A DNA stretch of 64,000 nucleotides, taken from NCBI GenBank assembly GCA_028287305.1, contig JAQBPX010000002.1, positions 248,001-312,000 of the forward strand, in the 5' to 3' direction. Each line of letters opens with the position of its first letter. Within the stretch, counting starts at the first letter, position 1. A program made the translations under genes and the position numbers. Under the pieces are notes generated by a model, which was given only the letters and a program-made list of their open reading frames with translations, searched no databases and was not told the origin of the DNA. Shown one piece after another: positions 1 through 64,000 of the stretch. The stretch is from Gemmatimonadota bacterium (lineage in GTDB: Bacteria; Gemmatimonadota; Gemmatimonadetes; Gemmatimonadales; Gemmatimonadaceae).

Positions 1-715
1 TCTTCAGCTCGAGCTTGAGGATCTTCTGCGTCACGCCATTCAGGCGATCGACCTCCTGCTCGGCGAGCCCAAGGCTCTTCACGAGCTCGATGTTGCGCAG
101 CGACTCCGTGGTGCTCCCGGCCAGCGCCGTGGTCTCGGCCACGATCACCTTCTGGATGGTCTTGATCTTCTTGCTCAGCACGGAGCTGAGGAAGCCGAGG
201 AGGGGCACCGTGATGAGGAACGCCGGGGCGATGGCCCAGTGCACGTTCCACGCGTAGATCATCACGAAGACCACGCCGACGAGCGTCGTGAACACCACGT
301 TGACCGCGGCCGTCACGAACCGTTCGGTGTCGGCGCGGGCCTTCTGCAGCTTGCCGAGCGTCTCGCCGCTGCGCTGGTCCTCGAACTCCGAGTAGGGGAG
401 CGCGAGCGAGTGGCGGATGCCGTCGGAGTACATCTGCGCGCCGAGGCGCTGCGTGATGACGTTGACGAAGTAGTCCTGGAAGTTCTTGGCCACGCGCGAC
501 ACGAACGCGACGCCGACCGCAGCCGCGAGGAGGAGTGCCACTCCCCGGAAGAACTGCTGGGTGGTGTAGTCCTTGTACCGCGTGGCGTAGCTGTCGATGA
601 TGTGCCGGAAGATCAGCGGATCGAGCAGCGAGAACACCTGGTTGATCGCCGCGAGGAGCAGCGCGACCAGGATCAGCTTCCAGTACTGGCGCAGGTACGC
701 GAACAGTATATGCAT
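1..715 (-). CDS. ABC exporter, transmembrane domain (partial, runs off left edge)
   Basis: Reading leftward from an ATG at 715, the frame stays open to the window edge, giving about 238 residues with no stop. The protein begins MHILFAYLRQYWKLILVALL, a short basic stretch leading into a hydrophobic helix, followed by further membrane segments. A soluble-loop-like stretch near the edge (KKIKTIQKVIVAETTALAG, then SLRNIELVKSLG) is typical of the coupling-helix region of type IV (MsbA/LmrA-like) exporter membrane domains. The ATPase domain with Walker motifs would lie outside the window, so substrate cannot be inferred. It is on the same strand as the MATE exporter, 45 bp downstream of it, and could be co-transcribed with it. 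Confidence 0.8.
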   Translation of the reverse strand, partial: MHILFAYLRQYWKLILVALLLAAINQVFSLLDPLIFRHIIDSYATRYKDYTTQQFFRGVALLLAAAVGVAFVSRVAKNFQDYFVNVITQRLGAQMYSDGIRHSLALPYSEFEDQRSGETLGKLQKARADTERFVTAAVNVVFTTLVGVVFVMIYAWNVHWAIAPAFLITVPLLGFLSSVLSKKIKTIQKVIVAETTALAGSTTESLRNIELVKSLGLAEQEVDRLNGVTQKILKLELK

Positions 716-760
716 TGGGGAAAGATACCTGACGGCAGGAGGGCTGTCCGAGCCCCGGCG

Positions 761-2194
761 CTAGTGGCTTACCCCACCCTCTGCCGCCAGGATCTCCGCC
801 GCCACCTCTCCCTCGATCTCCTCCTCCGCATCCGGCTGCGTCAACCGCTTCTTCTTCCAGTCGCCCCTGGCGTACACGCCCATGGTGATCAGGGTGATCA
901 TCACGTTCGAGATCGGGAACGCCCACCAGATGCCCGGCGCACCAAGGCCCGCGTGCTTCGACAGCACGTACGCGATCGGGAACTGGAACACCCACTGCGA
1001 CACCAGCGTCAGCGTCATCGTCACCACCATGTTGCCGCTCGCGCGCAGCACGCCGGTCATGGAGAGCTGCGCGCCCATGAATCCCCAGAAGAGCGACATG
1101 GTGCGCAGGAACACCGCGCCTGCGGCGATCACGCCCGCGTCACCGGGGACGAAGAACGCCACGAGCTGCGGTGCAAAGGTGAACGCGACCAGCCCCATGC
1201 CGCTCAGGATCCCGAAGCCGAGCATCGCCCCCAGCCGGCCGATGCGCGCCGCGCGGTCCATGTTGCCCGCGCCGATGTTCTGCCCCACCAGCGTGGACAC
1301 CGACATCGCGAGTCCCATCGCGGGGATCATCACCACCTGGAGGATGGTGGAGCCCACGCCGTACGCCGCGACGGTGAGCGTCCCGAAGCTCGCGATGAGG
1401 AACGTCATCACCGTGAGGCCCAGCGCGCGCGCCGACTGCTCGATGGATGCGGGAAATCCCAGGAAGAATGCGCGCTTGATGTAGGCGAAGTCCGGCCTGA
1501 AGTCGCCCCACGACAGGTCGATGCCGTGCTTCCCCCGCAGCAGCACCGCGAGCCCGATCATCGCCGCGATGCTCTGCGTCCCGAGCGTCGCGACTGCCGC
1601 GCCCATCACGCCCATGGCCGGCACGCCATGCCACCCGAAGATGAACAGCGGGTCGAGCAGGAAGTTCAGGATGACGGTCCCGAGCACGATGAACACGGGG
1701 AGCCTCGCCTCGCCCACGCCGCGCATCACCGACTGGAACATGAAGAAGAAGAAGTTGAACACCAGCCCCACGAACGACACGCGCATGAAGCCGAGGGCGC
1801 CCGGGTAGACGTCCGGCGCCACGCCGAGCAGGCGCAGGAAGGTGGGCGCGGCGAAGAAGCCCATGGTGCCGAGCACGATCGAGACGAGCACGATCATCAG
1901 CAGCGTCTGCGCGGCGACGTGGTTCACCATCGCCTGGTTGCGCGCGCCGAAGTACTGCGCAATCAGTGTCGAACCCGCGATCGCCAGGCCGGCGCCGAGC
2001 GCGATCGTGAGGAAGGTGACGGGCGTGGACACCGACACGGCCGCCACCGCGGCGCCGCCCAGTCGGCCCACCCAGAACGCGTCGATCAGCTGGTAGCCGG
2101 CCTGCAGGATGTTCGCGACGGCGATCGGGATCGCGAGCGCGAGCAGTGACTTGAGGATCGGGCCTTCGAGCAGCTGCTGGGAGCGTGGTGGCAT
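761..2194 (-). CDS. MATE family efflux transporter
   Basis: 477 residues, the usual length for this family, with about twelve hydrophobic segments arranged as two homologous halves. The N-terminus (LKSLLALAIPIAVANILQA, then DAFWVGRLGGAAVAAVSVST) is the characteristic first MatE repeat; the second half begins near residue 240 (AFFLGFPASIEQSARALGLT). MATE proteins export cationic drugs, metabolites or toxins in exchange for sodium ions or protons at the inner membrane. The tail after residue 445 is acidic and cytoplasmic. The gene lies between a small uncharacterised gene and an ABC exporter on the same strand. Family call is secure; substrate is unknown. Confidence 0.95.
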   Translation of the reverse strand: MPPRSQQLLEGPILKSLLALAIPIAVANILQAGYQLIDAFWVGRLGGAAVAAVSVSTPVTFLTIALGAGLAIAGSTLIAQYFGARNQAMVNHVAAQTLLMIVLVSIVLGTMGFFAAPTFLRLLGVAPDVYPGALGFMRVSFVGLVFNFFFFMFQSVMRGVGEARLPVFIVLGTVILNFLLDPLFIFGWHGVPAMGVMGAAVATLGTQSIAAMIGLAVLLRGKHGIDLSWGDFRPDFAYIKRAFFLGFPASIEQSARALGLTVMTFLIASFGTLTVAAYGVGSTILQVVMIPAMGLAMSVSTLVGQNIGAGNMDRAARIGRLGAMLGFGILSGMGLVAFTFAPQLVAFFVPGDAGVIAAGAVFLRTMSLFWGFMGAQLSMTGVLRASGNMVVTMTLTLVSQWVFQFPIAYVLSKHAGLGAPGIWWAFPISNVMITLITMGVYARGDWKKKRLTQPDAEEEIEGEVAAEILAAEGGVSH

Positions 2195-2225
2195 CGCGAA
2201 CGTTCGGCGGTGGGCGGCGCTCGCG

Positions 2226-2807
2226 CTACTCGACCCGGTCCGCGTGCCGGCGGCGCGGGGACTTTCCCTTGGCAGGGCGCCGTGGCGGGTCCGCGTCCAG
2301 CAGCATCATCGCGTAGTCCACCGTGGAGGCGGTGCGCCACTGCTCCGGCCACTCACGCACGTCCGCCACCACGTCGCCCGAGGTGAAGCGCAGCACCGCG
2401 CGAGGCAACCCGCCCGCGTCGAGGCACTCGTGCACGCGCACGGTCCACTCGCGACCTCCCGGGCTCTGGAACGTGCGACAGGCGTCCTCGCTCCTGATCG
2501 CCTCGAGCTCGACTTCCGCTGCCGTCACGGCGCGCTGCTCGCCGCTCACCGACCTCGAGCGCTTGCGGATCACGGGCAGCGCGCGCTCGCAGAGCGCCTC
2601 CAGGGCGGGGATGTCGAAGGAGGTCCAGTCTCCCGGATACGGCGCCTCCAGGCGCCGCTTGTCCTCGCCGCTCTCGAACACCAGCCACCCGTCCTGCAGG
2701 TTGCCCATGTAGTCTTCGGCGCGCGTCACCGGATGCATGTGCGCGGGCGTCACGTCCCATGCGCGCCAGTCGATGCCATTGCTATCCGTGTATTCACGCA
2801 CTGCCAT
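2226..2807 (-). CDS. Uncharacterised protein, paralogue of the small protein at 3936-4229
   Basis: 193 residues, no signal peptide or membrane segment. I do not recognise a named family. The first ~75 residues share a pattern with the 97-residue protein 1.1 kb away: an RxxxDSxGxxWxxW opening, then GWLxFES, KRRL and a PxPxxW stretch, ending in a short helix rich in Leu and Glu. The remaining ~110 residues are unique and finish with a very basic tail (RRPAKGKSPRRRHADRVE) that might contact nucleic acid. The stop lies 31 bp before the MATE gene start on the same strand, so the two may share a transcript. Soluble and cytoplasmic by appearance; function not inferable. Confidence 0.8.
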   Translation of the reverse strand: MAVREYTDSNGIDWRAWDVTPAHMHPVTRAEDYMGNLQDGWLVFESGEDKRRLEAPYPGDWTSFDIPALEALCERALPVIRKRSRSVSGEQRAVTAAEVELEAIRSEDACRTFQSPGGREWTVRVHECLDAGGLPRAVLRFTSGDVVADVREWPEQWRTASTVDYAMMLLDADPPRRPAKGKSPRRRHADRVE

Positions 2808-2911
2808 CAGGGAGCTCGGCTGTAAGGGTGGTCGGCCCGGTCGGGCACGCCCTACGCACTACAAGCCATGGGCCAAGTGGTCCCGGCGTACCGGCAACGC
2901 CCCAGCAGCGC

Positions 2912-3733
2912 TCAGGAGCTTGCGGGCGGCGTCGCTGGCTGGGCGTCAGGCGGCAGCACGCGATCCAGGTGCTGCCTCACGATGCCGTAGCATTCGCAGG
3001 CCGCGTTCTCGAGTCCCTTGCGATCGGTGATCGCGATGCGGCCGCGCGTGTACTGGATCAGCCCCAGGCTCTGCAGCCCCGCGGCGGCAATCGAGACACC
3101 GGGCCGGCGCGCACCGAGCATGATCGCAAGCAGGTCCTGCGTGAGCGGAAAGCGGTCGGTCTGCATCCGGTCATGCGTCATGAGCAGCCAGCGCGCGCAT
3201 CGTTCAGTAATGGAGTGCACGCGGTTGCAGGCCGCCGACTGCGCGACCTGCGTGAGGAACGCCAGCGTGTAACGGTGCAGCACCATGTGGAACTCGCTGC
3301 AGTCGTGCAGCAGCTCGCGAAAGGTGTCTGCCGAGACGCGCTTGGCGACGCCAGGCACATGCACCACCGCCTCGAGGGGTGCCCGGTCGGACATGAGGAA
3401 TACGGGAAGCCCGAGCATCCCCTCATTGCCGATCGTGCCCACTTCCACCGCGCGATTCTCGTGCAGGTGGCTGATGGCCGACAGCACCCCCGTCTGCGGG
3501 AAGTACACGTAGCGAATCGGCTCATTCGGCCCGTACAACAGCTGTCGTCGCGTGAGCCGTACCGTCTCGAGGTGCGGCGCGAGCCGCTCGTACTCTGCGG
3601 CGGGCGCGAGGCGCAGGAGGCGATTCGCCTCGTAGTCCTGCGAGTGCAACGTGGGCCAGCGTGCCGAGAGGATCTCGGCATCGTGGGCGTGCGCGGTGTC
3701 ATCCACCGGCCTGCCGGAAGACGGGTGCGTCAT
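2912..3733 (-). CDS. Crp/Fnr family transcriptional regulator
   Basis: 273 residues when started at the ATG at 3733; the open frame continues 43 codons further upstream but that extension is not family-like. Residues ~45-165 form a cyclic-nucleotide-binding-type beta barrel (PNEPIRYVYFPQTGVLSAIS, then VEVGTIGNEGMLGLP), and residues ~195-245 form a Crp-type winged helix (FPLTQDLLAIMLGARRPGVS, then LGLIQYTRGRIAI). The barrel has no Cys cluster for an iron-sulfur centre and lacks a clear cAMP phosphate-binding RxS motif, so its effector is unknown. Such proteins in related bacteria are single-component regulators. It is convergent with nothing and faces away from the short gene at 3936. Confidence 0.9.
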   Translation of the reverse strand: MTHPSSGRPVDDTAHAHDAEILSARWPTLHSQDYEANRLLRLAPAAEYERLAPHLETVRLTRRQLLYGPNEPIRYVYFPQTGVLSAISHLHENRAVEVGTIGNEGMLGLPVFLMSDRAPLEAVVHVPGVAKRVSADTFRELLHDCSEFHMVLHRYTLAFLTQVAQSAACNRVHSITERCARWLLMTHDRMQTDRFPLTQDLLAIMLGARRPGVSIAAAGLQSLGLIQYTRGRIAITDRKGLENAACECYGIVRQHLDRVLPPDAQPATPPASS

Positions 3734-3935
3734 GCGGGTTCCGTAGTGCGAGTGAGCTGCGTGCGCCCCAAGGGAGGGGCGGAAATCGTGCCACCGCGCA
3801 AGTGACGCAATCGGGCGTTGACGAGGGCAATGTCCGCCATCGAACGCAGGTCCGTGGCGCACCGCCTGACAGCGCGCGGACCGGTGCTCACATTGCCGCC
3901 ATCAGCAAGGTCAATCGGCAACCACGGGCAGGGAC

Positions 3936-4229
3936 ATGGCGCATCGCACCATCCGGGACAGCCTCGGCACGCAATGGCAGGTATGGGAGACGCGACCCGG
4001 TCCGCGCTCGAAGGTTTCTCCCCAGCTGATGGGAGGGTGGCTGACCTTCGAGTCGGTGACCTCGCCGCCGCTCAAGCGCCGGCTGGTGCCGATTCCGGCC
4101 GGGTGGGAAGGGACGACGGACTCCGGCCTCCTCGAGATGCTCATCCGGTCGCACCTGGTGCTCAACGCGAAGCGCACGACGGCGGAAGCGCTCGAGGAGT
4201 CGTCGGCGCCTCCCGAGAAGGAGCGCTGA
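3936..4229 (+). CDS. Small uncharacterised protein, paralogue of the N-terminal part of the 2226-2807 protein
   Basis: 97 residues, soluble, no signal sequence. It repeats the signature seen in the protein at 2226-2807: RxxxDSxGxxWxxWE near the start, GGWLTFES at ~33-40, KRRLVPIPAGW at ~48-58 and a short closing helix. The ATG at 3936 follows a purine-rich GCAGGGAC. The conserved aromatic and Arg positions suggest a compact fold that is complete in this short protein, with the longer paralogue carrying an added C-terminal half. No function is known to me for the family. Confidence 0.75.
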   Translation: MAHRTIRDSLGTQWQVWETRPGPRSKVSPQLMGGWLTFESVTSPPLKRRLVPIPAGWEGTTDSGLLEMLIRSHLVLNAKRTTAEALEESSAPPEKER

Positions 4230-4306
4230 GCCCGGCAGTCAAAGGCTCAGTGGTGAACTTCTTGCGCCCTGCGCGTTCCTGCATTCACCATTCAACAGGA
4301 ACGCAC

Positions 4307-4867
4307 ATGCTGAAGGTCGGGATCATCCTTGGCAGCACGCGCCCCGGTCGCAACGGCGAGGCGGTCGCGAAGTGGGTTTTCGAGCTGGCACAGAAGCACG
4401 GCGGCGCGGAGTTCGAGCTGGTGGATATCGCCGACTACGCGCTGCCGCTCCTCGACGAGCCGATCCCACCCTCCCAGGGGAAGTACTCCAGGGAGCACAC
4501 GAAGAAGTGGGCGGCGAAGGTGAAGTCGCTCGATGCCTTCGTGTTCGTGACGCCGGAGTACAACCACGGCACGAGCGGCGCGCTGAAGAACGCGATCGAC
4601 TTCCTGTATGCCGAGTGGAACGACAAGGCGGCCGGCTTCGTGGGCTATGGCAGTGCGGGCGGGACGCGGGCGATCGAGCACCTGCGCGGGATCATGGCCG
4701 AGATCCAGGTGGCTGACGTGCGAGCCAACGTGATGCTGTCGCTGTTCACCGATTTCGTGAACTGGTCGGAGTTCAAGCCCGACCCGCGCCACGAGCCCGA
4801 GGTGGGGGCGATGCTGGACCAGGTGATCCGGTGGGGTGGGGCGCTGCAGTCGCTGCGGGCTGGGTAA
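4307..4867 (+). CDS. NADPH-dependent FMN reductase family protein
   Basis: 186 residues from the ATG at 4307, preceded by an AGGA ribosome-binding site about 8 nt upstream. The flavodoxin-like fold is shown by the phosphate-binding loop GSTRPGRNGEAVAKWV at ~8-23 and the flavin-contacting TPEYNHGTSGALKNAIDFLY at ~82-101, both hallmarks of NADPH-dependent FMN reductases and related azo, quinone or chromate reductases. It is expected to be a cytoplasmic FMN-binding homodimer that reduces flavin or quinone-type compounds with NAD(P)H. It precedes an M28 peptidase by 91 bp on the same strand. Exact substrate cannot be read from sequence. Confidence 0.93.
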   Translation: MLKVGIILGSTRPGRNGEAVAKWVFELAQKHGGAEFELVDIADYALPLLDEPIPPSQGKYSREHTKKWAAKVKSLDAFVFVTPEYNHGTSGALKNAIDFLYAEWNDKAAGFVGYGSAGGTRAIEHLRGIMAEIQVADVRANVMLSLFTDFVNWSEFKPDPRHEPEVGAMLDQVIRWGGALQSLRAG

Positions 4868-4958
4868 CTGCAACCGCCCTGGACACGAATGGGCCGCGCT
4901 AGCGGCCCTTAGTGTCCTGCCGTTGCCGTTGGCCCTGCCACCGACGCAATTTTCGAGA

Positions 4959-7222
<2,264 letters not shown>

Positions 7223-7237
7223 CGACCCGCTCGCGCG

Positions 7238-7771
7238 TCAGGGAGCCTCGGGGCTCCGCGGCGCGGCGTAGACGGTGAGTGTGGTGTCGCCCAGCTCGAT
7301 CTTCCGCTCGCCCTTCGGCAGCTTGTGCGCGCGGGCATGCTCGACGATCAGGAGCGGGGAGTAGGGCGCACGCAACCACCCGACGACCACGCGATCGAGC
7401 ATCTTCGACTCGTACGGCGGGTCGGCGAACGCGATGTCGTAGCTGTCCGGCTTGAGCGTGGTCACGAACTCGAGCGCATCGCGAATGAACACGCGGGTGC
7501 GTGACGTCATGCGCAGCGTGGCCACGTTCGCCTTGAGCGAATGCAGGCTGCCCGGTCGCGACTCCACGAAGTCCACCTTCGCCGCGCCGCGCGACAGTGC
7601 CTCGAGACCAACCGCGCCCGAGCCCGCGAACAGCTCGAGCATCCGCGCGCCCGTGAGCGCCGGCCCGATCGCCACCATGATCGCCACCCGCACGTGCTCG
7701 GCCGTGGCCCGCACCCGCTGCTCCGGGGATGTCAGGTCCCGCCCCGCGAACTTCCCGCCGACTATGCGCAT
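7238..7771 (-). CDS. rsmD: 16S rRNA (guanine(966)-N(2))-methyltransferase
   Basis: 177 residues from the ATG at 7771; the frame is open 38 codons further upstream but MRIVGGKFAGR is the normal RsmD N-terminus. The S-adenosylmethionine-binding motif ELFAGSGAVGLEALSRG is at ~45-61 and the catalytic DPPY of N6/N2 methyltransferases is at ~119 (FADPPYE). RsmD methylates G966 in helix 31 of 16S rRNA in the assembled small subunit. The gene is divergent from a small exported protein; their starts are only 26 bp apart and appear to share one AT-rich promoter patch. Confidence 0.95.
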   Translation of the reverse strand: MRIVGGKFAGRDLTSPEQRVRATAEHVRVAIMVAIGPALTGARMLELFAGSGAVGLEALSRGAAKVDFVESRPGSLHSLKANVATLRMTSRTRVFIRDALEFVTTLKPDSYDIAFADPPYESKMLDRVVVGWLRAPYSPLLIVEHARAHKLPKGERKIELGDTTLTVYAAPRSPEAP

Positions 7772-7781
7772 GGGGAACTCT

Positions 7782-7789
7782 ACTATATT
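7782..7789. promoter_or_regulatory. Symmetric -10 element, possible bidirectional promoter
   Basis: The only AT-rich patch between rsmD and the divergent gene at 7798 reads ACTATATT. On the plus strand it offers a TATATT -10 hexamer (7784-7789) ending 8 nt before the ATG at 7798; on the minus strand it offers TATAGT (7787-7782) ending 10 nt before the rsmD ATG. No convincing -35 box is visible on either side. If used, both transcripts would be leaderless or nearly so. Prediction from sequence only. Confidence 0.4.
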
Positions 7790-7797
7790 GAAGGCCA

Positions 7798-8184
7798 ATG
7801 CGTCATCGGCTGCCTCGAGTGCTCGCTGCCCTGTTCGCGACCTGGTTCGCGATCGTCGGGATGGAACCCGGCGCGCTCGGCGCATGCCCCATGCACTCGG
7901 GAGCAGTCCAGGCGCACCAGCAGGCCGCCCTGCAGCATGACGCGTCGGCGCATCACCGCCACGCCCCGGCCCAGTCCAACCCGCACGCGAACCACCACTG
8001 CCTCTGCCTGGACGGCGGATGTTGTGCGGTGGCGCTGCGGGCGCCGAGTGCCAGCGTTGCCCTCGGCCATCTCGAGACCGCCCCGGTGGCGGCGCAGTTC
8101 ACGCCGGTCGCATCGCTGCGCGACTACCGGGTCGAGTTCGCACTCCCCTGGCCCACGGCACCACCACGGCCCTTCACGGCCTGA
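7798..8184 (+). CDS. Cys/His-rich small exported protein (probable metal-related)
   Basis: 128 residues. Residues 1-28 look like a signal peptide (MRHRLPRVLAALFATWFAIV). The mature part has a His-rich segment (HASAHHRHAP-type spacing with about ten His between residues ~33 and 67) and a Cys motif HCLCLDGGCCAV at ~67-78. This layout resembles the small DUF2946-type proteins found next to copper genes, though similarity is only at the level of composition. It heads a run of plus-strand genes: TonB receptor, CopC-CopD fusion and YcnI. It could be a periplasmic copper buffer or metallochaperone. There is no strong ribosome-binding site, consistent with the leaderless promoter noted at 7782-7789. 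Confidence 0.7.
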   Translation: MRHRLPRVLAALFATWFAIVGMEPGALGACPMHSGAVQAHQQAALQHDASAHHRHAPAQSNPHANHHCLCLDGGCCAVALRAPSASVALGHLETAPVAAQFTPVASLRDYRVEFALPWPTAPPRPFTA

Positions 8185-8246
8185 CGCACCACTCGCCGAC
8201 GCCCACCGGGCGCGCGGCGCATCTCCACCAACCGTGAAGACCACCC

Positions 8247-10526
8247 ATGCGAACGCCAACCATCGTGGGGGCGCTGCTCTGTGCGAGCGCGCTCCACGCG
8301 CAGGACACGACCGTCACGCGTCGTGACAGCACCACCACGCTCACCACCGTGACGGTCGTGGTGCCGGCCGCCGAGCAGGTGACCGGCAAGCCCATGCAGC
8401 TGCTCACGCTGCCCGTCACCGCGAGCATCACCGCGAAGAAGGCCGCCCAGCTCGTGAACGTGATCGACGCGGAGGACGTGGTGAAGTACCTGCCCAGCGT
8501 CTTCCTGCGGAAGCGCAACAACGGCGACACGCAGGCGACCATCGGCACGCGAGTCTGGGGGGTGGGCTCCAGCGCCCGCAGCCTCGTGTTCGCGGACGGC
8601 GTGCCGATCACTGCCCTCATCGCCAACAACAACAATATCGGAGGTCCACGGTGGGGACTCGTCTCGCCCGCCGAGATCGAGCGCATCGATATGATGTACG
8701 GTCCCTTCTCCGCCGCATACGCAGGCAACTCGATGGGCGCCGTCATGGAGATCACCACGCGCCAGCCCACGAAGCTCGAGCTGCGTCTCGAGCAGTCGCA
8801 GGCGTTGCAGCGCTTCAGCCTCTACGGCACCCGCGCGACGTACGGCACCACGCAGACGACCGCCGAGGTCGGCGACCGGTTCGGTCGCTTCTCGGTGCGC
8901 GCGAGCGGCACGTACCAGGACAGTCACAGCCAGCCACTCGCCTACGTCACCAGCGCGAGCTTCCCAACCGGCACCACGGGTGGATTCAGCGAGCAGAACA
9001 AGCTCGGCGCGCAGGCCAACATCCTCGGCGCCACCGGGCTGCTGCACACTGGAATGGCCAATGGCAAGGTGAAGCTCGCGTACGACTTCACGCCGGCCGT
9101 TCGGGTCGCCTACACCTTCGGCCTCTGGAGCAACGTGGCCAGCTCGGCGGCCGACTCGTACCTGTCAAGCTCCGGACGGGAGACGTACGCGGGCCAGGCG
9201 GGCTTCGCGACGGGATACTATCGGTTGAATGAACGGCATTCGTCGCACAGCCTCTCGCTTCGCACGAACACGAATCGCCGCTGGGATGCGGAGGCGGTCG
9301 GGTCCCTCTATCGCTTCGACACCGATCGCCAGCGTTTTCCAACCACCGCGTCAGCGAGCGACACCAGCTACGGTACGGCGGGTCGCGTTGCGGTGCTCGA
9401 CGGGACCGCGTGGGGCTCGCTGGACTTCAAGGGCGCCATTCGCAGCGCAGGCGCGCTCCCGCGCAACGTGTTCAGCGCCGGCGCGCACTACGATCACTAC
9501 TCGCTGCGGAACCCGACCTGGAACACCGCGGACTGGCGCACGGGCTCTGCATACAGCGGCGTGGCCACCGAGGGTGACGGCAAGACGTCGACGCAGGCGC
9601 TCTGGGCGCAGGACGCGTGGCTCATCGCGCCCACCGTCAGGCTCACGCTGGGCGCGCGGGCCGAGCGCTGGCGCGCATTCGACGGATACAACGCGAGCGG
9701 CGCAACGCAGGTGACGCAGCCCGAGGTGCACGCCACTCGCGTGTCGCCGAAGGCCGTGCTCGCGTGGACTCCCGTGAGTCCGTGGCACGCCACGCTGTCG
9801 CTCGGCAAGGCGTATCGCTTCGCCACCGCGGCGGAGCTCTACCAGCTGGTGTCCACCGGAACCACGTTCACCTCGCCGGAGCCGAACCTCGCGCCCGACG
9901 ATGTACTTGCCGCCGAGCTGCGAGTCACGCGCCAGCTGGCGCGCGGCATGCTGCAGGTGGCGCTCTTCCAGGATGACGTGCACGACGCGATCATCTCGCA
10001 GTTCCTCCCCATCGTCCAGGGATCGCCAACCTATTACTCGGTGGTCTCGAACGTGGATCATGTGCGCGCGCGAGGCGCGGAGCTCGTGCTCGGCGGCACC
10101 GACCTGGTGCTGCGCGGCCTCGAGCTCGGTGGCAGCCTCACGTACCTGGACGCGCGCACCCTGGCGCTCAGCGGGCGCGCGAATGCGCAGGCGCCGGCAG
10201 GAAGCGCGGTGGGAGCACAGCTGCCGAACATCCCGAAGTGGCGCGCGACCTTCACCGCCACGTACCATTCCGGAAGCCGCGCGGCCTTCACGCTCGCGGG
10301 GCGGTACAGCGACAAGCTCTACACCACGCTCGACGACGCGGACACGCACCCGAACACGTACCAGGGCTTCGCCGAGTGGTTCGTGGCCGATGCGCGAGCC
10401 AACGTGAGGCTCGGCGCGCATTGGACCGCGGCGATCGGCGTGGACAACCTGCTCGACCGAAAGTATTTCCTCTTCCATCCCTTCCCCCAGCGCACCCTTG
10501 TCGCGAGCGCGAAGTACGGCCTCTGA
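8247..10526 (+). CDS. TonB-dependent outer membrane receptor
   Basis: 759 residues with a Sec signal ending in LHAQD at ~20. A plug domain lies at ~30-160 (VVKYLPSVFLRKRNNGDT, then RSLVFADGVPITALI and IERIDMMYGPFSAAYAGNS), followed by a ~590-residue barrel with alternating aromatic strands and a terminal strand ending RTLVASAKYGL. The last residues fit a BAM-recognised C-terminal strand closely enough. Such receptors bring scarce ligands across the outer membrane with TonB energy. Downstream copper-binding genes suggest a copper or copper-complex ligand (OprC/NosA-like role), but that is inferred from context. It overlaps the next gene by 29 bp. Confidence 0.92.
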   Translation: MRTPTIVGALLCASALHAQDTTVTRRDSTTTLTTVTVVVPAAEQVTGKPMQLLTLPVTASITAKKAAQLVNVIDAEDVVKYLPSVFLRKRNNGDTQATIGTRVWGVGSSARSLVFADGVPITALIANNNNIGGPRWGLVSPAEIERIDMMYGPFSAAYAGNSMGAVMEITTRQPTKLELRLEQSQALQRFSLYGTRATYGTTQTTAEVGDRFGRFSVRASGTYQDSHSQPLAYVTSASFPTGTTGGFSEQNKLGAQANILGATGLLHTGMANGKVKLAYDFTPAVRVAYTFGLWSNVASSAADSYLSSSGRETYAGQAGFATGYYRLNERHSSHSLSLRTNTNRRWDAEAVGSLYRFDTDRQRFPTTASASDTSYGTAGRVAVLDGTAWGSLDFKGAIRSAGALPRNVFSAGAHYDHYSLRNPTWNTADWRTGSAYSGVATEGDGKTSTQALWAQDAWLIAPTVRLTLGARAERWRAFDGYNASGATQVTQPEVHATRVSPKAVLAWTPVSPWHATLSLGKAYRFATAAELYQLVSTGTTFTSPEPNLAPDDVLAAELRVTRQLARGMLQVALFQDDVHDAIISQFLPIVQGSPTYYSVVSNVDHVRARGAELVLGGTDLVLRGLELGGSLTYLDARTLALSGRANAQAPAGSAVGAQLPNIPKWRATFTATYHSGSRAAFTLAGRYSDKLYTTLDDADTHPNTYQGFAEWFVADARANVRLGAHWTAAIGVDNLLDRKYFLFHPFPQRTLVASAKYGL

Positions 10527-11817
10527 ACTCAGGCGCGCTGGAGCGGCGCTGCTGCTTTCGCTCGCGCTCGTGCTGGTCATGCGGACTGCCGCATGGGCGC
10601 ACGCCACGCTGCTCTCCGCCGAGCCTGCGGCGGGCAGTCACCTGGCCGCTGCGCCCACTCGCGTGCGGCTGGTGTTCAGCGAGGCGCTGGAGGCAACGCT
10701 CGCATCGATGTCGCTGGTCGACGGGGTGGGGAAGTCGCGCCCACTCGCCGTGCAGGGCGATCCGCGCGACGTGCACGCGGTGGTGGCGCCACTCGACTCG
10801 CTGCAACCGGGCGCGTATCACGTGAAGTGGAGCGTGGTCTCGGCCGATGGCCACCGGGTGCAGGGCACGCTGTCGTTCCTCGTCGGTGACGTCGCCGTCA
10901 GCGCGCCGGTCACGCCCGTCTCGGTGCTCGAGAAGGCCGAGCATGCCGCCGAGGAGGAGCCCGAGCAGGAGCTGCCCCAGTTTCCGATCGTCGCGGCCAT
11001 CCTCCGCGGACTCGCGGTTGGAACGCTGGCGACGCTCGCGGGAATGCTGCTGTTCATGGTCATGGAGCGCGAGAAGGGAGAGGGCGCCGCGCGCGCGCGC
11101 CGGGCCGTCCTGCGCCTCTCGGTGATCGCGCCCGTGCTGCTGGCACTGCACCTCTGGGCATGGATGGCCCAGGCCTCGCCCGACGCGCTGGACGGCGAGC
11201 GCGTCTCGATCCTGCTGTCGAGCGGCGTGGGTCACGTGGAGCTCGTGCGCATCGCGCTCGCGCTGCTGGTGCTCTGGGCGCTCGCGCTTGCGCGACGACC
11301 GCAGCTCGGGCTCGCCTTCGCCGGCGTCGCCCTGGTCGTGAGCGGGGCGACCGGGCATGCCGTGGCCATTCACCCGGCGTGGGCCATGCCGCTCAAGGCG
11401 ATCCACCTCCTCGCGATCGCGACGTGGGTGGGCGGCGTCGCATGGCTGGCCTGCCAGCGCACCGACTCGGCGCTGTTCGCCGTGCGCGCGTCACGGGTGT
11501 CCGGCGTCGCGCTCGTGTCGCTGGTGGCCGTCACCGTGAGTGGAGTGGTGGAGACGCTCCTGTTCGTCTCCCCAGTCGGGAACCTGCTCCATACTGCGTA
11601 CGGCGCCGGCGTGATCGCCAAGGTGCTTGGCGTCGCGATCCTCGCGCTGTTCGGCGTGTACCATCGCGTGCGGAGCATGCCGCACATCGGGGCGAGCGGC
11701 GTGCATGCGGCGCGGATGGGCATGATGCTCCGCTGGGAGCTCGCGGTGATGTCCACGATCATGCTCATCGGAGGCGTGATCGCCTATCTCACCCCTGCGC
11801 CGCCCGGGTTTCGGTGA
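10498..11817 (+). CDS. CopC-CopD fusion, copper resistance/uptake protein
   Basis: 439 residues starting at a TTG inside the receptor gene; this start is needed for a full signal peptide. Cleavage after A34 would expose H35 as the mature N-terminus (AWA-HATLLSAEP), the copper-coordinating N-terminal His of CopC. A second CopC ligand region is WSVVSADGHRVQG at ~111-123. After a linker with many Glu (~145-158), about eight membrane helices (155-435) form the CopD domain, including GHAVAIHPAWAMPLKAIHLL. The fusion is common in Gram-positive and some Gram-negative bacteria and is thought to move copper across the inner membrane. Neighbours before and after are also metal-linked. Confidence 0.93.
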   Translation: MSRARSTASELRRAGAALLLSLALVLVMRTAAWAHATLLSAEPAAGSHLAAAPTRVRLVFSEALEATLASMSLVDGVGKSRPLAVQGDPRDVHAVVAPLDSLQPGAYHVKWSVVSADGHRVQGTLSFLVGDVAVSAPVTPVSVLEKAEHAAEEEPEQELPQFPIVAAILRGLAVGTLATLAGMLLFMVMEREKGEGAARARRAVLRLSVIAPVLLALHLWAWMAQASPDALDGERVSILLSSGVGHVELVRIALALLVLWALALARRPQLGLAFAGVALVVSGATGHAVAIHPAWAMPLKAIHLLAIATWVGGVAWLACQRTDSALFAVRASRVSGVALVSLVAVTVSGVVETLLFVSPVGNLLHTAYGAGVIAKVLGVAILALFGVYHRVRSMPHIGASGVHAARMGMMLRWELAVMSTIMLIGGVIAYLTPAPPGFR

Positions 11818-12386
11818 TGCCAATGGCCAACATTCGTCGCGCGCTCGCAGCTGCGGCTTCCCTCGCCGCCCTGCTCTCGCTGCCCACGCTGCTGTTCGGC
11901 CATGCGGTGGTCTTCCCGAAGGCCTCGACCACCGGCGCCTACGAGAAGTACGTGCTGCGCGTCCCGAACGAGAAGCAGGTCGCCACCACGCGCGTGGAGA
12001 TTCGCTTTCCCGCGGGAGTGCGCGTCACCGCCTTCGCCGACGTCCCTGGATGGCAGCTGGAGGTGCTCACCGACTCGGCGAAGCGCGTGACCGGCGCGGT
12101 GTGGACGGGAGCGCTGGCACCCCGCCGATTCGTGGAGTTCTCGTTCGTGGCGGCCAACCCCAGGGACGCGAGCTCGCTCGCGTGGCCCACCTTCCAGACA
12201 TATGCGGACGGCCAGCGCGTGGAGTGGACCGGGCCCCCCGGGTCGAAGTCGCCTGCGTCGGTAACTGTGATCGGGACTGCGACAGCTGCCACGCCTCCCG
12301 CGACGTATGCGTCGTGGGCGGCGCTCGCGATGTCCCTCGTCGCCCTGGGGTTCGCGCTCCGGAAGAATCCCGCCCCCCAGTCCTGA
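11817..12386 (+). CDS. YcnI/DUF1775 family copper-binding protein
   Basis: 189 residues, its ATG sharing one base with the CopD stop (TGATG), so translation is coupled. A signal peptide ends at G28, leaving H29 as the mature N-terminus (LFG-HAVVFPKAS). YcnI proteins bind copper through exactly such an N-terminal His. The beta-sandwich core spans ~29-145 (YEKYVLRVPNEKQVATTRVE, then VEFSFVAANP), and a C-terminal helix at ~163-183 followed by RKNP anchors the protein in the inner membrane. Gene order CopC-CopD then YcnI is a well-known copper trafficking arrangement. Confidence 0.92.
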   Translation: MPMANIRRALAAAASLAALLSLPTLLFGHAVVFPKASTTGAYEKYVLRVPNEKQVATTRVEIRFPAGVRVTAFADVPGWQLEVLTDSAKRVTGAVWTGALAPRRFVEFSFVAANPRDASSLAWPTFQTYADGQRVEWTGPPGSKSPASVTVIGTATAATPPATYASWAALAMSLVALGFALRKNPAPQS

Positions 12387-12426
12387 CGACTCCCAGACAC
12401 GGCAAATATTGACTTTGCGGCTGATG

Positions 12427-12459
12427 TGCTGAAAATTCACCACAGTTGAATTTTCAGCA
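12427..12459. promoter_or_regulatory. Perfect 13-bp inverted repeat between ycnI-like and DUF5916 genes
   Basis: TGCTGAAAATTCA (12427-12439) and its exact reverse complement (12447-12459) are separated by 7 nt. Two further pairs extend the stem across one G-T wobble. The stem is AT-rich and has no following T-run, so it is a weak terminator candidate; it could equally be a dyad operator for the gene starting at 12534. It lies 40 bp after one stop and 75 bp before the next start. Confidence 0.6.
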
Positions 12460-12533
12460 TATAGACCCTTTGCCGGGTCCGGTTGTCCAACGGGGGCTGA
12501 GAACTCCCCTCCTCACGCCATTCAGGAAACAGG

Positions 12534-15104
12534 ATGCGACCCAACGTCCTTGCGGTGGTACTATGCGCCGCCCTTCCCGCCGTAACGCTCCGCGCCCAGG
12601 TCAATGCGGCGATAACGGACCCGTCGTCCCAGGTCACCAGCGCGGTGCGGGCGCAGGTTCCGCCCGTGATCGACGGCCGCGAGGACGACGCGGCATGGAA
12701 GGGCGCGCCGGCCAACTCGGCGTTCCTCGAGTTCTCGCCCACCAAGGGCAAGGACCCGCGCTACAAGACCGAGTTCAAGGTCACCTACGACGACCGCAAC
12801 CTCTACGTCTTCGTGCGCGCCTACGACCCGCATCCGGACAGCATCATGACCGCGCTCACGCGACGCGACGTGCGTGGGCCGAGCGACCAGATCAAGGTGG
12901 TGGTGGACGGATACCGCGATCGCCGCTCCGGCTTCGAGATGGCGGTGAACCCGGTGGGCGTGAAGCGCGACTACGCGATGTACAACGACCAGGACGAGGA
13001 CCAGAGCTGGGACGGCATCTGGGACGTGGCCACGAAGATCGACTCGCTCGGCTGGACGGCCGAGTACCGCATCCCATTCTCGCAGCTGCGTTACTCGAAC
13101 AAGTCGGAGCAGGTGTTCGGCTTCGCCATCTGGCGCGACATCGAGCGCTACAAGGAGCGCACGAGCTGGCCGCTGTACGACCAGACCAAGAGCGGCTTCT
13201 CCTCTCAGATCGGCGAGCTGCACGGCATCCGCGACATCGCGCCCTTCCATCGCCGGGAGATCGTGCCCTACCTGGTGGCGAAGACCACCAACACGCCCTT
13301 CACCAGCCACGCCCCGGGATCATCGGCGTTCCAGCAGTCCGCCAAGCTGTCCGCCGGCGCCGACGTGAAGCTGGGGCTCACGCCGAACCTCACGCTCGAC
13401 GCCACCGTGAACCCGGACTTCGGGCAGGTCGAGGCGGATCCGAGCGTCGTGAACCTCACGGCGTTCGAGAGCTTCTTCCAGGAGCGCCGCCCGTTCTTCG
13501 TGGAAGGCACGGGACTCTACAACTACGGCCTCAACTGCAGCGTCGTGAACTGCAACGGGGAGGGACTGTTCTATTCCCGCCGGATCGGGCGCTCGCCGCA
13601 GCTGCTCGGCCTGTACGCCGATGACGCATCCCCCAACGTGTCGCCGATCCTCGGTGCCGCCAAGCTCACGGGACGCGTGCACGGCACCCTCAACGTGGGC
13701 GCGCTCGAGGCGATGACGGGTCGCGTGGAGGGCACCGGCGATCGCACCACGGAACCGCGCACCAACTACACCGTGCTGCGCGCACAGCAGGACCTGCGGA
13801 AGGGCGAGACGAGCATCGGATTCATCGCGACCGGCGTGAATCGCACGCTCGACCAGTGGTCCGAGAACTTCCTGCGCCGCGCCGCGTATGCGGGTGGCGC
13901 CAACCTTCGGCATCGCTGGAGCAAGAACCTCTTCGAGGTGACGGCGAGCGCCATGGGCAGTGACGTCACCGGTTCGGCGGCTTCCATCGCCCGGACGCAG
14001 ACGAGCTCCGTGCACCTCTACCAGCGCCCCGATGGGGGGCTCGACTACGATCCCACGCGCACCTCGCTCGCGGGGGACGCCGAGGAGTTCTCGTTCGGCA
14101 AGTTCGGCGGCAACATGGTGCACTTCCAGACCAGCTACCAGCGGCAGTCGCCCGGCTTCGAGATCAACGACCTGGGCTTCCTGCGCCGCGCCAACCAGAT
14201 GTCCTTCAACAACTGGATGGGGCTGAACTGGAACAAGCCGACGAAGCTCTATCGTCGCGCATCCTGGAACTTCAACGCCTGGAGTTACTGGACGGCGGCG
14301 GGCCTCCGCACTGACCAGGCGGTGAACAGCAACTTCAATGGGCAGCTCCAGAACAACATGTTCGTGAACGGGGGCTTCACGCTCAGCCAGCTGCCGGGCT
14401 CGTACTGCGACAACTGCTCGCGCGGCGGTCCGGCGTTCCGTCGCTCGCCGCTGCTCAACTGGAATGCGGGGCTGCAGGGCGACGACCGGCGCCACGTGCA
14501 GCCGAGCCTCTTCGTGTATGGCGGCCGCGGCGACTATGGCGCGTCGCACTACGTCGGGGCGAGCCCCGAGCTCTCGATGCTGCCCTTCTCCCAGCTGCAG
14601 GTGGTGCTCAGCCTGGACTGGAGCAAGAACACCGATGACTCGCAGTGGTTCAACAACTTCACCGACGCGGCCACGGGCAAGGTGCACTACACCTTCGCGC
14701 ACCTCGAGCAGGAGACACAGGGCGTGGGCATGCGCGTGAGCTACACGGCGACGCCCACACTGAGCTTCCAGCTCTACGCGGCGCCCTTCGTGAGCCGCGG
14801 GCAGTACACCAACATGCGGGAGCTGAGCGCGACGCCGCGCGCCACGCGCTACCAGGATCGCTACGTGACGTACACGCCCTCCTCGGGCGGCACCGCCGGC
14901 TTCGACGTGCAGCAGCTGCGCTCGAACAGCGTGCTGCGCTGGGAGTTCCGGCCGGGCTCCACGCTGTTCGCGGTGTGGACGCACGGGCGCGACGGCTTCG
15001 ACCCCGCGTTCCCGAACCGCGGCTTCACCGATGAGTATCGCGACCTTTTCGCGCTGCACCCGGCCAACACCTTCCTGGTGAAGATGGCGTACTGGATGGA
15101 CTGA
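12534..15104 (+). CDS. DUF5916 outer membrane protein with CBM9-like N-terminal domain
   Basis: 856 residues with a Sec signal ending TLRAQ at ~22. Residues ~40-225 form a carbohydrate-binding family 9-like (DOMON-type) beta sandwich: VPPVIDGREDDAAWKGAP, FKVTYDDRNLYVFVRAYDP and WTAEYRIPFSQLRY are its hallmark strands. From ~250 to the end comes the DUF5916 part, rich in paired beta strands and aromatic residues, and predicted to be an outer-membrane barrel (NPDFGQVEADPSVVNLTAFE is the family signature, followed by FFQERRPFFVEG). These proteins are abundant in Bacteroidota and Gemmatimonadota and are presumed to bind polysaccharide or peptide at the surface. Function is not established. Confidence 0.9.
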   Translation: MRPNVLAVVLCAALPAVTLRAQVNAAITDPSSQVTSAVRAQVPPVIDGREDDAAWKGAPANSAFLEFSPTKGKDPRYKTEFKVTYDDRNLYVFVRAYDPHPDSIMTALTRRDVRGPSDQIKVVVDGYRDRRSGFEMAVNPVGVKRDYAMYNDQDEDQSWDGIWDVATKIDSLGWTAEYRIPFSQLRYSNKSEQVFGFAIWRDIERYKERTSWPLYDQTKSGFSSQIGELHGIRDIAPFHRREIVPYLVAKTTNTPFTSHAPGSSAFQQSAKLSAGADVKLGLTPNLTLDATVNPDFGQVEADPSVVNLTAFESFFQERRPFFVEGTGLYNYGLNCSVVNCNGEGLFYSRRIGRSPQLLGLYADDASPNVSPILGAAKLTGRVHGTLNVGALEAMTGRVEGTGDRTTEPRTNYTVLRAQQDLRKGETSIGFIATGVNRTLDQWSENFLRRAAYAGGANLRHRWSKNLFEVTASAMGSDVTGSAASIARTQTSSVHLYQRPDGGLDYDPTRTSLAGDAEEFSFGKFGGNMVHFQTSYQRQSPGFEINDLGFLRRANQMSFNNWMGLNWNKPTKLYRRASWNFNAWSYWTAAGLRTDQAVNSNFNGQLQNNMFVNGGFTLSQLPGSYCDNCSRGGPAFRRSPLLNWNAGLQGDDRRHVQPSLFVYGGRGDYGASHYVGASPELSMLPFSQLQVVLSLDWSKNTDDSQWFNNFTDAATGKVHYTFAHLEQETQGVGMRVSYTATPTLSFQLYAAPFVSRGQYTNMRELSATPRATRYQDRYVTYTPSSGGTAGFDVQQLRSNSVLRWEFRPGSTLFAVWTHGRDGFDPAFPNRGFTDEYRDLFALHPANTFLVKMAYWMD

Positions 15105-15110
15105 TACTGC

Positions 15111-15138
15111 GGGCTTTGGGCTTTGGGCTTAGGGCTTT
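15111..15138. repeat. Heptanucleotide tandem repeat (GGGCTTT)4
   Basis: Four head-to-tail copies of GGGCTTT starting 7 bp after the DUF5916 stop codon; the third copy is GGGCTTA. No coding role. A tract of this size could be formed by slippage and may vary in length between strains. Confidence 0.85.
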
Positions 15139-15153
15139 GGCAACTGCATCACG

Positions 15154-15194
15154 GCGGCCGCTGGGGGACTCGTTCCCCGGCGGTCGCTCCTTTT
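15154..15194 (+). terminator. Rho-independent-like terminator after DUF5916 gene
   Basis: A 13-bp GC-rich stem (15154-15166 with 15175-15187, two G-T wobbles) closes an 8-nt loop and is followed by TCCTTTT. It sits 50 bp after the DUF5916 stop and before the promoter of the ArsR gene, so it likely insulates the two. Confidence 0.6.
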
Positions 15195-15217
15195 GTGGTT
15201 CGAGATCGATGAGGGCA

Positions 15218-15276
15218 TTGACAACTGCGCCCGCCGAGGTTTAGTTAACCAAATAGCTAATTAACCAACTCGCTAA
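15218..15276 (+). promoter_or_regulatory. Promoter and tandem operator of the ArsR/AHSA1 pair
   Basis: TTGACA at 15218-15223, a 17-bp spacer and TTAGTT at 15241-15246 form a candidate sigma-70 promoter. Overlapping and following the -10 are two head-to-tail 16-bp units, TTAACCAAATAGCTAA (15245-15260) and TTAACCAACTCGCTAA (15261-15276), matching at 14 of 16 positions and ending 3 nt before the ArsR start codon. The position is what autorepression by the ArsR protein would need. Confidence 0.6.
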
Positions 15277-15279
15277 CTA

Positions 15280-15633
15280 ATGCTCGCCTCTGACCAGCTC
15301 AGCCTCACCTTTGCGGCGCTCGCCGACCCCACGCGCCGCGCCATCCTCGCGCGGCTCGCGAAGGGCGACGCGACCGTTGGGGACCTCGCCGAGCCCTTCG
15401 ACATGAGCCTGCCAGCGGTGTCGAGGCACCTCAAGGTGCTGCAGCGTGCCGGGCTCATCTCCCAGGGACGCGAGGCACAGTGGCGCCCCTGCCGCATCGA
15501 GCCGAAGCGCCTCAAGGAAGTGAACGACTGGACCGAGCGCTATCGCGCGGTCTGGGAAGAGCGGTTCGACAAGCTCGACAGCTACCTGCAAAAACTTCAA
15601 CACAAGGAGAAGTCCCGTGCCCGCAAGCGCTAG
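15280..15633 (+). CDS. ArsR family winged-helix repressor
   Basis: 117 residues. The winged helix covers ~10-85: ALADPTRRAILARLAKGDAT, DLAEPFDMSLPAVSRHLKVL as the recognition region, then the wing GREAQWRPCRI. No Cys pair for metal sensing is present (the single Cys is in the wing), so this belongs to the non-metal ArsR group often paired with SRPBCC proteins. It overlaps the following AHSA1-domain gene by 17 bp, and a tandem repeat directly before its start probably serves as its operator. The C-terminus is highly basic. Confidence 0.93.
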   Translation: MLASDQLSLTFAALADPTRRAILARLAKGDATVGDLAEPFDMSLPAVSRHLKVLQRAGLISQGREAQWRPCRIEPKRLKEVNDWTERYRAVWEERFDKLDSYLQKLQHKEKSRARKR

Positions 15634-16102
15634 CAGTTCCACCTCCACCACCGCCGATCGCGAGATCATCCTGTCGCGCACCTTCAAGGCGCCGCGCGCG
15701 CTCGTGTGGCAGGCCTGGACAGTTCCCGAGCACTTCGCGCAGTGGATGGGGCCGCGCGGCTACACGATCACCGTGCAGAACCTCGACGTCCGCGTGGGTG
15801 GTGTGTCGCGCTACGTGATGCATGGGCCCGATGGCACCGACTACATGAACGTTGCCGAGTACACCGACGTGGTGCCGCGCGAGCGACTGGCGTACAAGCT
15901 CGGGGACGCCGAGCCCCCCGATCCGCACGCTTTCGACGTGTCCGTCAACTTCTCGGGACCTGACTCGGCCACCACGGTGACGATGACGATGGTGTTCCCG
16001 TCGGTCGAGGCGTGCGAAGCGGTGAAGTCGTTCGGCGCCGTGGAGCTCGGCAAGACCACGCTGGAAAAGCTCGGGGAGCTTCTCGATCGGCTGTCAGCCT
16101 GA
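15617..16102 (+). CDS. SRPBCC / AHSA1-domain protein
   Basis: 161 residues from a GTG start at 15617; an AAGGAG ribosome-binding site lies 8 nt upstream, inside the ArsR gene. The START-like helix-grip fold is marked by SRTFKAPRALVWQAWTVPEH at ~21-40, the FAQWMGPRGY loop and the long C-terminal helix ending LEKLGELLDRLSA. AHSA1-type proteins in bacteria bind hydrophobic ligands; the link to Hsp90 in the family name is historical. Co-transcription with an ArsR repressor suggests that the ligand or the stress it relieves controls the operon. Confidence 0.92.
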   Translation: MPASASSSTSTTADREIILSRTFKAPRALVWQAWTVPEHFAQWMGPRGYTITVQNLDVRVGGVSRYVMHGPDGTDYMNVAEYTDVVPRERLAYKLGDAEPPDPHAFDVSVNFSGPDSATTVTMTMVFPSVEACEAVKSFGAVELGKTTLEKLGELLDRLSA

Positions 16103-16116
16103 ACCACCCTGCTGTC

Positions 16117-16155
16117 ATCCTTCGCCGCGCCGTCATCCAGAGCGAAGCGAAGGAT
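16117..16155. repeat. Short inverted repeat resembling a dispersed intergenic motif
   Basis: ATCCTTCGC (16117-16125) pairs with GCGAAGGAT (16147-16155). The core GAGCGAAGCGAAGGATCT resembles short dispersed repeats that I recall from intergenic regions of many bacterial genomes, but I cannot confirm this here. It lies just after the AHSA1 gene and could help end its transcript. Confidence 0.45.
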
Positions 16156-16195
16156 CTGCAGTTCGCTTTCACTGAAACAGCCAAACAGCAACCGC

Positions 16196-16296
16196 CTTGA
16201 GCCACGGGTTGCACTGAGCCGCTGCGCGGCTGACACAGCCATGTGATCGCCGTGTCGCGCCTGCGAAGCAGGCGCCCGTGAAACCCGTGGCTCGAG
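16196..16296. repeat. 101-bp multi-hairpin foldback element
   Basis: A 15-bp outer stem (16196-16210 with 16282-16296, one G-T wobble) encloses two perfect hairpins: AGCCGC/GCGGCT with a TGC loop (16217-16231) and GCGCCTGC/GCAGGCGC with a GAA loop (16257-16275). A weaker ACAC/GTGT pairing (16233-16255) sits between them. It lies between the stops of two convergent genes. It could be a bidirectional terminator, a structured RNA, or a mobile palindromic element. Confidence 0.75.
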
Positions 16297-16317
16297 TCAG
16301 TTGTAGTTGAGGCAATT

Positions 16318-17574
16318 TCAGTGCAGGTCCGCCGCCCGCGCGAGAAGCAGCCCTTTCTCGCGCGCGTTGCGCGTCAGCCCTGCCGCCCGCACGAACTCCG
16401 CACGCGCTTCCTCTGTTCTCCCAAGCCTCGCGAGCAAGTCCCCGCGCACGCTCGGCAGCAGGTGGTAGTGCTTGAGCGAAGGCTCGCCGAGCAACTCGTC
16501 CACCACCGCGAGTCCCGCTTCCGCCCCGAACGCGAACGACAGCGCGACCGCCCGGTTCAGTTCCACGATCGGGGACGGCGCCAGTTCCGCGAGCGCATCG
16601 TAGAGCGCCGCAATCCGCTGCCAGTCGGTATCGGCCGCCACCGCCGCCCGAGCGTGGCACGCCGCAATCGCCGCCTGTAGCGCGTAGGGCCCCAGCGCCC
16701 CGCCCACGGCCTCCGCGCGCGCTAGGGCCGTGAACCCACGCTGGATCAGCACATGGTCCCATCGCGTGCGGTTCTGCTCGAGCAGCAGGATCGGCTCGCC
16801 GTCCCGCCCCACGCGCGCTCGCGATCGCGACGACTGGATCTCCATGAGCGCCACCAGCCCGTGCACCTCGCCCTCCGCGGGCACCAGCTCGGCCAGGATG
16901 CGACCCAGCCGCAGCGCGTCCTCACAGAGCGCCGGTCGCATCCAGTCTTCGCCGGCAGTCGCCGAGTAGCCCTCGTTGAACACGAGGTAGATCACCTGGA
17001 GCACCGATCCCAGGCGCGCCGCGAACTCCTCACCGCGCGGCACCTCGAACGGCACGCGGGCCTCGGCGAGCGTTCGCTTGGCGCGCACGATCCGCTGCGC
17101 CACGGTGGACTCCGACACCAGGAACGCGCGCGCGATCTCCTCGGTCGTGAGCCCGCCCAGCAGCCGCAACGTGAGCGCGACGCGAGCCTCCGTCGCCAGC
17201 ACGGGGTGACATGCCGTGAACACGAGCCGCAACAGCTCGTCGCCGATCTCGTCATCGATCGCGCTGTCGAGGTCGGGCGTCGCACGTTCCAGCGATTCCA
17301 TCTCGCGCGCGATCACCTCGTGCTTCCGGTCGAGCATCTTGTGGCGCCGCAGGCGGTCCAGCGCGCCATGCTTGGCGGTCGCCATCAGCCACGCGCCGGG
17401 GTTCGCCGGCACGCCCTCTTCAGGCCACTGTTTCAGCGCTGCAAGCAATGCGTCCTGCGCCAGGTCCTCGGCCAGGCCCACGTCGCGCACGATGCGCGCG
17501 AGCGCCGCGATCAGCCGCGCCGACTCGATGCGCCAGACCGCGTCGATCGCGCGGTGGGTATCGGATACGCCCAC
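16318..17574 (-). CDS. RNA polymerase sigma factor, ECF42-type
   Basis: 418 residues from a GTG start. Region sigma-2 lies at ~10-80 (DVGLAEDLAQDALLAALKQW, then GAWLMATAKHGALDRLRR) and sigma-4 at ~125-180 (LRLLGGLTTEEIARAFLVSE, then VAQRIVRAKRTL). The ~230-residue C-terminal extension (EGYSATAGEDW, then PYALQAAIAACHARA and LNRAVALSFAFG) is helical and TPR-like, the mark of the ECF42 group. These have no membrane anti-sigma factor; the extension and a DGPF protein encoded alongside are thought to regulate them. The DGPF gene sits 21 bp upstream on the same strand. Confidence 0.93.
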   Translation of the reverse strand: MGVSDTHRAIDAVWRIESARLIAALARIVRDVGLAEDLAQDALLAALKQWPEEGVPANPGAWLMATAKHGALDRLRRHKMLDRKHEVIAREMESLERATPDLDSAIDDEIGDELLRLVFTACHPVLATEARVALTLRLLGGLTTEEIARAFLVSESTVAQRIVRAKRTLAEARVPFEVPRGEEFAARLGSVLQVIYLVFNEGYSATAGEDWMRPALCEDALRLGRILAELVPAEGEVHGLVALMEIQSSRSRARVGRDGEPILLLEQNRTRWDHVLIQRGFTALARAEAVGGALGPYALQAAIAACHARAAVAADTDWQRIAALYDALAELAPSPIVELNRAVALSFAFGAEAGLAVVDELLGEPSLKHYHLLPSVRGDLLARLGRTEEARAEFVRAAGLTRNAREKGLLLARAADLH

Positions 17575-17595
17575 CGCGCTACCGGTCGCCCCGAC

Positions 17596-18021
17596 TCATT
17601 GCTGCCGTGATGCCTCGGCCCTCAGCCGCTCTTCCTGCGCGCGAATCTCGGGCGTGGCCGCATCCCCGAAGTCCTCGGTGTCGAACACCTGGCGGATTTC
17701 GACCTCGCTCGGCTCGCGGTGCGGCGCCGGCATGCGCTGCATCCACGCCACCGCTTCTTCCATCGACTTGGCCTGGATCAGCCAGAAGCCGGCGACGAGC
17801 TCCTTCGTCTCGGCGAAGGGGCCATCGATCACGGTCCGCTTGTCGCCGTCGATCCGGATGCGCTTGCCCCTCGACGATGGGTGCAGCCCCTCACCCGCGA
17901 GCAGCACGCCGGCCTTCACGAGCTGCTCGTTGAAGTTGCCCATGGCGGTGAGCTCCTCGGTGGAGGGCATCACTCCCGCCTCGGAGTCCTTGCTTGCCTT
18001 GACGATGACCATGAAGCGCAT
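17596..18021 (-). CDS. DGPF/YCII-related protein, partner of the ECF sigma factor
   Basis: 141 residues, starting MRFMVIVKASKDSEAG with the eponymous motif VIDGPFAETKELVAGFW at ~83-99. A GGAGG ribosome-binding site precedes the ATG at 18021 by about 9 nt. The ferredoxin-like YCII fold covers ~1-115; the tail is charged. Proteins of this family are very often encoded next to ECF42 sigma factors and are presumed to be their targets or modulators. The two genes are in the same direction with a 21-bp gap, so they form an operon. Confidence 0.93.
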   Translation of the reverse strand: MRFMVIVKASKDSEAGVMPSTEELTAMGNFNEQLVKAGVLLAGEGLHPSSRGKRIRIDGDKRTVIDGPFAETKELVAGFWLIQAKSMEEAVAWMQRMPAPHREPSEVEIRQVFDTEDFGDAATPEIRAQEERLRAEASRQQ

Positions 18022-18034
18022 TGCTGCTACCTCC

Positions 18035-18045
18035 GTTCAGTGAAC
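18035..18045. promoter_or_regulatory. 11-bp palindrome upstream of the DGPF gene
   Basis: GTTCAGTGAAC is a perfect palindrome around a central base, 14 nt before the DGPF start codon and touching the ribosome-binding site region. It could be an operator or reduce translation by pairing. Its half GTTCAGT also ends the 20-bp palindrome at 39189-39208, which may be chance. Confidence 0.35.
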
Positions 18046-18051
18046 TGGTTT

Positions 18052-18069
18052 GCCCCGGACCATCGGGGC
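18052..18069 (-). terminator. Short GC hairpin between the DGPF gene and the Asp-box gene
   Basis: GCCCCG and CGGGGC close a 6-nt loop in the 102-bp gap between the Asp-box gene stop (18124) and the DGPF start (18021). No T-run follows, so termination would be inefficient; it may only mark the boundary of the two transcription units. Confidence 0.3.
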
Positions 18070-18123
18070 CTCACTTCTACGTCGATCGTGCAGCGCCCGA
18101 TTCGACAGCCGGCAGGAAATATC

Positions 18124-21100
18124 TCAGCATCCCGGCGGCGCGGGCATGGCCGGCGACGCCAGCGCGGGCTTGCCGAGCCGCCCGAGCACCGCATTGTAGC
18201 TGCCGAGGTCGGTGGTGAGCACCGCCTTCCAGTTGGCCTCCAGCGTCTTCAGGTCCTTGCAGGTGGCGCCGTACGCAGCGAGCGCGGCGGGCGTGGGCGC
18301 CATGTCAGCATACTCCTGGGCCGTGAGCTGCCGTGCCAGTGCGTTGCTCAGCCCGATGAAGGTCAGCGGTGGGTTGGGCCCGCGAAAGCGAATGCGACGT
18401 GCGGCATCCAGCCCGCCCGCGATCGTGTCGAGGCGCGCGCTGAAGCTGTTGATGGCACTCGCGAGCGCGGCCTCCGCGCCCGACGACCCTCCTCGCACGA
18501 TGGCATTCAGCGCCGCCGCCTGCTGGAATCCCTCCCACGCGGTCCGCATGCCGCCGTAGATGTTCATCTCGAGCGCATGCTGCTGCGCGATCGCGGCCGT
18601 CGTCGCCCGCGAACGCGGGTCATTCACGACCGTGACCACCTGCGTGTACGTCTTCCCCTCAACGGTGAGCTTCACCGTGTACGTGCCCGGCGGGGCGAGC
18701 GGACCCTCCGGTGACACTGGCGTGAGACCCGGATTCGCATTGATCTCGTAGCTGTGGCTGAACACCTGTGGCGCATCGTAGCGGAGGTCCCAGTTCACGC
18801 GATTGGTGCCGACCGCCCTGGGCAGCGGGACGAGTGGGGCGAGCCAGAAGTTCGGGTGCGGCGGTCGCGCAGCCTCGGCCACCGGCGCCATCGCCGCGCT
18901 GGAGAGGTGGCGCACCGCGTGGCCCGCAGCGTCGAGGATCTCGAGCGTGAGCAAGCCCGCTGGCTTCGCAGCCAGCGAGTAATAGATCAGCGCGCCCTCC
19001 GGTGGATTGAGCGCGTGCGGCACCTCGGGGGGGAAGGGCGTGTCCGCGCTCACGTTGCGGCGCATGCGCACCGCGTCACCCGGCTTGAAGAGGTGCGCCG
19101 GCTCGGCCGCCATCGCGGGCGTGATTTCGCGCAGCATCGAGATGTCGTCGAGCACCCACAGCCCGCGGCCGTACGTGCCGACCACCAGGTCGTTCCCCTT
19201 GATGGTGATGTCGCGATACGACGTGTTCGGCAGGTTGAGCATCAGCGACTGCCAGTGGTCACCGTCGTCAAAGGAAACGTGGACGCCGCTCTCCGTGCCG
19301 GCGAACAGGAGTCCGGCGCGCTTCGTGTCTGCGCGCACCACCCGCACGTAGCTGCCACCCGCCTCGTTGGAGGGGAGCCCGTCCACGATCTTCGTCCACG
19401 TCCTGCCGAAGTCGCGCGTGCGGAAGACGTACGGTGCATAGTCGCCGAGTCCGGAGTAGCTCAGCGCCGCGTAGGCGGTGGCAGGATCGGTGTGCGACGC
19501 CTCGATGCCGTACACGTTGGCGCGAGTGGGATTCGGGAGGTTCGGGATGGTGACGTCGCTCCAGTTCTTGCCATGGTTGCGCGTGACCTGGATGCGCCCA
19601 TTGCTCGTGCCCGCCCAGATTACGCCCGTGCCGAGCGTGGATGCGGAAAATGACTCGATGCCCGCGCGCGCGGTGGCGATCGCCACGGAGTCGGCGTTCG
19701 GCGCCAGCGTGAGGTCGCCGCTGAGCTTCGTCCAGTGCGCGCCGCCATCCAGCGAGGACCACATCGACTGGAATCCCGCGAGCAGCTCCTTCGAGTTCCA
19801 TGGCGCGAAGCCGATTGGCTGCGAGAACGCCGTGCGCAGCTTGTTCGCCGGATCAGCGGCGGGGCTCACGTTCGTCCACTGCTCGGTCGGGTAGGAGATC
19901 TTCACGATCCCGCTGCCACTCGAGTACACCGTGTTCACGTCACGCGGGTCGGGCACGATGGTGCCCCACTCCCACCCGTTCACCGGGTTCCAGTCGAGTG
20001 GCGTGATCGCGCCGAGGTTGCCGCGGCTCCGCGTGCGGATGGCGCCCGCGTCCTGCTGCGTGGCGTACACGAAGTACGGCCACGAGTTGTCGGTCGAGAT
20101 GTGATAGACCTGCTCCGTGGACTGGTTGTACCACGAGCTCCACGTGGCGCCGCCGTCGAAGGAAATCGTCGCGCCCTGGTCCACGCCGAGGAAGATGCGC
20201 TGGCCGTTGGTGGGATCGATCCACATCTGCTGCGGGTCGTCGCCACCCGGCGCGCCCTTGAAGCCCGTGAAGCTGTTGCCGCCGTCGGTGGACTTGTAGC
20301 TCGAGGTGTTGATGACGTAGACGACGTCGGGATCCTGCGTGTCCACGTAGACGCCGCAGTTATAGCCGCCCTGTCCATTTGCAACGCGGTCATCAGCCGC
20401 ATCCATCTGGCGCCAGCTCGCGCCACCGTCATCGGAGCGCCAGAGCCCGAAGTTGCCGATGAGGAACACGCGCTGTCCCTTCGTGTGCATCGCGACGGCC
20501 ACCGACGTGCGGCCGGCGAGTCGCGGCAGCCCGCCCCCCGTGACCTCGTGCCAGGTGACGCCGCCGTCAACGCTCTTGTACAGCGCCGTGCCGCTTCGAG
20601 AGGTATCGGGGCCCGTGCGCGGCGCCGGAGGCGTGGGCACCACTCCCACTGCGGCGGTGAAGTGACGCTGCGTCGTGGCAAACACGATCGAGGGCTCGTC
20701 GAATGCGCGCGCGACCTTCTGCACCCCGGTGACGTCATCCACATGCAGCACCTTCGTCCAGCTCCTCCCGCCGTCTGTCGAGCGATAGAGCCCGCGCACG
20801 TCATCGCGATGGTGCAGGTCGCCCAGCGCGCCCACCAGCACGATGTTCGGGTCGCGCGTGTCCACCACGATGCTGGGAATGTGCCTCGTGCCCTCGAGCC
20901 CGATGTGCTGCCACGTGCGGCCGGCGTCGCTGGACTTCCACACGCCATTGCCCTCGCCGCCATTGTTCGCGTCGCCGCTCCCCGCATAGATCACGTTCGG
21001 GTCCGAGGGCGCGACCTCCACCGAGCCGATCGACGCCACTTCCTTCACCGCGTCGAACACCGGGTACCAGGTCTCGCCGGCGCTCGTCGTCTTCCACACC

Positions 21101-21324
21101 CCGCCCATCGGCAACCCGGCGTAGAAGACACCGGGCTGTCCGATGACGCCCGACACCGCGGCGATGCGGCCGGCGCGAAAGGGCCCGATGTTGCGCCAGC
21201 TCAGCCCGCTGAGCATCGCCGGCTGGATGTCCGCAACGCGCGCGTGACGTGGAAGCGGGACGGCCGTGAGGAGGCCAGCGAGGGCGAGGCTCGTCGAGAG
21301 CGAATAGCGCGTGGATGTCGTCAT
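18124..21324 (-). CDS. Secreted Asp-box (BNR/VPS10-sortilin-like) beta-propeller protein
   Basis: 1066 residues from the ATG at 21324; a signal peptide precedes HARVADIQPAML. About ten Asp-box motifs (SxDxGxxW type) are visible, including KSSDAGRTW, RSTDGGRSW, KSVDGGVTW, RSDDGGASW, SLDGGAHW and RTRDFGRTW, spaced as in the large propellers of VPS10/sialidase-like proteins. The opening LSWRNIGPFRAGRIAAVSG is typical of the glycosyl-hydrolase-labelled family common in Gemmatimonadota and Acidobacteriota. Residues ~800-1066 form a separate C-terminal region with an Ig-like strand set (YTVKLTVEGKTYTQVVTV) and a helical end. No sialidase Arg triad is evident, so enzymatic activity is doubtful; ligand binding or export-related roles are possible. 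Confidence 0.88.
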   Translation of the reverse strand: MTTSTRYSLSTSLALAGLLTAVPLPRHARVADIQPAMLSGLSWRNIGPFRAGRIAAVSGVIGQPGVFYAGLPMGGVWKTTSAGETWYPVFDAVKEVASIGSVEVAPSDPNVIYAGSGDANNGGEGNGVWKSSDAGRTWQHIGLEGTRHIPSIVVDTRDPNIVLVGALGDLHHRDDVRGLYRSTDGGRSWTKVLHVDDVTGVQKVARAFDEPSIVFATTQRHFTAAVGVVPTPPAPRTGPDTSRSGTALYKSVDGGVTWHEVTGGGLPRLAGRTSVAVAMHTKGQRVFLIGNFGLWRSDDGGASWRQMDAADDRVANGQGGYNCGVYVDTQDPDVVYVINTSSYKSTDGGNSFTGFKGAPGGDDPQQMWIDPTNGQRIFLGVDQGATISFDGGATWSSWYNQSTEQVYHISTDNSWPYFVYATQQDAGAIRTRSRGNLGAITPLDWNPVNGWEWGTIVPDPRDVNTVYSSGSGIVKISYPTEQWTNVSPAADPANKLRTAFSQPIGFAPWNSKELLAGFQSMWSSLDGGAHWTKLSGDLTLAPNADSVAIATARAGIESFSASTLGTGVIWAGTSNGRIQVTRNHGKNWSDVTIPNLPNPTRANVYGIEASHTDPATAYAALSYSGLGDYAPYVFRTRDFGRTWTKIVDGLPSNEAGGSYVRVVRADTKRAGLLFAGTESGVHVSFDDGDHWQSLMLNLPNTSYRDITIKGNDLVVGTYGRGLWVLDDISMLREITPAMAAEPAHLFKPGDAVRMRRNVSADTPFPPEVPHALNPPEGALIYYSLAAKPAGLLTLEILDAAGHAVRHLSSAAMAPVAEAARPPHPNFWLAPLVPLPRAVGTNRVNWDLRYDAPQVFSHSYEINANPGLTPVSPEGPLAPPGTYTVKLTVEGKTYTQVVTVVNDPRSRATTAAIAQQHALEMNIYGGMRTAWEGFQQAAALNAIVRGGSSGAEAALASAINSFSARLDTIAGGLDAARRIRFRGPNPPLTFIGLSNALARQLTAQEYADMAPTPAALAAYGATCKDLKTLEANWKAVLTTDLGSYNAVLGRLGKPALASPAMPAPPGC

Positions 21325-21457
21325 CGTATCATGGGCGTCGAGTGGACTGCGAGTGCCGAAACATGCGCGGCGCGCACGCCGAGTCGCCAGCGTCAGCGGG
21401 AATCCTGGCCACGACCGATCCGTCGCCAACGGTCCACTTGCTGCCTAGCTTTCGCGC

Positions 21458-24223
21458 GTGAACGAAGCTGAAATGCTCTTCGCCGGCCCTGGTGAGATGC
21501 GCGCGCTCTGTCGCGCCACCGACTGGTCCAGCACTCCCCTGGGCGCGCCCCGGGAGTGGTCGCAGAGCCTGCGCACCACCGTGGGCATCGTGCTGGATTG
21601 TCGCAACCCGATGTTCCTCTGGTGGGGACCCGACCTCGTCCAGTTCTATAACGACGCCTATCGCCCCAGCCTCGGCCAGGGCGACCGCCATCCGCGCGCG
21701 CTGGGCGCGAAGGGAAGGGAGTTCTGGACGGACATCTGGGGCGTGATCGGCCCGCAGGTCACGCAGGTGATGACGACGGGTGAGTCCACGTGGCACGTGG
21801 ACCAGCACCTGCCGATCGAGCGCAACGGAACGCTCGAGGACGTCTGGTGGACGTACAGCTACAGCCCGGTGCGTGATGATGATGGCCAGATCGCCGGCAC
21901 GCTGGTCGTCTGCCTCGAGACTACGGAGCGCGTAGTCGCCGACCGAGAGCGCGAGGAGCTCCTGGCAGACACCGCCCGCGCCGAGCGACGCGTGGCACGC
22001 GTGCTGGAGCAGGTCGCCGACGAGCACCTCACTATGGACAGCGACTTCCGCATCCTCTGGGTGAACGACGCGGCCATCCGCAACCTGGGAAAGTCGCGCG
22101 AGCAACTCGTGGGCCTCACGCACTGGGAGGCGTTCCCGGCGTCGCTCGGCACTCCCGCGGAAGAGGCGTATCGTCGCGTGCAGCGCACGGGCGTGGAGGA
22201 ACACCTCGTCCATCACTACGTGGGCGAGGGCTACGATCGGCACCTCGAGATCGACGTCTATCCCACGGACGAGCAGGGCGTCGCGCTCTTCTGGCGGGAA
22301 GTCACCGCGCGCGTACACGCCGAGTTCGCGCTGCGGGACAGCGAGGCGCGGTTGCGCGCCATCTACGATGGCACGTACGAGTACATCGGGCTCATGTCAC
22401 CCGATGGAATGCTCCTCGACGCGAATCGCGCGTCGCTCGACTTCGCCGGCAGCGCGCGCCACGAGGTGGTGGGAAAGCCCTTCTGGGACGGGCCCTGGTT
22501 CGCGAACACGCCGGGCGCGCCCGACTTCGTGAGGAGCGGCGTGCAGCGCGCTGCCAGGGGCGAGTTCGTGCGATTCGAGGCGCTCATCCATCGCCCCGAT
22601 GGCGCCGAGGCCGCGTTCGACATCTCCTTCCATCCGGTGTTCGACAGCCTGGGCGAAGTGGTGCTGATCGTCCCCGAGGGGCGCGAGATCACCGAGCGCC
22701 GGCAGGCGGAGGAGGCGCTGCGCGAGAGCGAGCAGAAGTACCGCACGCTCTTTGAATCGCTCGATGAGGGCTTCTGCGTGCAGGACATCATTTTCGATGC
22801 GCAGGGGCGAGCGGTCGACTATCGATTCGTCGAGGTCAATCCGGCCTTCCTGCGACAGACGGGCCTCGTGGATCCGGTGGGGCGGCGGATCCTGGAGCTC
22901 GCGCCCGGGCTCGAACGGCAGTGGTTCGACATCTACGGCGAGATCGCGACCACGGGCGAGGCCCGTCGCTTCGAGGCGCACGCAGGACCGCTGGGCCGCT
23001 GGTTCGACGCATACGCGTTCCGCGTGGGCAAGCCGGGGGATCGCCGCGTGGCGGTGCTGTTCAGCGACGTGACCGCAGCTCGCGCCTCGGCGGAGGAGCG
23101 TGAGCGACTCCTGGCGGAGACACAGCAGGCGCGGGCGCGCGCGACCGGAATTCTCGAGTCCATGGGCGACGCGTACTTCGCGATCGACCGCGACTTCATC
23201 CTGGTGGACGTCAATGGCGCGATGGAGCGCGGCGTCAAGCTGTCGCGCGCAGAGATGATCGGCAGGAATTACTTCGAGCTGTTCCCGAACACGCCCGGCT
23301 CGCCGTTCGAGCGCCACTACCGCGAAGTGTCGGAGGGTGGCGTGGAGTCGCACTTCACGCACGACTACCTGGATGCGCGACTCGACTTCGTGGTCGAGGT
23401 GGATGCATACCCGCTCGAGGGGCAGGGCGTTGCGGTGTTCTGGCGCGAGGTCACCGCTCGCGTGCGCGCCGACGCCGAGCGCACCAGGCTGCTGGCGGAG
23501 ACGCAGGCGGCGCGCGACGAGGCCGAGGCGGCGAGTCGGGCCAAGAGCGAGTTCCTGGCGGTGATGTCCCACGAGCTTCGCACGCCCCTGAACGCGATCG
23601 GCGGCTATGCTGAATTGATGGAGATGGGGATTCGCGGGCCCGTTTCGCCGCAGCAGTCGGAAGACCTCCGTCGCATCCAGTCCAGCCAGCGACACCTGCT
23701 CGGCCTGATCAACGAGGTGCTCAACTACGCCAAGCTCGGAACGGGCACGGTGCACTTCGAGGTCCGCGCGGTGCCCGTTCGCGAAACGCTGCTCTCGGCG
23801 GAATCGCTGGTCTCGCCGCAGGCGCGCGCCAAGGGATTGCGGCTCGAGGTGGAGGACTGTCCGGCGCACCTGGTTGCGCTGGCCGATCCCGAGAAGCTGC
23901 GGCAGGTGCTGGTGAACCTCCTGTCGAACGCCGTGAAGTTCACCGACCAGGGCGGGAGGATCACGATGTCGTGCAGCGAGGAGCCGGAATGCCTTCGGGT
24001 GGTGGTGCGCGACACGGGCATCGGCATTCCGCACGACAAGCTCGAGGCCATCTTCGATCCGTTCGTGCAGGTGCGGTCGGACCTCAAGCGGCTGCACGAG
24101 GGCACGGGGCTCGGGCTGGCGATCAGTCGAGACCTGGCTCGCGGCATGAATGGCGACCTCGAAGTGGAGAGCCTGCTCGGCAAGGGCAGCGCCTTCACGC
24201 TCTCCCTTCCGCGCGCGAGCTGA
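21458..24223 (+). CDS. Multi-PAS sensor histidine kinase (soluble, orphan)
   Basis: 921 residues from a GTG start, no membrane segment. Five PAS-type domains are arranged at roughly 10-155, 180-290, 300-425, 435-555 and 575-680, then HisKA with the phospho-acceptor His near 704 (VMSHELRTPLNAIGGYAELM) and an HATPase domain with all boxes: NLLSNAVKFT, DTGIGIP, FDPFVQV and GTGLGLAISRDLARG. PAS 2 and PAS 5 are clearly duplicates of each other, both ending EGQGVAVFWREVTARV or nearly so. The first unit resembles the PAS-like domain at the front of many Gemmatimonadota and myxobacterial kinases. No response regulator is adjacent, so partner and signal are unknown. Confidence 0.93.
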   Translation: MNEAEMLFAGPGEMRALCRATDWSSTPLGAPREWSQSLRTTVGIVLDCRNPMFLWWGPDLVQFYNDAYRPSLGQGDRHPRALGAKGREFWTDIWGVIGPQVTQVMTTGESTWHVDQHLPIERNGTLEDVWWTYSYSPVRDDDGQIAGTLVVCLETTERVVADREREELLADTARAERRVARVLEQVADEHLTMDSDFRILWVNDAAIRNLGKSREQLVGLTHWEAFPASLGTPAEEAYRRVQRTGVEEHLVHHYVGEGYDRHLEIDVYPTDEQGVALFWREVTARVHAEFALRDSEARLRAIYDGTYEYIGLMSPDGMLLDANRASLDFAGSARHEVVGKPFWDGPWFANTPGAPDFVRSGVQRAARGEFVRFEALIHRPDGAEAAFDISFHPVFDSLGEVVLIVPEGREITERRQAEEALRESEQKYRTLFESLDEGFCVQDIIFDAQGRAVDYRFVEVNPAFLRQTGLVDPVGRRILELAPGLERQWFDIYGEIATTGEARRFEAHAGPLGRWFDAYAFRVGKPGDRRVAVLFSDVTAARASAEERERLLAETQQARARATGILESMGDAYFAIDRDFILVDVNGAMERGVKLSRAEMIGRNYFELFPNTPGSPFERHYREVSEGGVESHFTHDYLDARLDFVVEVDAYPLEGQGVAVFWREVTARVRADAERTRLLAETQAARDEAEAASRAKSEFLAVMSHELRTPLNAIGGYAELMEMGIRGPVSPQQSEDLRRIQSSQRHLLGLINEVLNYAKLGTGTVHFEVRAVPVRETLLSAESLVSPQARAKGLRLEVEDCPAHLVALADPEKLRQVLVNLLSNAVKFTDQGGRITMSCSEEPECLRVVVRDTGIGIPHDKLEAIFDPFVQVRSDLKRLHEGTGLGLAISRDLARGMNGDLEVESLLGKGSAFTLSLPRAS

Positions 24224-24224
24224 G

Positions 24225-24432
24225 CAGTCGCGCGGGGGCCGGTTTCCTCGGATATCGCGGACAAAGGGAAGCGGAGTTCCGCGGATACTGCAGCGACAAC
24301 TGACTTGTGGGAACGGCACATGGGGCGAGGCTGGTGTGCCGTTCCAAGGGAGTTGTCGTTGCAGTGGCAGTAACCGCGGACGTCCGCCCTTCAGTCCACG
24401 GTTGTCCGAGGAAACGGGCCCCAGTGCAACAG
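24225..24432. repeat. Foldback element A (208 bp)
   Basis: This nearly fills the 309-bp gap between the kinase and the alcohol dehydrogenase gene. The whole length folds on itself: outer arm GTTTCCTCGGA (24242-24252) pairs with TCCGAGGAAAC (24405-24415); a middle arm CTGCAGCGACAACT (24288-24301) pairs with 24351-24364 at 13 of 14 positions; an inner GGAACGGCACA (24310-24320) pairs exactly with 24335-24345 around a 14-nt loop. Element B at 25708-25907 is homologous over its full length. The remaining ~100 bp up to the start codon shows nothing else. Confidence 0.85.
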
Positions 24433-24532
24433 AGCAGGAGCGACAGCCCCGCTGCGACTGGGCGGATGGCACCGAACCTGCCCGGCCATGCGCGACTCGT
24501 TTTCAACCGCGCATCCTCAACGGCAGGCACTC

Positions 24533-25705
24533 ATGAAGGCACTCGTGTGGCACGGCAAGGACGACGTGCGCGTCGACAACGTCAAGGATCCCGAGCTGGT
24601 CGATCCAACCGATGTCATCGTGCGCATCACCGCGACCGCAATCTGCGGCTCCGACCTTCACCTGCTCGACGGCTACCAGCCGACGATGAAGGAGGGTGAC
24701 GTGCTCGGCCATGAGCCGATGGGCATCGTGGAGGAGGTCGGCAGCGCGGTGAAGAACCTCAAGAAGGGCGACCGCGTGGTGATCCCGTTCGTCATCGCCT
24801 GCGGCACGTGCTTCTTCTGCGAGAAGAAGATGTACGCGGCGTGCGAGGTGTCGAACCCGAACGGCGACATGATGGCGAAGGTCGTCGGCCATCGCGCCGC
24901 GGGCGCGTTCGGCTTCTCGCACCTGCTCGGCGGCTTCTGGGGCGGGCAGGCCGAGTACCTGCGCGTGCCCTATGCCGATGTGGGACCGCAGAAGGTCGAG
25001 AACGACCTGCCCGATGAGCAGGTGCTGTTTCTCTCCGACATCTTCCCCACGGGGTGGATGGCGGCCGAGAACGCGCAGATCGAGGAAGGGGACACCGTGG
25101 CTGTATGGGGCGCCGGGCCGGTGGGACAGATGGCGATCCAGAGCGCGTGGATGCAGGGTGCGGGTCGCGTGATCTCCATCGACCGCGTGCCGGAGCGCCT
25201 CGCGCTCTCGAGCGGACCGGGCAAGGCCGAGACGATCAACTTCGACGAGGAGCACGTGAAGGAGCGTCTCGACTCGATGACCGGCGGGCGCGGCCCTGAT
25301 CGCTGCATCGACGCGGTGGGATGCGAGGCGCACTCGCATGGCAGCATCGACGCCGTGCTCGACAAGGTGAAGAAGGAGCTCAAGCTCGGCACCGACCGCG
25401 CGCACGTGCTGCGCGAGTCGATCCTCTGCTGCCGGACCGGCGGCACGGTGTCGGTGCCCGGCGTGTACGTGGGGATGATCGACAAGTTCCCCTTCGGCGC
25501 CGCGATGAACAAGGGACTCACGATCAAGACCGGGCAGACGCACGTGCAGAAGTACACGCAGCTGCTGCTCGACAAGATCGAGGCGGGCGAGATCGACCCG
25601 AGCTTCATCATCTCCCACCGCGCGCCGCTCACCGACGCGCCGGAGCTCTACAAGACCTTCCGTGACAAGCAGGATGGGTGCACGAAGGTGGTGCTCAAGC
25701 CCTGA
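24533..25705 (+). CDS. Zinc-dependent alcohol/formaldehyde dehydrogenase
   Basis: 390 residues from the ATG at 24533. Catalytic zinc ligands C38, H60 and E61 ([16 protein letters not shown]) and the structural zinc quartet C90, C93, C96 and C104 are complete. The Rossmann fold motif GAGPVGQMA is near 198. The length and the long [19 protein letters not shown] insertion place it in the branch close to glutathione-independent formaldehyde dehydrogenase and threonine dehydrogenase-like enzymes. It should oxidise an alcohol or aldehyde adduct with NAD(+) in the cytoplasm. The gene is flanked on both sides by copies of a foldback element, with its stop 3 bp before element B begins. Confidence 0.94.
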
Positions 25706-25707
25706 GC

Positions 25708-25907
25708 CTGTTGCGCCGGGGCCGGTTCCTCGGACAGCCGCGGACGAACAGATGCGGACTTCCGCGGATACTGCAACAACAACTGACTTGGGGAACGGCA
25801 CACCGAACCAGGCCCCCTGTGCCGTTCCAAAAGCATTGCGGGTGCAGTCTCCGCGAAGTTCCGCTCTTCAGTCCGCGGTTGTCCGAGGAACCGGCCCCGG
25901 CGAACAG
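25708..25907. repeat. Foldback element B (200 bp)
   Basis: It fills the gap between the stops of the convergent alcohol dehydrogenase and prfC genes. The outer arms (25708-25745 and 25871-25907) are complementary at 36 of 38 positions, with one mismatch and one single-base gap; they begin with CTGTTGCGCCGGGGCCG. An inner GGAACGGCACA (25792-25802) pairs exactly with 25818-25828. It matches element A in order and sequence of its arms; the loops differ. Between convergent genes it could end transcription from both sides. Confidence 0.88.
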
Positions 25908-25911
25908 ATTC

Positions 25912-27534
<1,623 letters not shown>

Positions 27535-27559
27535 CCCTGAAAGTTAAGGACGCAGCGCC

Positions 27560-29218
27560 TCATTTGACGGCTTCCGCTGCCGCCCGTCCGGCCGCGCGGC
27601 CCGAGAAGAGGCACCCGCCGAGGAAGGTGCCCTCCAGCGCTCGGTATCCATGCATGCCGCCGCCGCCGAAGCCGCTGGCCTCTCCCGCGGCGTAGAGTCC
27701 CGCGATCGGCTCGCCGCCCTCACCCAGCACTCGGCCCGACAGGTCCGTCGCCAGGCCGCCCAGGGTCTTTCGCGTGATCACGTGCAGCCGCACCGCGATG
27801 AGTGGCCCGGCCTCGGGATCCAGGATGCGGTGCGGCTTGGCCGAACGAATCAGCCTGTCACCGATGTAGCGGCGCGCGTTGCGCAGCGCCATCACCTGCG
27901 CGTCCTTCGTGTACTCGTTGCCGATCTCGCGGTCGCGCGCCGCGATCACGCGCTCCACCGCAGCCGCATCGAGCAGCGGCTCGCCCGCCAGTGCGTTCAT
28001 GCGCCGCACCAGCTCGGGCAGCGTGCGCTCCACGATGAAGTCCGCCCCGTGCTCCTTGAACGCCTCCACCGGCCTCGGCGCATTGCCGCCGCGCGCGCGT
28101 CCGAGCACCTGTCGCCAGCTCTTGCCGGTGAGGTCGGGGTTCTGCTCCGAGCCGGACAGCGCGAATTCCTTCGCGATGATCCGCTGCGTGAGCACGAACC
28201 ACGAGTGGTCGTACCCAGTCGTGCGGAGGTGCGCCAGCGTCCCCAGCGTATCGAAGCCGGGAAAGAGTGGCGCCGGAAGGCGACGCCCGCGAGCGTCGAG
28301 CCAGATTGAGCTCGGCCCCGGCAGGATGCGAATGCCGTGCATGGGCCAGACGGGATTCCAGTTCTGGATCCCTTCCACGTAATGCCACATGCGATCGCGA
28401 TTGATCAGCCGCGCACCCGCGGCCTCGCTGATGGCGATCATGCGTCCGTCCACGTGCGCCGGCACGCCTGAGAGCATGTGCCGAGGCGGAGTGCCGAGGC
28501 GCGCCGGCCAGTTGGCGCGCACCATCTCGTGATTGCCGCCGATGCCGCCACTCGTGACGATCACGACTGGGGCCCTGATCTCGAAGTCACTCGCGACCTC
28601 GCGCGAGCTCGAGACGCCGCGCGCCACGTCGCTGGCCGCGAGCACCTCACCGCGCACGCCAGTCACGGCGCCCCCGCTCGTCGCGAGCTCGCTCACGCGA
28701 TGACGGAAGCGAAAGGTGAGCTTGCCACCCTGCTCGGCCGCGCGGGCGCGCCGCACGAAGGGCTCGAGCACGCCCGGGCCGGTGCCCCACGTCACGTGAA
28801 AGCGCGGCACCGAATTGCCGTGCTCGGTCGCCAGGTAGCCGCCGCGCTCGGCCCAGCCCACGATGGGGAAGAAGCGCATTCCTTGCGCGCGAAGCCACTC
28901 GCGCTTCTCGCCCGCGGCCCATTCGACGTAGGCCTCCGCCCAGCGGCGCGGCCAATGGTCCTCTTCGCGATCGAAGCCCGCGGAGCCCATCCAGTCCTGC
29001 AGGGCGAGCTCGCGCGAGTCGCGAATGCCGAGGCGGCGCTGCTCGGGAGAGTTCACCAGGAACAGGCCACCGAACGACCAGTACGCCTGGCCTCCGAGCG
29101 AGCCTTCGGGCTCCTGGTCCAGCACGACCACTCGACGCCCTGCGTCGGCGAGCTCGGTAGCCGCTACGAGGCCCGCGAGCCCGGCGCCCACGACCACCAC
29201 ATCGAACCCGTCGCCCAT
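27560..29218 (-). CDS. FAD-binding dehydrogenase (KstD/fumarate-reductase-like flavoprotein)
   Basis: 552 residues from the ATG at 29218, preceded by a GGAG ribosome-binding site; the frame extends upstream but the FAD motif VVVVGAGLAGLVAATELADA begins at ~6 from this start. A second cofactor motif, IAGLYAAGEASGFGGGGMHG, occurs near 505, and TSGGIGGN near 245. The length and these motifs match FAD-binding dehydrogenases related to 3-ketosteroid delta-1-dehydrogenase and fumarate reductase flavoprotein. No Cys-rich electron-transfer domain or signal peptide is present, so it is likely a cytoplasmic single-subunit enzyme. Substrate unknown. It starts 78 bp from the divergent hemolysin-III gene. 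Confidence 0.92.
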   Translation of the reverse strand: MGDGFDVVVVGAGLAGLVAATELADAGRRVVVLDQEPEGSLGGQAYWSFGGLFLVNSPEQRRLGIRDSRELALQDWMGSAGFDREEDHWPRRWAEAYVEWAAGEKREWLRAQGMRFFPIVGWAERGGYLATEHGNSVPRFHVTWGTGPGVLEPFVRRARAAEQGGKLTFRFRHRVSELATSGGAVTGVRGEVLAASDVARGVSSSREVASDFEIRAPVVIVTSGGIGGNHEMVRANWPARLGTPPRHMLSGVPAHVDGRMIAISEAAGARLINRDRMWHYVEGIQNWNPVWPMHGIRILPGPSSIWLDARGRRLPAPLFPGFDTLGTLAHLRTTGYDHSWFVLTQRIIAKEFALSGSEQNPDLTGKSWRQVLGRARGGNAPRPVEAFKEHGADFIVERTLPELVRRMNALAGEPLLDAAAVERVIAARDREIGNEYTKDAQVMALRNARRYIGDRLIRSAKPHRILDPEAGPLIAVRLHVITRKTLGGLATDLSGRVLGEGGEPIAGLYAAGEASGFGGGGMHGYRALEGTFLGGCLFSGRAAGRAAAEAVK

Positions 29219-29259
29219 CGCATTTCTCCGTTCGGAGCATGAGGCCATCGGTGCGCGGG

Positions 29260-29289
29260 TTGGCCAGCCGCGCGGGTCCTCGCTAAAAT
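29260..29289 (+). promoter_or_regulatory. Candidate promoter of the hemolysin-III gene
   Basis: TTGGCC (29260-29265), an 18-bp spacer and TAAAAT (29284-29289). The -10 ends 6 nt before the GTG start at 29296, so the transcript would begin at or next to the start codon. No ribosome-binding site is visible, which agrees with a leaderless message. Confidence 0.5.
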
Positions 29290-29295
29290 GCCACG

Positions 29296-29970
29296 GTGGG
29301 AGAGAAAGCGCAGCATCCCGACCTGATGGAAAAGCCGGCATGGCGGGGCGTGCTTCACCAGCATGCCGCCTGGTCGGCGCTCGCCCTCGGCGCGCTCCTG
29401 GTGATGCTCTCACCCACCGTGCGGGCGGGCGTGGCCGTGGGAGTGTACGCCCTGAGCCTCACGATCCTGTTCACGGTGAGCGCGTTTTATCACCGCGTGC
29501 AGTGGTCGCCACGCGCCCGAGCCGGGATGCGGCGCGCGGACCATGCGTCGATCTTCGTGCTCATCGCGGGCAGCTATACGCCCATCGCGCTGCTGGGCGT
29601 GGGCGGGGCCGCCGGCACGCGCCTCTGCATCGCGGTCTGGTGCGGCGCCTTCGTGGGCGTCATGCAGTCGCTCTTCTGGGCGGGAGCGCCGAAGTGGGTG
29701 CAGGCGCTCCTCGCGGTAGGCGTGGGCTGGATGGTGGTCCCGTACCTGGGCGACGTGCGACGCGCGCTCGAGGCGCAGCAGATCTGGCTGATGCTCGCCG
29801 GCGGCATCGCGTACACGATCGGGGCGGTGGTGTATGCCACGAAGAAGCCCGACCCGAGGCCGATGGTGTTCGGGTACCACGAGGTTTTTCACGCGCTGAC
29901 CATCGTGGGCGCCGCGTGCCACTTCGTGGCGGTGCTGCAGATCGTGAGGCAGCTGCAGCAGGCGTCCTGA
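29296..29970 (+). CDS. Hemolysin III / PAQR family membrane protein
   Basis: 224 residues from a GTG at 29296 (an ATG ten codons in is an alternative start). Seven membrane helices and the PAQR metal-site residues are visible: SAFYHRVQW at ~56-64, RADHASIFVLIAGSYTP at ~76-92 and the C-terminal GYHEVFHALTIVGAACHFVA near 193-212. This family includes YqfA and Bacillus hemolysin III homologues and is related to eukaryotic adiponectin receptors, which act as zinc-dependent ceramidases. The bacterial role is thought to concern membrane lipid homeostasis. Convergent with the giant nuclease gene. Confidence 0.93.
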   Translation: MGEKAQHPDLMEKPAWRGVLHQHAAWSALALGALLVMLSPTVRAGVAVGVYALSLTILFTVSAFYHRVQWSPRARAGMRRADHASIFVLIAGSYTPIALLGVGGAAGTRLCIAVWCGAFVGVMQSLFWAGAPKWVQALLAVGVGWMVVPYLGDVRRALEAQQIWLMLAGGIAYTIGAVVYATKKPDPRPMVFGYHEVFHALTIVGAACHFVAVLQIVRQLQQAS

Positions 29971-29994
29971 GCGCCAGCGCGGGATCCCTCGGTG

Positions 29995-30220
29995 CTGTTG
30001 CGCCGGGGCCGAACGAACTAATGAGCCGCGGTGCAACGCTGTGGGGCCTTCGGCCCACGCTGAACCGCACCTCGGCACGCCATCGAAAGCAATCAGGACT
30101 CGAGCACGGGTTCGGAGTCCTGCATTGCCTTTTGTGAACTGCAACTGCACGGCTGTTGCAGCGCGGGCCGCAGGCCCACCGCGTTGAACAGCGGCTCATT
30201 CGTTCCCTGGGCTCGTTGCG
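29995..30220. repeat. Foldback element C (226 bp)
   Basis: It occupies most of the 311-bp gap between the hemolysin-III stop and the giant nuclease stop. The left end is the same 17-mer that begins element B (CTGTTGCGCCGGGGCCG, 29995-30011). The outer arm 30011-30039 pairs with 30181-30205 apart from a 4-nt bulge. Each half then carries its own hairpin of related sequence (30041-30058 and 30163-30182). A central stem CAGGACTC (30094-30101) pairs with GAGTCCTG (30115-30122). Arms are otherwise unlike A and B. Confidence 0.8.
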
Positions 30221-30256
30221 AAAAGAAACCGCCGCCGACGTGATCGTCGGCGGCGG
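30221..30256 (-). terminator. Rho-independent terminator of the giant nuclease gene
   Basis: On the minus strand, a perfect 12-bp stem (30245-30256 with 30229-30240) around a 4-nt loop is followed by TTTCTTTT. It begins 25 bp after the nuclease stop codon. A classic intrinsic terminator layout. Confidence 0.85.
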
Positions 30257-30281
30257 CTTCACTTCGGGCCTGCGGTGAGGA

Positions 30282-33200
30282 CTACCCGCCGATGCTCGCG
30301 ATCACGCGGAGCGCGTAGGCACGGATCGGATCCGCGGCGGCTGCCGAGATCTTGCCCGTCTTCACGTCCGCATCCAGCTCGTTCAGGAACGCCTGCAGCA
30401 TGTTCACCGCAGGGTTGGAGTTCCCCTTGGCAAGCTGCGCGCTTGCGTTGTCGAGCTTCGTGAGCAGCGAATTCAGCTGGCCACTGTTGAGGCCAGTCAG
30501 GGCTGCCACGCTGGCCCGGAGGCTCGCGACGCCCTGGTCGCCCGACAGCACGACGACGGAGGCCGAGTTGCTGCCTGCACCGTTGTCCTTGTCGGTCACG
30601 GTCGCGACGGTCGTGAAGGTACCCGCCGTGTTGAACGCGTGGCTGAACGAGAACGCGTTGCCCGAGATCGACAGCGGGAAGTTGCCGCTGCCGTCACCGA
30701 AGCTCACGCTGCCGGTCCACGTGTCGGCGCCCGGATCCGTGAAGCTGCTCGACGCGGTGTACGTCTCGCCCTTGAGGATCGTCGCGCCGGCGAAGGCAGC
30801 GACGGTGGGCGCCACGTTCAGCGACGTCACCGTTGCAGTGGCCGAACCACTCGCCGCATCCGGCGTGGTCTCGGTGACCGTCACCGTGACCGTGTAGCTC
30901 CCATTGTCGGCGTACTGGTGCGAGAGCGTGAACGACTTGCCGGAGAGCGTGAGCGCCTGTGCGCCCGAGCCGTCGCCGTAATCGACCGTGGCCGACCACG
31001 TGTCGGCACCCGGGTCACCGAACGAACCGGTGGCCGAGTAGGTACCGGACTCGTTTATCGTGCCGCCGGCGAACGCGTTGACCGACGGCGCGACGTTGGC
31101 GACCGTGACCGTGGCGCTGTTGGTGCCCGTGGGACCGCCGGTCTCGGTGACGCTCACCGTGACCGTGAAGCTCCCGTCCTGCGAATACGCGTGGCTGAGC
31201 GCGAACGACTTGTCGGCGGCGAGCGCGAGCGGCTGAGCGCCGCTGCCGTCGCCGTAATCCACCGTGGCGGTGAATGCGCCGCTGCCTGCGTCGGCGAACG
31301 ACCCGGTGGCGGTGTAGCTGCCACCCTCGTTGATCGAGGCGCCGCTGAACGCGTTCACCGTGGGCGTCACGTCACGCACGGTGACGGTGGCTGAGGTGGA
31401 GGAGCTCGACGTGCCGTCGGAGACCGTGACGGTCACCGTGAAGCTGCCGTCGTCGGCGTAGTGGTGGTCGAGCGAGAACGACTTGCTGGCGTCGAGCGTG
31501 AGCGCCTGTGCGCCCGAGCCATCGCCGTAGTCCACCGTGGCCGACCACTGGTCGGCGCCCGGATCGCTGAACGAGCCGGCGGAGGAGAAGCTGCTGCCCT
31601 CATCGATCGTCGCGCCGCTGATCGCGGAGACCGACGGGGCGACGTTGGTGATGGCGACCGTGCTGGTGGACTGGCTCGTGCCGCCCTTGCCGTCGCTGAC
31701 GGTGAGGCCGATCACGTAGCTGCCGTCCTGCGTGAACGTGTAGGACAGCGACGCCGAGCTGCCGGCGGGCTGGCCGTTCACCGTCCACTGGTACGCGAGC
31801 ACGTCATTGTCGGCGTCGGTGGACGTCGCCGCGCTGAAGTCGAGCTGCGAGCCCTCGCTGCCGCCGGCCAGTCCCGCGCCGGTGATGTGCGACGCCGGGG
31901 CGCAGTTGCGCGACTCGAGGCGGCACTGGATCGCCTCGGGAAGCGCGTTGAGCAGGTCGTAGCCGGTGGACTGCTGGATCTTCGCGATCGACGACTGGTA
32001 CGCCGGAAGCGACCAGGAGGCGGTGGTGACCACGGAGTTCTCCATTACGACGGCGATCACCTGCACGTCGGATGGCGAGGTGATGCCACTGGCCGCACGG
32101 CCATCCGGGACGATCACCGCGACCTTGAACATCGAGTCGGGCACGGCGATGTGGCCGATGCCGGTCATGAAGCCGAAGCCGTCCTGGCCGTTCGTGCGGC
32201 CGCGCGTGTAGATCGGGCCCGCGATGATGTACACCTCGGTCGTGGGACCGACGATGTCACGCAGGTGGTTCTCGAGATCGCCCCAGGCGCCGGCGTTGGC
32301 CGTCTGGTTCTGGGGGATCATGTTCGTCAGGTAGAACGTGGGAGCGTTGTCGGCATCGCTGATGTTCCAGTCCGCGGAGGGCGACATGTGCCCGCGCGAG
32401 TAGATGCCGCCGTTGATCCACTCATTCGTGTCGAACGCCTTGATGCCCGCGGCGATGAGCTGCGGGTCCTGCGAGAAGCAGTTGCAACGGCCCGCGCCGC
32501 CGGCCTTCTGGTGCGTGGCGTCGAGGTTCCAGCTGACCCAGTTCGGCGTGCCGCGGCTCACGTTGTACGACAGCGTGTACTGCCGGCGCGCGATGATGAA
32601 GTCATCGGACGGATCGGCATCGGTCGGGGTGCCGAGCTCCAGGTTGTGGCCGTCACGCACAGTGGAGAGCGGCGTGGGGTCATTGACCTGCACGGTGGTC
32701 GAGGCGCTCGTCACGCCGTCGCTGGTGGCGAGGGCGGTGATGCTCACCGATCCCACGCCAGTGGCGGTGACGATGCCGGCAGGGCTCACCGTGGCGATGG
32801 ACGTGTTCGCGGAGGACCACGTCATCACCGAGTTGTTGGTGATCGGGTTGCCCTTGCCGTCCGTGCCCGTGTTGATGAAGACCTGGAACTGGAAGCCCAC
32901 GGGCAGCGGCGTTGCGCGGCCGGCGAGGCTGAAGTTGCCCGTGACCGGCGTGACGGTGACCGCAGTGGTCGCCGAGATGCCGTTCGCGGTCGTCGTGGTG
33001 ATGGTCGTGGAGCCGACCGCGACGCCGGTGAAGGTGCCCGCGGCATTCACCGACGCGATGGCCGGGTTCGCGCTGCTGTAGCTGTAGGTCGTGCCGGCGG
33101 GCTGGCCGTCAGCGTCGAGCGCCGTGGGAACGATCGCCTTGGTCTGGCCGACCTTGAGCGACCAGGCGGCCGGGTTCACGGTGAGCGTGGCCGGCGCGGC

Positions 33201-34163
33201 AGTCACGTTGAGCGTTGCCGTCGACGTCACGGTGCCCTGGTCGGTGACCGCGCTCACGCCGATCGTGGCGCTGCCCTTGGCGAGGGTGGAGGCGACGCCA
33301 GCCGCGTCGATCGTGGCGACCGCAGTGTTCGAGCTCGTCCAGGTGGCCGAGTTGATCGTCACTGCGTTGCCGCCCTTGGTCGCGCTGGCGGTGAAGGTCA
33401 CCGGCGTGCCGGCCTGCACCGTGGACGACGCGGGTGAGATCGACACCCCGAGTGCGTTGGTGGGCTGCACGAATGCCGACGACGTGTTGCGCGGGCTCGG
33501 CGCGGCGTACGAGAAGTCGGCGCTGTTGTTGTTCGTGTCCTGGCGGCCGAAGTCCTTGCGGATCGACGCCGTCACGTTGCCGGAGAAGCTTGCGGGCGAG
33601 ACCGAGCCCTCGAAGCAGTTGGCGCCGGAACCGAAGGCGACGTAGTCGATCACGGTCGCGTCGGTCTCGAGTGGGCAGCCGTTGCCCACGAGCGCCGAGG
33701 TTGCGTGCACGAGTGCGACCTTGCCGCCGGTCGCTCCCATTGCGATCGTCGCGGTCGCGTCGGGCGTGGGGAGCGCCGTGGTGCCTCCGGTGCCCTGTGC
33801 TTCCTGCACCAGGTAGTACTGCCCGACCGCCAGGGTCACGTTCGTCAGGCTGGTCACCTGCCACGTGGTGCCGGCCGAGCTTGAATACTGCACCGACCAC
33901 CCGTTCAGGCTGATCGGGGCCGAGCTTCCGTTATAGAGCTCGATGAAGTCGTTCTTGAGGATCGAGTTGGCATTTCCACCACCGCCGTACACCTGGCTGA
34001 TGACGAACCCGGTGATCGGAATGATGTTCTTCGCCGCAGGTCCGCCACTCGCAACGTCCGAGGGGCCCATGAGCTTGTCCGCGCCAGCCGTGCACGCGCC
34101 AACGACGAGCAGCGCCGCGAACCATAAACGGACGCGGCGAGTACCAAACGTTTTGAGCGACAT
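30282..34163 (-). CDS. Giant secreted lipoprotein nuclease with lamin-tail, Ig-like, PKD and FIMAH-like domains
   Basis: 1293 residues from the ATG at 34163. A lipobox (V-G-A-C, Cys near 24) makes it an exported lipoprotein. In order: a lamin-tail domain at ~48-200 (FIELYNGSSAPISLNGWSVQ); three bacterial Ig-like (BID2) domains at ~225-490; a DNA/RNA non-specific endonuclease at ~500-740 with YSRGHMSPSADW near 588 (catalytic His) and LTNMIPQNQ near 615 (metal-binding Asn); five PKD-type domains at ~760-1195, four of them near-identical ~90-residue tandem units with DYGDGSGAQ; and a FIMAH-like helical end at ~1205-1293. It probably degrades extracellular nucleic acid at the cell surface. An intrinsic terminator follows. 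Confidence 0.9.
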   Translation of the reverse strand: MSLKTFGTRRVRLWFAALLVVGACTAGADKLMGPSDVASGGPAAKNIIPITGFVISQVYGGGGNANSILKNDFIELYNGSSAPISLNGWSVQYSSSAGTTWQVTSLTNVTLAVGQYYLVQEAQGTGGTTALPTPDATATIAMGATGGKVALVHATSALVGNGCPLETDATVIDYVAFGSGANCFEGSVSPASFSGNVTASIRKDFGRQDTNNNSADFSYAAPSPRNTSSAFVQPTNALGVSISPASSTVQAGTPVTFTASATKGGNAVTINSATWTSSNTAVATIDAAGVASTLAKGSATIGVSAVTDQGTVTSTATLNVTAAPATLTVNPAAWSLKVGQTKAIVPTALDADGQPAGTTYSYSSANPAIASVNAAGTFTGVAVGSTTITTTTANGISATTAVTVTPVTGNFSLAGRATPLPVGFQFQVFINTGTDGKGNPITNNSVMTWSSANTSIATVSPAGIVTATGVGSVSITALATSDGVTSASTTVQVNDPTPLSTVRDGHNLELGTPTDADPSDDFIIARRQYTLSYNVSRGTPNWVSWNLDATHQKAGGAGRCNCFSQDPQLIAAGIKAFDTNEWINGGIYSRGHMSPSADWNISDADNAPTFYLTNMIPQNQTANAGAWGDLENHLRDIVGPTTEVYIIAGPIYTRGRTNGQDGFGFMTGIGHIAVPDSMFKVAVIVPDGRAASGITSPSDVQVIAVVMENSVVTTASWSLPAYQSSIAKIQQSTGYDLLNALPEAIQCRLESRNCAPASHITGAGLAGGSEGSQLDFSAATSTDADNDVLAYQWTVNGQPAGSSASLSYTFTQDGSYVIGLTVSDGKGGTSQSTSTVAITNVAPSVSAISGATIDEGSSFSSAGSFSDPGADQWSATVDYGDGSGAQALTLDASKSFSLDHHYADDGSFTVTVTVSDGTSSSSTSATVTVRDVTPTVNAFSGASINEGGSYTATGSFADAGSGAFTATVDYGDGSGAQPLALAADKSFALSHAYSQDGSFTVTVSVTETGGPTGTNSATVTVANVAPSVNAFAGGTINESGTYSATGSFGDPGADTWSATVDYGDGSGAQALTLSGKSFTLSHQYADNGSYTVTVTVTETTPDAASGSATATVTSLNVAPTVAAFAGATILKGETYTASSSFTDPGADTWTGSVSFGDGSGNFPLSISGNAFSFSHAFNTAGTFTTVATVTDKDNGAGSNSASVVVLSGDQGVASLRASVAALTGLNSGQLNSLLTKLDNASAQLAKGNSNPAVNMLQAFLNELDADVKTGKISAAAADPIRAYALRVIASIGG
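30550..31642 (-). repeat. Tandem ~273-bp repeats encoding PKD units
   Basis: Four units inside the nuclease gene begin near 31642, 31370, 31098 and 30818 on the minus strand, about 272-280 bp apart. They share long near-identical stretches, for example those for DYGDGSGAQ and the strand before it. Such tracts can recombine and vary in copy number. Confidence 0.75.
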
Positions 34164-34324
34164 GTGGGGGGGTCTACAGTGGGGAAACGCATGGCCCGCT
34201 CCCTCGGCAGGCATCCCCTAAATAAACGCCCGATGCGACCCGTAAGCGAGGGCGGCTTCAGCAGTATTTACATCTGTTACCTCGAGCGATCGCGACCGTA
34301 CAGGTCCCGATACCCCGCCGTTAC

Positions 34325-34837
34325 CTACTCCCCGAACTGCGGGGCGTGCTGGACCTCCGGCTCCTCCTCCAGCCGCAGCCGCTCCAGCGTCCGGGCGCAG
34401 GTGTTCCAGCGCAGGATCGCATCATCATTCCCGGCCTTCCGAAGCGCCTCCGCCCGCTCGAAGCTCTCCATGGCCGACAGGAACAGCTTCCGCGCGATCC
34501 CCTCGGCGTGCATCACCCCGTGCGCGAGCTTGGCGTGACCCAGCCGCTCGTCGATGATCCCCGCGTAGTAGGCCCGCTGGTACTCATCGGTGATGTGCGC
34601 CAGTTCCCCGCGCGCCCGCCGCGCGAGGTCGCCCGGCTCCGCCCCGAACTGGTCCGTGAGCGACAGCAGGTACATCACCCGCACCTGCTGGTTCTCCGGA
34701 TCCACCTTCAGGATGTCGAGGCAGATGCTCTCCGTGGCCCAGGACTGGTTGAGCAACCGGTAGCGCTCCGCCTTCTGCAGCGCGCGCGCCACGGCGTCAC
34801 TCGAGATGGTCTTGATCTGGTGCATGGTGTTCTCCAT
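34325..34837 (-). CDS. TPR-like helical protein at the end of the sdh operon
   Basis: 170 residues, soluble, no signal. It looks like a small helical-repeat protein: ALQKAERYRLLNQSWATESI, VDPENQQVRVMYLLSLTD and ESFERAEALRKAGNDD have TPR-type spacing. A GGGAG ribosome-binding site precedes the ATG, 15 bp after the sdhB stop, so it is the fourth gene of the complex II operon. Its position suggests a role in complex II assembly or control, but that is inference from context. I do not recognise a named family. Confidence 0.8.
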   Translation of the reverse strand: MENTMHQIKTISSDAVARALQKAERYRLLNQSWATESICLDILKVDPENQQVRVMYLLSLTDQFGAEPGDLARRARGELAHITDEYQRAYYAGIIDERLGHAKLAHGVMHAEGIARKLFLSAMESFERAEALRKAGNDDAILRWNTCARTLERLRLEEEPEVQHAPQFGE

Positions 34838-34852
34838 GTCGGCTCCCTCGCC

Positions 34853-35704
34853 TCAACCCCTCTTCGGCCCGCGCACCAGGCGCACCAGCGCCTTGAGCGG
34901 GTCGTAGTGCCGGTCGACCACCCGCTCCTTGAGCGGGATGATCGCGTTGTCCGTGATCGTGATGTGCTCGGGGCACACCTTGGTGCAGCACTTCGTGATG
35001 TTGCAGTAGCCGATGCCGAAGTCCTCCTTCAGCTCGGTGACGCGATCCGCCACGTCCAATGGATGCATCTCGAGGGCCGCGGCATACACCAGGTACCGCG
35101 GTCCGATGAACTCCTCGTGCTTGTGATGGTCACGCAGCACGTGGCAGACATCCTGGCAGAGGAAGCACTCGATGCACTTCCGGAATTCCTGCACCCGGTC
35201 CACGTCCTCCTGCTGGATCCGCCAGGTGCCATCGGGCGCATCGGGCGGGCGCGGCGTGAACTTCTTGATGCGCGGCTTCACCCGGAAGTTCCAGCTGACG
35301 TCGGTCACCAGGTCGCGCACGTGCGGGAACGCGCGCATCGGCTCGACCGTCACGGGCTCGTTCGCCGGCAGGTCTTCCAGCCGCGTCATGCACATCAGCT
35401 TCGGCTTGCCGTTGATCTCCGCCGAGCACGAGCCGCACTTGCCCGCCTTGCAGTTCCATCGCACGGCGAGGTCGTTCGCCTGCTCCGCCTGGATGCGATG
35501 CACGGCATCGAGCACCACCATGCCGTCGTTCGTCTCGGTGGTGTAGTCGGTGAACGCGCCCGCGCCATCGGCGCCGCGCCAGATGCTGAAGGTGCGCGTG
35601 CTGTGCCCGACCGCCGCATCCTGCGCACTCTGCGCGGCGGTGTAGGCGTCGACGGCACGCCCATTCGGGCGTGCCGTCGACGGATCGATTGGGGGCGACG
35701 TCAT
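34853..35704 (-). CDS. sdhB: Succinate dehydrogenase/fumarate reductase iron-sulfur subunit
   Basis: 283 residues. Cluster ligands are all visible: [2Fe-2S] C85, C90, C93, C105 (WNCKAGKCGSCS); [4Fe-4S] C177, C180, C183 with C187 (KCIECFLCQDVC); and the last cluster from C234, C240 and C244 (YCNITKCCTKVCPEHI). It passes electrons from the flavoprotein to quinone through the membrane subunit. Its ATG overlaps the sdhA stop (ATGA). The first ~35 residues are an Ala/Ser/Thr-rich extension before the ferredoxin fold; codons 8-19 form a perfect 16-bp DNA palindrome described separately. Confidence 0.96.
   Translation of the reverse strand: MTSPPIDPSTARPNGRAVDAYTAAQSAQDAAVGHSTRTFSIWRGADGAGAFTDYTTETNDGMVVLDAVHRIQAEQANDLAVRWNCKAGKCGSCSAEINGKPKLMCMTRLEDLPANEPVTVEPMRAFPHVRDLVTDVSWNFRVKPRIKKFTPRPPDAPDGTWRIQQEDVDRVQEFRKCIECFLCQDVCHVLRDHHKHEEFIGPRYLVYAAALEMHPLDVADRVTELKEDFGIGYCNITKCCTKVCPEHITITDNAIIPLKERVVDRHYDPLKALVRLVRGPKRG
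35647..35682 (-). promoter_or_regulatory. Perfect 16-bp hairpin inside the 5' end of sdhB
   Basis: Bases 35647-35662 and 35667-35682 are exact reverse complements around a 4-nt loop. In the message the stem spans nucleotides 23-58 of the sdhB reading frame, just past the coupled sdhA stop/sdhB start. Such a stable GC-rich stem near a start codon could slow ribosomes or set sdhB output relative to sdhA. Confidence 0.7.
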
Positions 35705-37518
35705 GTCTGCATCTCCTTGATGATCGCCTCGAGCTCGTCGGGCATCGGCGGGATCATGGCCCGCTCGAGCTGCATCTCGCCGCCGCTCCCGAGCTTCACC
35801 ACATGGTTGAAGCGGGCGAACTCCGGGTCCTTGTCCGGGTAGTCGTCGCGGAAGTGCCCGCCACGGCTTTCGCGCCGCTCGATCGCCGAGCGCGTGACGG
35901 CTTCCGACACGATGAGGAGGTGCCGCAGGTCGAGCGCCGTGTGCCAGCCCGGGTTGTACTCGCGATTCCCCGGCACGCCCACCTTCGCCGCGCGCTGCTT
36001 GAGCACCTCGAGCTCCGCCATCGCGCGCTCCATCTCCTCCTGCACGCGCACGATGCCCACGTAGTTCTGCATGGTCGTCTGCAGCGACTCCTGCACCTGG
36101 TACGGGCCCTCGGCGTCGCTGCCGCGCTCGAAGGGCGCGAGTGCCTCGGCGGCCGCCGCGTCGAGCACGCCCTGGTCGATGGCCGGCGACTGCTGCGCGC
36201 GCGCGAACTCCGCCGCGTGCTGGCCCGCGCGCTTGCCGAACACCAGCAGGTCGCTGAGCGAGTTGCCACCCAGCCGGTTCGCTCCATGCAGCCCCGCCGC
36301 GCATTCACCAGCGGCGAACAGCCCGGGCACGTTCGTCATCTGCGTGTCGCCATCCACGCGAATGCCGCCCATCACGTAGTGCGTGGTGGGCCCGATCTCC
36401 ATCGCTTCCTTCGTGATGTCGATCCCCGCGAGCTGCATGAACTGGTGGTACATGCTCGGCAGCTTCTTGCGGATGTGCTCCGCCGCGTTCGGGATGCGCT
36501 CCTTGATCCACGAGATGTCCAGGTACACGCCGCCATGCGGCGAGCCGCGCCCCTCCTTCACCTCGCGCACGATCATGCGTGCCACATGGTCGCGCGTGAG
36601 GAGCTCGGGCGGGCGGCGCGCGTCCTTGTCGCCCTGCGTGTAGCGCCAGCCCTCCTCCTCGTTGTCCGCCGTCTGCGGCTTGTAGTTGTCGGGGATGTTG
36701 TCGAACATGAAGCGCTTGCCGTCCTTGTTGCGCAGCACGCCGCCCTCGCCGCGCACGCCCTCCGTGACCAGGATGCCGCGCACGCTCGGCGGCCAGATCA
36801 TCCCGGTGGGATGGAACTGCACGAACTCCATGTCCTGCAGCTCGGCGCCTGCCAGGTACGCGAGCGCCTGCCCGTCGCCGGTGTACTCCCAGCTGGTGCT
36901 CGTGATGTTGAACGCGCGACCGATGCCGCCCGTCGCCATCACCACCGCCTTCGCCCTGAACACGCGGAATCGCCCGCGCTCGCGATCGTAGGCGAACGCC
37001 CCGGCGACGCGATCGCCGTCTCGCAGCAACGAGAGCACGGTGCACTCCATGTGCACGTCCATCCCGGAATGGATCCCGTGATCCTGCAGCGTGCGGATCA
37101 TCTCGAGGCCGGTGCGGTCGCCCACGTGCGCCAGTCGTGGATAGCGATGGCCGCCGAAGTTGCGCTGCAGGATGCGCCCGTCGGGCGTGCGATCGAACAG
37201 CGCGCCCCACGCCTCGAGCTCGTTGACGCGCGCCGGCGCTTCCTGCGCATGCAGCTGCGCCATGCGCCAGTTGTTGAGGTACTGGCCGCCGCGCATCGTG
37301 TCGGCGAAGTGCACGCGCCAGCTGTCGCGGTCATCCACGTTGCCCATCGCGGCGGCCACGCCGCCCTCGGCCATCACCGTGTGCGCCTTGCCGAGGAGCG
37401 ACTTGCACACCACGCCCACCTTGAGGCCCGCGGATGCCACCTCGATGGCGGCGCGCAGTCCCGCGCCGCCCGCGCCGATGACGAGTACGTCGTGCTCGAC
37501 CGTCTGGAAGTCTGCCAT
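35701..37518 (-). CDS. sdhA: Succinate dehydrogenase/fumarate reductase flavoprotein subunit
   Basis: 605 residues. The dinucleotide-binding motif VLVIGAGGAGLRAAIEVASA is at ~11-30, the covalent-FAD region SLLGKAHTVMAEGGVAA at ~40-56 (His near 46), the substrate site FHPTGMIWPPSVRGILVTEG at ~236-255 and the catalytic Arg region HGANRLGGNSLSDLLVFGKR. It oxidises succinate to fumarate at the inner membrane. It follows the membrane subunit by 6 bp and overlaps sdhB by 4 bp. Length and motifs fit the group paired with a single five-helix cytochrome b subunit. Confidence 0.97.
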   Translation of the reverse strand: MADFQTVEHDVLVIGAGGAGLRAAIEVASAGLKVGVVCKSLLGKAHTVMAEGGVAAAMGNVDDRDSWRVHFADTMRGGQYLNNWRMAQLHAQEAPARVNELEAWGALFDRTPDGRILQRNFGGHRYPRLAHVGDRTGLEMIRTLQDHGIHSGMDVHMECTVLSLLRDGDRVAGAFAYDRERGRFRVFRAKAVVMATGGIGRAFNITSTSWEYTGDGQALAYLAGAELQDMEFVQFHPTGMIWPPSVRGILVTEGVRGEGGVLRNKDGKRFMFDNIPDNYKPQTADNEEEGWRYTQGDKDARRPPELLTRDHVARMIVREVKEGRGSPHGGVYLDISWIKERIPNAAEHIRKKLPSMYHQFMQLAGIDITKEAMEIGPTTHYVMGGIRVDGDTQMTNVPGLFAAGECAAGLHGANRLGGNSLSDLLVFGKRAGQHAAEFARAQQSPAIDQGVLDAAAAEALAPFERGSDAEGPYQVQESLQTTMQNYVGIVRVQEEMERAMAELEVLKQRAAKVGVPGNREYNPGWHTALDLRHLLIVSEAVTRSAIERRESRGGHFRDDYPDKDPEFARFNHVVKLGSGGEMQLERAMIPPMPDELEAIIKEMQT

Positions 37519-37524
37519 GATGGG

Positions 37525-38316
37525 CTAGAAGAACCGCACGTCGTGCCACGTGCCCATGGAGCACATGCGCACGTAGATGTCGGAGAAGGCGACCCAGAAC
37601 AGGCTCGCCCACGCCCAGTTCATGTGCCCGCGATTGAGGCAGCTCACGCAGTCGTAGGCCTTGCGTCGCGCTGGCCTGCCGGAGAGCCGGTCGAGGTACC
37701 CGCCCACGAGGTGGCGCAGCGAGTGGCACCCGAGCGTGTAACCGCTCAGCAGGCAGACGTTGACCGTGAGGACGAGTGACCCCACGCCCATGCCGAAGTG
37801 CTTCGCGCCGCTCGCGTCGGCGAACCAGTACGCGCGATACGCGTCGAGGCCGAGGATCAGGAGGAAGAGCAGCGCCGCATAGAGGAAGTAGCGGTGCACG
37901 TTCTGGAGGATGAGCGGCAGCGAGCGCTCGCCCAGGTAGCTGTTGCGCGGCTCACCCACGGCGCATCCGGGAGGGTCGGCCCAGAACGCCTTGTAGTAGG
38001 TGCCACGATAGTAGTAGCAGGTGAAGCGGAAGCCGGCCGGGAAGGGCAGGATCAGCAGCGCCGGCGAAATGGCAGGGATGAATGCGGGGGCATGACGAAA
38101 CCAGGCGTGCGGCGAGTCACCGACCAGCAGCGGAGAGTAGAAGGGCGAGAGGTACGGCCCGAACTCGAAGTGGGCATTCTGGAACGCCGCCCAGGTGGCG
38201 TAGGCCAGGAATCCGCTGAGGATCGTGAAGGCGCCGAGCTGCGGCACCCACCACGCGTCGCGGCGCATGGTCTCGCCGAACTTCCGGCGCGTGAGCTGCA
38301 CGACTTCCTGGGGCAT
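37525..38316 (-). CDS. sdhC: Succinate dehydrogenase cytochrome b membrane subunit
   Basis: 263 residues from the ATG at 38316; an in-frame GTG three codons earlier is too close to the GGAG ribosome-binding site. Five hydrophobic segments are visible. His residues inside or next to helices (QNVHRYFLYAALLFLLI and GYTLGCHSLRHLVGG) can serve as haem ligands. Two short Cys-containing stretches occur, YDCVSCLNRGH near the C-terminus and DPPGCAVGEP mid-chain. This long single-subunit anchor is found in several phyla in place of separate SdhC and SdhD. It is the first gene of sdhC-sdhA-sdhB. Confidence 0.85.
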   Translation of the reverse strand: MPQEVVQLTRRKFGETMRRDAWWVPQLGAFTILSGFLAYATWAAFQNAHFEFGPYLSPFYSPLLVGDSPHAWFRHAPAFIPAISPALLILPFPAGFRFTCYYYRGTYYKAFWADPPGCAVGEPRNSYLGERSLPLILQNVHRYFLYAALLFLLILGLDAYRAYWFADASGAKHFGMGVGSLVLTVNVCLLSGYTLGCHSLRHLVGGYLDRLSGRPARRKAYDCVSCLNRGHMNWAWASLFWVAFSDIYVRMCSMGTWHDVRFF

Positions 38317-38380
38317 CGCGCGCACTGCTCCATTGATAGAGTGGCGCTAAGGTACGGGCGATGCCACAGGCCGGTAAGGG

Positions 38381-38863
38381 TCAGTCCATCGTCGCGAGCA
38401 GCTTCTCGAGAGCCAGGTAACTCTGGTTGAGTCCACCCTCCATTCCGCTGGCCACCATCCCGTCGCGATCCTCGGCGGTGAGGTACAGGACGTCGGTCGT
38501 GAGGCGCGTGCGTCCGTCTCCGAGGTCGTGCAACTCGAGCGTCTGCAGCATCACGTGGCCGGGCATGCCGTCCCACTCGAAGGTCTGGACCACGCGCGAT
38601 GGCTCGGTGGCCTCGCGGAACCGGCCCTCGAACCCGAACTCGCCGTGGTCGGAGTGCTCGACGAAGCGCCAGTGCCCGCCGCGCACCGGCTCGTACTTCT
38701 CGATCACGAGCTTGTTGCCACGCCCCCACCACTGCGCGATCAGCGCGGGATCGTTCATGGCCTTCCAGACGCGCTCGCGCGGAAAGGCGATGACGCGCTC
38801 GATGTGGAGGCCGCGGTCGCCCTGCATGGTGAGCGTGGTGGTGTTCTCGTTGGTGGTGGTCAT
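38381..38863 (-). CDS. SRPBCC / AHSA1-domain protein (second copy in window)
   Basis: 160 residues with the helix-grip fold: IERVIAFPRERVWKAMNDPA at ~21-40, IAQWWGRGNKL and the closing helix GGLNQSYLALEKLLATMD. Its ATG overlaps the stop of the upstream ArsR gene (ATGA), so the pair is translationally coupled. The arrangement mirrors the ArsR/AHSA1 pair at 15.3-16.1 kb, though the proteins are distant from each other. Likely a ligand-binding cytoplasmic protein under ArsR control. Confidence 0.92.
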   Translation of the reverse strand: MTTTNENTTTLTMQGDRGLHIERVIAFPRERVWKAMNDPALIAQWWGRGNKLVIEKYEPVRGGHWRFVEHSDHGEFGFEGRFREATEPSRVVQTFEWDGMPGHVMLQTLELHDLGDGRTRLTTDVLYLTAEDRDGMVASGMEGGLNQSYLALEKLLATMD

Positions 38864-39198
38864 TCGTCCCCTCCCCTGGTGCGCTCGAGGAAGTCCTCGA
38901 GACGGTCGTAGCGCGCTTCGAGCATGGCCTGGTACTGGGCGATCCAGGCCTGCTCTTCGTGGAGCTTTCGCGTTCCCAGCCGGCAGGTGCGGACGCGACC
39001 GACCTTTTCGGTGACCACGAGGCCGGCGTCCTCCAGCACCTGCACGTGCTTCTTCATGCCCGTGAGGGTCATGTCGAAGTCGCCGGCCAGCTCGGTGATG
39101 GACGCCTCGCGCTTGCCGAGCCGCTGGAGCACGCCGCGGCGCGTGTCGTCGGCGAGGGCGGAGAAGGCGTTATTAAGCTGCCCGGTAAACTGAACCAT
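38860..39198 (-). CDS. ArsR family winged-helix repressor (second copy in window)
   Basis: 112 residues from the ATG at 39198. The winged helix spans ~8-80: NNAFSALADDTRRGVLQRLG, ITELAGDFDMTLTGMKKHVQ as the recognition helix region, and the wing EKVGRVRTCRLGTRKL. It has no metal-site Cys pair. The start codon lies inside a perfect 20-bp palindrome, a strong operator candidate for autorepression. Followed directly by an AHSA1-domain gene. Confidence 0.93.
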   Translation of the reverse strand: MVQFTGQLNNAFSALADDTRRGVLQRLGKREASITELAGDFDMTLTGMKKHVQVLEDAGLVVTEKVGRVRTCRLGTRKLHEEQAWIAQYQAMLEARYDRLEDFLERTRGGDE

Positions 39199-39208
39199 AT
39201 GGTTCAGT
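39189..39208. promoter_or_regulatory. Perfect 20-bp palindrome over the ArsR start codon (probable operator)
   Basis: ACTGAACCATATGGTTCAGT equals its own reverse complement. It covers the ArsR start codon and the expected transcription start. A repressor dimer bound here would block both initiation and translation. Confidence 0.75.
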
Positions 39209-39234
39209 ATTGCAGCGGGGAAGGATTGGCGCAA
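39206..39234 (-). promoter_or_regulatory. Candidate promoter of the second ArsR/AHSA1 operon
   Basis: On the minus strand, TTGCGC (39234-39229), a 17-bp spacer and AATACT (39211-39206). The -10 ends 7 nt before the ATG at 39198, implying a leaderless or very short-leader transcript, and it overlaps the 20-bp palindrome. Confidence 0.5.
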
Positions 39235-39254
39235 GGGGTGCTAGCTTCGAGGGC

Positions 39255-39569
39255 ATGGGACAACGCAACAGCCGGGACCACCACGCGCAGCTCCGGAAGC
39301 GGGACGAGAAGGAGCATTCGGTGCGCGGGCAGAAGAACGAACTGCTGGAGGAGCGGGTGCCGCTCGCCGGCTATGAGGAGCACTACGACATCACGCGGAG
39401 CGGGCGGGTGTTCCCGAAGGCGGGGAAGAAGGCGCTGATCGCCGGGTACCATCATAGCCCGTCGATCCGGATCACCGTGGGTGGCAAGGTGGTCACGCTG
39501 CAGAAGGACAAGGCGGTGGCGGACAGCTTTCGGGGTCGGGACGCCGTAGCCAAGAGCGACGACACTTAG
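39255..39569 (+). CDS. Small NUMOD4-like protein
   Basis: 104 residues, very charged. The middle (PLAGYEEHYDITRSGRVFPK at ~38-57, then PSIRITVGGKVVTLQKDKAV and ADSFRG) resembles the NUMOD4 module that normally sits in front of HNH homing-type endonucleases: an aromatic-rich YExxYxIxxxGRV turn, a beta hairpin and a final helix. No HNH nuclease follows here, so it is either a stand-alone DNA-binding module or a remnant. An 18-bp hairpin overlaps its stop codon. The ATG at 39255 was chosen over an upstream one because the extra residues look unstructured. Confidence 0.55.
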   Translation: MGQRNSRDHHAQLRKRDEKEHSVRGQKNELLEERVPLAGYEEHYDITRSGRVFPKAGKKALIAGYHHSPSIRITVGGKVVTLQKDKAVADSFRGRDAVAKSDDT

Positions 39570-39597
39570 CCGCGGACGACCGCGGCGAAATGTCGTC
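39558..39597 (+). terminator. Strong hairpin spanning the stop codon of the NUMOD4-like gene
   Basis: Arms 39558-39575 and 39580-39597 are complementary at 16 of 18 positions around a 4-nt loop, and the stop codon (39567-39569) lies in the first arm. No T-run follows. It may protect the 3' end or terminate transcription with help from Rho. Confidence 0.5.
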
Positions 39598-39642
39598 GCG
39601 CTTCCGCTGGTGCCCCCGCCACACGGCCTCGAGAAGTCCCTA

Positions 39643-39697
39643 TTGACGCCCAACCGCCCAAACCGTAGCTATCCCACCGGGTTTCCTGAACCGGTTC
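39643..39697 (+). promoter_or_regulatory. Promoter and LacI-type operator of the galactoside operon
   Basis: TTGACG (39643-39648), a 17-bp spacer and TAGCTA (39666-39671) form a candidate promoter. About ten bases after the expected start lies GAACCGGTTC (39688-39697), a perfect 10-bp palindrome with the central CG of LacI-family operators. The LacI regulator encoded third in this operon is the obvious candidate to bind it. From here the leader to the symporter start is about 80 nt. Confidence 0.6.
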
Positions 39698-39760
39698 GGT
39701 AGTTCGGTGGGCGTTTCGGTGATGCCGCAGCCCGCCCTCACTCCTTCCACGGAGCGCTGC

Positions 39761-41476
39761 GTGACGACTGTCCACCTAGGGGCGATCGACTACCTGATCC
39801 TGGGCCTCTACTTCGCCTTCGTGCTCGGGATTGGCGTCGCGCTGCGACGCTATACCAAGTCCTCCTCCGACTTCCTGCTGGCCAGTCGCTCGCTCCCGGC
39901 CTGGGTGGCCGGCCTCGCCTTCCTCTCCGCCAATCTCGGCGCGCAGGAAGTGATCGGCATGGCGGCCTCCGGCGCCAAGTACGGCATCGCCACCACGCAC
40001 TTCTACTGGATCGGCGCGGTGCCCGCGATGGTGTTCGTGGGCGTCTTCATGATGCCCTTCTATTACGGGTCGCGCGCCCGCTCCGTGCCCGAGTACCTCA
40101 AGCTCCGCTTCGACGAGAAGACGCGCGGCTTCAACGCGTTCTCATTCGCCGCCATGACGGTCGTCTCCAGCGGCATCTCGATGTACGCCATGGGACTGCT
40201 GCTCGGCGTGCTGCTCGGCTGGAGCTTCACCGCCAGCGTGCTGGTGAGCGCGGTGATCGTGCTGCTCTACATCTTCCTCGGCGGCCTCACCTCCGCGATC
40301 TACAACGAGGTGCTGCAGTTCTTCCTGATCGTCGCGGGCTTCATTCCCCTCGTGTACCTCGGGATGCAGGACGTCGGTGGATGGGCCGGGCTCACCACGC
40401 GACTCGCCGCCGCCGCCACGCAGCATGGATATGCCGCCGGCGCCTACACCGAGAGCTGGCGCCATCTCGGCGCCCCGGCGAACAATCCCATGGGCGTCGA
40501 GTGGATCGGCATGACCATGGGGCTCGGCTTCGTCCTCTCCTTCGGCTACTGGACCACCGACTTCCTGGTGGTGCAGCGCGCCATGGCCGCCGACTCGATG
40601 GGCGCGGCGCGACGCACCCCGCTCATCGCCGCCTTTCCCAAGATGCTCTTTCCGGCGCTGGTCATCCTGCCGGGCATGATCGCGCTCGCGCTCACCACGA
40701 AGGCCGGCGCCACGGGGTTCTCGCTCCCGGTGAAGCCGGATGGCTCACTCAACTACGACCTGACCATCCCGATGATGCTGGGGCACTACTTCCCGCCCGG
40801 CATGCTCGGCCTCGGCCTCACCGCGCTCATCGCGAGCTTCATGAGCGGCATGGCAGGCAACGTCACGGCGTTCAACACCGTGTGGACGTACGACATCTAC
40901 CAGGCGTACATCCGCCGCGGCGCCAGCGACGCGCACTACCTCTGGATGGGACGGATGGCGACGATCGTCGGCATCCTGCTCTCGGTGGCCACGGCATATG
41001 CCACCACGCAGTTCAACAACATCATGGACATGCTGCAGCTCGTGTTCGCCTTCGTGAACGCGCCGCTGTTCGCCACCTTTTTGCTCGGCATGTTCTGGAA
41101 GCGCACCACCGGCCATGGCGCGTTCACCGGGCTCGTGGCCGGCACGGCCGCCGCGGCGCTGCACCACGGCCTCACGCTTCCCGCCGGATCCGCGGTCGGC
41201 ATCAAGGGTGGATGGCTGGGCACCGTGATGCACACGTACCCCAGCGAGATGGCGCAGAACTTCAGGACCGCGACGTGGGCGTGGGTGGCCTGCTTCGTGG
41301 TCACCATCCTGGTGAGCCTCGTGACCAGGCCGCGCCCCGACGAGGAGCTGAAGGGACTCGTATACTCGCTCACCGAGAAGCCGGTGGAGGCGCACCTGCC
41401 CTGGTACAAGCGCGTGGGCACGCTCGCCATCGTGGTGCTCGCGGCGACGCTGGTCCTCAACATCATCTTCTTCTAG
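39761..41476 (+). CDS. Sodium/solute symporter (SSS family), probable sugar importer
   Basis: 571 residues from a GTG at 39761, chosen because GGAG lies 6 nt upstream and the product then begins MTTVHLGAIDYLILGLYFAF, the usual SSS start; longer upstream starts exist (39707, 39722). About fourteen membrane helices are visible. Family signatures include FLLASRSLPAWVAGLAFLSA, the sodium-site helix NLGAQEVIGMAASGAKYGI and GLTALIASFMSGMAGNVTAF. Its place at the head of an operon with galT, galK and two glycosidases suggests sodium-driven uptake of galactose or a galactoside. Confidence 0.93.
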   Translation: MTTVHLGAIDYLILGLYFAFVLGIGVALRRYTKSSSDFLLASRSLPAWVAGLAFLSANLGAQEVIGMAASGAKYGIATTHFYWIGAVPAMVFVGVFMMPFYYGSRARSVPEYLKLRFDEKTRGFNAFSFAAMTVVSSGISMYAMGLLLGVLLGWSFTASVLVSAVIVLLYIFLGGLTSAIYNEVLQFFLIVAGFIPLVYLGMQDVGGWAGLTTRLAAAATQHGYAAGAYTESWRHLGAPANNPMGVEWIGMTMGLGFVLSFGYWTTDFLVVQRAMAADSMGAARRTPLIAAFPKMLFPALVILPGMIALALTTKAGATGFSLPVKPDGSLNYDLTIPMMLGHYFPPGMLGLGLTALIASFMSGMAGNVTAFNTVWTYDIYQAYIRRGASDAHYLWMGRMATIVGILLSVATAYATTQFNNIMDMLQLVFAFVNAPLFATFLLGMFWKRTTGHGAFTGLVAGTAAAALHHGLTLPAGSAVGIKGGWLGTVMHTYPSEMAQNFRTATWAWVACFVVTILVSLVTRPRPDEELKGLVYSLTEKPVEAHLPWYKRVGTLAIVVLAATLVLNIIFF

Positions 41477-41488
41477 GGAGGGCGCGAC

Positions 41489-41701
41489 ATGCAACTCGAC
41501 ATCCGGCTTCCGATCGGCGCGCTCTTCGCCATCGTGGGAGTGATCCTTACGGGCAGCGGCCTGCTCGCCGCGCCCGAGTCGTACTCGCGCGCGCTCGGGC
41601 ACAACGTCAACCTGGTGTGGGGAGTGGTGATGCTCGCCGTCGGCGTCGTGTTCCTCCTCCTTGCGCGACGAGGCGTGCGACCGGCCTCGCCCACCAGCTG
41701 A
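41489..41701 (+). CDS. Small two-helix membrane protein
   Basis: 70 residues with a good ribosome-binding site (AGGGAGG, 8 nt upstream) 12 bp after the symporter stop. Two hydrophobic helices, ~9-27 (GALFAIVGVILTGSGLLA) and ~43-60 (WGVVMLAVGVVFLLLARR), separated by a short loop. Small proteins of this kind often follow SSS transporters in sugar operons. It may be an accessory to the transporter, but no function is established. Confidence 0.8.
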   Translation: MQLDIRLPIGALFAIVGVILTGSGLLAAPESYSRALGHNVNLVWGVVMLAVGVVFLLLARRGVRPASPTS

Positions 41702-41710
41702 CGTGCGCGC

Positions 41711-42748
41711 GTGACGAGCGAGCGCGCGACGATCACTGACGTCGCACGGGAGGCCGGGGTCTCGAAGGCGAGCGTCTCTGCCGTGATGAACGAGAAGCCG
41801 GGCGTGAGCGAGCAGACGCGCGCGCACGTGCTCGCGGTCATGTCGCGCCTGAACTACCGCCCCGCGCGCCCGGCGGCACGCGGAGGCACGCGGGCCCGGC
41901 GCTCGCTTGGCCTCGTGATCAAGGAAATGGACAACCCGTACTACACCGAGGTCGCCAGCGGCGCGGTGGCAGCGGGCCGGCAGCTCGGATACACGATGGT
42001 GGTCGCGAGCAGCGAGGGAGATTACGAGTCCGAGCGCGCTGCCGTGCAGGTGTTCTGCGACCATGGCGTGGATGGCCTGATCATCACGCCGGTGCTGGGG
42101 CCGCAATCCGACCTCTCGCACCTCTTCGAGCTGCAGCGGCGCAACGTGCCCTTCGTGCTGCTGGAGGAAGTCCGCGGCGTGCGCGCCAGCCTGGTGGACA
42201 TCGAGAACGTCGAGGCGTCCGCGCAGGCGGTGGAGTTCCTGTTCGGGCAGGGGCACGTGCACATCGTGCACTTCGCGGGGCCCGAATATTCCATGCACTC
42301 GCGCGAGCGCATCGACGGTGTGTACCGCGCCTTCAGTGGCTCCGCTCACTCCTTCGGGCCGGACGCGATCGTGAGGGCGGGCGCGCACCTGGAGGACGGA
42401 TACCGCGCGGGGCTCGAGTACTTCGGTCCGCTCTCCGCCGCGCAGCGACCCACGGCGGTCACCTGCTACAACGACCTGGTCGCCCTCGGCCTCATGCGCG
42501 CCCTCACGGAGCTCGGCATCTCGGTTCCCGGGGATGTGTCCGTGGTCGGCTTCGACGACCTCCAGCTGCTCGACTATCTCGGCGTGTCGCTCACCTCGGT
42601 TCACGTCCCGAAGTTCGAGATGGGACATCGCGCGACGGAGATGCTCATTCGCCACATCGAGACACACGAGCCCATCCCGCCGGTGAGTCACTACCTCTCT
42701 GGGCGCCTGGTGCTGCGCGGCTCGACACGTGAGCTACATGCCCCATGA
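41711..42748 (+). CDS. LacI family transcriptional regulator
   Basis: 345 residues from a GTG at 41711. The LacI helix-turn-helix is at ~8-28 (ITDVAREAGVSKASVSAVMN) with the hinge helix up to ~60, followed by the periplasmic-binding-protein fold (SLGLVIKEMDNPYYTEVASG, then GVDGLIITPV and DVSVVGFDDLQLLDYLGVSL). The effector is likely galactose or a galactoside, given the neighbours. The gene is embedded in the operon it probably controls, so it would be co-induced with its targets. Confidence 0.95.
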   Translation: MTSERATITDVAREAGVSKASVSAVMNEKPGVSEQTRAHVLAVMSRLNYRPARPAARGGTRARRSLGLVIKEMDNPYYTEVASGAVAAGRQLGYTMVVASSEGDYESERAAVQVFCDHGVDGLIITPVLGPQSDLSHLFELQRRNVPFVLLEEVRGVRASLVDIENVEASAQAVEFLFGQGHVHIVHFAGPEYSMHSRERIDGVYRAFSGSAHSFGPDAIVRAGAHLEDGYRAGLEYFGPLSAAQRPTAVTCYNDLVALGLMRALTELGISVPGDVSVVGFDDLQLLDYLGVSLTSVHVPKFEMGHRATEMLIRHIETHEPIPPVSHYLSGRLVLRGSTRELHAP

Positions 42749-42773
42749 CCTTCCCGACACGTGAGCAGTGATC

Positions 42774-43814
42774 ATGGATCGCACTTCGCTGGACGCGCAG
42801 CTGCGCGAGGATCCCCATCGCCGCCTGGACCTGCTCACCGGCGAGTGGGTGCTGGTGTCTCCCCATCGCGCGAAGCGCCCGTGGCAGGGTGCCGTGGAGC
42901 GTGCGGTGGCGCCCCCGTCACTCGCGCACGACCCGAACTGCTACCTCTGCCCGGGGAACACGCGCGCCAACGGCATGCGCAATCCGGATTACACGGGCAC
43001 GTACGTGTTCGACAACGACTTCGCGGCGCTGCGCCCGGGAACGGCGGATGCCGCGCTCGATGACGATGGGTTGCTCGTCGCGCGCACCGAGCCCGGACTG
43101 TGCCGGGTGATCTGCTTCTCGCCGCGACACGACTTGTCGCTGGGCGCCATGGAGACGGCGGCGATTCGCGGCGTGGTGGACGTATGGGCCGAGCAGTACG
43201 CGGAACTCGGCGCGCGCGAGGACATCGGCCACGTGCAGGTGTTCGAGAACACCGGCGCCATCATGGGGTGCAGCAACCCGCACCCGCATGGTCAGGTGTG
43301 GGCGCAGCGCTCGGTGCCGCGCGCGGTGGCGGTGGAGACCGATCGTCAGCGCGAGTACTTCGCGCGCGAAGGTCGCACGCTCCTCGAGGACTACCTCGCG
43401 AAGGAGGAGTCGCGCGCCGAGCGCATCATCGTGGCCAACGACCACTTCGTGGTGCTCGTCCCCTTCTGGGCGAGCTGGCCCTTCGAGACGATGATCATCT
43501 CGCGCCGCCCGGTGCGCGACCTCACGGCGCTCACCGGCGCCGAGCGCGACGGACTCGCCAGCGCGATGAGCCGGCTCACTCGCTGCTACGACGCGCTCTT
43601 CGAGGTGCAATTTCCCTACTCGGCGGGCGTACACCAGGCACCCACCGACGGCGAGCTGCACCCGGAGTGGCACCTGCACATGCACTTCTATCCGCCGCTG
43701 CTGCGTTCGGCCACCGTCCGCAAGTTCATGGTCGGGTACGAGATGCTCGGCGAGCCGCAGCGCGACATCACGCCCGAATCGGCCGCAGAGCGGCTTCGCG
43801 GTGCACTCCGGTGA
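42774..43814 (+). CDS. galT: Galactose-1-phosphate uridylyltransferase
   Basis: 346 residues from the ATG at 42774. The nucleotidyl-transfer motif HPHGQ is at ~169-173 ([11 protein letters not shown]), with the zinc-site Cys pair YLCPGN near 46 and the C-terminal His cluster [11 protein letters not shown] near 298-308. It exchanges UMP between UDP-glucose and galactose-1-phosphate in the Leloir pathway. Its stop overlaps the galK start (GTGA). Confidence 0.97.
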
Positions 43815-44950
43815 CGCCCCCCATCGCGGCGGCATTCCAGGAGCGGTTCGGCGAGCCGCCGGAATTCGTGGTGCGCGCGCCCGGGCGCGTGAACCTGATC
43901 GGTGAGCACACCGACTACAACGACGGCTTCGTGTTTCCCCTCGCAATCGAGCGCGCCGTCTGGATCGCGCTGCGCATGCGCACCGACGGCCAGGTGCACG
44001 TGACGTCGCTCTCGCTCGGCGAGACGGCGACGTTCGACGCGGCGCACCCGGAGCGCGGTGAGCCCGCATGGGCGGAGTACTTGAAGGGAAGCGCCTGGGC
44101 CATGCAGGCGACCGGGCAGCCGCTGGTCGGATGGGAAGGTGTGCTCACTAGCGACGTCCCCATCGGTGCGGGACTCTCCTCGAGCGCGGCGATCGAGCTC
44201 GCCACCATGCGCGCGTTCGCGGCGACGAGTGGCATCGCGTGGGAGCCCGCCACCATGGCGCGGCTCGCGCAGCGAGCGGAGAACGAGTGGGTGGGCGTCA
44301 ACTGCGGTATCATGGACCAGATGATCTCGGCGGTGGGCAAGCGCGGCCACGCGGTGCTGATCGACTGCCGATCGCTCGAGACGCGCGCCGAGCCGCTCCC
44401 CTCCGGCACCTCGGTGGTGATCCTCGACACGGCGACCCGGCGCGGGCTTGTGGACTCGCTCTACAATGAGAGGCGAGCCCAGTGCGAGCAGGCGGCCGCG
44501 ACTTTCGGCGTGACGGCGCTGCGCGACGTGACGCTGGCCGAGCTCACCGCGCGGAAGGGAGAGCTCGATCCGATGACATTCCGGCGGGCGCGCCACGTGG
44601 TGAGCGAGAATGAGCGGACGCTCGCGGCGGCGGCGGCCATGCGCGCCGGCGATGCACGCGAGCTCGGCCGGCTGATGAACGAAAGTCACGCGAGCCTGCG
44701 CGACGACTTCGAGGTGTCGAGTGAGGCGCTCGATATCATGGTGGAGATTGCGCAGTCGCGCACCGGGTGTCATGGCGCGCGAATGACCGGTGCAGGATTC
44801 GGGGGATGCGCGGTGGCGCTGGTGGATGCCGGGCTCGCCGGAAGCTTCGCGACCGAAGTTGCGGCGCGATATACCGAACGATCGGGGCTGGTGCCCATGA
44901 TCTATGTGACCGGGGCGAGCGCCGGGGCTGCCGTGGAGGATGTGAAATGA
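43811..44950 (+). CDS. galK: Galactokinase
   Basis: 379 residues from a GTG that overlaps the galT stop. All GHMP kinase motifs are present: [20 protein letters not shown] at ~24-43 (galactokinase signature), [15 protein letters not shown] near 116-130 (ATP loop) and [20 protein letters not shown] near 326-345. The catalytic Asp is expected within [10 protein letters not shown]. It phosphorylates alpha-D-galactose at C1, feeding GalT. No galE or galM is seen in the window. Its end overlaps the next start codon. Confidence 0.97.
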
Positions 44951-47550
44951 TGATGCGTACCGTGCGGGCAGGACTCCTGCTGGCGTTGGTGATCGCCGGT
45001 GGTGCAGCGCACGCGCAGGCTGCCCACCGAGCGGAAGTAGATGCGAAGGGCGTCATGCGCTGGGCCGACACGAAGGAGGAGCTCCGCCTCTTCGGCGCGA
45101 ATTACGCCATCGCCTCTTCGAGCGACTTCCGCGCCGCCGGAATGGTGGGCGGCGACCGCAAGCGCATGATCGACGAGGACGTCGCGCACTTCGCGCGCAT
45201 GGGCTGGAACGGGATGCGCCTTGCCTTCTGGGGCGACTGGCAGAACTCGGACCTCGCGGGAAACCTCATTCCCAACGAGCACCTCGACCTGCTCGACTAC
45301 CTCATCTCGAAGGCGCGAGAGCGCGGCATCTCGATCCTCTTCAACCCGATCCACACGTATCACGCCGGCTGGCCGGACGCGATGTCCGACAGCTTCCCGG
45401 GATTCTCCGCGCACATCGACAAGGCGAAGCTCGGCACCGACTCGGCGGCGATCGCCGCGCAGGTGAACTACATCCACCAGGTGCTCGCGCACGTGAATCC
45501 CTACACGGGCGTGGCGCTCAAGGACGAGCCGGCGATCGTGTTAATCGAGATGATCAACGAGCCGATCCACCATCCGGAGGATCTCGCGGGCTCAGTGCGC
45601 TACATCAACACGCTCGTGAGCGCGGTCCGCGACGCCGGCAGCAAGGCGCTCACCGTCCACAATGTGAGCCAGGACTTCCGCATCGAGGAAGCGGTGCGCC
45701 AGTCGCGCGTGCAGGTCGGGAGCTACGGCTGGTATCCCACGGGACTCAACTCCGGGCACGAGCTGCGGGGCAACTACCTGCGCGGCGTGGATGATTACCC
45801 GGCGCTGCGCTCACCGATTCTCGCAAGCTGGCCGAAGGTCGTCTACGAGTTCGACACCGCCGATGAGCAGTCCGGCGAGATGTACCCCGCCATGGCGCGC
45901 GCATTCCGTGTCGGCGGGGTGCAGCTCGCGGCGATGTTCGCCTACGACATGCTCGAGACCGCGAGCCGCAACCTGGGATGGCAGACACACCGACTCAACC
46001 TGGTCTACACGCCGCGCAAGGCGATGAGCGCCGTGATTGCAGCCGAGGTGATGCGCCGCCTGCCGAGTGGGCAGTCGTATGGCGCCTATCCGCAGAACCG
46101 CACGTTCGGCCCCTTTCGCGTGAGCCACGAGGAGAACCTCAGCGAGATGGTGACCGACGAGGCGTTCCTGAACGCCGGTCCCACGCAGACGCCGGCGCCG
46201 CGGCCGGAACTGTTGCGTCGCGTTGCGGGGTACGGCTCCTCGCCGCTCGTGCGGTATGAGGGCGAGGGCACGTACTGGCTCGATCGGGTGCGCGAAGGGG
46301 TATGGCGGCTGGAGGTCTATCCGGATGCCGTCGACGTGCGCGACCCCTTCGAGGCGCAGCGGCGCGACAAGATCGTGACGCGCGCCATCTCGCGCGCACG
46401 GCCGATGATCATCCACATCCCGGACCTCGGCGAAACGTTCTCGGCGGAGCCCGTCGCCGCCGGCAACGCGGCGACGGTTCAGGCCAAGGGCGCGCGCATC
46501 ACCGTGCGTCCGGGCGTGTACGTGTTGAGCGCGCGCGGGCCGGTGGATCGCGCGACGCTGCCCGCGCGCATCGCGAATGTGGGATTCGCGGAATACCACG
46601 CGCCGCCGCTGGACACACTGGAGACGCGCGTGATCGTCACCGCCGCGCCGCAGTATGTGACGGGCAGGCCGGTGGAAGTTCGCGCGCGAGTGGTGAGCGA
46701 CCTGCAGCCGGACTCGGTGGCACTCTGGGTGCGGCCCGTTGGGCGCGGCTGGTTCAGCCGCTTTCCCATGCAGCGCGAGACGGCGTACGGCTGGGTGGCC
46801 TCGATCCCGACGGACACGCTGCGCGAGGGGCCGCAGGAGTACGTGGTCAGCGTGAGCGCTGGCCAGCTCACCACGACGTATCCGGAAGCCGTGGCGCGCA
46901 ACCCATGGGCGTGGGACTTTTACACCGGGCAGGTCTGGCACGCTACGGTCGTGTCGCCGCGCACGCCGTTGCGGCTGCTGTCACCCGCCGAGGACGCGAG
47001 CCGCATGGCGTTCACGCGCATCGGCGATTCTGGCCGCTCGGGGATCTTCCGCGTCGTGACATCCGCGGTAACTGGAGAGCCGGCATTTCATCTCGAGCTC
47101 CCGATGACCACGGGTGCCGATGCGGTGGACGACTACACGGCGTCGCTCGTGATCGAGGACCGCATCACGGCGCGCCATGAATCGATCGCCGCCGCGACCG
47201 GCGTTCGCGTGCGGCTGCGCGGCGTGGCGCAGGGCCAGCGGCTCCACCTGTCGCTGATGGAGAGCGATGGCACCACCTGGACCACCGTGGTGAATGCGGA
47301 CAGCGAGTGGGTGGAGCGGACGATCCCGCTCTCGGAGTTCACCTCGTCTCGCGGGGTGTTGCTTCCCCTTGGATTCCCTGGTCGCTGGAACTACTGGGTG
47401 GGTCCGGCCGCCGGGCGTGGTGGCGCAGGCGATCATGTTCGCGCCGCCCAGGTCGAGCGGCTGCAGTTCTCGCTGCGCCCGGATTCGCGCATCACGGCGA
47501 AGGGAGGGCAGGGCGTCGAAGTGGAGTCGGTGACGCTGGTGTTCCCGTGA
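44947..47550 (+). CDS. Exported GH5-like glycoside hydrolase
   Basis: 867 residues starting at the first of three consecutive ATGs, overlapping the galK stop by 4 nt. A Sec signal ends AAHAQ at ~25. A TIM-barrel domain at ~30-390 has the clan GH-A acid/base Glu at E205 (IEMINEPIHHPED) and nucleophile Glu at E301 (KVVYEFDTADEQSG), plus RLAFWGDW and the substrate-cleft stretch FNPIHTYHAGWPD. The ~470 residues after the barrel are beta-rich, with a final jelly-roll-like domain (FHLELPMTTGADAVDDYTAS). It probably cleaves a beta-linked galactoside- or mannoside-containing glycan outside the inner membrane. Confidence 0.85.
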   Translation: MMMRTVRAGLLLALVIAGGAAHAQAAHRAEVDAKGVMRWADTKEELRLFGANYAIASSSDFRAAGMVGGDRKRMIDEDVAHFARMGWNGMRLAFWGDWQNSDLAGNLIPNEHLDLLDYLISKARERGISILFNPIHTYHAGWPDAMSDSFPGFSAHIDKAKLGTDSAAIAAQVNYIHQVLAHVNPYTGVALKDEPAIVLIEMINEPIHHPEDLAGSVRYINTLVSAVRDAGSKALTVHNVSQDFRIEEAVRQSRVQVGSYGWYPTGLNSGHELRGNYLRGVDDYPALRSPILASWPKVVYEFDTADEQSGEMYPAMARAFRVGGVQLAAMFAYDMLETASRNLGWQTHRLNLVYTPRKAMSAVIAAEVMRRLPSGQSYGAYPQNRTFGPFRVSHEENLSEMVTDEAFLNAGPTQTPAPRPELLRRVAGYGSSPLVRYEGEGTYWLDRVREGVWRLEVYPDAVDVRDPFEAQRRDKIVTRAISRARPMIIHIPDLGETFSAEPVAAGNAATVQAKGARITVRPGVYVLSARGPVDRATLPARIANVGFAEYHAPPLDTLETRVIVTAAPQYVTGRPVEVRARVVSDLQPDSVALWVRPVGRGWFSRFPMQRETAYGWVASIPTDTLREGPQEYVVSVSAGQLTTTYPEAVARNPWAWDFYTGQVWHATVVSPRTPLRLLSPAEDASRMAFTRIGDSGRSGIFRVVTSAVTGEPAFHLELPMTTGADAVDDYTASLVIEDRITARHESIAAATGVRVRLRGVAQGQRLHLSLMESDGTTWTTVVNADSEWVERTIPLSEFTSSRGVLLPLGFPGRWNYWVGPAAGRGGAGDHVRAAQVERLQFSLRPDSRITAKGGQGVEVESVTLVFP

Positions 47551-50099
47551 AGCGACGCGACTTCGTTCGCGGCGTGGCGGTGGCGGGTGCGGCGGGGATG
47601 TTGCCGCTCGATCGGCTCTCGAGGTTCAGCGCCCTCCCAGCTGGCGCGCACACCCGGCTCGATGACGGCTGGCGCTTCCACCTCGGCGACATCGCCGGCA
47701 GCGAGGCCGCAGTCGCAAACGACAGTGCATGGGAGCAGGTGACGTTGCCGCACGCCGCGCGAATCGAGTCACTCGTCACCGGCCCGCCGGGAACCGCGAC
47801 CGCGCAATGGCAGGGGCTCTGCTGGTATCGCCGCTCCATTCCGATCGGGAGCGCCGAGCAGGGCAGGAAGGTGTTCCTGCACTTCGAGGCGGCAATGAAC
47901 GTCGCCGACGTCTGGGCCAATGGCGAGCATGTCGCGCGCCACGCTGGTGGGTTTCTTCCATTCACGGTGGACGTCAGCGATCAAGCGCGAGAGCGGGGCG
48001 CAGTGCACGTCGCAGTCCGCCTCGACAATCGCGATGACCCCATTACGGGTCCCAAGCCGCTCAGCCAGCTCGACTTCAACATGTACCACGGGCTGTACCG
48101 CTACGTGCACCTGGTAGTGAAGGACCGGCTGCACATCACCGATCCCCTCCTGGCGGACAGCCCCGCGAGTGGCGGGGTGTTCGTCACCACGCCGCGTGCG
48201 TCGGCGCAGTCGGCCACAGTGCGAGTGCAGGCGCACGTGCGCAACGACCACGACACGGCGCGCACCTTCCGTGTGCGCACCACGCTGCTCTCGCTCGACG
48301 GCTCCACGATCGCGCGCGCCTTCTCGGCGCCGCAGTCGCTGTCCCCCGGCATGGACGCCGACGTGGTGCAGGAGCTCGAGGTCGCACACCCTCGGCTCTG
48401 GAGCCCGCAGTCGCCGATCCTGTATGTCGTTCGTTCGGAGATCCTCGTTGGCGGCGCGGTGATCGACGTCGAGCAGGTGCGCACGGGCATCCGCCGCATC
48501 GAGATCACGCGAGACGGGTTCCGCATCAACGGCGAGCGCATGTTCCTGCGCGGCACCAATCGTCACCAGGAACATCCGTACGTTGGGTTTGCGGTGCCCG
48601 CCGAGGCGCAGCACCGGGACGCGCGCCGCATCAAGGACGCGGGCTTCGACTACATCCGGCTGTCGCACTACGCGCATGCGCCGGCGTTCATGGATGCGTG
48701 CGACGAGCTCGGCATCGTGGTGATGGATTGCCTTCCCGGCTGGCAGTACTTCGGCACCGACCCGGCCTTCACCGAGCTCCAGTATCGCAATTGCCGCGAC
48801 CTGATTCGTCGCGATCGTAATCATCCGTGCGTGATCATGTGGGAAGTGTCGCTCAATGAAACGGCGATGCCGCCGGAGTTCATCGCGCGCACGCACGCCA
48901 TCGCGCACGAGGAGCTTCCCGGCGACCAGTGCTTCACCAGCGGGTGGATGCACGGCTACGACGTGTACATCCGCGCGCGGCAGCACGGCGGGTGCCCGGC
49001 GAATGGCGACCATCCCTGCGTGGTGAGCGAGTACGGCGACTGGGAGTATTACGCGATGACGGCGGGACTCGACCAGGACGCGTTCAAGGCGCTGTCTCCC
49101 GGCGAGAGCAACAGCCGACAACTGCGCTGGCAGGGCGAGCGCGCGCAGCTGCAGCAGGCGACGAACTTCCAGGAAGCGCACAACGACAATCGCGCCGGCG
49201 TCGCGTTCGCCGACGGGCTCTGGGTGATGTACGACTACGACCGCGGCTACTCGCCCGACGTCGAGTCGAGTGGCTGCGCCGACATCTTCCGTCTCCCCAA
49301 ATACTCCTGGCACTTCTTCCGCAGCCAGCGCGCGGCGGCCGAGGGTGGGCCGATGGCGTTCATCGCCAGCGAGTGGAGCGCGACGTCGAGCACCGACGTT
49401 CGCGTCTTCAGCAACTGCGAGCAGGTCGAGTTGCGGCTGAACGGGCGCGTGCTGTCGCGTGCGCGCCCCGACACGGACCGCATGAGCACGAAGCTGGCGC
49501 ATCCGCCGTTCACCTTCAGGGTACCTCGATTCGAGGCGGGCGCGCTCGAGGCGGTGGGTTTCGTGGCTGGTCATGCCGCCGCGCGACACGAAGTGAGAAC
49601 GGCCGGACCGCCCGCTCGCATCCAGCTCTCGGCAGACTTCCGCGGGCGCACCGTCTCGAATGCCGAGAAGGACCTGCTCTTCATTCACGCCGCGCTGCAG
49701 GACGCGCACGGCTCCACGCTGGGCGATGCGTTCGAGAACATCGCCTACGGCGTCACCGGCGACGCGCGACTCATCGGCGCCAATCCCTTCGCGACCGACG
49801 CAGGGATCTCGAGCATCCTCGTCGAGACGCATGCGTCGCGCGCGGCGTGTGCGGTCTACGCACTTGGTCTCGTGCGAACTGCCGCAGGCGCGCACCTGAC
49901 AGGCGCCTCGCTCGCCCTGCGCGGCAAGGCGGCGCCTTTCGAGCTACACTTCACGAATGACGATGCCGTGCCTCAGCGGACGGCCGCCTTGCTCGTGAAA
50001 GGACGGGTAGTGGCGACGCTCGATGAAGCCGCGGCGAAGGTCCGCATGTCGGCGAGCATCGCTCCTACGTCTCGTGACCCCTACCATCGTGGAATGTAG
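47547..50099 (+). CDS. GH2 family glycoside hydrolase (beta-galactosidase-like), Tat-exported
   Basis: 850 residues from a GTG overlapping the previous stop by 4 nt. The N-terminus KRRDFVRGVAVAGAAGMLPL is a twin-arginine signal. Then the GH2 order: sugar-binding jelly roll (~25-200), Ig-like domain (~205-310), TIM barrel (~315-570) with acid/base E438 (WEVSLNETAM) and nucleophile E495 (VVSEYGDW), and C-terminal Ig-like domains including LRLNGRVLSRARPDTD. GTNRHQEHPYVG opens the barrel as in beta-galactosidases. It likely releases galactose for the Leloir enzymes encoded just upstream. Confidence 0.92.
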   Translation: MKRRDFVRGVAVAGAAGMLPLDRLSRFSALPAGAHTRLDDGWRFHLGDIAGSEAAVANDSAWEQVTLPHAARIESLVTGPPGTATAQWQGLCWYRRSIPIGSAEQGRKVFLHFEAAMNVADVWANGEHVARHAGGFLPFTVDVSDQARERGAVHVAVRLDNRDDPITGPKPLSQLDFNMYHGLYRYVHLVVKDRLHITDPLLADSPASGGVFVTTPRASAQSATVRVQAHVRNDHDTARTFRVRTTLLSLDGSTIARAFSAPQSLSPGMDADVVQELEVAHPRLWSPQSPILYVVRSEILVGGAVIDVEQVRTGIRRIEITRDGFRINGERMFLRGTNRHQEHPYVGFAVPAEAQHRDARRIKDAGFDYIRLSHYAHAPAFMDACDELGIVVMDCLPGWQYFGTDPAFTELQYRNCRDLIRRDRNHPCVIMWEVSLNETAMPPEFIARTHAIAHEELPGDQCFTSGWMHGYDVYIRARQHGGCPANGDHPCVVSEYGDWEYYAMTAGLDQDAFKALSPGESNSRQLRWQGERAQLQQATNFQEAHNDNRAGVAFADGLWVMYDYDRGYSPDVESSGCADIFRLPKYSWHFFRSQRAAAEGGPMAFIASEWSATSSTDVRVFSNCEQVELRLNGRVLSRARPDTDRMSTKLAHPPFTFRVPRFEAGALEAVGFVAGHAAARHEVRTAGPPARIQLSADFRGRTVSNAEKDLLFIHAALQDAHGSTLGDAFENIAYGVTGDARLIGANPFATDAGISSILVETHASRAACAVYALGLVRTAAGAHLTGASLALRGKAAPFELHFTNDDAVPQRTAALLVKGRVVATLDEAAAKVRMSASIAPTSRDPYHRGM

Positions 50100-50109
50100 G
50101 AGCGGCCGG

Positions 50110-50520
50110 CTACTCACCACCAAGAATGAAGAGGAGCTTCGTCCGCTGCTCATCGACGAAATACGCGTTGTAGGTCGAATACGCGGTTGGATTGATCGCG
50201 GCATAGCCCCCTGGATAGTGCACAACGATCAGGGAGGTTGTTCCAGCGAGCAGTGTCTTGGCAGCTGACGCCTCGACAACGGCGGTGACCTGGTGACAGA
50301 TCGAGTCCGTCGTCACCACCGTCACCCGAGAGGTGTCAGTCGAAGTGATTCCGAAGTCAGCGCGCCGCACGCTATCTGCGTCAAGAAGGATCGTCTGAAC
50401 CAGCTCCCGAAGACGATTGCTCTGCGCATTCGGAGCTTGGCAAGAACGATTCTGCGCCTTCAGGTTGCCTCCCCAAAGCAGGACTGCCACGCCAAGCAAT
50501 TTCGTTGTATTCCGCACCAT
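50110..50520 (-). CDS. Small secreted protein of unknown function
   Basis: 136 residues with a signal peptide ending LKAQN at ~23 and two Cys (near 27 and 75) that could form a disulfide. The rest is a small mixed fold (LVQTILLDADSVRRADFGIT, then VTVVTTDSICHQVTAVVEAS and a Tyr-rich TAYSTYNAYF). I do not recognise a family. It is divergent from the serine hydrolase gene, with which it shares a symmetric -10 region. Its 3' end lies 10 bp from the convergent GH2 stop. Confidence 0.75.
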   Translation of the reverse strand: MVRNTTKLLGVAVLLWGGNLKAQNRSCQAPNAQSNRLRELVQTILLDADSVRRADFGITSTDTSRVTVVTTDSICHQVTAVVEASAAKTLLAGTTSLIVVHYPGGYAAINPTAYSTYNAYFVDEQRTKLLFILGGE

Positions 50521-50525
50521 GACAT

Positions 50526-50533
50526 CTTATAGT
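50526..50533. promoter_or_regulatory. Symmetric -10 element between divergent genes
   Basis: CTTATAGT gives TATAAG on the minus strand (ending 5 nt before the ATG at 50520) and TATAGT on the plus strand (30 nt before the ATG at 50563). Neither side has a clear -35. It resembles the shared patch at 7782-7789 and would give a leaderless transcript on the minus strand. Confidence 0.45.
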
Positions 50534-50562
50534 CGGATTTCTCGCACCAGGTTCCCCACACA

Positions 50563-51930
50563 ATGAAATTGCTTGTCGCAGCCATGCTGGCGATGTCGGC
50601 CATGGGTCCAGCGCACGCCCAGGCGATCCCCTCCGACTCCGCCATCCTCGCCATCATCAAGACCCGCGTGGATAGCGGGCGCGCGCCGGGGATCGTGGTC
50701 GGGATCTACGAGCACGGCCAGCGGCGATACGTCTCTTACGGCTCCGCCGGCCCCGGCCGCGCGCCGCTCGACCAGCACACGTTCTTCGAGATCGGCTCCA
50801 TCTCCAAGACGTTCACCGCACTGCTCCTCGCTGACGCGGCCACCCGTGGTGAGGTGCGCCTCGACCAGCCGGTGGCTGACCTGCTTCCGCCCGGAACCAC
50901 GGTTCCGCAGAAGGACGGCAAGCCGATCACCCTCGAGCTCCTCTCCACGCATCGCTCGGGCCTGCCGCGCGTCCCCGGCAACATGGTGCCCGCGAACATC
51001 GCGGACCCGTACGTGGACTACGACACGAAGCGCCTCTACGCCTTCCTCGCCAGCTACACGCTGCCGCGCGCGCCGGGCGACAGCGCCGAGTACTCCAATC
51101 TCGGTGCCGGACTGCTCGGTCACGCACTCACGCTCCGCTCGGGGATGCCCACATGGGGCGCCCTGGTCGCGCGTCGCATCACCGGCCCGCTCGGCATGCG
51201 CGAGACCGTGGTCGACGTGCCTTCGAGCATGCTGGCTCGACTCGCCGCAGGCCACGACGAGAAGCTCGACACCGTGCCCGCGTGGCACCTCGACGCGCTC
51301 GCCGGCGCGGGCGCGCTTCGTTCTACCGCCGCAGACATGCTCACCTATCTCGCCGCGGAGCTCGACACTTCCAATGGTCCCCTGAAGAAGGCGATCGCCC
51401 TGGGCCGGCCCCCGCGCGCCACCTTTGCTCCCGGCTTGCGGATCGCGCTCGGCTGGCTGATCGGGGGCACGGCCGAGCATCCGATCTGGTGGCACAACGG
51501 TGGCACCGGCGGCTTCCGCTCGTTCGTCGCGTTCGACCCGAACCGGCAGGTGGCCGTGGTGGTCCTGGCCAATTCGGCGCTCTCGCCCGACGACATCGGC
51601 CTGCACATCATGAATCCGCTGCTGCCCATCGTGATGCCGGTCGTCCCGCCGCGCACGCGCGTGACCGTCGTCGCCGAGGACCTCGATCGGCTGGTGGGGG
51701 AGTACGCAATGACGCCCGCCATGACCCTCACGATCAGTCGCGTCGGCGCCGTGCTGTATGGACAGGCCACGGGGCAGGGACGGTTTCCCCTCTCGGCTGC
51801 GTCTCCCACGCGGTTCGTGTTCCCCGCCGCCGGCATCGACATCGATTTCCACCTCGACACCGCCGGCCGCGCGCGGGAGATGGTATTCCGGCAGGGTGGG
51901 GGAGTGTTGACGATCCAGCGGCGACCCTGA
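50563..51930 (+). CDS. Serine hydrolase, class C beta-lactamase family
   Basis: 455 residues with a signal peptide ending AHAQA at ~20. The catalytic set is complete: S79-I80-S81-K82 (SxxK), Y177-S178-N179 (YxN) and H311-N312-G313 in WWHNGGTGG. Residues ~365-455 form a lipocalin-like C-terminal domain. Family members include AmpC enzymes, DD-peptidases, esterases and D-aminopeptidases; the HNG rather than KTG triad, with the added beta domain, favours an esterase or peptidase over a beta-lactamase. Exported to the periplasm or beyond. Confidence 0.93.
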   Translation: MKLLVAAMLAMSAMGPAHAQAIPSDSAILAIIKTRVDSGRAPGIVVGIYEHGQRRYVSYGSAGPGRAPLDQHTFFEIGSISKTFTALLLADAATRGEVRLDQPVADLLPPGTTVPQKDGKPITLELLSTHRSGLPRVPGNMVPANIADPYVDYDTKRLYAFLASYTLPRAPGDSAEYSNLGAGLLGHALTLRSGMPTWGALVARRITGPLGMRETVVDVPSSMLARLAAGHDEKLDTVPAWHLDALAGAGALRSTAADMLTYLAAELDTSNGPLKKAIALGRPPRATFAPGLRIALGWLIGGTAEHPIWWHNGGTGGFRSFVAFDPNRQVAVVVLANSALSPDDIGLHIMNPLLPIVMPVVPPRTRVTVVAEDLDRLVGEYAMTPAMTLTISRVGAVLYGQATGQGRFPLSAASPTRFVFPAAGIDIDFHLDTAGRAREMVFRQGGGVLTIQRRP

Positions 51931-52022
51931 GGGCTCGCGTCACTCGCTCGCAGGCCATGAGCGCCTGAAGCGGGTCGGAGTTTTGTACCAGGAGGCGCTG
52001 CCCGTTCTATACCGGGCTGGGC

Positions 52023-52076
52023 GCGATCCCGATGTTGCGTTCGTATCCTCACTCGAACGTGCGACCTCGGGATCGC
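52023..52076 (+). promoter_or_regulatory. Leader hairpin directly before the DJ-1/PfpI gene
   Basis: GCGATCCCGA (52023-52032) pairs perfectly with TCGGGATCGC (52067-52076), and an inner GTTCG/CGAAC continues the stem. The structure ends 7 nt before the ATG at 52084, placing it where it could mask the ribosome-binding region. Confidence 0.55.
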
Positions 52077-52083
52077 TCCCTAC

Positions 52084-53181
52084 ATGACTGCCACACGCCT
52101 CCTTCCGTTTTCCCCTCTCTGGGGACTCGCCCTCCTCCTCGCGGGCAGCCAGTCCGCTGCGACGCCTGCACCGGCGCGCCTTCCGGTCATCGCGATCGTC
52201 GCCGACTCCGCCGGCACCGAGCTCACGGACTTCATGGTGCCGCATGCCACGCTCACCGAGGCGGGGATCGCGCGGGTCGTCGTGGTCGCCCTTCATCCCG
52301 GTCGCATCCGGCTCGTTCCAGGGAGGATCTCCATCGAGCCCGACCTGACGATGGCGGCCTTCGACTCGGCCAACGCGCGCGGTGCCGATTACGTGATCGT
52401 GCCCGCCATGGTGAATCACGAGAACTGGGCCATCGCCGACTGGATCCGCGGGCAGGCCGCGCGTGGCGCGATCATCGTCTCGATCTGCGAAGGCGCGAGG
52501 ACCGCGGCTCTCGCGGGAGTGTTCGACGGGCGTCGCGCGACCACGCACTGGTCGGCGATGAAGGACCTCGAGAAGAAGTATCCCGGCACCACCTGGGTGC
52601 GTGACCAGCGCTACGTGGCCGACGAACGTGTCGTCTCGACCACCGGGGTGAGCGCCGCGCTGCCGGCGTCGATCTACCTCATCGACCGGATCGCGGGCCG
52701 CGCCGCGGCGGATTCGGCGGCGCGGCGGCTGGGCGTCGCGTCATGGGGGCCCGGGCACGAGACGGCGGCCTTCGGCGTCACGAAGTGGATGTACGTGAAG
52801 GGCGCCTTCAACTACGTGGCACCATGGCGGCACGATCGCATCGGTGTTCCGGTGGCCGATGGCTTCGACGAGGTCTCGCTGGCGTTCACGGTGGACGCCG
52901 TGGCGCGCACGCTGCGGGGCAAGCCGTTCACCTGGTCGGAGGACGGTGCGCCGGTGCGGGGGCGGCAGGGGCTGCGCATCTCGGTCGATCGCCCCCGGTC
53001 CGCCGTGACGGCAGGCACCCGCGACATGGCCCTTTCGCCGAGAACGGTGGCTCCTGCCGCCGCGCTGGACTCAGTCATCGCCCACCTTACCGATCGCTAC
53101 GGCAGCGACGCGGCAGCCCTGATCGAGATGGGGATGGAATACCTGCCGAGCCAGCGCGGGAGTGGCGCTAGGCGTCCGTGA
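52084..53181 (+). CDS. Exported DJ-1/PfpI family protein
   Basis: 365 residues. A hydrophobic N-terminus (~7-27) suggests export. The DJ-1/PfpI flavodoxin-like domain spans ~33-215, with the nucleophile-elbow Cys at C135 (IIVSICEGARTAALAGVF) and the partner region RRATTHWSAMKDLE. Residues ~230-365 form a second, less recognisable part (VPVADGFDEVSLAFTVDAVA). The domain resembles the amidotransferase part of GlxA-like regulators, but no AraC helix-turn-helix is present. An enzymatic or chaperone role outside the cytoplasm is unusual for this family. Confidence 0.85.
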   Translation: MTATRLLPFSPLWGLALLLAGSQSAATPAPARLPVIAIVADSAGTELTDFMVPHATLTEAGIARVVVVALHPGRIRLVPGRISIEPDLTMAAFDSANARGADYVIVPAMVNHENWAIADWIRGQAARGAIIVSICEGARTAALAGVFDGRRATTHWSAMKDLEKKYPGTTWVRDQRYVADERVVSTTGVSAALPASIYLIDRIAGRAAADSAARRLGVASWGPGHETAAFGVTKWMYVKGAFNYVAPWRHDRIGVPVADGFDEVSLAFTVDAVARTLRGKPFTWSEDGAPVRGRQGLRISVDRPRSAVTAGTRDMALSPRTVAPAAALDSVIAHLTDRYGSDAAALIEMGMEYLPSQRGSGARRP

Positions 53182-53320
53182 GCGCCTTCACACTTCCCAC
53201 ACACCTTCTTTACACCACAAAGTACTTGTAATCGAAACCCCCTCCGGCGGATGGTCGTAGGCCACGGTGATTCGGCAGCCCTCCCGGTGCCGACCCCCCA
53301 CCCCGCCGGAGAGTATCCCC

Positions 53321-55786
53321 GTGTCCCGCCTCGTCGCCGCCCTGTTGCTGTCGTCGGTCGCCTTCGCTCCCATGTCGGCCGCCGCACAGACCCCCACGCC
53401 GCCCGCCGCCGCCGCTCCCCAGCCGGCGTATGAGCTCCGCGGCAAGATCGTGGACACCACCAACAAGCCCATTCCCCGGGCATCGGTATCGCTCAGGCCC
53501 AAGGGCTCCACGCTGACGATCGCGGGCGCCATCGCGGGCCCCGACGGCTCCTTTCGCGTTACGGGACTGCGACCCGGCACGTTCACGATTCGCGTCGTCT
53601 TCATCGGCTACTCGCCGGTGATCCAGGACATCACGATCTCCGCCAAGAACCCGATCATCGACCTCGGCGTGGCCAAGCTCGCGCCGATGGCCACCAAGCT
53701 CGAGACGATCTCCGTCAAGGAAGATCGAGCGGCGGTGATCACCGAGCCCGATCGGAACGCCTACCGCGCAAAGGACATTGCCCCCGGCGCGGCCAACGCC
53801 AGCGAGCTGCTCGAGAACGTGCCCTCGGTGCAGGTGGACGTGGACGGCAAGGTGAGCCTGCGCGGCAACGAGAACGTGGTGGTCCAGATCAACGGGCGCC
53901 CCACGCCCATGCGCGGCACGCAGCTCGCCGCGTACCTCAAGAGCCTTCCTGCGAACGTGATCGACCGCATCGAGGTGATCCCGAATCCCTCCGCCAAGTA
54001 CGATCCGGAAGGGATGGCCGGCATCATCAACGTGGCGCTCAAGTCCAACGTGGACCTCGGGCTCAGCGGCGCGGTGAACACGCAGGCCTCAACGCCCGAG
54101 CGCTACAACAGCTCCGGCAACATCGGCTACCAGGTCGGCAACTGGTCCACCTTCCTGAACGGCGGCTTCTCGAACGACCAGCGCAACGTGGCGGGCATCA
54201 ACGACCGCCTGCGCTTCGACGCCGCCAACACGCTGCTCAGCACCACGGGCCAGGACATCGTCACCACGCCCACCAACAGCGGCCAGAACCTCAACGCCAC
54301 CGTCGACTACAAGCTCTCACCGCGCGACGTGCTCTCCAACGCGCTGATGCTGAATCACCGCACCTCCGGCGAGGTCTCCAGCACCGACTACACGGTACTC
54401 GACGGATCCGGCCACGCGCTCGACAGCTATGTGCGCCCGCGCCTGGTGGATGCGAAGGGATTCATGTTCGACTACGACGTGTCGCTCAAGCGCACCCTCG
54501 CGCCGCGCACGCACGAGCTCACGGCCGAGTTCCGCTTCAACCGCGCGCACGACGAGGACGCCAGTGACCAGCGACGCCTCACCTCCGCGACCGGCGCGAA
54601 GTACGTGGAGGGCCAGGTCGACCGCAACGACGCCGTGACGAAGCAGTTCACCGGCCAGCTGGACTACATGAAGCAGTTTCGCCCCCGCACCAAGCTCGAG
54701 ACCGGATGGAAGAGCACCGTTCGCAACCTGGACCGTGACTACACCTCCACCACCGACGTCACCGGCAGTGGCAGCTACACGCTGAGCGCGCAGAGCAACA
54801 GCCTCGCCTTCGACGAGGCCGTGCACGCCGCCTACGCGGTGGTGAGCCAGGGCGTGAAGAAGTGGGACCTGCAGGCCGGACTGCGCGGCGACTATGCGGA
54901 TCGCACCTTCAAGCTCGCCACCCAGAAGTACCCCTACAGCTACGCGAGCCTCTTCCCCAGCGCATTCGCCACCTACAACCTGGCCGCGAACACGCAGCTC
55001 AAGTCGAGCTATTCGCGACGCGTGCGCCGCCCGGGAACGCAGGAGCTCAACCCATTCCCCACCTACTTCGACGCCGACAACGTCTTCCTCGGCAACCCCA
55101 AGCTGAGCCCCGAGTACACCGACGCCTACGAGTTCGGCTACACGAAAACCGGCGCGAAGGGATTGCTGCAGGCGTCGCCGTTCTACCGGCACACCAGCAA
55201 CGTGATCCGGATCATCGTAAACACCACCGACTCACTCGCCGGTCGCGAGATCACGTCCATCAGCTTCCAGAACCTGGCGCGCAGCAACTCCTACGGCTCG
55301 GACTTCACCGGGCAGCTCCGCGTGTCGCCGAAGTTCACCGCGCTCAGCAACTTCAGCGTGTTCAAGGTCGTGACGGATGGCGGCTCCACCAGTGCCCTCA
55401 GCTCGAACGCCATCTCGTGGATGGGCCGCATCAACATGACGTCGGAGGTCACGAAGACCCTCACGATCCAGGCGGCCTACAACTACCGCGCGGCCACGAA
55501 GATCGAGCGCGGTGAGCTGGGCGCGCAGCACGCCGCCAACTTCGCGCTGCGCAAGAAGGTGCAGGGCGACAAGGGCGCCCTCACGCTGCGCGTGACCGAC
55601 CCGTTCGGCACCATGCGCTTCCGCGTGCACACCGGCGACGGCAAGGTCACGCAGGTCACCGAGCGCAACCCGCACGTCCGCGCGATGTTCCTCGGTTACC
55701 AGTACAACTTCGGCCGCCCGCCGAAGGTGCGCGTAGTTGCCCCCGACCAGACCGGCGGTGGCAGCGTGGGGTTCGGGACGCCGTAG
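53321..55786 (+). CDS. TonB-dependent receptor-like outer membrane protein with carboxypeptidase-like domain
   Basis: 821 residues from a GTG at 53321, with GGAG 9 nt upstream and a signal peptide ending SAAAQT; the frame opens 18 codons earlier but that would spoil the signal. A carboxypeptidase regulatory-like domain covers ~35-120 (LRGKIVDTTNKPIPRASVSL), a plug ~150-250 (NASELLENVPSVQVDVDGKV, then VIDRIEVIPNPSAKYDPEG), and the rest is an outer-membrane barrel of the OMP_b-brl_3 type. This architecture is common in Bacteroidota and Gemmatimonadota for uptake of large organic ligands. Ligand unknown. Confidence 0.92.
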   Translation: MSRLVAALLLSSVAFAPMSAAAQTPTPPAAAAPQPAYELRGKIVDTTNKPIPRASVSLRPKGSTLTIAGAIAGPDGSFRVTGLRPGTFTIRVVFIGYSPVIQDITISAKNPIIDLGVAKLAPMATKLETISVKEDRAAVITEPDRNAYRAKDIAPGAANASELLENVPSVQVDVDGKVSLRGNENVVVQINGRPTPMRGTQLAAYLKSLPANVIDRIEVIPNPSAKYDPEGMAGIINVALKSNVDLGLSGAVNTQASTPERYNSSGNIGYQVGNWSTFLNGGFSNDQRNVAGINDRLRFDAANTLLSTTGQDIVTTPTNSGQNLNATVDYKLSPRDVLSNALMLNHRTSGEVSSTDYTVLDGSGHALDSYVRPRLVDAKGFMFDYDVSLKRTLAPRTHELTAEFRFNRAHDEDASDQRRLTSATGAKYVEGQVDRNDAVTKQFTGQLDYMKQFRPRTKLETGWKSTVRNLDRDYTSTTDVTGSGSYTLSAQSNSLAFDEAVHAAYAVVSQGVKKWDLQAGLRGDYADRTFKLATQKYPYSYASLFPSAFATYNLAANTQLKSSYSRRVRRPGTQELNPFPTYFDADNVFLGNPKLSPEYTDAYEFGYTKTGAKGLLQASPFYRHTSNVIRIIVNTTDSLAGREITSISFQNLARSNSYGSDFTGQLRVSPKFTALSNFSVFKVVTDGGSTSALSSNAISWMGRINMTSEVTKTLTIQAAYNYRAATKIERGELGAQHAANFALRKKVQGDKGALTLRVTDPFGTMRFRVHTGDGKVTQVTERNPHVRAMFLGYQYNFGRPPKVRVVAPDQTGGGSVGFGTP

Positions 55787-58033
55787 TTACGCGCCGAGCA
55801 GGTCCTCGATCCTCACCGGAAGCTCGCGGACCCGGACTCCAGTGGCGTGATACACTGCGGCGGTGATCGCCGCCGCAGTCCCGGCAAGGCCGATCTCGCC
55901 GACGCCGCGCGCACCCATCTCGTTCAGCACCAGGTCCGGATAGTCCAGGAAGGTCACGTCGATCGGCGGCGCGTCGGCGTTCGTGCTCACCATGTAGTCG
56001 GCAAGGTTGCTGTTGATCGGCGCGCCATACCGCTGGTCATAGCGCGACTCTTCCAGCAGCGCCATGCCGATCCCCATCACCACCGCGCCCTCGATCTGGT
56101 TGCGCGCCGGCTTGGGGTTGAGCATGCGGCCCGCGTCGATCACGCTGGTGAACCGCGACACGCGCAGCCGTGCGGTCTGCGGATGCCACGTGACCTCCGC
56201 GAACTGCGCCCCGTAGGAATGCAGCGAATACTTCCTGCTCTCGGCGCCGCCCATCGTGGTCGCCGACTTCCCGTGGCCGATGGCCGAGCGCACGTTGGCG
56301 CGCGCGAGCACGTCGCCGAGCGCGACGCCGGATGACGCTTCACCCTTCCGCTTCACGCGACCGTCCACGAGCTGGAGGTCTTCAGGTTTCGCTCCCTTGA
56401 ACGCGGGATTGGGTCCCGACGTCGCCATGCCGAGCAGTGCCTTGACCGCATCGCGAGCTGCGTTCGACACGGCGGGAATCACGGACGCCGTCACCCACGA
56501 TCCGCCCGAAATCGGACCCATCGGCAGTCTCGTGTCGCCCAGCTGAACGTCTACCCGGTCGATCGCGATGCCGGTCGCCTCGGCGACGATGATCGCGAGC
56601 ACGGTATACGTGCCGGTGCCGACGTCCTGCGTGGCCGTCTTCACGATGGCCGTGCCCTCACGCGTGATCTCCACCGACGCCTGCGCGTCGGAACGCATCG
56701 CGCCCCAGGAGCACGCGGCAACGCCCCAGCCGATCGTCAGGCCGTCACGCTTCATCGCGCCGACAGCCGGGTCGCGCTGCGCCCAGCCGAACTTCTCCGC
56801 GCCCACCTGCATGCACTCGAGCAGGTGCCGCGACGAGAATGGCAGCTTGTTCGACTCGTCCTGCGTGGGCTCGTTGCGCTTGCGCAGCTCGATGGGATCC
56901 ATTTTCAGCGCGATGGCCAGCTCGTCCATCGCGGACTCCATCGCGAACAGTCCGGGCACGGCGCCCGGGCCGCGCATCGCGGTTGGCGTGCCGATGTTCC
57001 CGCGTGAGAGCGCCGACGCCACGCGCAGGTTCGGCACGCTGTACATGAACGGCGTGGCCTCGCCGCAGTCTTCCTTGTAGTCGTCGAGCTCCGACGTCTG
57101 GTTGAGGTACTCGTGGCTGAGTGACACGAGCTTGCCCTCGGGCGTGGCACCGAGGCGGAAGTGCTGCTGCGTGCGCGGCCGGTGGCCGACCGCCTCGAAC
57201 ATGGACTGCCGCGACACTACCAGCTTCACCGGCGCGCCGACTTCGCGCGCCACACCCGCCGCGAGGATGGAGTGGGTCCACGGCCACAGCTTGCCGCCGA
57301 ATCCCGAGCCGAGAAAGTGCGTGATCACGCGCACGTTCTCGACCGGAACGCCGAGCATCTGGTGCAGCACGTCCTGGTGGTTGAGGATCGCCTGCGACGT
57401 CTCGTAGAGCGTGACGTGACCCTTCTCCCACGATGCGACGGTCGCGTGCAGCTCGATCGGGTTGTGGACCTCGGTCGGCGTGATGTAGACCTGGTCGACC
57501 TTCACGGGCGCTGACGCGAACGCCTTGTCGGCGTCGCCGCGCTCGCTCTCCACCTTCATCGGCTTGTCGGCGCCGAGCTGCTTCCCCACGTTGTGCGCCG
57601 CCGCCGCATACTGCACGCGCACAGCGTCGGCAGCGGCCTTCGCCTGCTCCATGGTCTGCGCGACCGCGACCGCGACGTACTGGCCGTAGTATCGCACCTC
57701 GTCGTCCTCGAAGGGCGGGCGCTTCTCGTCGATCAGGCCGCTGAACCCCTTCGGTGGTGCAGTGCGGAAGAACGCCTTGATGTTCCCGCGATGGTACACG
57801 GCCTTCACGCCCGGCAGCTTGCGCGCGGCGTTCGCGTCGATGGACACGATGCGGCCGCGCGCGATGGTGCTGCGCACCGGGATCGCGAACAGCATCCCGG
57901 GGAGCGCGATGTCGGAGGTATACACCGCGCGGCCCGTCACCTTGAGCGGCCCGTCGATGCGCGGCAGCTTGCCGCCGAGCACCTTGGGCGTCTCCGGTGC
58001 GCCGACCGGGTTGGAACCCCTGGCGGCGCTCAT
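55787..58033 (-). CDS. Molybdopterin-binding subunit of a xanthine dehydrogenase-family oxidoreductase
   Basis: 748 residues from the ATG at 58033. Family motifs: GRAVYTSDIALPGMLFAIPV near the start, FLGSGFGGKLWPWTHSILAA for the molybdopterin site, TAMRGPGAVPGLFAMESAMD and the C-terminal GARGVGEIGLAGTAAAITAA with the catalytic Glu. It would hold the molybdenum cytosine dinucleotide cofactor and hydroxylate an aldehyde or heterocycle. The gene is last in the order 2Fe-2S, FAD, Mo, as in PaoABC, and overlaps the FAD subunit by 4 nt. Confidence 0.95.
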   Translation of the reverse strand: MSAARGSNPVGAPETPKVLGGKLPRIDGPLKVTGRAVYTSDIALPGMLFAIPVRSTIARGRIVSIDANAARKLPGVKAVYHRGNIKAFFRTAPPKGFSGLIDEKRPPFEDDEVRYYGQYVAVAVAQTMEQAKAAADAVRVQYAAAAHNVGKQLGADKPMKVESERGDADKAFASAPVKVDQVYITPTEVHNPIELHATVASWEKGHVTLYETSQAILNHQDVLHQMLGVPVENVRVITHFLGSGFGGKLWPWTHSILAAGVAREVGAPVKLVVSRQSMFEAVGHRPRTQQHFRLGATPEGKLVSLSHEYLNQTSELDDYKEDCGEATPFMYSVPNLRVASALSRGNIGTPTAMRGPGAVPGLFAMESAMDELAIALKMDPIELRKRNEPTQDESNKLPFSSRHLLECMQVGAEKFGWAQRDPAVGAMKRDGLTIGWGVAACSWGAMRSDAQASVEITREGTAIVKTATQDVGTGTYTVLAIIVAEATGIAIDRVDVQLGDTRLPMGPISGGSWVTASVIPAVSNAARDAVKALLGMATSGPNPAFKGAKPEDLQLVDGRVKRKGEASSGVALGDVLARANVRSAIGHGKSATTMGGAESRKYSLHSYGAQFAEVTWHPQTARLRVSRFTSVIDAGRMLNPKPARNQIEGAVVMGIGMALLEESRYDQRYGAPINSNLADYMVSTNADAPPIDVTFLDYPDLVLNEMGARGVGEIGLAGTAAAITAAVYHATGVRVRELPVRIEDLLGA

Positions 58034-59040
58034 GAGGCGGCCATCCCGGTGGCGAGTCGCAGCGCGTGCGCCAGGCACCGTTGCGCCAGCTCCACCTTGA
58101 ACCCGTTCTCGCTTTGTGGCTTCGCATCGGCGAGCGCGAGCTTCGCCGCCCGCACGATCGTCGCTTCATCCACCGGCGCGCCAGCCAGCGCCTGTTCGGC
58201 GGCCGTCATCCGCCACGGCTTGGTGCCGATGCCGCCCATCGCGATGCTCACGTTGCCGAATCGCCCGCCGCTCACCTCGACGATCACCGCCGCCGACGCG
58301 AGTGCGAACTCGTACGACGCGCGGTCGCGCAGCTTGAGGTAGCGCGACGTCGCGCCGGCGCGCGGTGCGGCTAGCGTGACGTGCGTGACCAGGTCGCCCG
58401 GCTCGAGCACCGTCTCGCGATGCGGCGTGTCGCCGGGCAACAGGTGGAAGTCCCGGAAGGGAATCGTGCGCTCCCCCTTGCTCCCCTGCACCTGCACCGT
58501 GGCATCGAGGGCGGCGAGCGCGACGTTCATGTCGGAGGGGTTGGTCGCGATGCACTGCGGGCTGGTGCCGAGGATCGCGAGCGAGCGGTTGTCGCCGGCG
58601 ATCGCCGAACAGCCGGAGCCTGGCTCCCGCTTGTTGCACGCCATGGCGGTGTTGCGGAAGTACATGCAGCGCGTGCGCTGCAGCAGGTTGCCGCCGGTGG
58701 TCGCCACGTTGCGGAGCTGGGCCGATGCGCCGGAGAGCAGCGCCTCCGAGAGCACGCGATAGTCCTTCATCACGGTCGCGTCGTGCGCGAGCGCGGCATT
58801 GCGGACCAGTGCGCCGATGCGCAGGCCGCCATCGGGCATGTGCTCGATGGCGTTGAGCGCGAGGTGGTTGATGTCGACGAGCCTCGTGGGATGCTCGACG
58901 TTGAGCTTCATGAGGTCCACAAGCGTGGTGCCGCCGGCCAGGAAGCGGACGGGCGCGCCCTGCTGCGCGGTCGTCGCCTGTGCGCCGATCCCGATGGCCT
59001 CGGGGATGGTGCGGGCGCGAGTGTACTGGAAGCGTTCCAT
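58030..59040 (-). CDS. FAD-binding subunit of the molybdenum hydroxylase (PaoB-like)
   Basis: 336 residues. The CO-dehydrogenase flavoprotein fold is marked by FLAGGTTLVDLMKLNVEHP near 33-51 and TTGGNLLQRTRC near 114-125. Four Cys (C125, C135, C144, C163) lie where PaoB (YagS) of E. coli binds an extra [4Fe-4S] cluster, so electrons may pass through that centre. It overlaps the Mo subunit by 4 nt and follows the 2Fe-2S subunit by 2 bp. Confidence 0.93.
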   Translation of the reverse strand: MERFQYTRARTIPEAIGIGAQATTAQQGAPVRFLAGGTTLVDLMKLNVEHPTRLVDINHLALNAIEHMPDGGLRIGALVRNAALAHDATVMKDYRVLSEALLSGASAQLRNVATTGGNLLQRTRCMYFRNTAMACNKREPGSGCSAIAGDNRSLAILGTSPQCIATNPSDMNVALAALDATVQVQGSKGERTIPFRDFHLLPGDTPHRETVLEPGDLVTHVTLAAPRAGATSRYLKLRDRASYEFALASAAVIVEVSGGRFGNVSIAMGGIGTKPWRMTAAEQALAGAPVDEATIVRAAKLALADAKPQSENGFKVELAQRCLAHALRLATGMAAS

Positions 59041-59042
59041 GG

Positions 59043-59696
59043 TCAGCCCTGCCTCATGGGAGAGTTGCCTCGCACGTCCTGGATGGCCGCAACGATGTTC
59101 GGATAGGCGCCGCAGCGGCAGATGTTGCCGCTCATCAGCTCCTTCACGTCGCTGTCCCTCGGGCCGCACGGCTCCTTCATCAGCGCGACCGCCGACATGA
59201 TCTGTCCCGACGTGCAATAGCCGCACTGGTAGCCGTCGTGCGCCACGAACGCCGCCTGCATCGGGTGCAGGGCGTCGGGCGATCCGATCCCCTCGATGGT
59301 GGTGATGTCGTCGCCCTCGTGCATGAGCGCGAGGCGCAGGCAGGAGTTCACGCGCTCGCCATTCACGTGGACCGTGCACGCGCCGCACTGCCCGTGGTCG
59401 CAGCCCTTCTTCGTGCCGGTCAGGTGCACCGACTCACGCAGCGTGTCGAGCAGGGTCGCGCGCGGGTCGATGCGCATCCTGAGCGTGGCGCCGTTGACCC
59501 GGAGTGCAATCGGCACGGTGCCCGGAATATCCGGCGCGGCGTCCGTCGCCTCGGGTACGCCCTCCGCCAGCGCGGCTGCGAGCGGAATCGAGGCGGCCAC
59601 TCCGGCGATGCCCGCGGCTCCCGCGCGCGTGAGGAAGTTGCGCCGCGTCAGCCCACTTGGGGCGTCGTCGTGGTCGGGGGCGTCGGGATCGTGCAT
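59043..59696 (-). CDS. 2Fe-2S subunit of the molybdenum hydroxylase (PaoA-like), Tat signal
   Basis: 217 residues. A twin-arginine signal (LTRRNFLTRAGAAGIAGVAA) precedes two [2Fe-2S] domains: the plant-type one with KKGCDHGQCGACTVHVNG and the helical one with GYQCGYCTSGQIMSA and NICRCGAYPNIV. The signal would carry the assembled complex to the periplasm, as for E. coli PaoABC. First gene of the three-gene operon. Confidence 0.95.
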   Translation of the reverse strand: MHDPDAPDHDDAPSGLTRRNFLTRAGAAGIAGVAASIPLAAALAEGVPEATDAAPDIPGTVPIALRVNGATLRMRIDPRATLLDTLRESVHLTGTKKGCDHGQCGACTVHVNGERVNSCLRLALMHEGDDITTIEGIGSPDALHPMQAAFVAHDGYQCGYCTSGQIMSAVALMKEPCGPRDSDVKELMSGNICRCGAYPNIVAAIQDVRGNSPMRQG

Positions 59697-59835
59697 GGGG
59701 GCTCCTCACTGTTGGCAGTTGCAGTCCGCTGCCCGTGAGGAATAGCGCCTCGGGAGCCTCGTGGCGAGCGGGCTCGAGTGCATCGCCTTGCCATTGGTCG
59801 CAGCTTCGTAGTGAAATACAGCCCAGTCCCTTTGT

Positions 59836-59981
59836 GGTAGTTTAGGGTAGTTTAGGCGCTGCTAGGCTAAAGTCTCTCATGATTGTTCGCTGTTCGAGCC
59901 TCCAGCCACCATGCCCAGCACGATTTCACGGTTTAGGGTAGTTTAGGGAAGTTCACCAAAATATTCCAAAGATCCCTAAAC
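59836..59981. repeat. Phased GGTAGTTTAG repeats before the AAA ATPase gene
   Basis: The 293-bp gap between the PaoA-like gene and the ATPase contains GGTAGTTTAG at 59836-59845, 59846-59855 and 59937-59946, a shortened copy (GGTTTAG) at 59930-59936, and an inverted CCCTAAAC at 59974-59981. As a result the 17-mer starting GTTTAGGGTAG occurs at 59840 and 59931. The unit length is one helical turn. The rest of the gap shows nothing else recognisable. Confidence 0.85.
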
Positions 59982-59982
59982 T
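59952..59982 (+). promoter_or_regulatory. Candidate promoter of the AAA ATPase gene
   Basis: TAAACT (59977-59982) ends 7 nt before the ATG at 59990 and overlaps the inverted repeat half-site; a weak TTCACC lies 19 bp upstream. A leaderless, self-regulated transcript is possible. Confidence 0.35.
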
Positions 59983-59989
59983 TGTTCAA

Positions 59990-61189
59990 ATGGACCGAAC
60001 CCACAATCCCTTCGCGCCCGGCGCCGGCACGCGACCGCCGGAATTGGCCGGACGGGAGCAGATCATCGAGGACGCCACAGTAGCGCTCGCCAGAATCAGG
60101 GCGGGACGCGCTGCGCGAAGCCAGATGCTGCTTGGCCTCCGAGGGGTGGGAAAGACAGTTCTCCTGAACGAGATCGGGCGAATCGCAGAGGATCAAGGCT
60201 ACCGGACGGTCGATCTCGAGGCGCCGGAGCATCGACGGCTGGCTGACATGCTCGTTCCACCGCTCCGGCTGCTCCTCAACAGGCTCAGCACGGTCGACAA
60301 GGCCAGAAGCATCGCGACCCGGGGACTGCGAGGACTTCAGGGGTTCGCGAGCGTCTTCAAGGTAAAAATGGGAGAGGTGGAGGTCGGAGTCGCCGAGCCC
60401 GGCGTCGCCTCCTCAGGAGACCTGGAGACTGATCTCGCAGACCTGCTGCTCATCGTGTCGGAGGCCGCGCGAGCAGCCGAGACCTCCGTCGCGCTCCTCT
60501 TCGACGAAGTTCAGTACCTTGCTCCGGAGGACCTGGCTGCCCTGATCGTCGCCATCCACAAGATTGGCCAGCGGGGGCTACCGCTCATCTTTTTCGGCGC
60601 AGGACTGCCATCACTCGCCGCGCTCGCGGGCGAGGCGAAGTCGTACGCCGAGAGGCTCTTCGACTATCCGGACGTCGGTGCACTGAAGGATAGCGACGCT
60701 GAACGTGCCATCCGGGGCCCGCTGCGCAGTGAGGGAGCCGAGATCGAGCCCGATGGGCTCTCCGCAATCGTCAAGCGCACCGAAGGCTACCCATACTTCC
60801 TGCAGGAGTGGGGGGCGAACGCGTGGGACGTCGCCGCAGGCTCGCCGATCACGCTGTCGGATGTCGAGCGAGCGACCACCGTTGCCTTGCGCAGGCTGGA
60901 TGAAGGCTTCTTTCGCGTGCGCCTTGATCGACTGACGCCCAGGGAGAAGGACTACATGCGCGCGATGGCCGAGTTGGGGCCAGGCCCGCACCGGAGCGGC
61001 GACATCGCCGCGACACTGGGCGTCAAGGTCACATCCGTCGGGTTTGTCAGGAAGGAGCTGATTCGAAAGGGCATGGTGTACAGCCCGCAGCATGGTGACA
61101 CGGCGTTCACGGTCCCGATGTTCGATGCCTTCATGAAGCGCTCCATGCCGGACTGGATCGCACCGAGTCGTCGAGCCCCCGACAGCTAG
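59990..61189 (+). CDS. Orc1/Cdc6-like AAA family ATPase
   Basis: 399 residues. It begins MDRTHNPFAPGAGTRPPELA, then a P-loop GLRGVGKT at 49-56, Walker B VALLFDEVQYL near 165-175 and sensor-region GLPLIFFGAGLPSLAAL. After a helical lid (~240-310) the last ~80 residues form a winged helix (LTPREKDYMRAMAELG, then IAATLGVKVTSVGFVRKELI). The overall plan matches archaeal-type Orc1/Cdc6 ATPases, and stand-alone bacterial members of this kind are widespread but uncharacterised. Helically phased repeats lie directly upstream and may be its own binding sites. No mobile-element genes are adjacent. Confidence 0.85.
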   Translation: MDRTHNPFAPGAGTRPPELAGREQIIEDATVALARIRAGRAARSQMLLGLRGVGKTVLLNEIGRIAEDQGYRTVDLEAPEHRRLADMLVPPLRLLLNRLSTVDKARSIATRGLRGLQGFASVFKVKMGEVEVGVAEPGVASSGDLETDLADLLLIVSEAARAAETSVALLFDEVQYLAPEDLAALIVAIHKIGQRGLPLIFFGAGLPSLAALAGEAKSYAERLFDYPDVGALKDSDAERAIRGPLRSEGAEIEPDGLSAIVKRTEGYPYFLQEWGANAWDVAAGSPITLSDVERATTVALRRLDEGFFRVRLDRLTPREKDYMRAMAELGPGPHRSGDIAATLGVKVTSVGFVRKELIRKGMVYSPQHGDTAFTVPMFDAFMKRSMPDWIAPSRRAPDS

Positions 61190-62676
61190 CGTCGCGGGGA
61201 TGTGTCCAGCACACGAACGCGTGCCGCGCCTGCGGAGCGAATCTCGAACCCCGCGCCGGATTCGATCAGGGCAGGAGCACTGACCTCAGCCCACCCGTCC
61301 CCCGCGTTCATCTCTACCTTGCCCGTGACGACGAACACGCAGTGGGTGGCCGGCAGGGCGATCGTACTCCCGCCCTCCATCACGCGATGCTCCCCGCCAT
61401 CGAACCACGCGATCCGCTCCGCCCGCCCGAGATGCGTGAATCGGTCCTGGTTGCGCAGGTACACGTCGAACCGGCGCTGCCCATACAGGGCCCAGAGCTC
61501 CTCCTCGATCGCAGGGTGCACGCGAAGGAACGACTCGAACGCCGAGCGCGTGATGCGCACCGCAACCAGTGCAGTCGCTGAACGCACCGTCGCACTGCGC
61601 GGCTCGCCGGTGAGCAGCGCCATCTCGCCGAAGATGTCGCCTCGGCCCAGCTGGTCGACGACCTGTTCGTCCGCCCCGCTTGGCAGCAGTACGTAGGCCG
61701 AGCCCTGCGAGATGGCGTACATCGCGTCGCCCGGCTCGCCTTGGCGCACGAGCGTGGTGCCACCCTTCACGGAGATCACCTCGGCCGCACTGGCCAGGGT
61801 CGCGATGGCAGGATCAGCGAGTCCGGCAAGCAGCGGAACCGTCCGCAGGAGCGCGCTGACGTCGGGCTTCGGAAGGATGGCCTTCCCGATGCGCGTCTTC
61901 ATCGCCGCACCCCTCACGGAGAGCAGCGTCTTCTGCACGTTGCCGCCGATCACGGCGCGCAGCGTCTTCCGGAACAGCCGGCCATCCAGCTTGATCCAGG
62001 TGAAGATCCCCGCTCCCGTCGTATAGTGCGGGTTCACGCGCAGGAAGTACTTCACGGTCTCCCGCTCCGAGCTGCGCCAGTACGCTTCCTCCTGCTCGAG
62101 CGTCTTCGTGCCGATGTAGTAGCCGCGGACGAGCGGGTGCGCCGGGTCGTAGATCGACTCCGGGCTGGCATGCACGTCCGCGAGCTTGCGCATGAAGGCG
62201 ACCTGCTCAGGCGGCGTCGGCTGGTCCCATCGTGGCCAGTACTCGATGGCGTACCGCGTGAAGAGCGAGTACGACGACGGATGCAGCAGCATGCCCACAT
62301 AGAAGATGTCCCGGTTCGGATGCCGCAGCATCTCGGCCAGGAGTGTCTTCAATCCGAGTGTGATGGTGGACGAGCCGCCACGGTACGCGCGGAGGAAGCC
62401 CGCGTGCGAGTTGAAGGCTGCGAACTTCCGGCCGTTCCGCTCGCCGTAGTCCACCGTGACCTTGAAGAAGCCGACGACCTGACCCGCCGCGTTGCGGAAG
62501 ATGCGGATCTTCAGGACGTCGGGCTGGGCACGGGCGATGTTGTTGAAGAGCCGCTCGCGGTCCTTCACGAGGAACACCTGGCTGACGATGTCCACGTATT
62601 CCTGTGCCAGGCGCGCGCGCGCTTCCGGCTCCATCGCCAGCGGTGAGTACTCCCGCGAGGCCAGGCGTGCGCTCAT
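61186..62676 (-). CDS. Cyclic-nucleotide-binding protein with N-terminal acyltransferase-like domain
   Basis: 496 residues from the ATG at 62676, which overlaps the patatin gene stop (ATGA). A much longer open frame upstream is an artefact of the patatin gene in another frame. Residues ~15-240 resemble a GNAT-type acyltransferase (GQVVGFFKVTVDYGERNGRK, then FLRAYRGGSSTITLGLKTLL), though I cannot align it to a named family. Residues ~280-400 are a cyclic-nucleotide-binding domain (TTLVRQGEPGDAMYAISQGS, then GRGDIFGEMALLTGEPRSAT, where the GEMALLxGEPRSAT phosphate-binding cassette is intact). A final ~85 residues form a cupin-like strand set. Probably a cAMP-gated enzyme working with the patatin. 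Confidence 0.8.
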   Translation of the reverse strand: MSARLASREYSPLAMEPEARARLAQEYVDIVSQVFLVKDRERLFNNIARAQPDVLKIRIFRNAAGQVVGFFKVTVDYGERNGRKFAAFNSHAGFLRAYRGGSSTITLGLKTLLAEMLRHPNRDIFYVGMLLHPSSYSLFTRYAIEYWPRWDQPTPPEQVAFMRKLADVHASPESIYDPAHPLVRGYYIGTKTLEQEEAYWRSSERETVKYFLRVNPHYTTGAGIFTWIKLDGRLFRKTLRAVIGGNVQKTLLSVRGAAMKTRIGKAILPKPDVSALLRTVPLLAGLADPAIATLASAAEVISVKGGTTLVRQGEPGDAMYAISQGSAYVLLPSGADEQVVDQLGRGDIFGEMALLTGEPRSATVRSATALVAVRITRSAFESFLRVHPAIEEELWALYGQRRFDVYLRNQDRFTHLGRAERIAWFDGGEHRVMEGGSTIALPATHCVFVVTGKVEMNAGDGWAEVSAPALIESGAGFEIRSAGAARVRVLDTSPRR

Positions 62677-64000
62677 CGGCTGAACGCCGAGAGGTCGGCG
62701 TGCGCGAGTTGCTCCCTGGCGAGAAGGTAGCCCTTCTCGGCGATCGCCTCGATCGCACTGAATCGCGAGGGCGGGTACTCGGCGACGTCGAAGGAGAAGT
62801 GGAGGTCCGCCTCGGCGCTGCGGCGGTCGCCGGAAACGCTTCCGACGGTCGCGGTGCGATAGAGGATGTCGACGATCGACGGCAGGCGCGCGCTCGTGCG
62901 GAAGGGATTCAGGCGGTGCCAGAGCATCGACCAGCCGGAATCCACGCGATCGTTCCAGGAAAGGTCCACGGGCGCCATGCTCCGCACGCCGGCGTCCACG
63001 CTGATCACGCTGCCGGCATAATGCCGCATGAAGACGCCCATCGGTGAGTTGCTCAACACGCCCCCGTCCACAAGGAGGTCGCCATCCACGAACAGCGGCG
63101 GGCCGATCCCCGGGATCGTGCCGCTCGCCCTGACCGCACGCCACAATGATCCACTGCGATGAAACTCCTGTCGCGCGTGGGTGAGGTTGGTGGACGTGCA
63201 GGAGAAGGGAATGGGCAGGTCCTCGATATCCTGCTCGCCGAGCGCGTCGCGCACCAGCGTCTGCAGCTTTCGCCCGCGCACGAGGGCCATCGCGGGGAAG
63301 GTGAAGTCCGACAGCGGCTTTCCGTCCACCCAGATCCGGCGATTCTGCTCGATCATCTTCTCGCAGCTCAGCCCCATGCTGTGCTGCGCGGCGATCAGCG
63401 CGCCCATGCTGGTCCCACAGACACGGTCGATGGGGATCCCCGCCTCCTGCAGCGCACGGATCACGCCGATCTGGACGAAGCTGTGCGCCGCCCCTCCGCT
63501 CAGGACGAGATTGTTCGCCCTGCCGGTCACGATTCTCGACAGTCGCTGGAAGTCCGCGGGTTGGTCCTTCCGCACGTGATACACCTCGTGCAGTGCGAAG
63601 CGCTCCCGCCAGCGCGTGCTGAAGGTGTCGCGCCGGAACGAATGGCCGTGCAGGAGCACGAGGTCTGCAGGCGTGCGGCCCAGCACGGCACCCTGCGTCG
63701 CCGCGGCCGGGTTCTCTTCGGCATTCGCCAACAGCAACACCCGATCCCCCTGCCGGATGCAGCGCTCCTGCCACTCCTCCGACCCGAAGGGACAGACCAG
63801 CAGCACATGGGAGAATCGGTCTTCCTGCGCGTGCAGGTACGCGTTGAAGTCGGCGACGTTACTCTCCGACTGCCTGATGACGCCCACCGATCCGAGCAAC
63901 GTGAGCGCCGCCTCGAGCTTGCGCGACGCGGCGTCCAGGTCGACCGACGGCGTCGCGGCAGCCAGCACGATGGTGGACAGCTTCCTGTCAACCTTCGCGC
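62673..64000 (-). CDS. NTE-like patatin phospholipase (partial, start beyond right edge)
   Basis: At least 442 codons, open to the right edge. The serine lipase elbow GTSMGALIAAQ and catalytic Asp in VDGGVLSNSPMGV are present, as is the oxyanion stretch LSGGAAHSFVQIGVIRAL, although the usual GGGxRG Arg is replaced. The region before it (KVDRKLSTIVLAAATP, then CIRQGDRVLLLANAEENPAA) matches the linker that joins cyclic-nucleotide domains to the patatin domain in NTE/YchK-like proteins, so an N-terminal regulatory domain probably lies outside the window. It is coupled to the cyclic-nucleotide-binding gene downstream. Confidence 0.9.
   Translation of the reverse strand, partial: AKVDRKLSTIVLAAATPSVDLDAASRKLEAALTLLGSVGVIRQSESNVADFNAYLHAQEDRFSHVLLVCPFGSEEWQERCIRQGDRVLLLANAEENPAAATQGAVLGRTPADLVLLHGHSFRRDTFSTRWRERFALHEVYHVRKDQPADFQRLSRIVTGRANNLVLSGGAAHSFVQIGVIRALQEAGIPIDRVCGTSMGALIAAQHSMGLSCEKMIEQNRRIWVDGKPLSDFTFPAMALVRGRKLQTLVRDALGEQDIEDLPIPFSCTSTNLTHARQEFHRSGSLWRAVRASGTIPGIGPPLFVDGDLLVDGGVLSNSPMGVFMRHYAGSVISVDAGVRSMAPVDLSWNDRVDSGWSMLWHRLNPFRTSARLPSIVDILYRTATVGSVSGDRRSAEADLHFSFDVAEYPPSRFSAIEAIAEKGYLLAREQLAHADLSAFSR

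Follow-up and report, generated by a model that had tools for sequence, protein, structure and literature searches.

The element analysed here lies in the window, i.e., the whole 64-kb stretch of DNA that was examined, between a gene for an AHSA1-domain protein and a gene for a sigma-70/DUF6596 protein (Table 1). Genes were called with a hexamer-based model made for this analysis, by which 92% of the window is coding. The original prediction had described positions 16196-16296 as a 101-nt multi-hairpin structure between convergent genes, and both the convergent arrangement and the plan of the fold were borne out. Folding reproduced the plan exactly: 15 consecutive outer pairs are followed by one mismatch and 3 more pairs, and the stem encloses two hairpins with 3-nt loops (6 bp and 8 bp) as well as a weak middle arm of 5+2 bp. 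The plus-strand folding energy of this interval is -64.9 kcal/mol, compared with -39.6 +/- 3.3 for shuffled sequences (z -7.7; none of 200 shuffles reaches it). The minus strand is as stable as the plus strand (-67.4, z -8.6), which is what a DNA palindrome would be expected to show.

Table 1. Features at the locus of the palindromic element (positions in the window)
Feature	Position	Strand	Description
AHSA1-domain protein gene	15617-16102	+	ends at 16102; convergent with the sigma-70/DUF6596 gene
Separate short repeat	16133-16157	+	TCATCCAGAGCGAAGCGAAGGATCT; abuts the A-arm of the element
Complete palindromic element	16170-16323		154 bp, ends CACTGAAA / TTTCAGTG; borders from alignment of 20 near full-length copies
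Left unit	16170-16233	+	A-arm CACTGAAACAGCC..., closing-stem arm GAGCCACGGGTT, hairpin 1; unit model R1 E 3.4e-22, own genome
Closing stem, left strand	16196-16210	+	15 bp; fold
Lateral hairpin 1	16217-16231	+	6 bp, 3-nt loop; fold
Weak middle arm	16232-16256	+	GACAC...GTGTC; folds; position matches inner stem and apex of the long sub-family
Right unit (B-arm)	16257-16323	-	inverted relative to the left unit; unit model R1 E 5.5e-19
Lateral hairpin 2	16257-16275	+	8 bp, loop GAA; fold
Closing stem, right strand	16282-16296	+	15 bp; fold
Sigma-70/DUF6596 protein gene	16318-17574	-	ends at 16318

The predicted interval is the core of the element but too narrow: the alignment on which the borders in Table 1 are based extends the repeat on both sides, and the opposite-strand blastn self-match of the window copy spans the same 154 bp. 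Past these borders the flanks of the 20 aligned copies are unrelated, except that another repeat is often found on one side. The sigma-factor gene ends within the window element: its last codon and TGA stop are the final six bases of the element (16318-16323; minus-strand CACTGA), and the claim of a stretch devoid of coding content therefore fails for the full repeat. At least two copies, this one and L022:3195-3200, contribute a stop codon (TGA) to the adjacent gene through their terminal CACTGA. No second copy of the palindromic family was found within the 64-kb window. An Rfam covariance-model search of the whole window gave 0 matches at the gathering threshold, and positions 15900-16500 gave sub-threshold matches only.

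The original prediction had proposed a homology search of intergenic regions in Gemmatimonadota. The DNA of positions 16150-16340 had no blastn match in 39 other genomes from its family and order (1/40, own genome only) but proved to be repeated in its own genome: of the 75 matches to the same query there, about 20 are near full length and 80-91% identical to the window copy; no match was found in the plasmids of PLSDB. We used two unit models, R1, built from aligned half-elements, and R2, built from units of an older sub-family described below. In the own genome R1 found 113 half-element units at E<=0.1 (103 at E<=0.001) and R2 found 109. A profile search of the loci fetched around all but three weak R1 units yielded 113 units, consisting of 48 inverted pairs and 17 solo units; the copies are related to one another and these counts are not independent events. 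Within a unit, a small GC-rich hairpin, closed by C-G and with a TNC loop (GNA on the other strand), comes after a conserved stretch, GAGCCACGGGTTKCAC or, in the older sub-family, GAGACACGGATTTCAC, through which the two units of an element pair. In the alignment the half-elements share CACTGAAAC...CAACWGC...CTTGAGCCACGGGTTKCAC ahead of the hairpin. Because two inverted units pair and each carries its own hairpin, either strand is predicted to be able to fold into a cross or clover. Words resembling CAACTG or GTTGC occur in variable numbers in the outer arms, for instance at L033 and L038, as if these arms grew or shrank by small stepwise tandem changes.

The copies fall into two sets that we label younger and older, labels which are drawn from diversity and not from a dated tree. 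Members of the younger set, which includes the window copy, are mostly 148-162 bp long and have GAGCCACGGGTT stems. The older set is more diverse, with GAGACACGGATTTCAC stems and often an inner stem CACACGGGTAC.../...GTACCCGTGTG. Lengths of 179-235 bp, together with an apical hairpin that has A and T runs at its sides, are found in many older members and in a few copies with the younger stem. We infer that the weak middle arm of the window copy is a remnant of the inner stem and apex of the older members; this copy may have lost the apical hairpin of the long sub-family, or may never have had one. In three copies (L012:4281-4434, L017:971-1124 and L026:3459-3612) the core is inverted, i.e., the hairpins and the middle are reversed relative to unchanged outer arms.

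Structural conservation was assessed in 94 regex-defined units, 44 older and 50 younger, after removal of 3 chance matches from 97. With one mismatch allowed, a hairpin follows the stem motif in every one of them (44/44 older, 50/50 younger), and the hairpin is perfect in 90/94 units compared with 437/4700 shuffled controls. There are 19 distinct hairpin 5' arms in the older units, all C-G closed, and 12 in the younger. The loop is TNC in 32/44 older and 44/50 younger units but in only 6/271 hairpins of shuffled sequences; DNA mini-hairpins with GNA loops, the form that TNC takes on the other strand, are exceptionally stable. In the older hairpin helix (six pairs in 43 aligned older units) 88.6% of the cells are paired and 62 cells are changed on both sides. 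The covariation score of these hairpins is 0.628 versus 0.178 +/- 0.029, a value reached by 0/500 shuffles, and sliding the partner strand lowers the pairing to 30-56%. The covariance analysis that the original prediction called for thus shows lateral hairpins maintained by compensatory change among copies. G-U intermediates are nearly absent (a one-sided change in only 1/254 cells), a sign that it may be as DNA that the fold is important or is repaired.

The covariation is weak among the 23 full-length copies (term -0.6) because these descend from one recent ancestor, and the strong signal is that of the older sub-family. In the closing stem, the bases at positions 2 and 8 change in step on the two arms among 35 pairs (C/C 17 and A/A 16 at one, G/G 18 and A/A 16 at the other), which reflects a few events only. 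The two arms of one element are 90.1% identical, compared with 85.9% between elements, a slight excess equalled in 2/5000 permutations.

Whether the structure is conserved has to be considered separately for the copies and for the locus. The suggestion of a conserved element more structured than a simple terminator was right in that the structure is real and undergoes compensatory changes and the window copy carries no intrinsic-terminator signature, but the conservation is found among dispersed copies in one genome and not at the orthologous locus. At 30 orthologous sigma-gene loci, of which only the part with a correct reading frame was used, and this for the C-terminus only, no like element was picked out downstream; the convergent neighbour of the sigma-factor gene is not conserved in relatives, nor is the downstream gene order kept.

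A second repeat, TCATCCTGAGCGNAGCGARGGATCT (the TCATCC repeat), of which Table 1 lists the copy next to the window element, occurs at 124 places in the genome at <=3 mismatches, compared with 0 for a reversed control pattern. It lies <=75 bp from 18/48 paired elements versus 13 of at most 2000 random places, and it reads toward the element in all 18 cases, one of which also has a copy that reads outward. In the L012 and L017 inverted-core copies the adjoining TCATCC repeat remains on the same arm, and the L026 copy has no such repeat nearby. The repeat looks REP-like, with a 5-bp stem and an internal loop, and often abuts the A-arm; its first letters are GTC, with A, C or G before them in the copies looked at, and it has some likeness to the CGTC type.

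The copies mostly sit just 3' of genes. The gaps that hold the 48 paired elements are convergent in 26 cases, tandem in 19 and divergent in 2, and one element overlaps a gene, whereas the background of 240 element-free neighbouring gene pairs comprises 33 convergent, 165 tandem and 42 divergent pairs. The convergent enrichment (odds 7.8, p 5e-9; p 2e-7 against gaps >=20 bp) is accompanied by depletion in divergent, promoter-side gaps (p 2e-4), and the copies occur in every orientation relative to the neighbouring genes. We also considered that the convergent bias might be inherited from the TCATCC repeat as a target site; this was unsupported, since of 11 such repeats lying >=200 bp from any unit in the fetched loci (a small number) only 1 is in a convergent gap.

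Faint relatives of the repeat also occur in other genomes. R1 matches were found in 5/148 genomes of the taxonomic family and R2 matches in 24/179 family genomes representing 9/35 genera, the own genome being included in both counts. In a phylum sample R2 matched 10/395 genomes at E<=1e-4, nine of them of the family and one from another family of the order. Many R2 matches outside the own genome are long simple palindromes of CACGGA-type words that have no lateral hairpins, and a few are evidently due to chance (L097 lies in a coding region and L098 is nearly identical to it). Among 23 relative loci looked at more closely, 19 are flanked by a called gene on either side and are not crossed by any gene, and 9 of these 19 are convergent. 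Long palindromes with 28-45 paired bases and repeated CACGGA/ATCCGTG words were seen at L091, L099, L101, L106, L113 and L088, and the palindromes at L106 and L108 take up all of the intergenic space from one convergent stop codon to the other. A degenerate pattern of the older unit matched a single contig in 84,980 species genomes (from which the own and near genomes were possibly excluded), in a Schlesneria MAG (CAMAYU010000279.1, L085).

The strong convergent bias of the paired elements raises the question of whether the family could be one of functional bidirectional transcription terminators, kept between convergent genes to stop transcription both ways. Several comparisons point in this direction: elements of >=170 bp, in which apical hairpins lie between A/T runs, are convergent in 14/19 cases versus 12/29 for shorter ones (p 0.04), elements with a terminator-like site are convergent in 8/9 cases versus 18/39 for the others (p 0.03), and nearly half of the relative loci with two called flanks are convergent as well. 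However, avoidance of promoters alone yields the same convergent bias, and the terminator-like sites themselves are not in excess over the family as a whole. Taken together, the 48 elements are at chance (11 sites on 96 strands versus 11.6 expected), neither the window copy nor any of the 29 short elements has an intrinsic-terminator-like site (0/58 strands, with 6.45 expected from shuffles), and only the 19 long elements exceed chance, modestly, with 11/38 strands versus 5.15 expected. We consider terminator function of the family possible but rather doubtful; for the window copy, which has no T run and around which 0 terminators were found in 15600-16900, we reject it, and the idea survives only for the long sub-family.

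Another alternative is a miniature inverted-repeat element that a classical DDE transposase would move by cut and paste through its CACTGAAA ends. The terminal inverted repeats CACTGAAA / TTTCAGTG are present in most of the 20 copies and the border with the unrelated flanks is sharp, as such an element would have it. Nevertheless we regard this origin as unlikely, given that no target-site duplications were seen by eye in the flanks of the 20 copies, that the outer arms are imperfect and of variable length, and that the internal stem rather than the tips is the most conserved part. Least probable of all is a structured RNA, either a small RNA or a 3'-UTR element, selected for its RNA fold: the very stable fold on both strands and the strong covariation of the lateral hairpins would suit it, but the strand symmetry and the scarcity of G-U wobble speak for a palindromic DNA element and against a dedicated small RNA, copies lie in all orientations to their neighbours, no promoter-like site was found in 15600-16900 (sigma-70 consensus only), and Rfam at its gathering threshold identifies no known RNA family. 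As a structured RNA of a single locus the element was rejected as the main reading, its sequence being repeated genome-wide with both strands folding equally.

The explanation that we favor, with a probability of roughly 0.7, is that the window element belongs to a dispersed family of palindromic repeats that are non-autonomous and REPIN-like. We infer its mobility from copy number alone, the comparison having covered genomes of other genera. Such a repeat would have spread as DNA, and a recombinase or the replication machinery may act on the fold itself. The repeat might be tolerated at the 3' ends of genes because insertion would be least harmful there, where it would give transcripts from either side a stable 3' hairpin, and the long sub-family with its apical hairpin between A and T runs may also terminate transcription bidirectionally. 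The REPIN-like layout notwithstanding, the family cannot be filed as a REPIN/RAYT system because a search for the Y1 transposase (PF01797) gave 0 candidates in the own genome (completeness 100), compared with 5/14 control genomes positive; REPIN/RAYT proper was rejected on this ground.

Our best reading is that the family is previously undescribed and that its kind, a small, non-coding and probably mobile repeat, is already known. None of the papers searched contains the motif strings of the repeats, and none mentions both Gemmatimonas and repetitive extragenic palindromic sequences. ERIC, Nemis/Correia, RUP and BOX elements are non-coding, dispersed, intergenic imperfect palindromes of 100-200 bp. 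Compared by description only, they share the size and the intergenic palindrome plan with our family; to our knowledge, lateral hairpins with 3-nt loops and core inversions are not features of these elements.

More speculatively, and with less conviction than doubt, we propose that the cross-shaped DNA fold, i.e., the pairing arms with two mini-hairpins of GNA-type loop, could be the substrate of a non-Y1 recombinase or of replication template switching. Such a process would account for the spread of the element, for hairpins that stay perfect, for the inverted cores and for the position of copies at convergent 3' ends, where older, longer members would have become bidirectional terminators. 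If true, this would amount to a REPIN-like lifestyle without RAYT in this lineage. The covarying hairpins with their fixed loops and the core inversions offer concrete ways to test which DNA fold is recognised. The case also calls for caution: strong structure in the gap between convergent genes can belong to a repeat and not to a regulatory RNA.

The likeness to the REPIN/RAYT system (PMC3116915) consists of inverted pairs of palindromic units around a spacer, intergenic dispersal, and solo units that are likely remnants. Both a hairpin and an alternative 'clover' fold are described there for REPIN doublets, and the cross-shaped fold of our family corresponds to the latter (PMC3116915). Compared with the same description (PMC3116915), our family differs in having units of ~65 bp rather than REPs of 20-40 bp, a 12-15-bp stem between the units, no Y1/RAYT gene and no GTAG seen. 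The unit hairpin is preceded by CAC(T/G)G and followed by (G)ACAC, and neither GTAG nor CGTC tags were seen there in the unit lists by eye. With the GTAG/CGTC REPs (PMC3733652) the family shares short-loop stem-loops, head-to-head dimers and a position at gene 3' ends; the preference of those REPs for gaps near gene 3' ends with convergent or unidirectional neighbours is the same as that of our copies (PMC3733652). Unlike them, the palindromic family has a conserved CACGGRTTKCAC part and a cross-shaped dimer; the string 'Gemmatimon' is nowhere in PMC3733652. The CGTC-tagged REP families also seem to be without a dedicated transposase (PMC3733652). REP-like repeats have mostly been studied alongside RAYT, and a sizeable, still well-formed family in a genome that looks complete and has no Y1 raises the question of its mobiliser, just as the CGTC-tagged REPs do.
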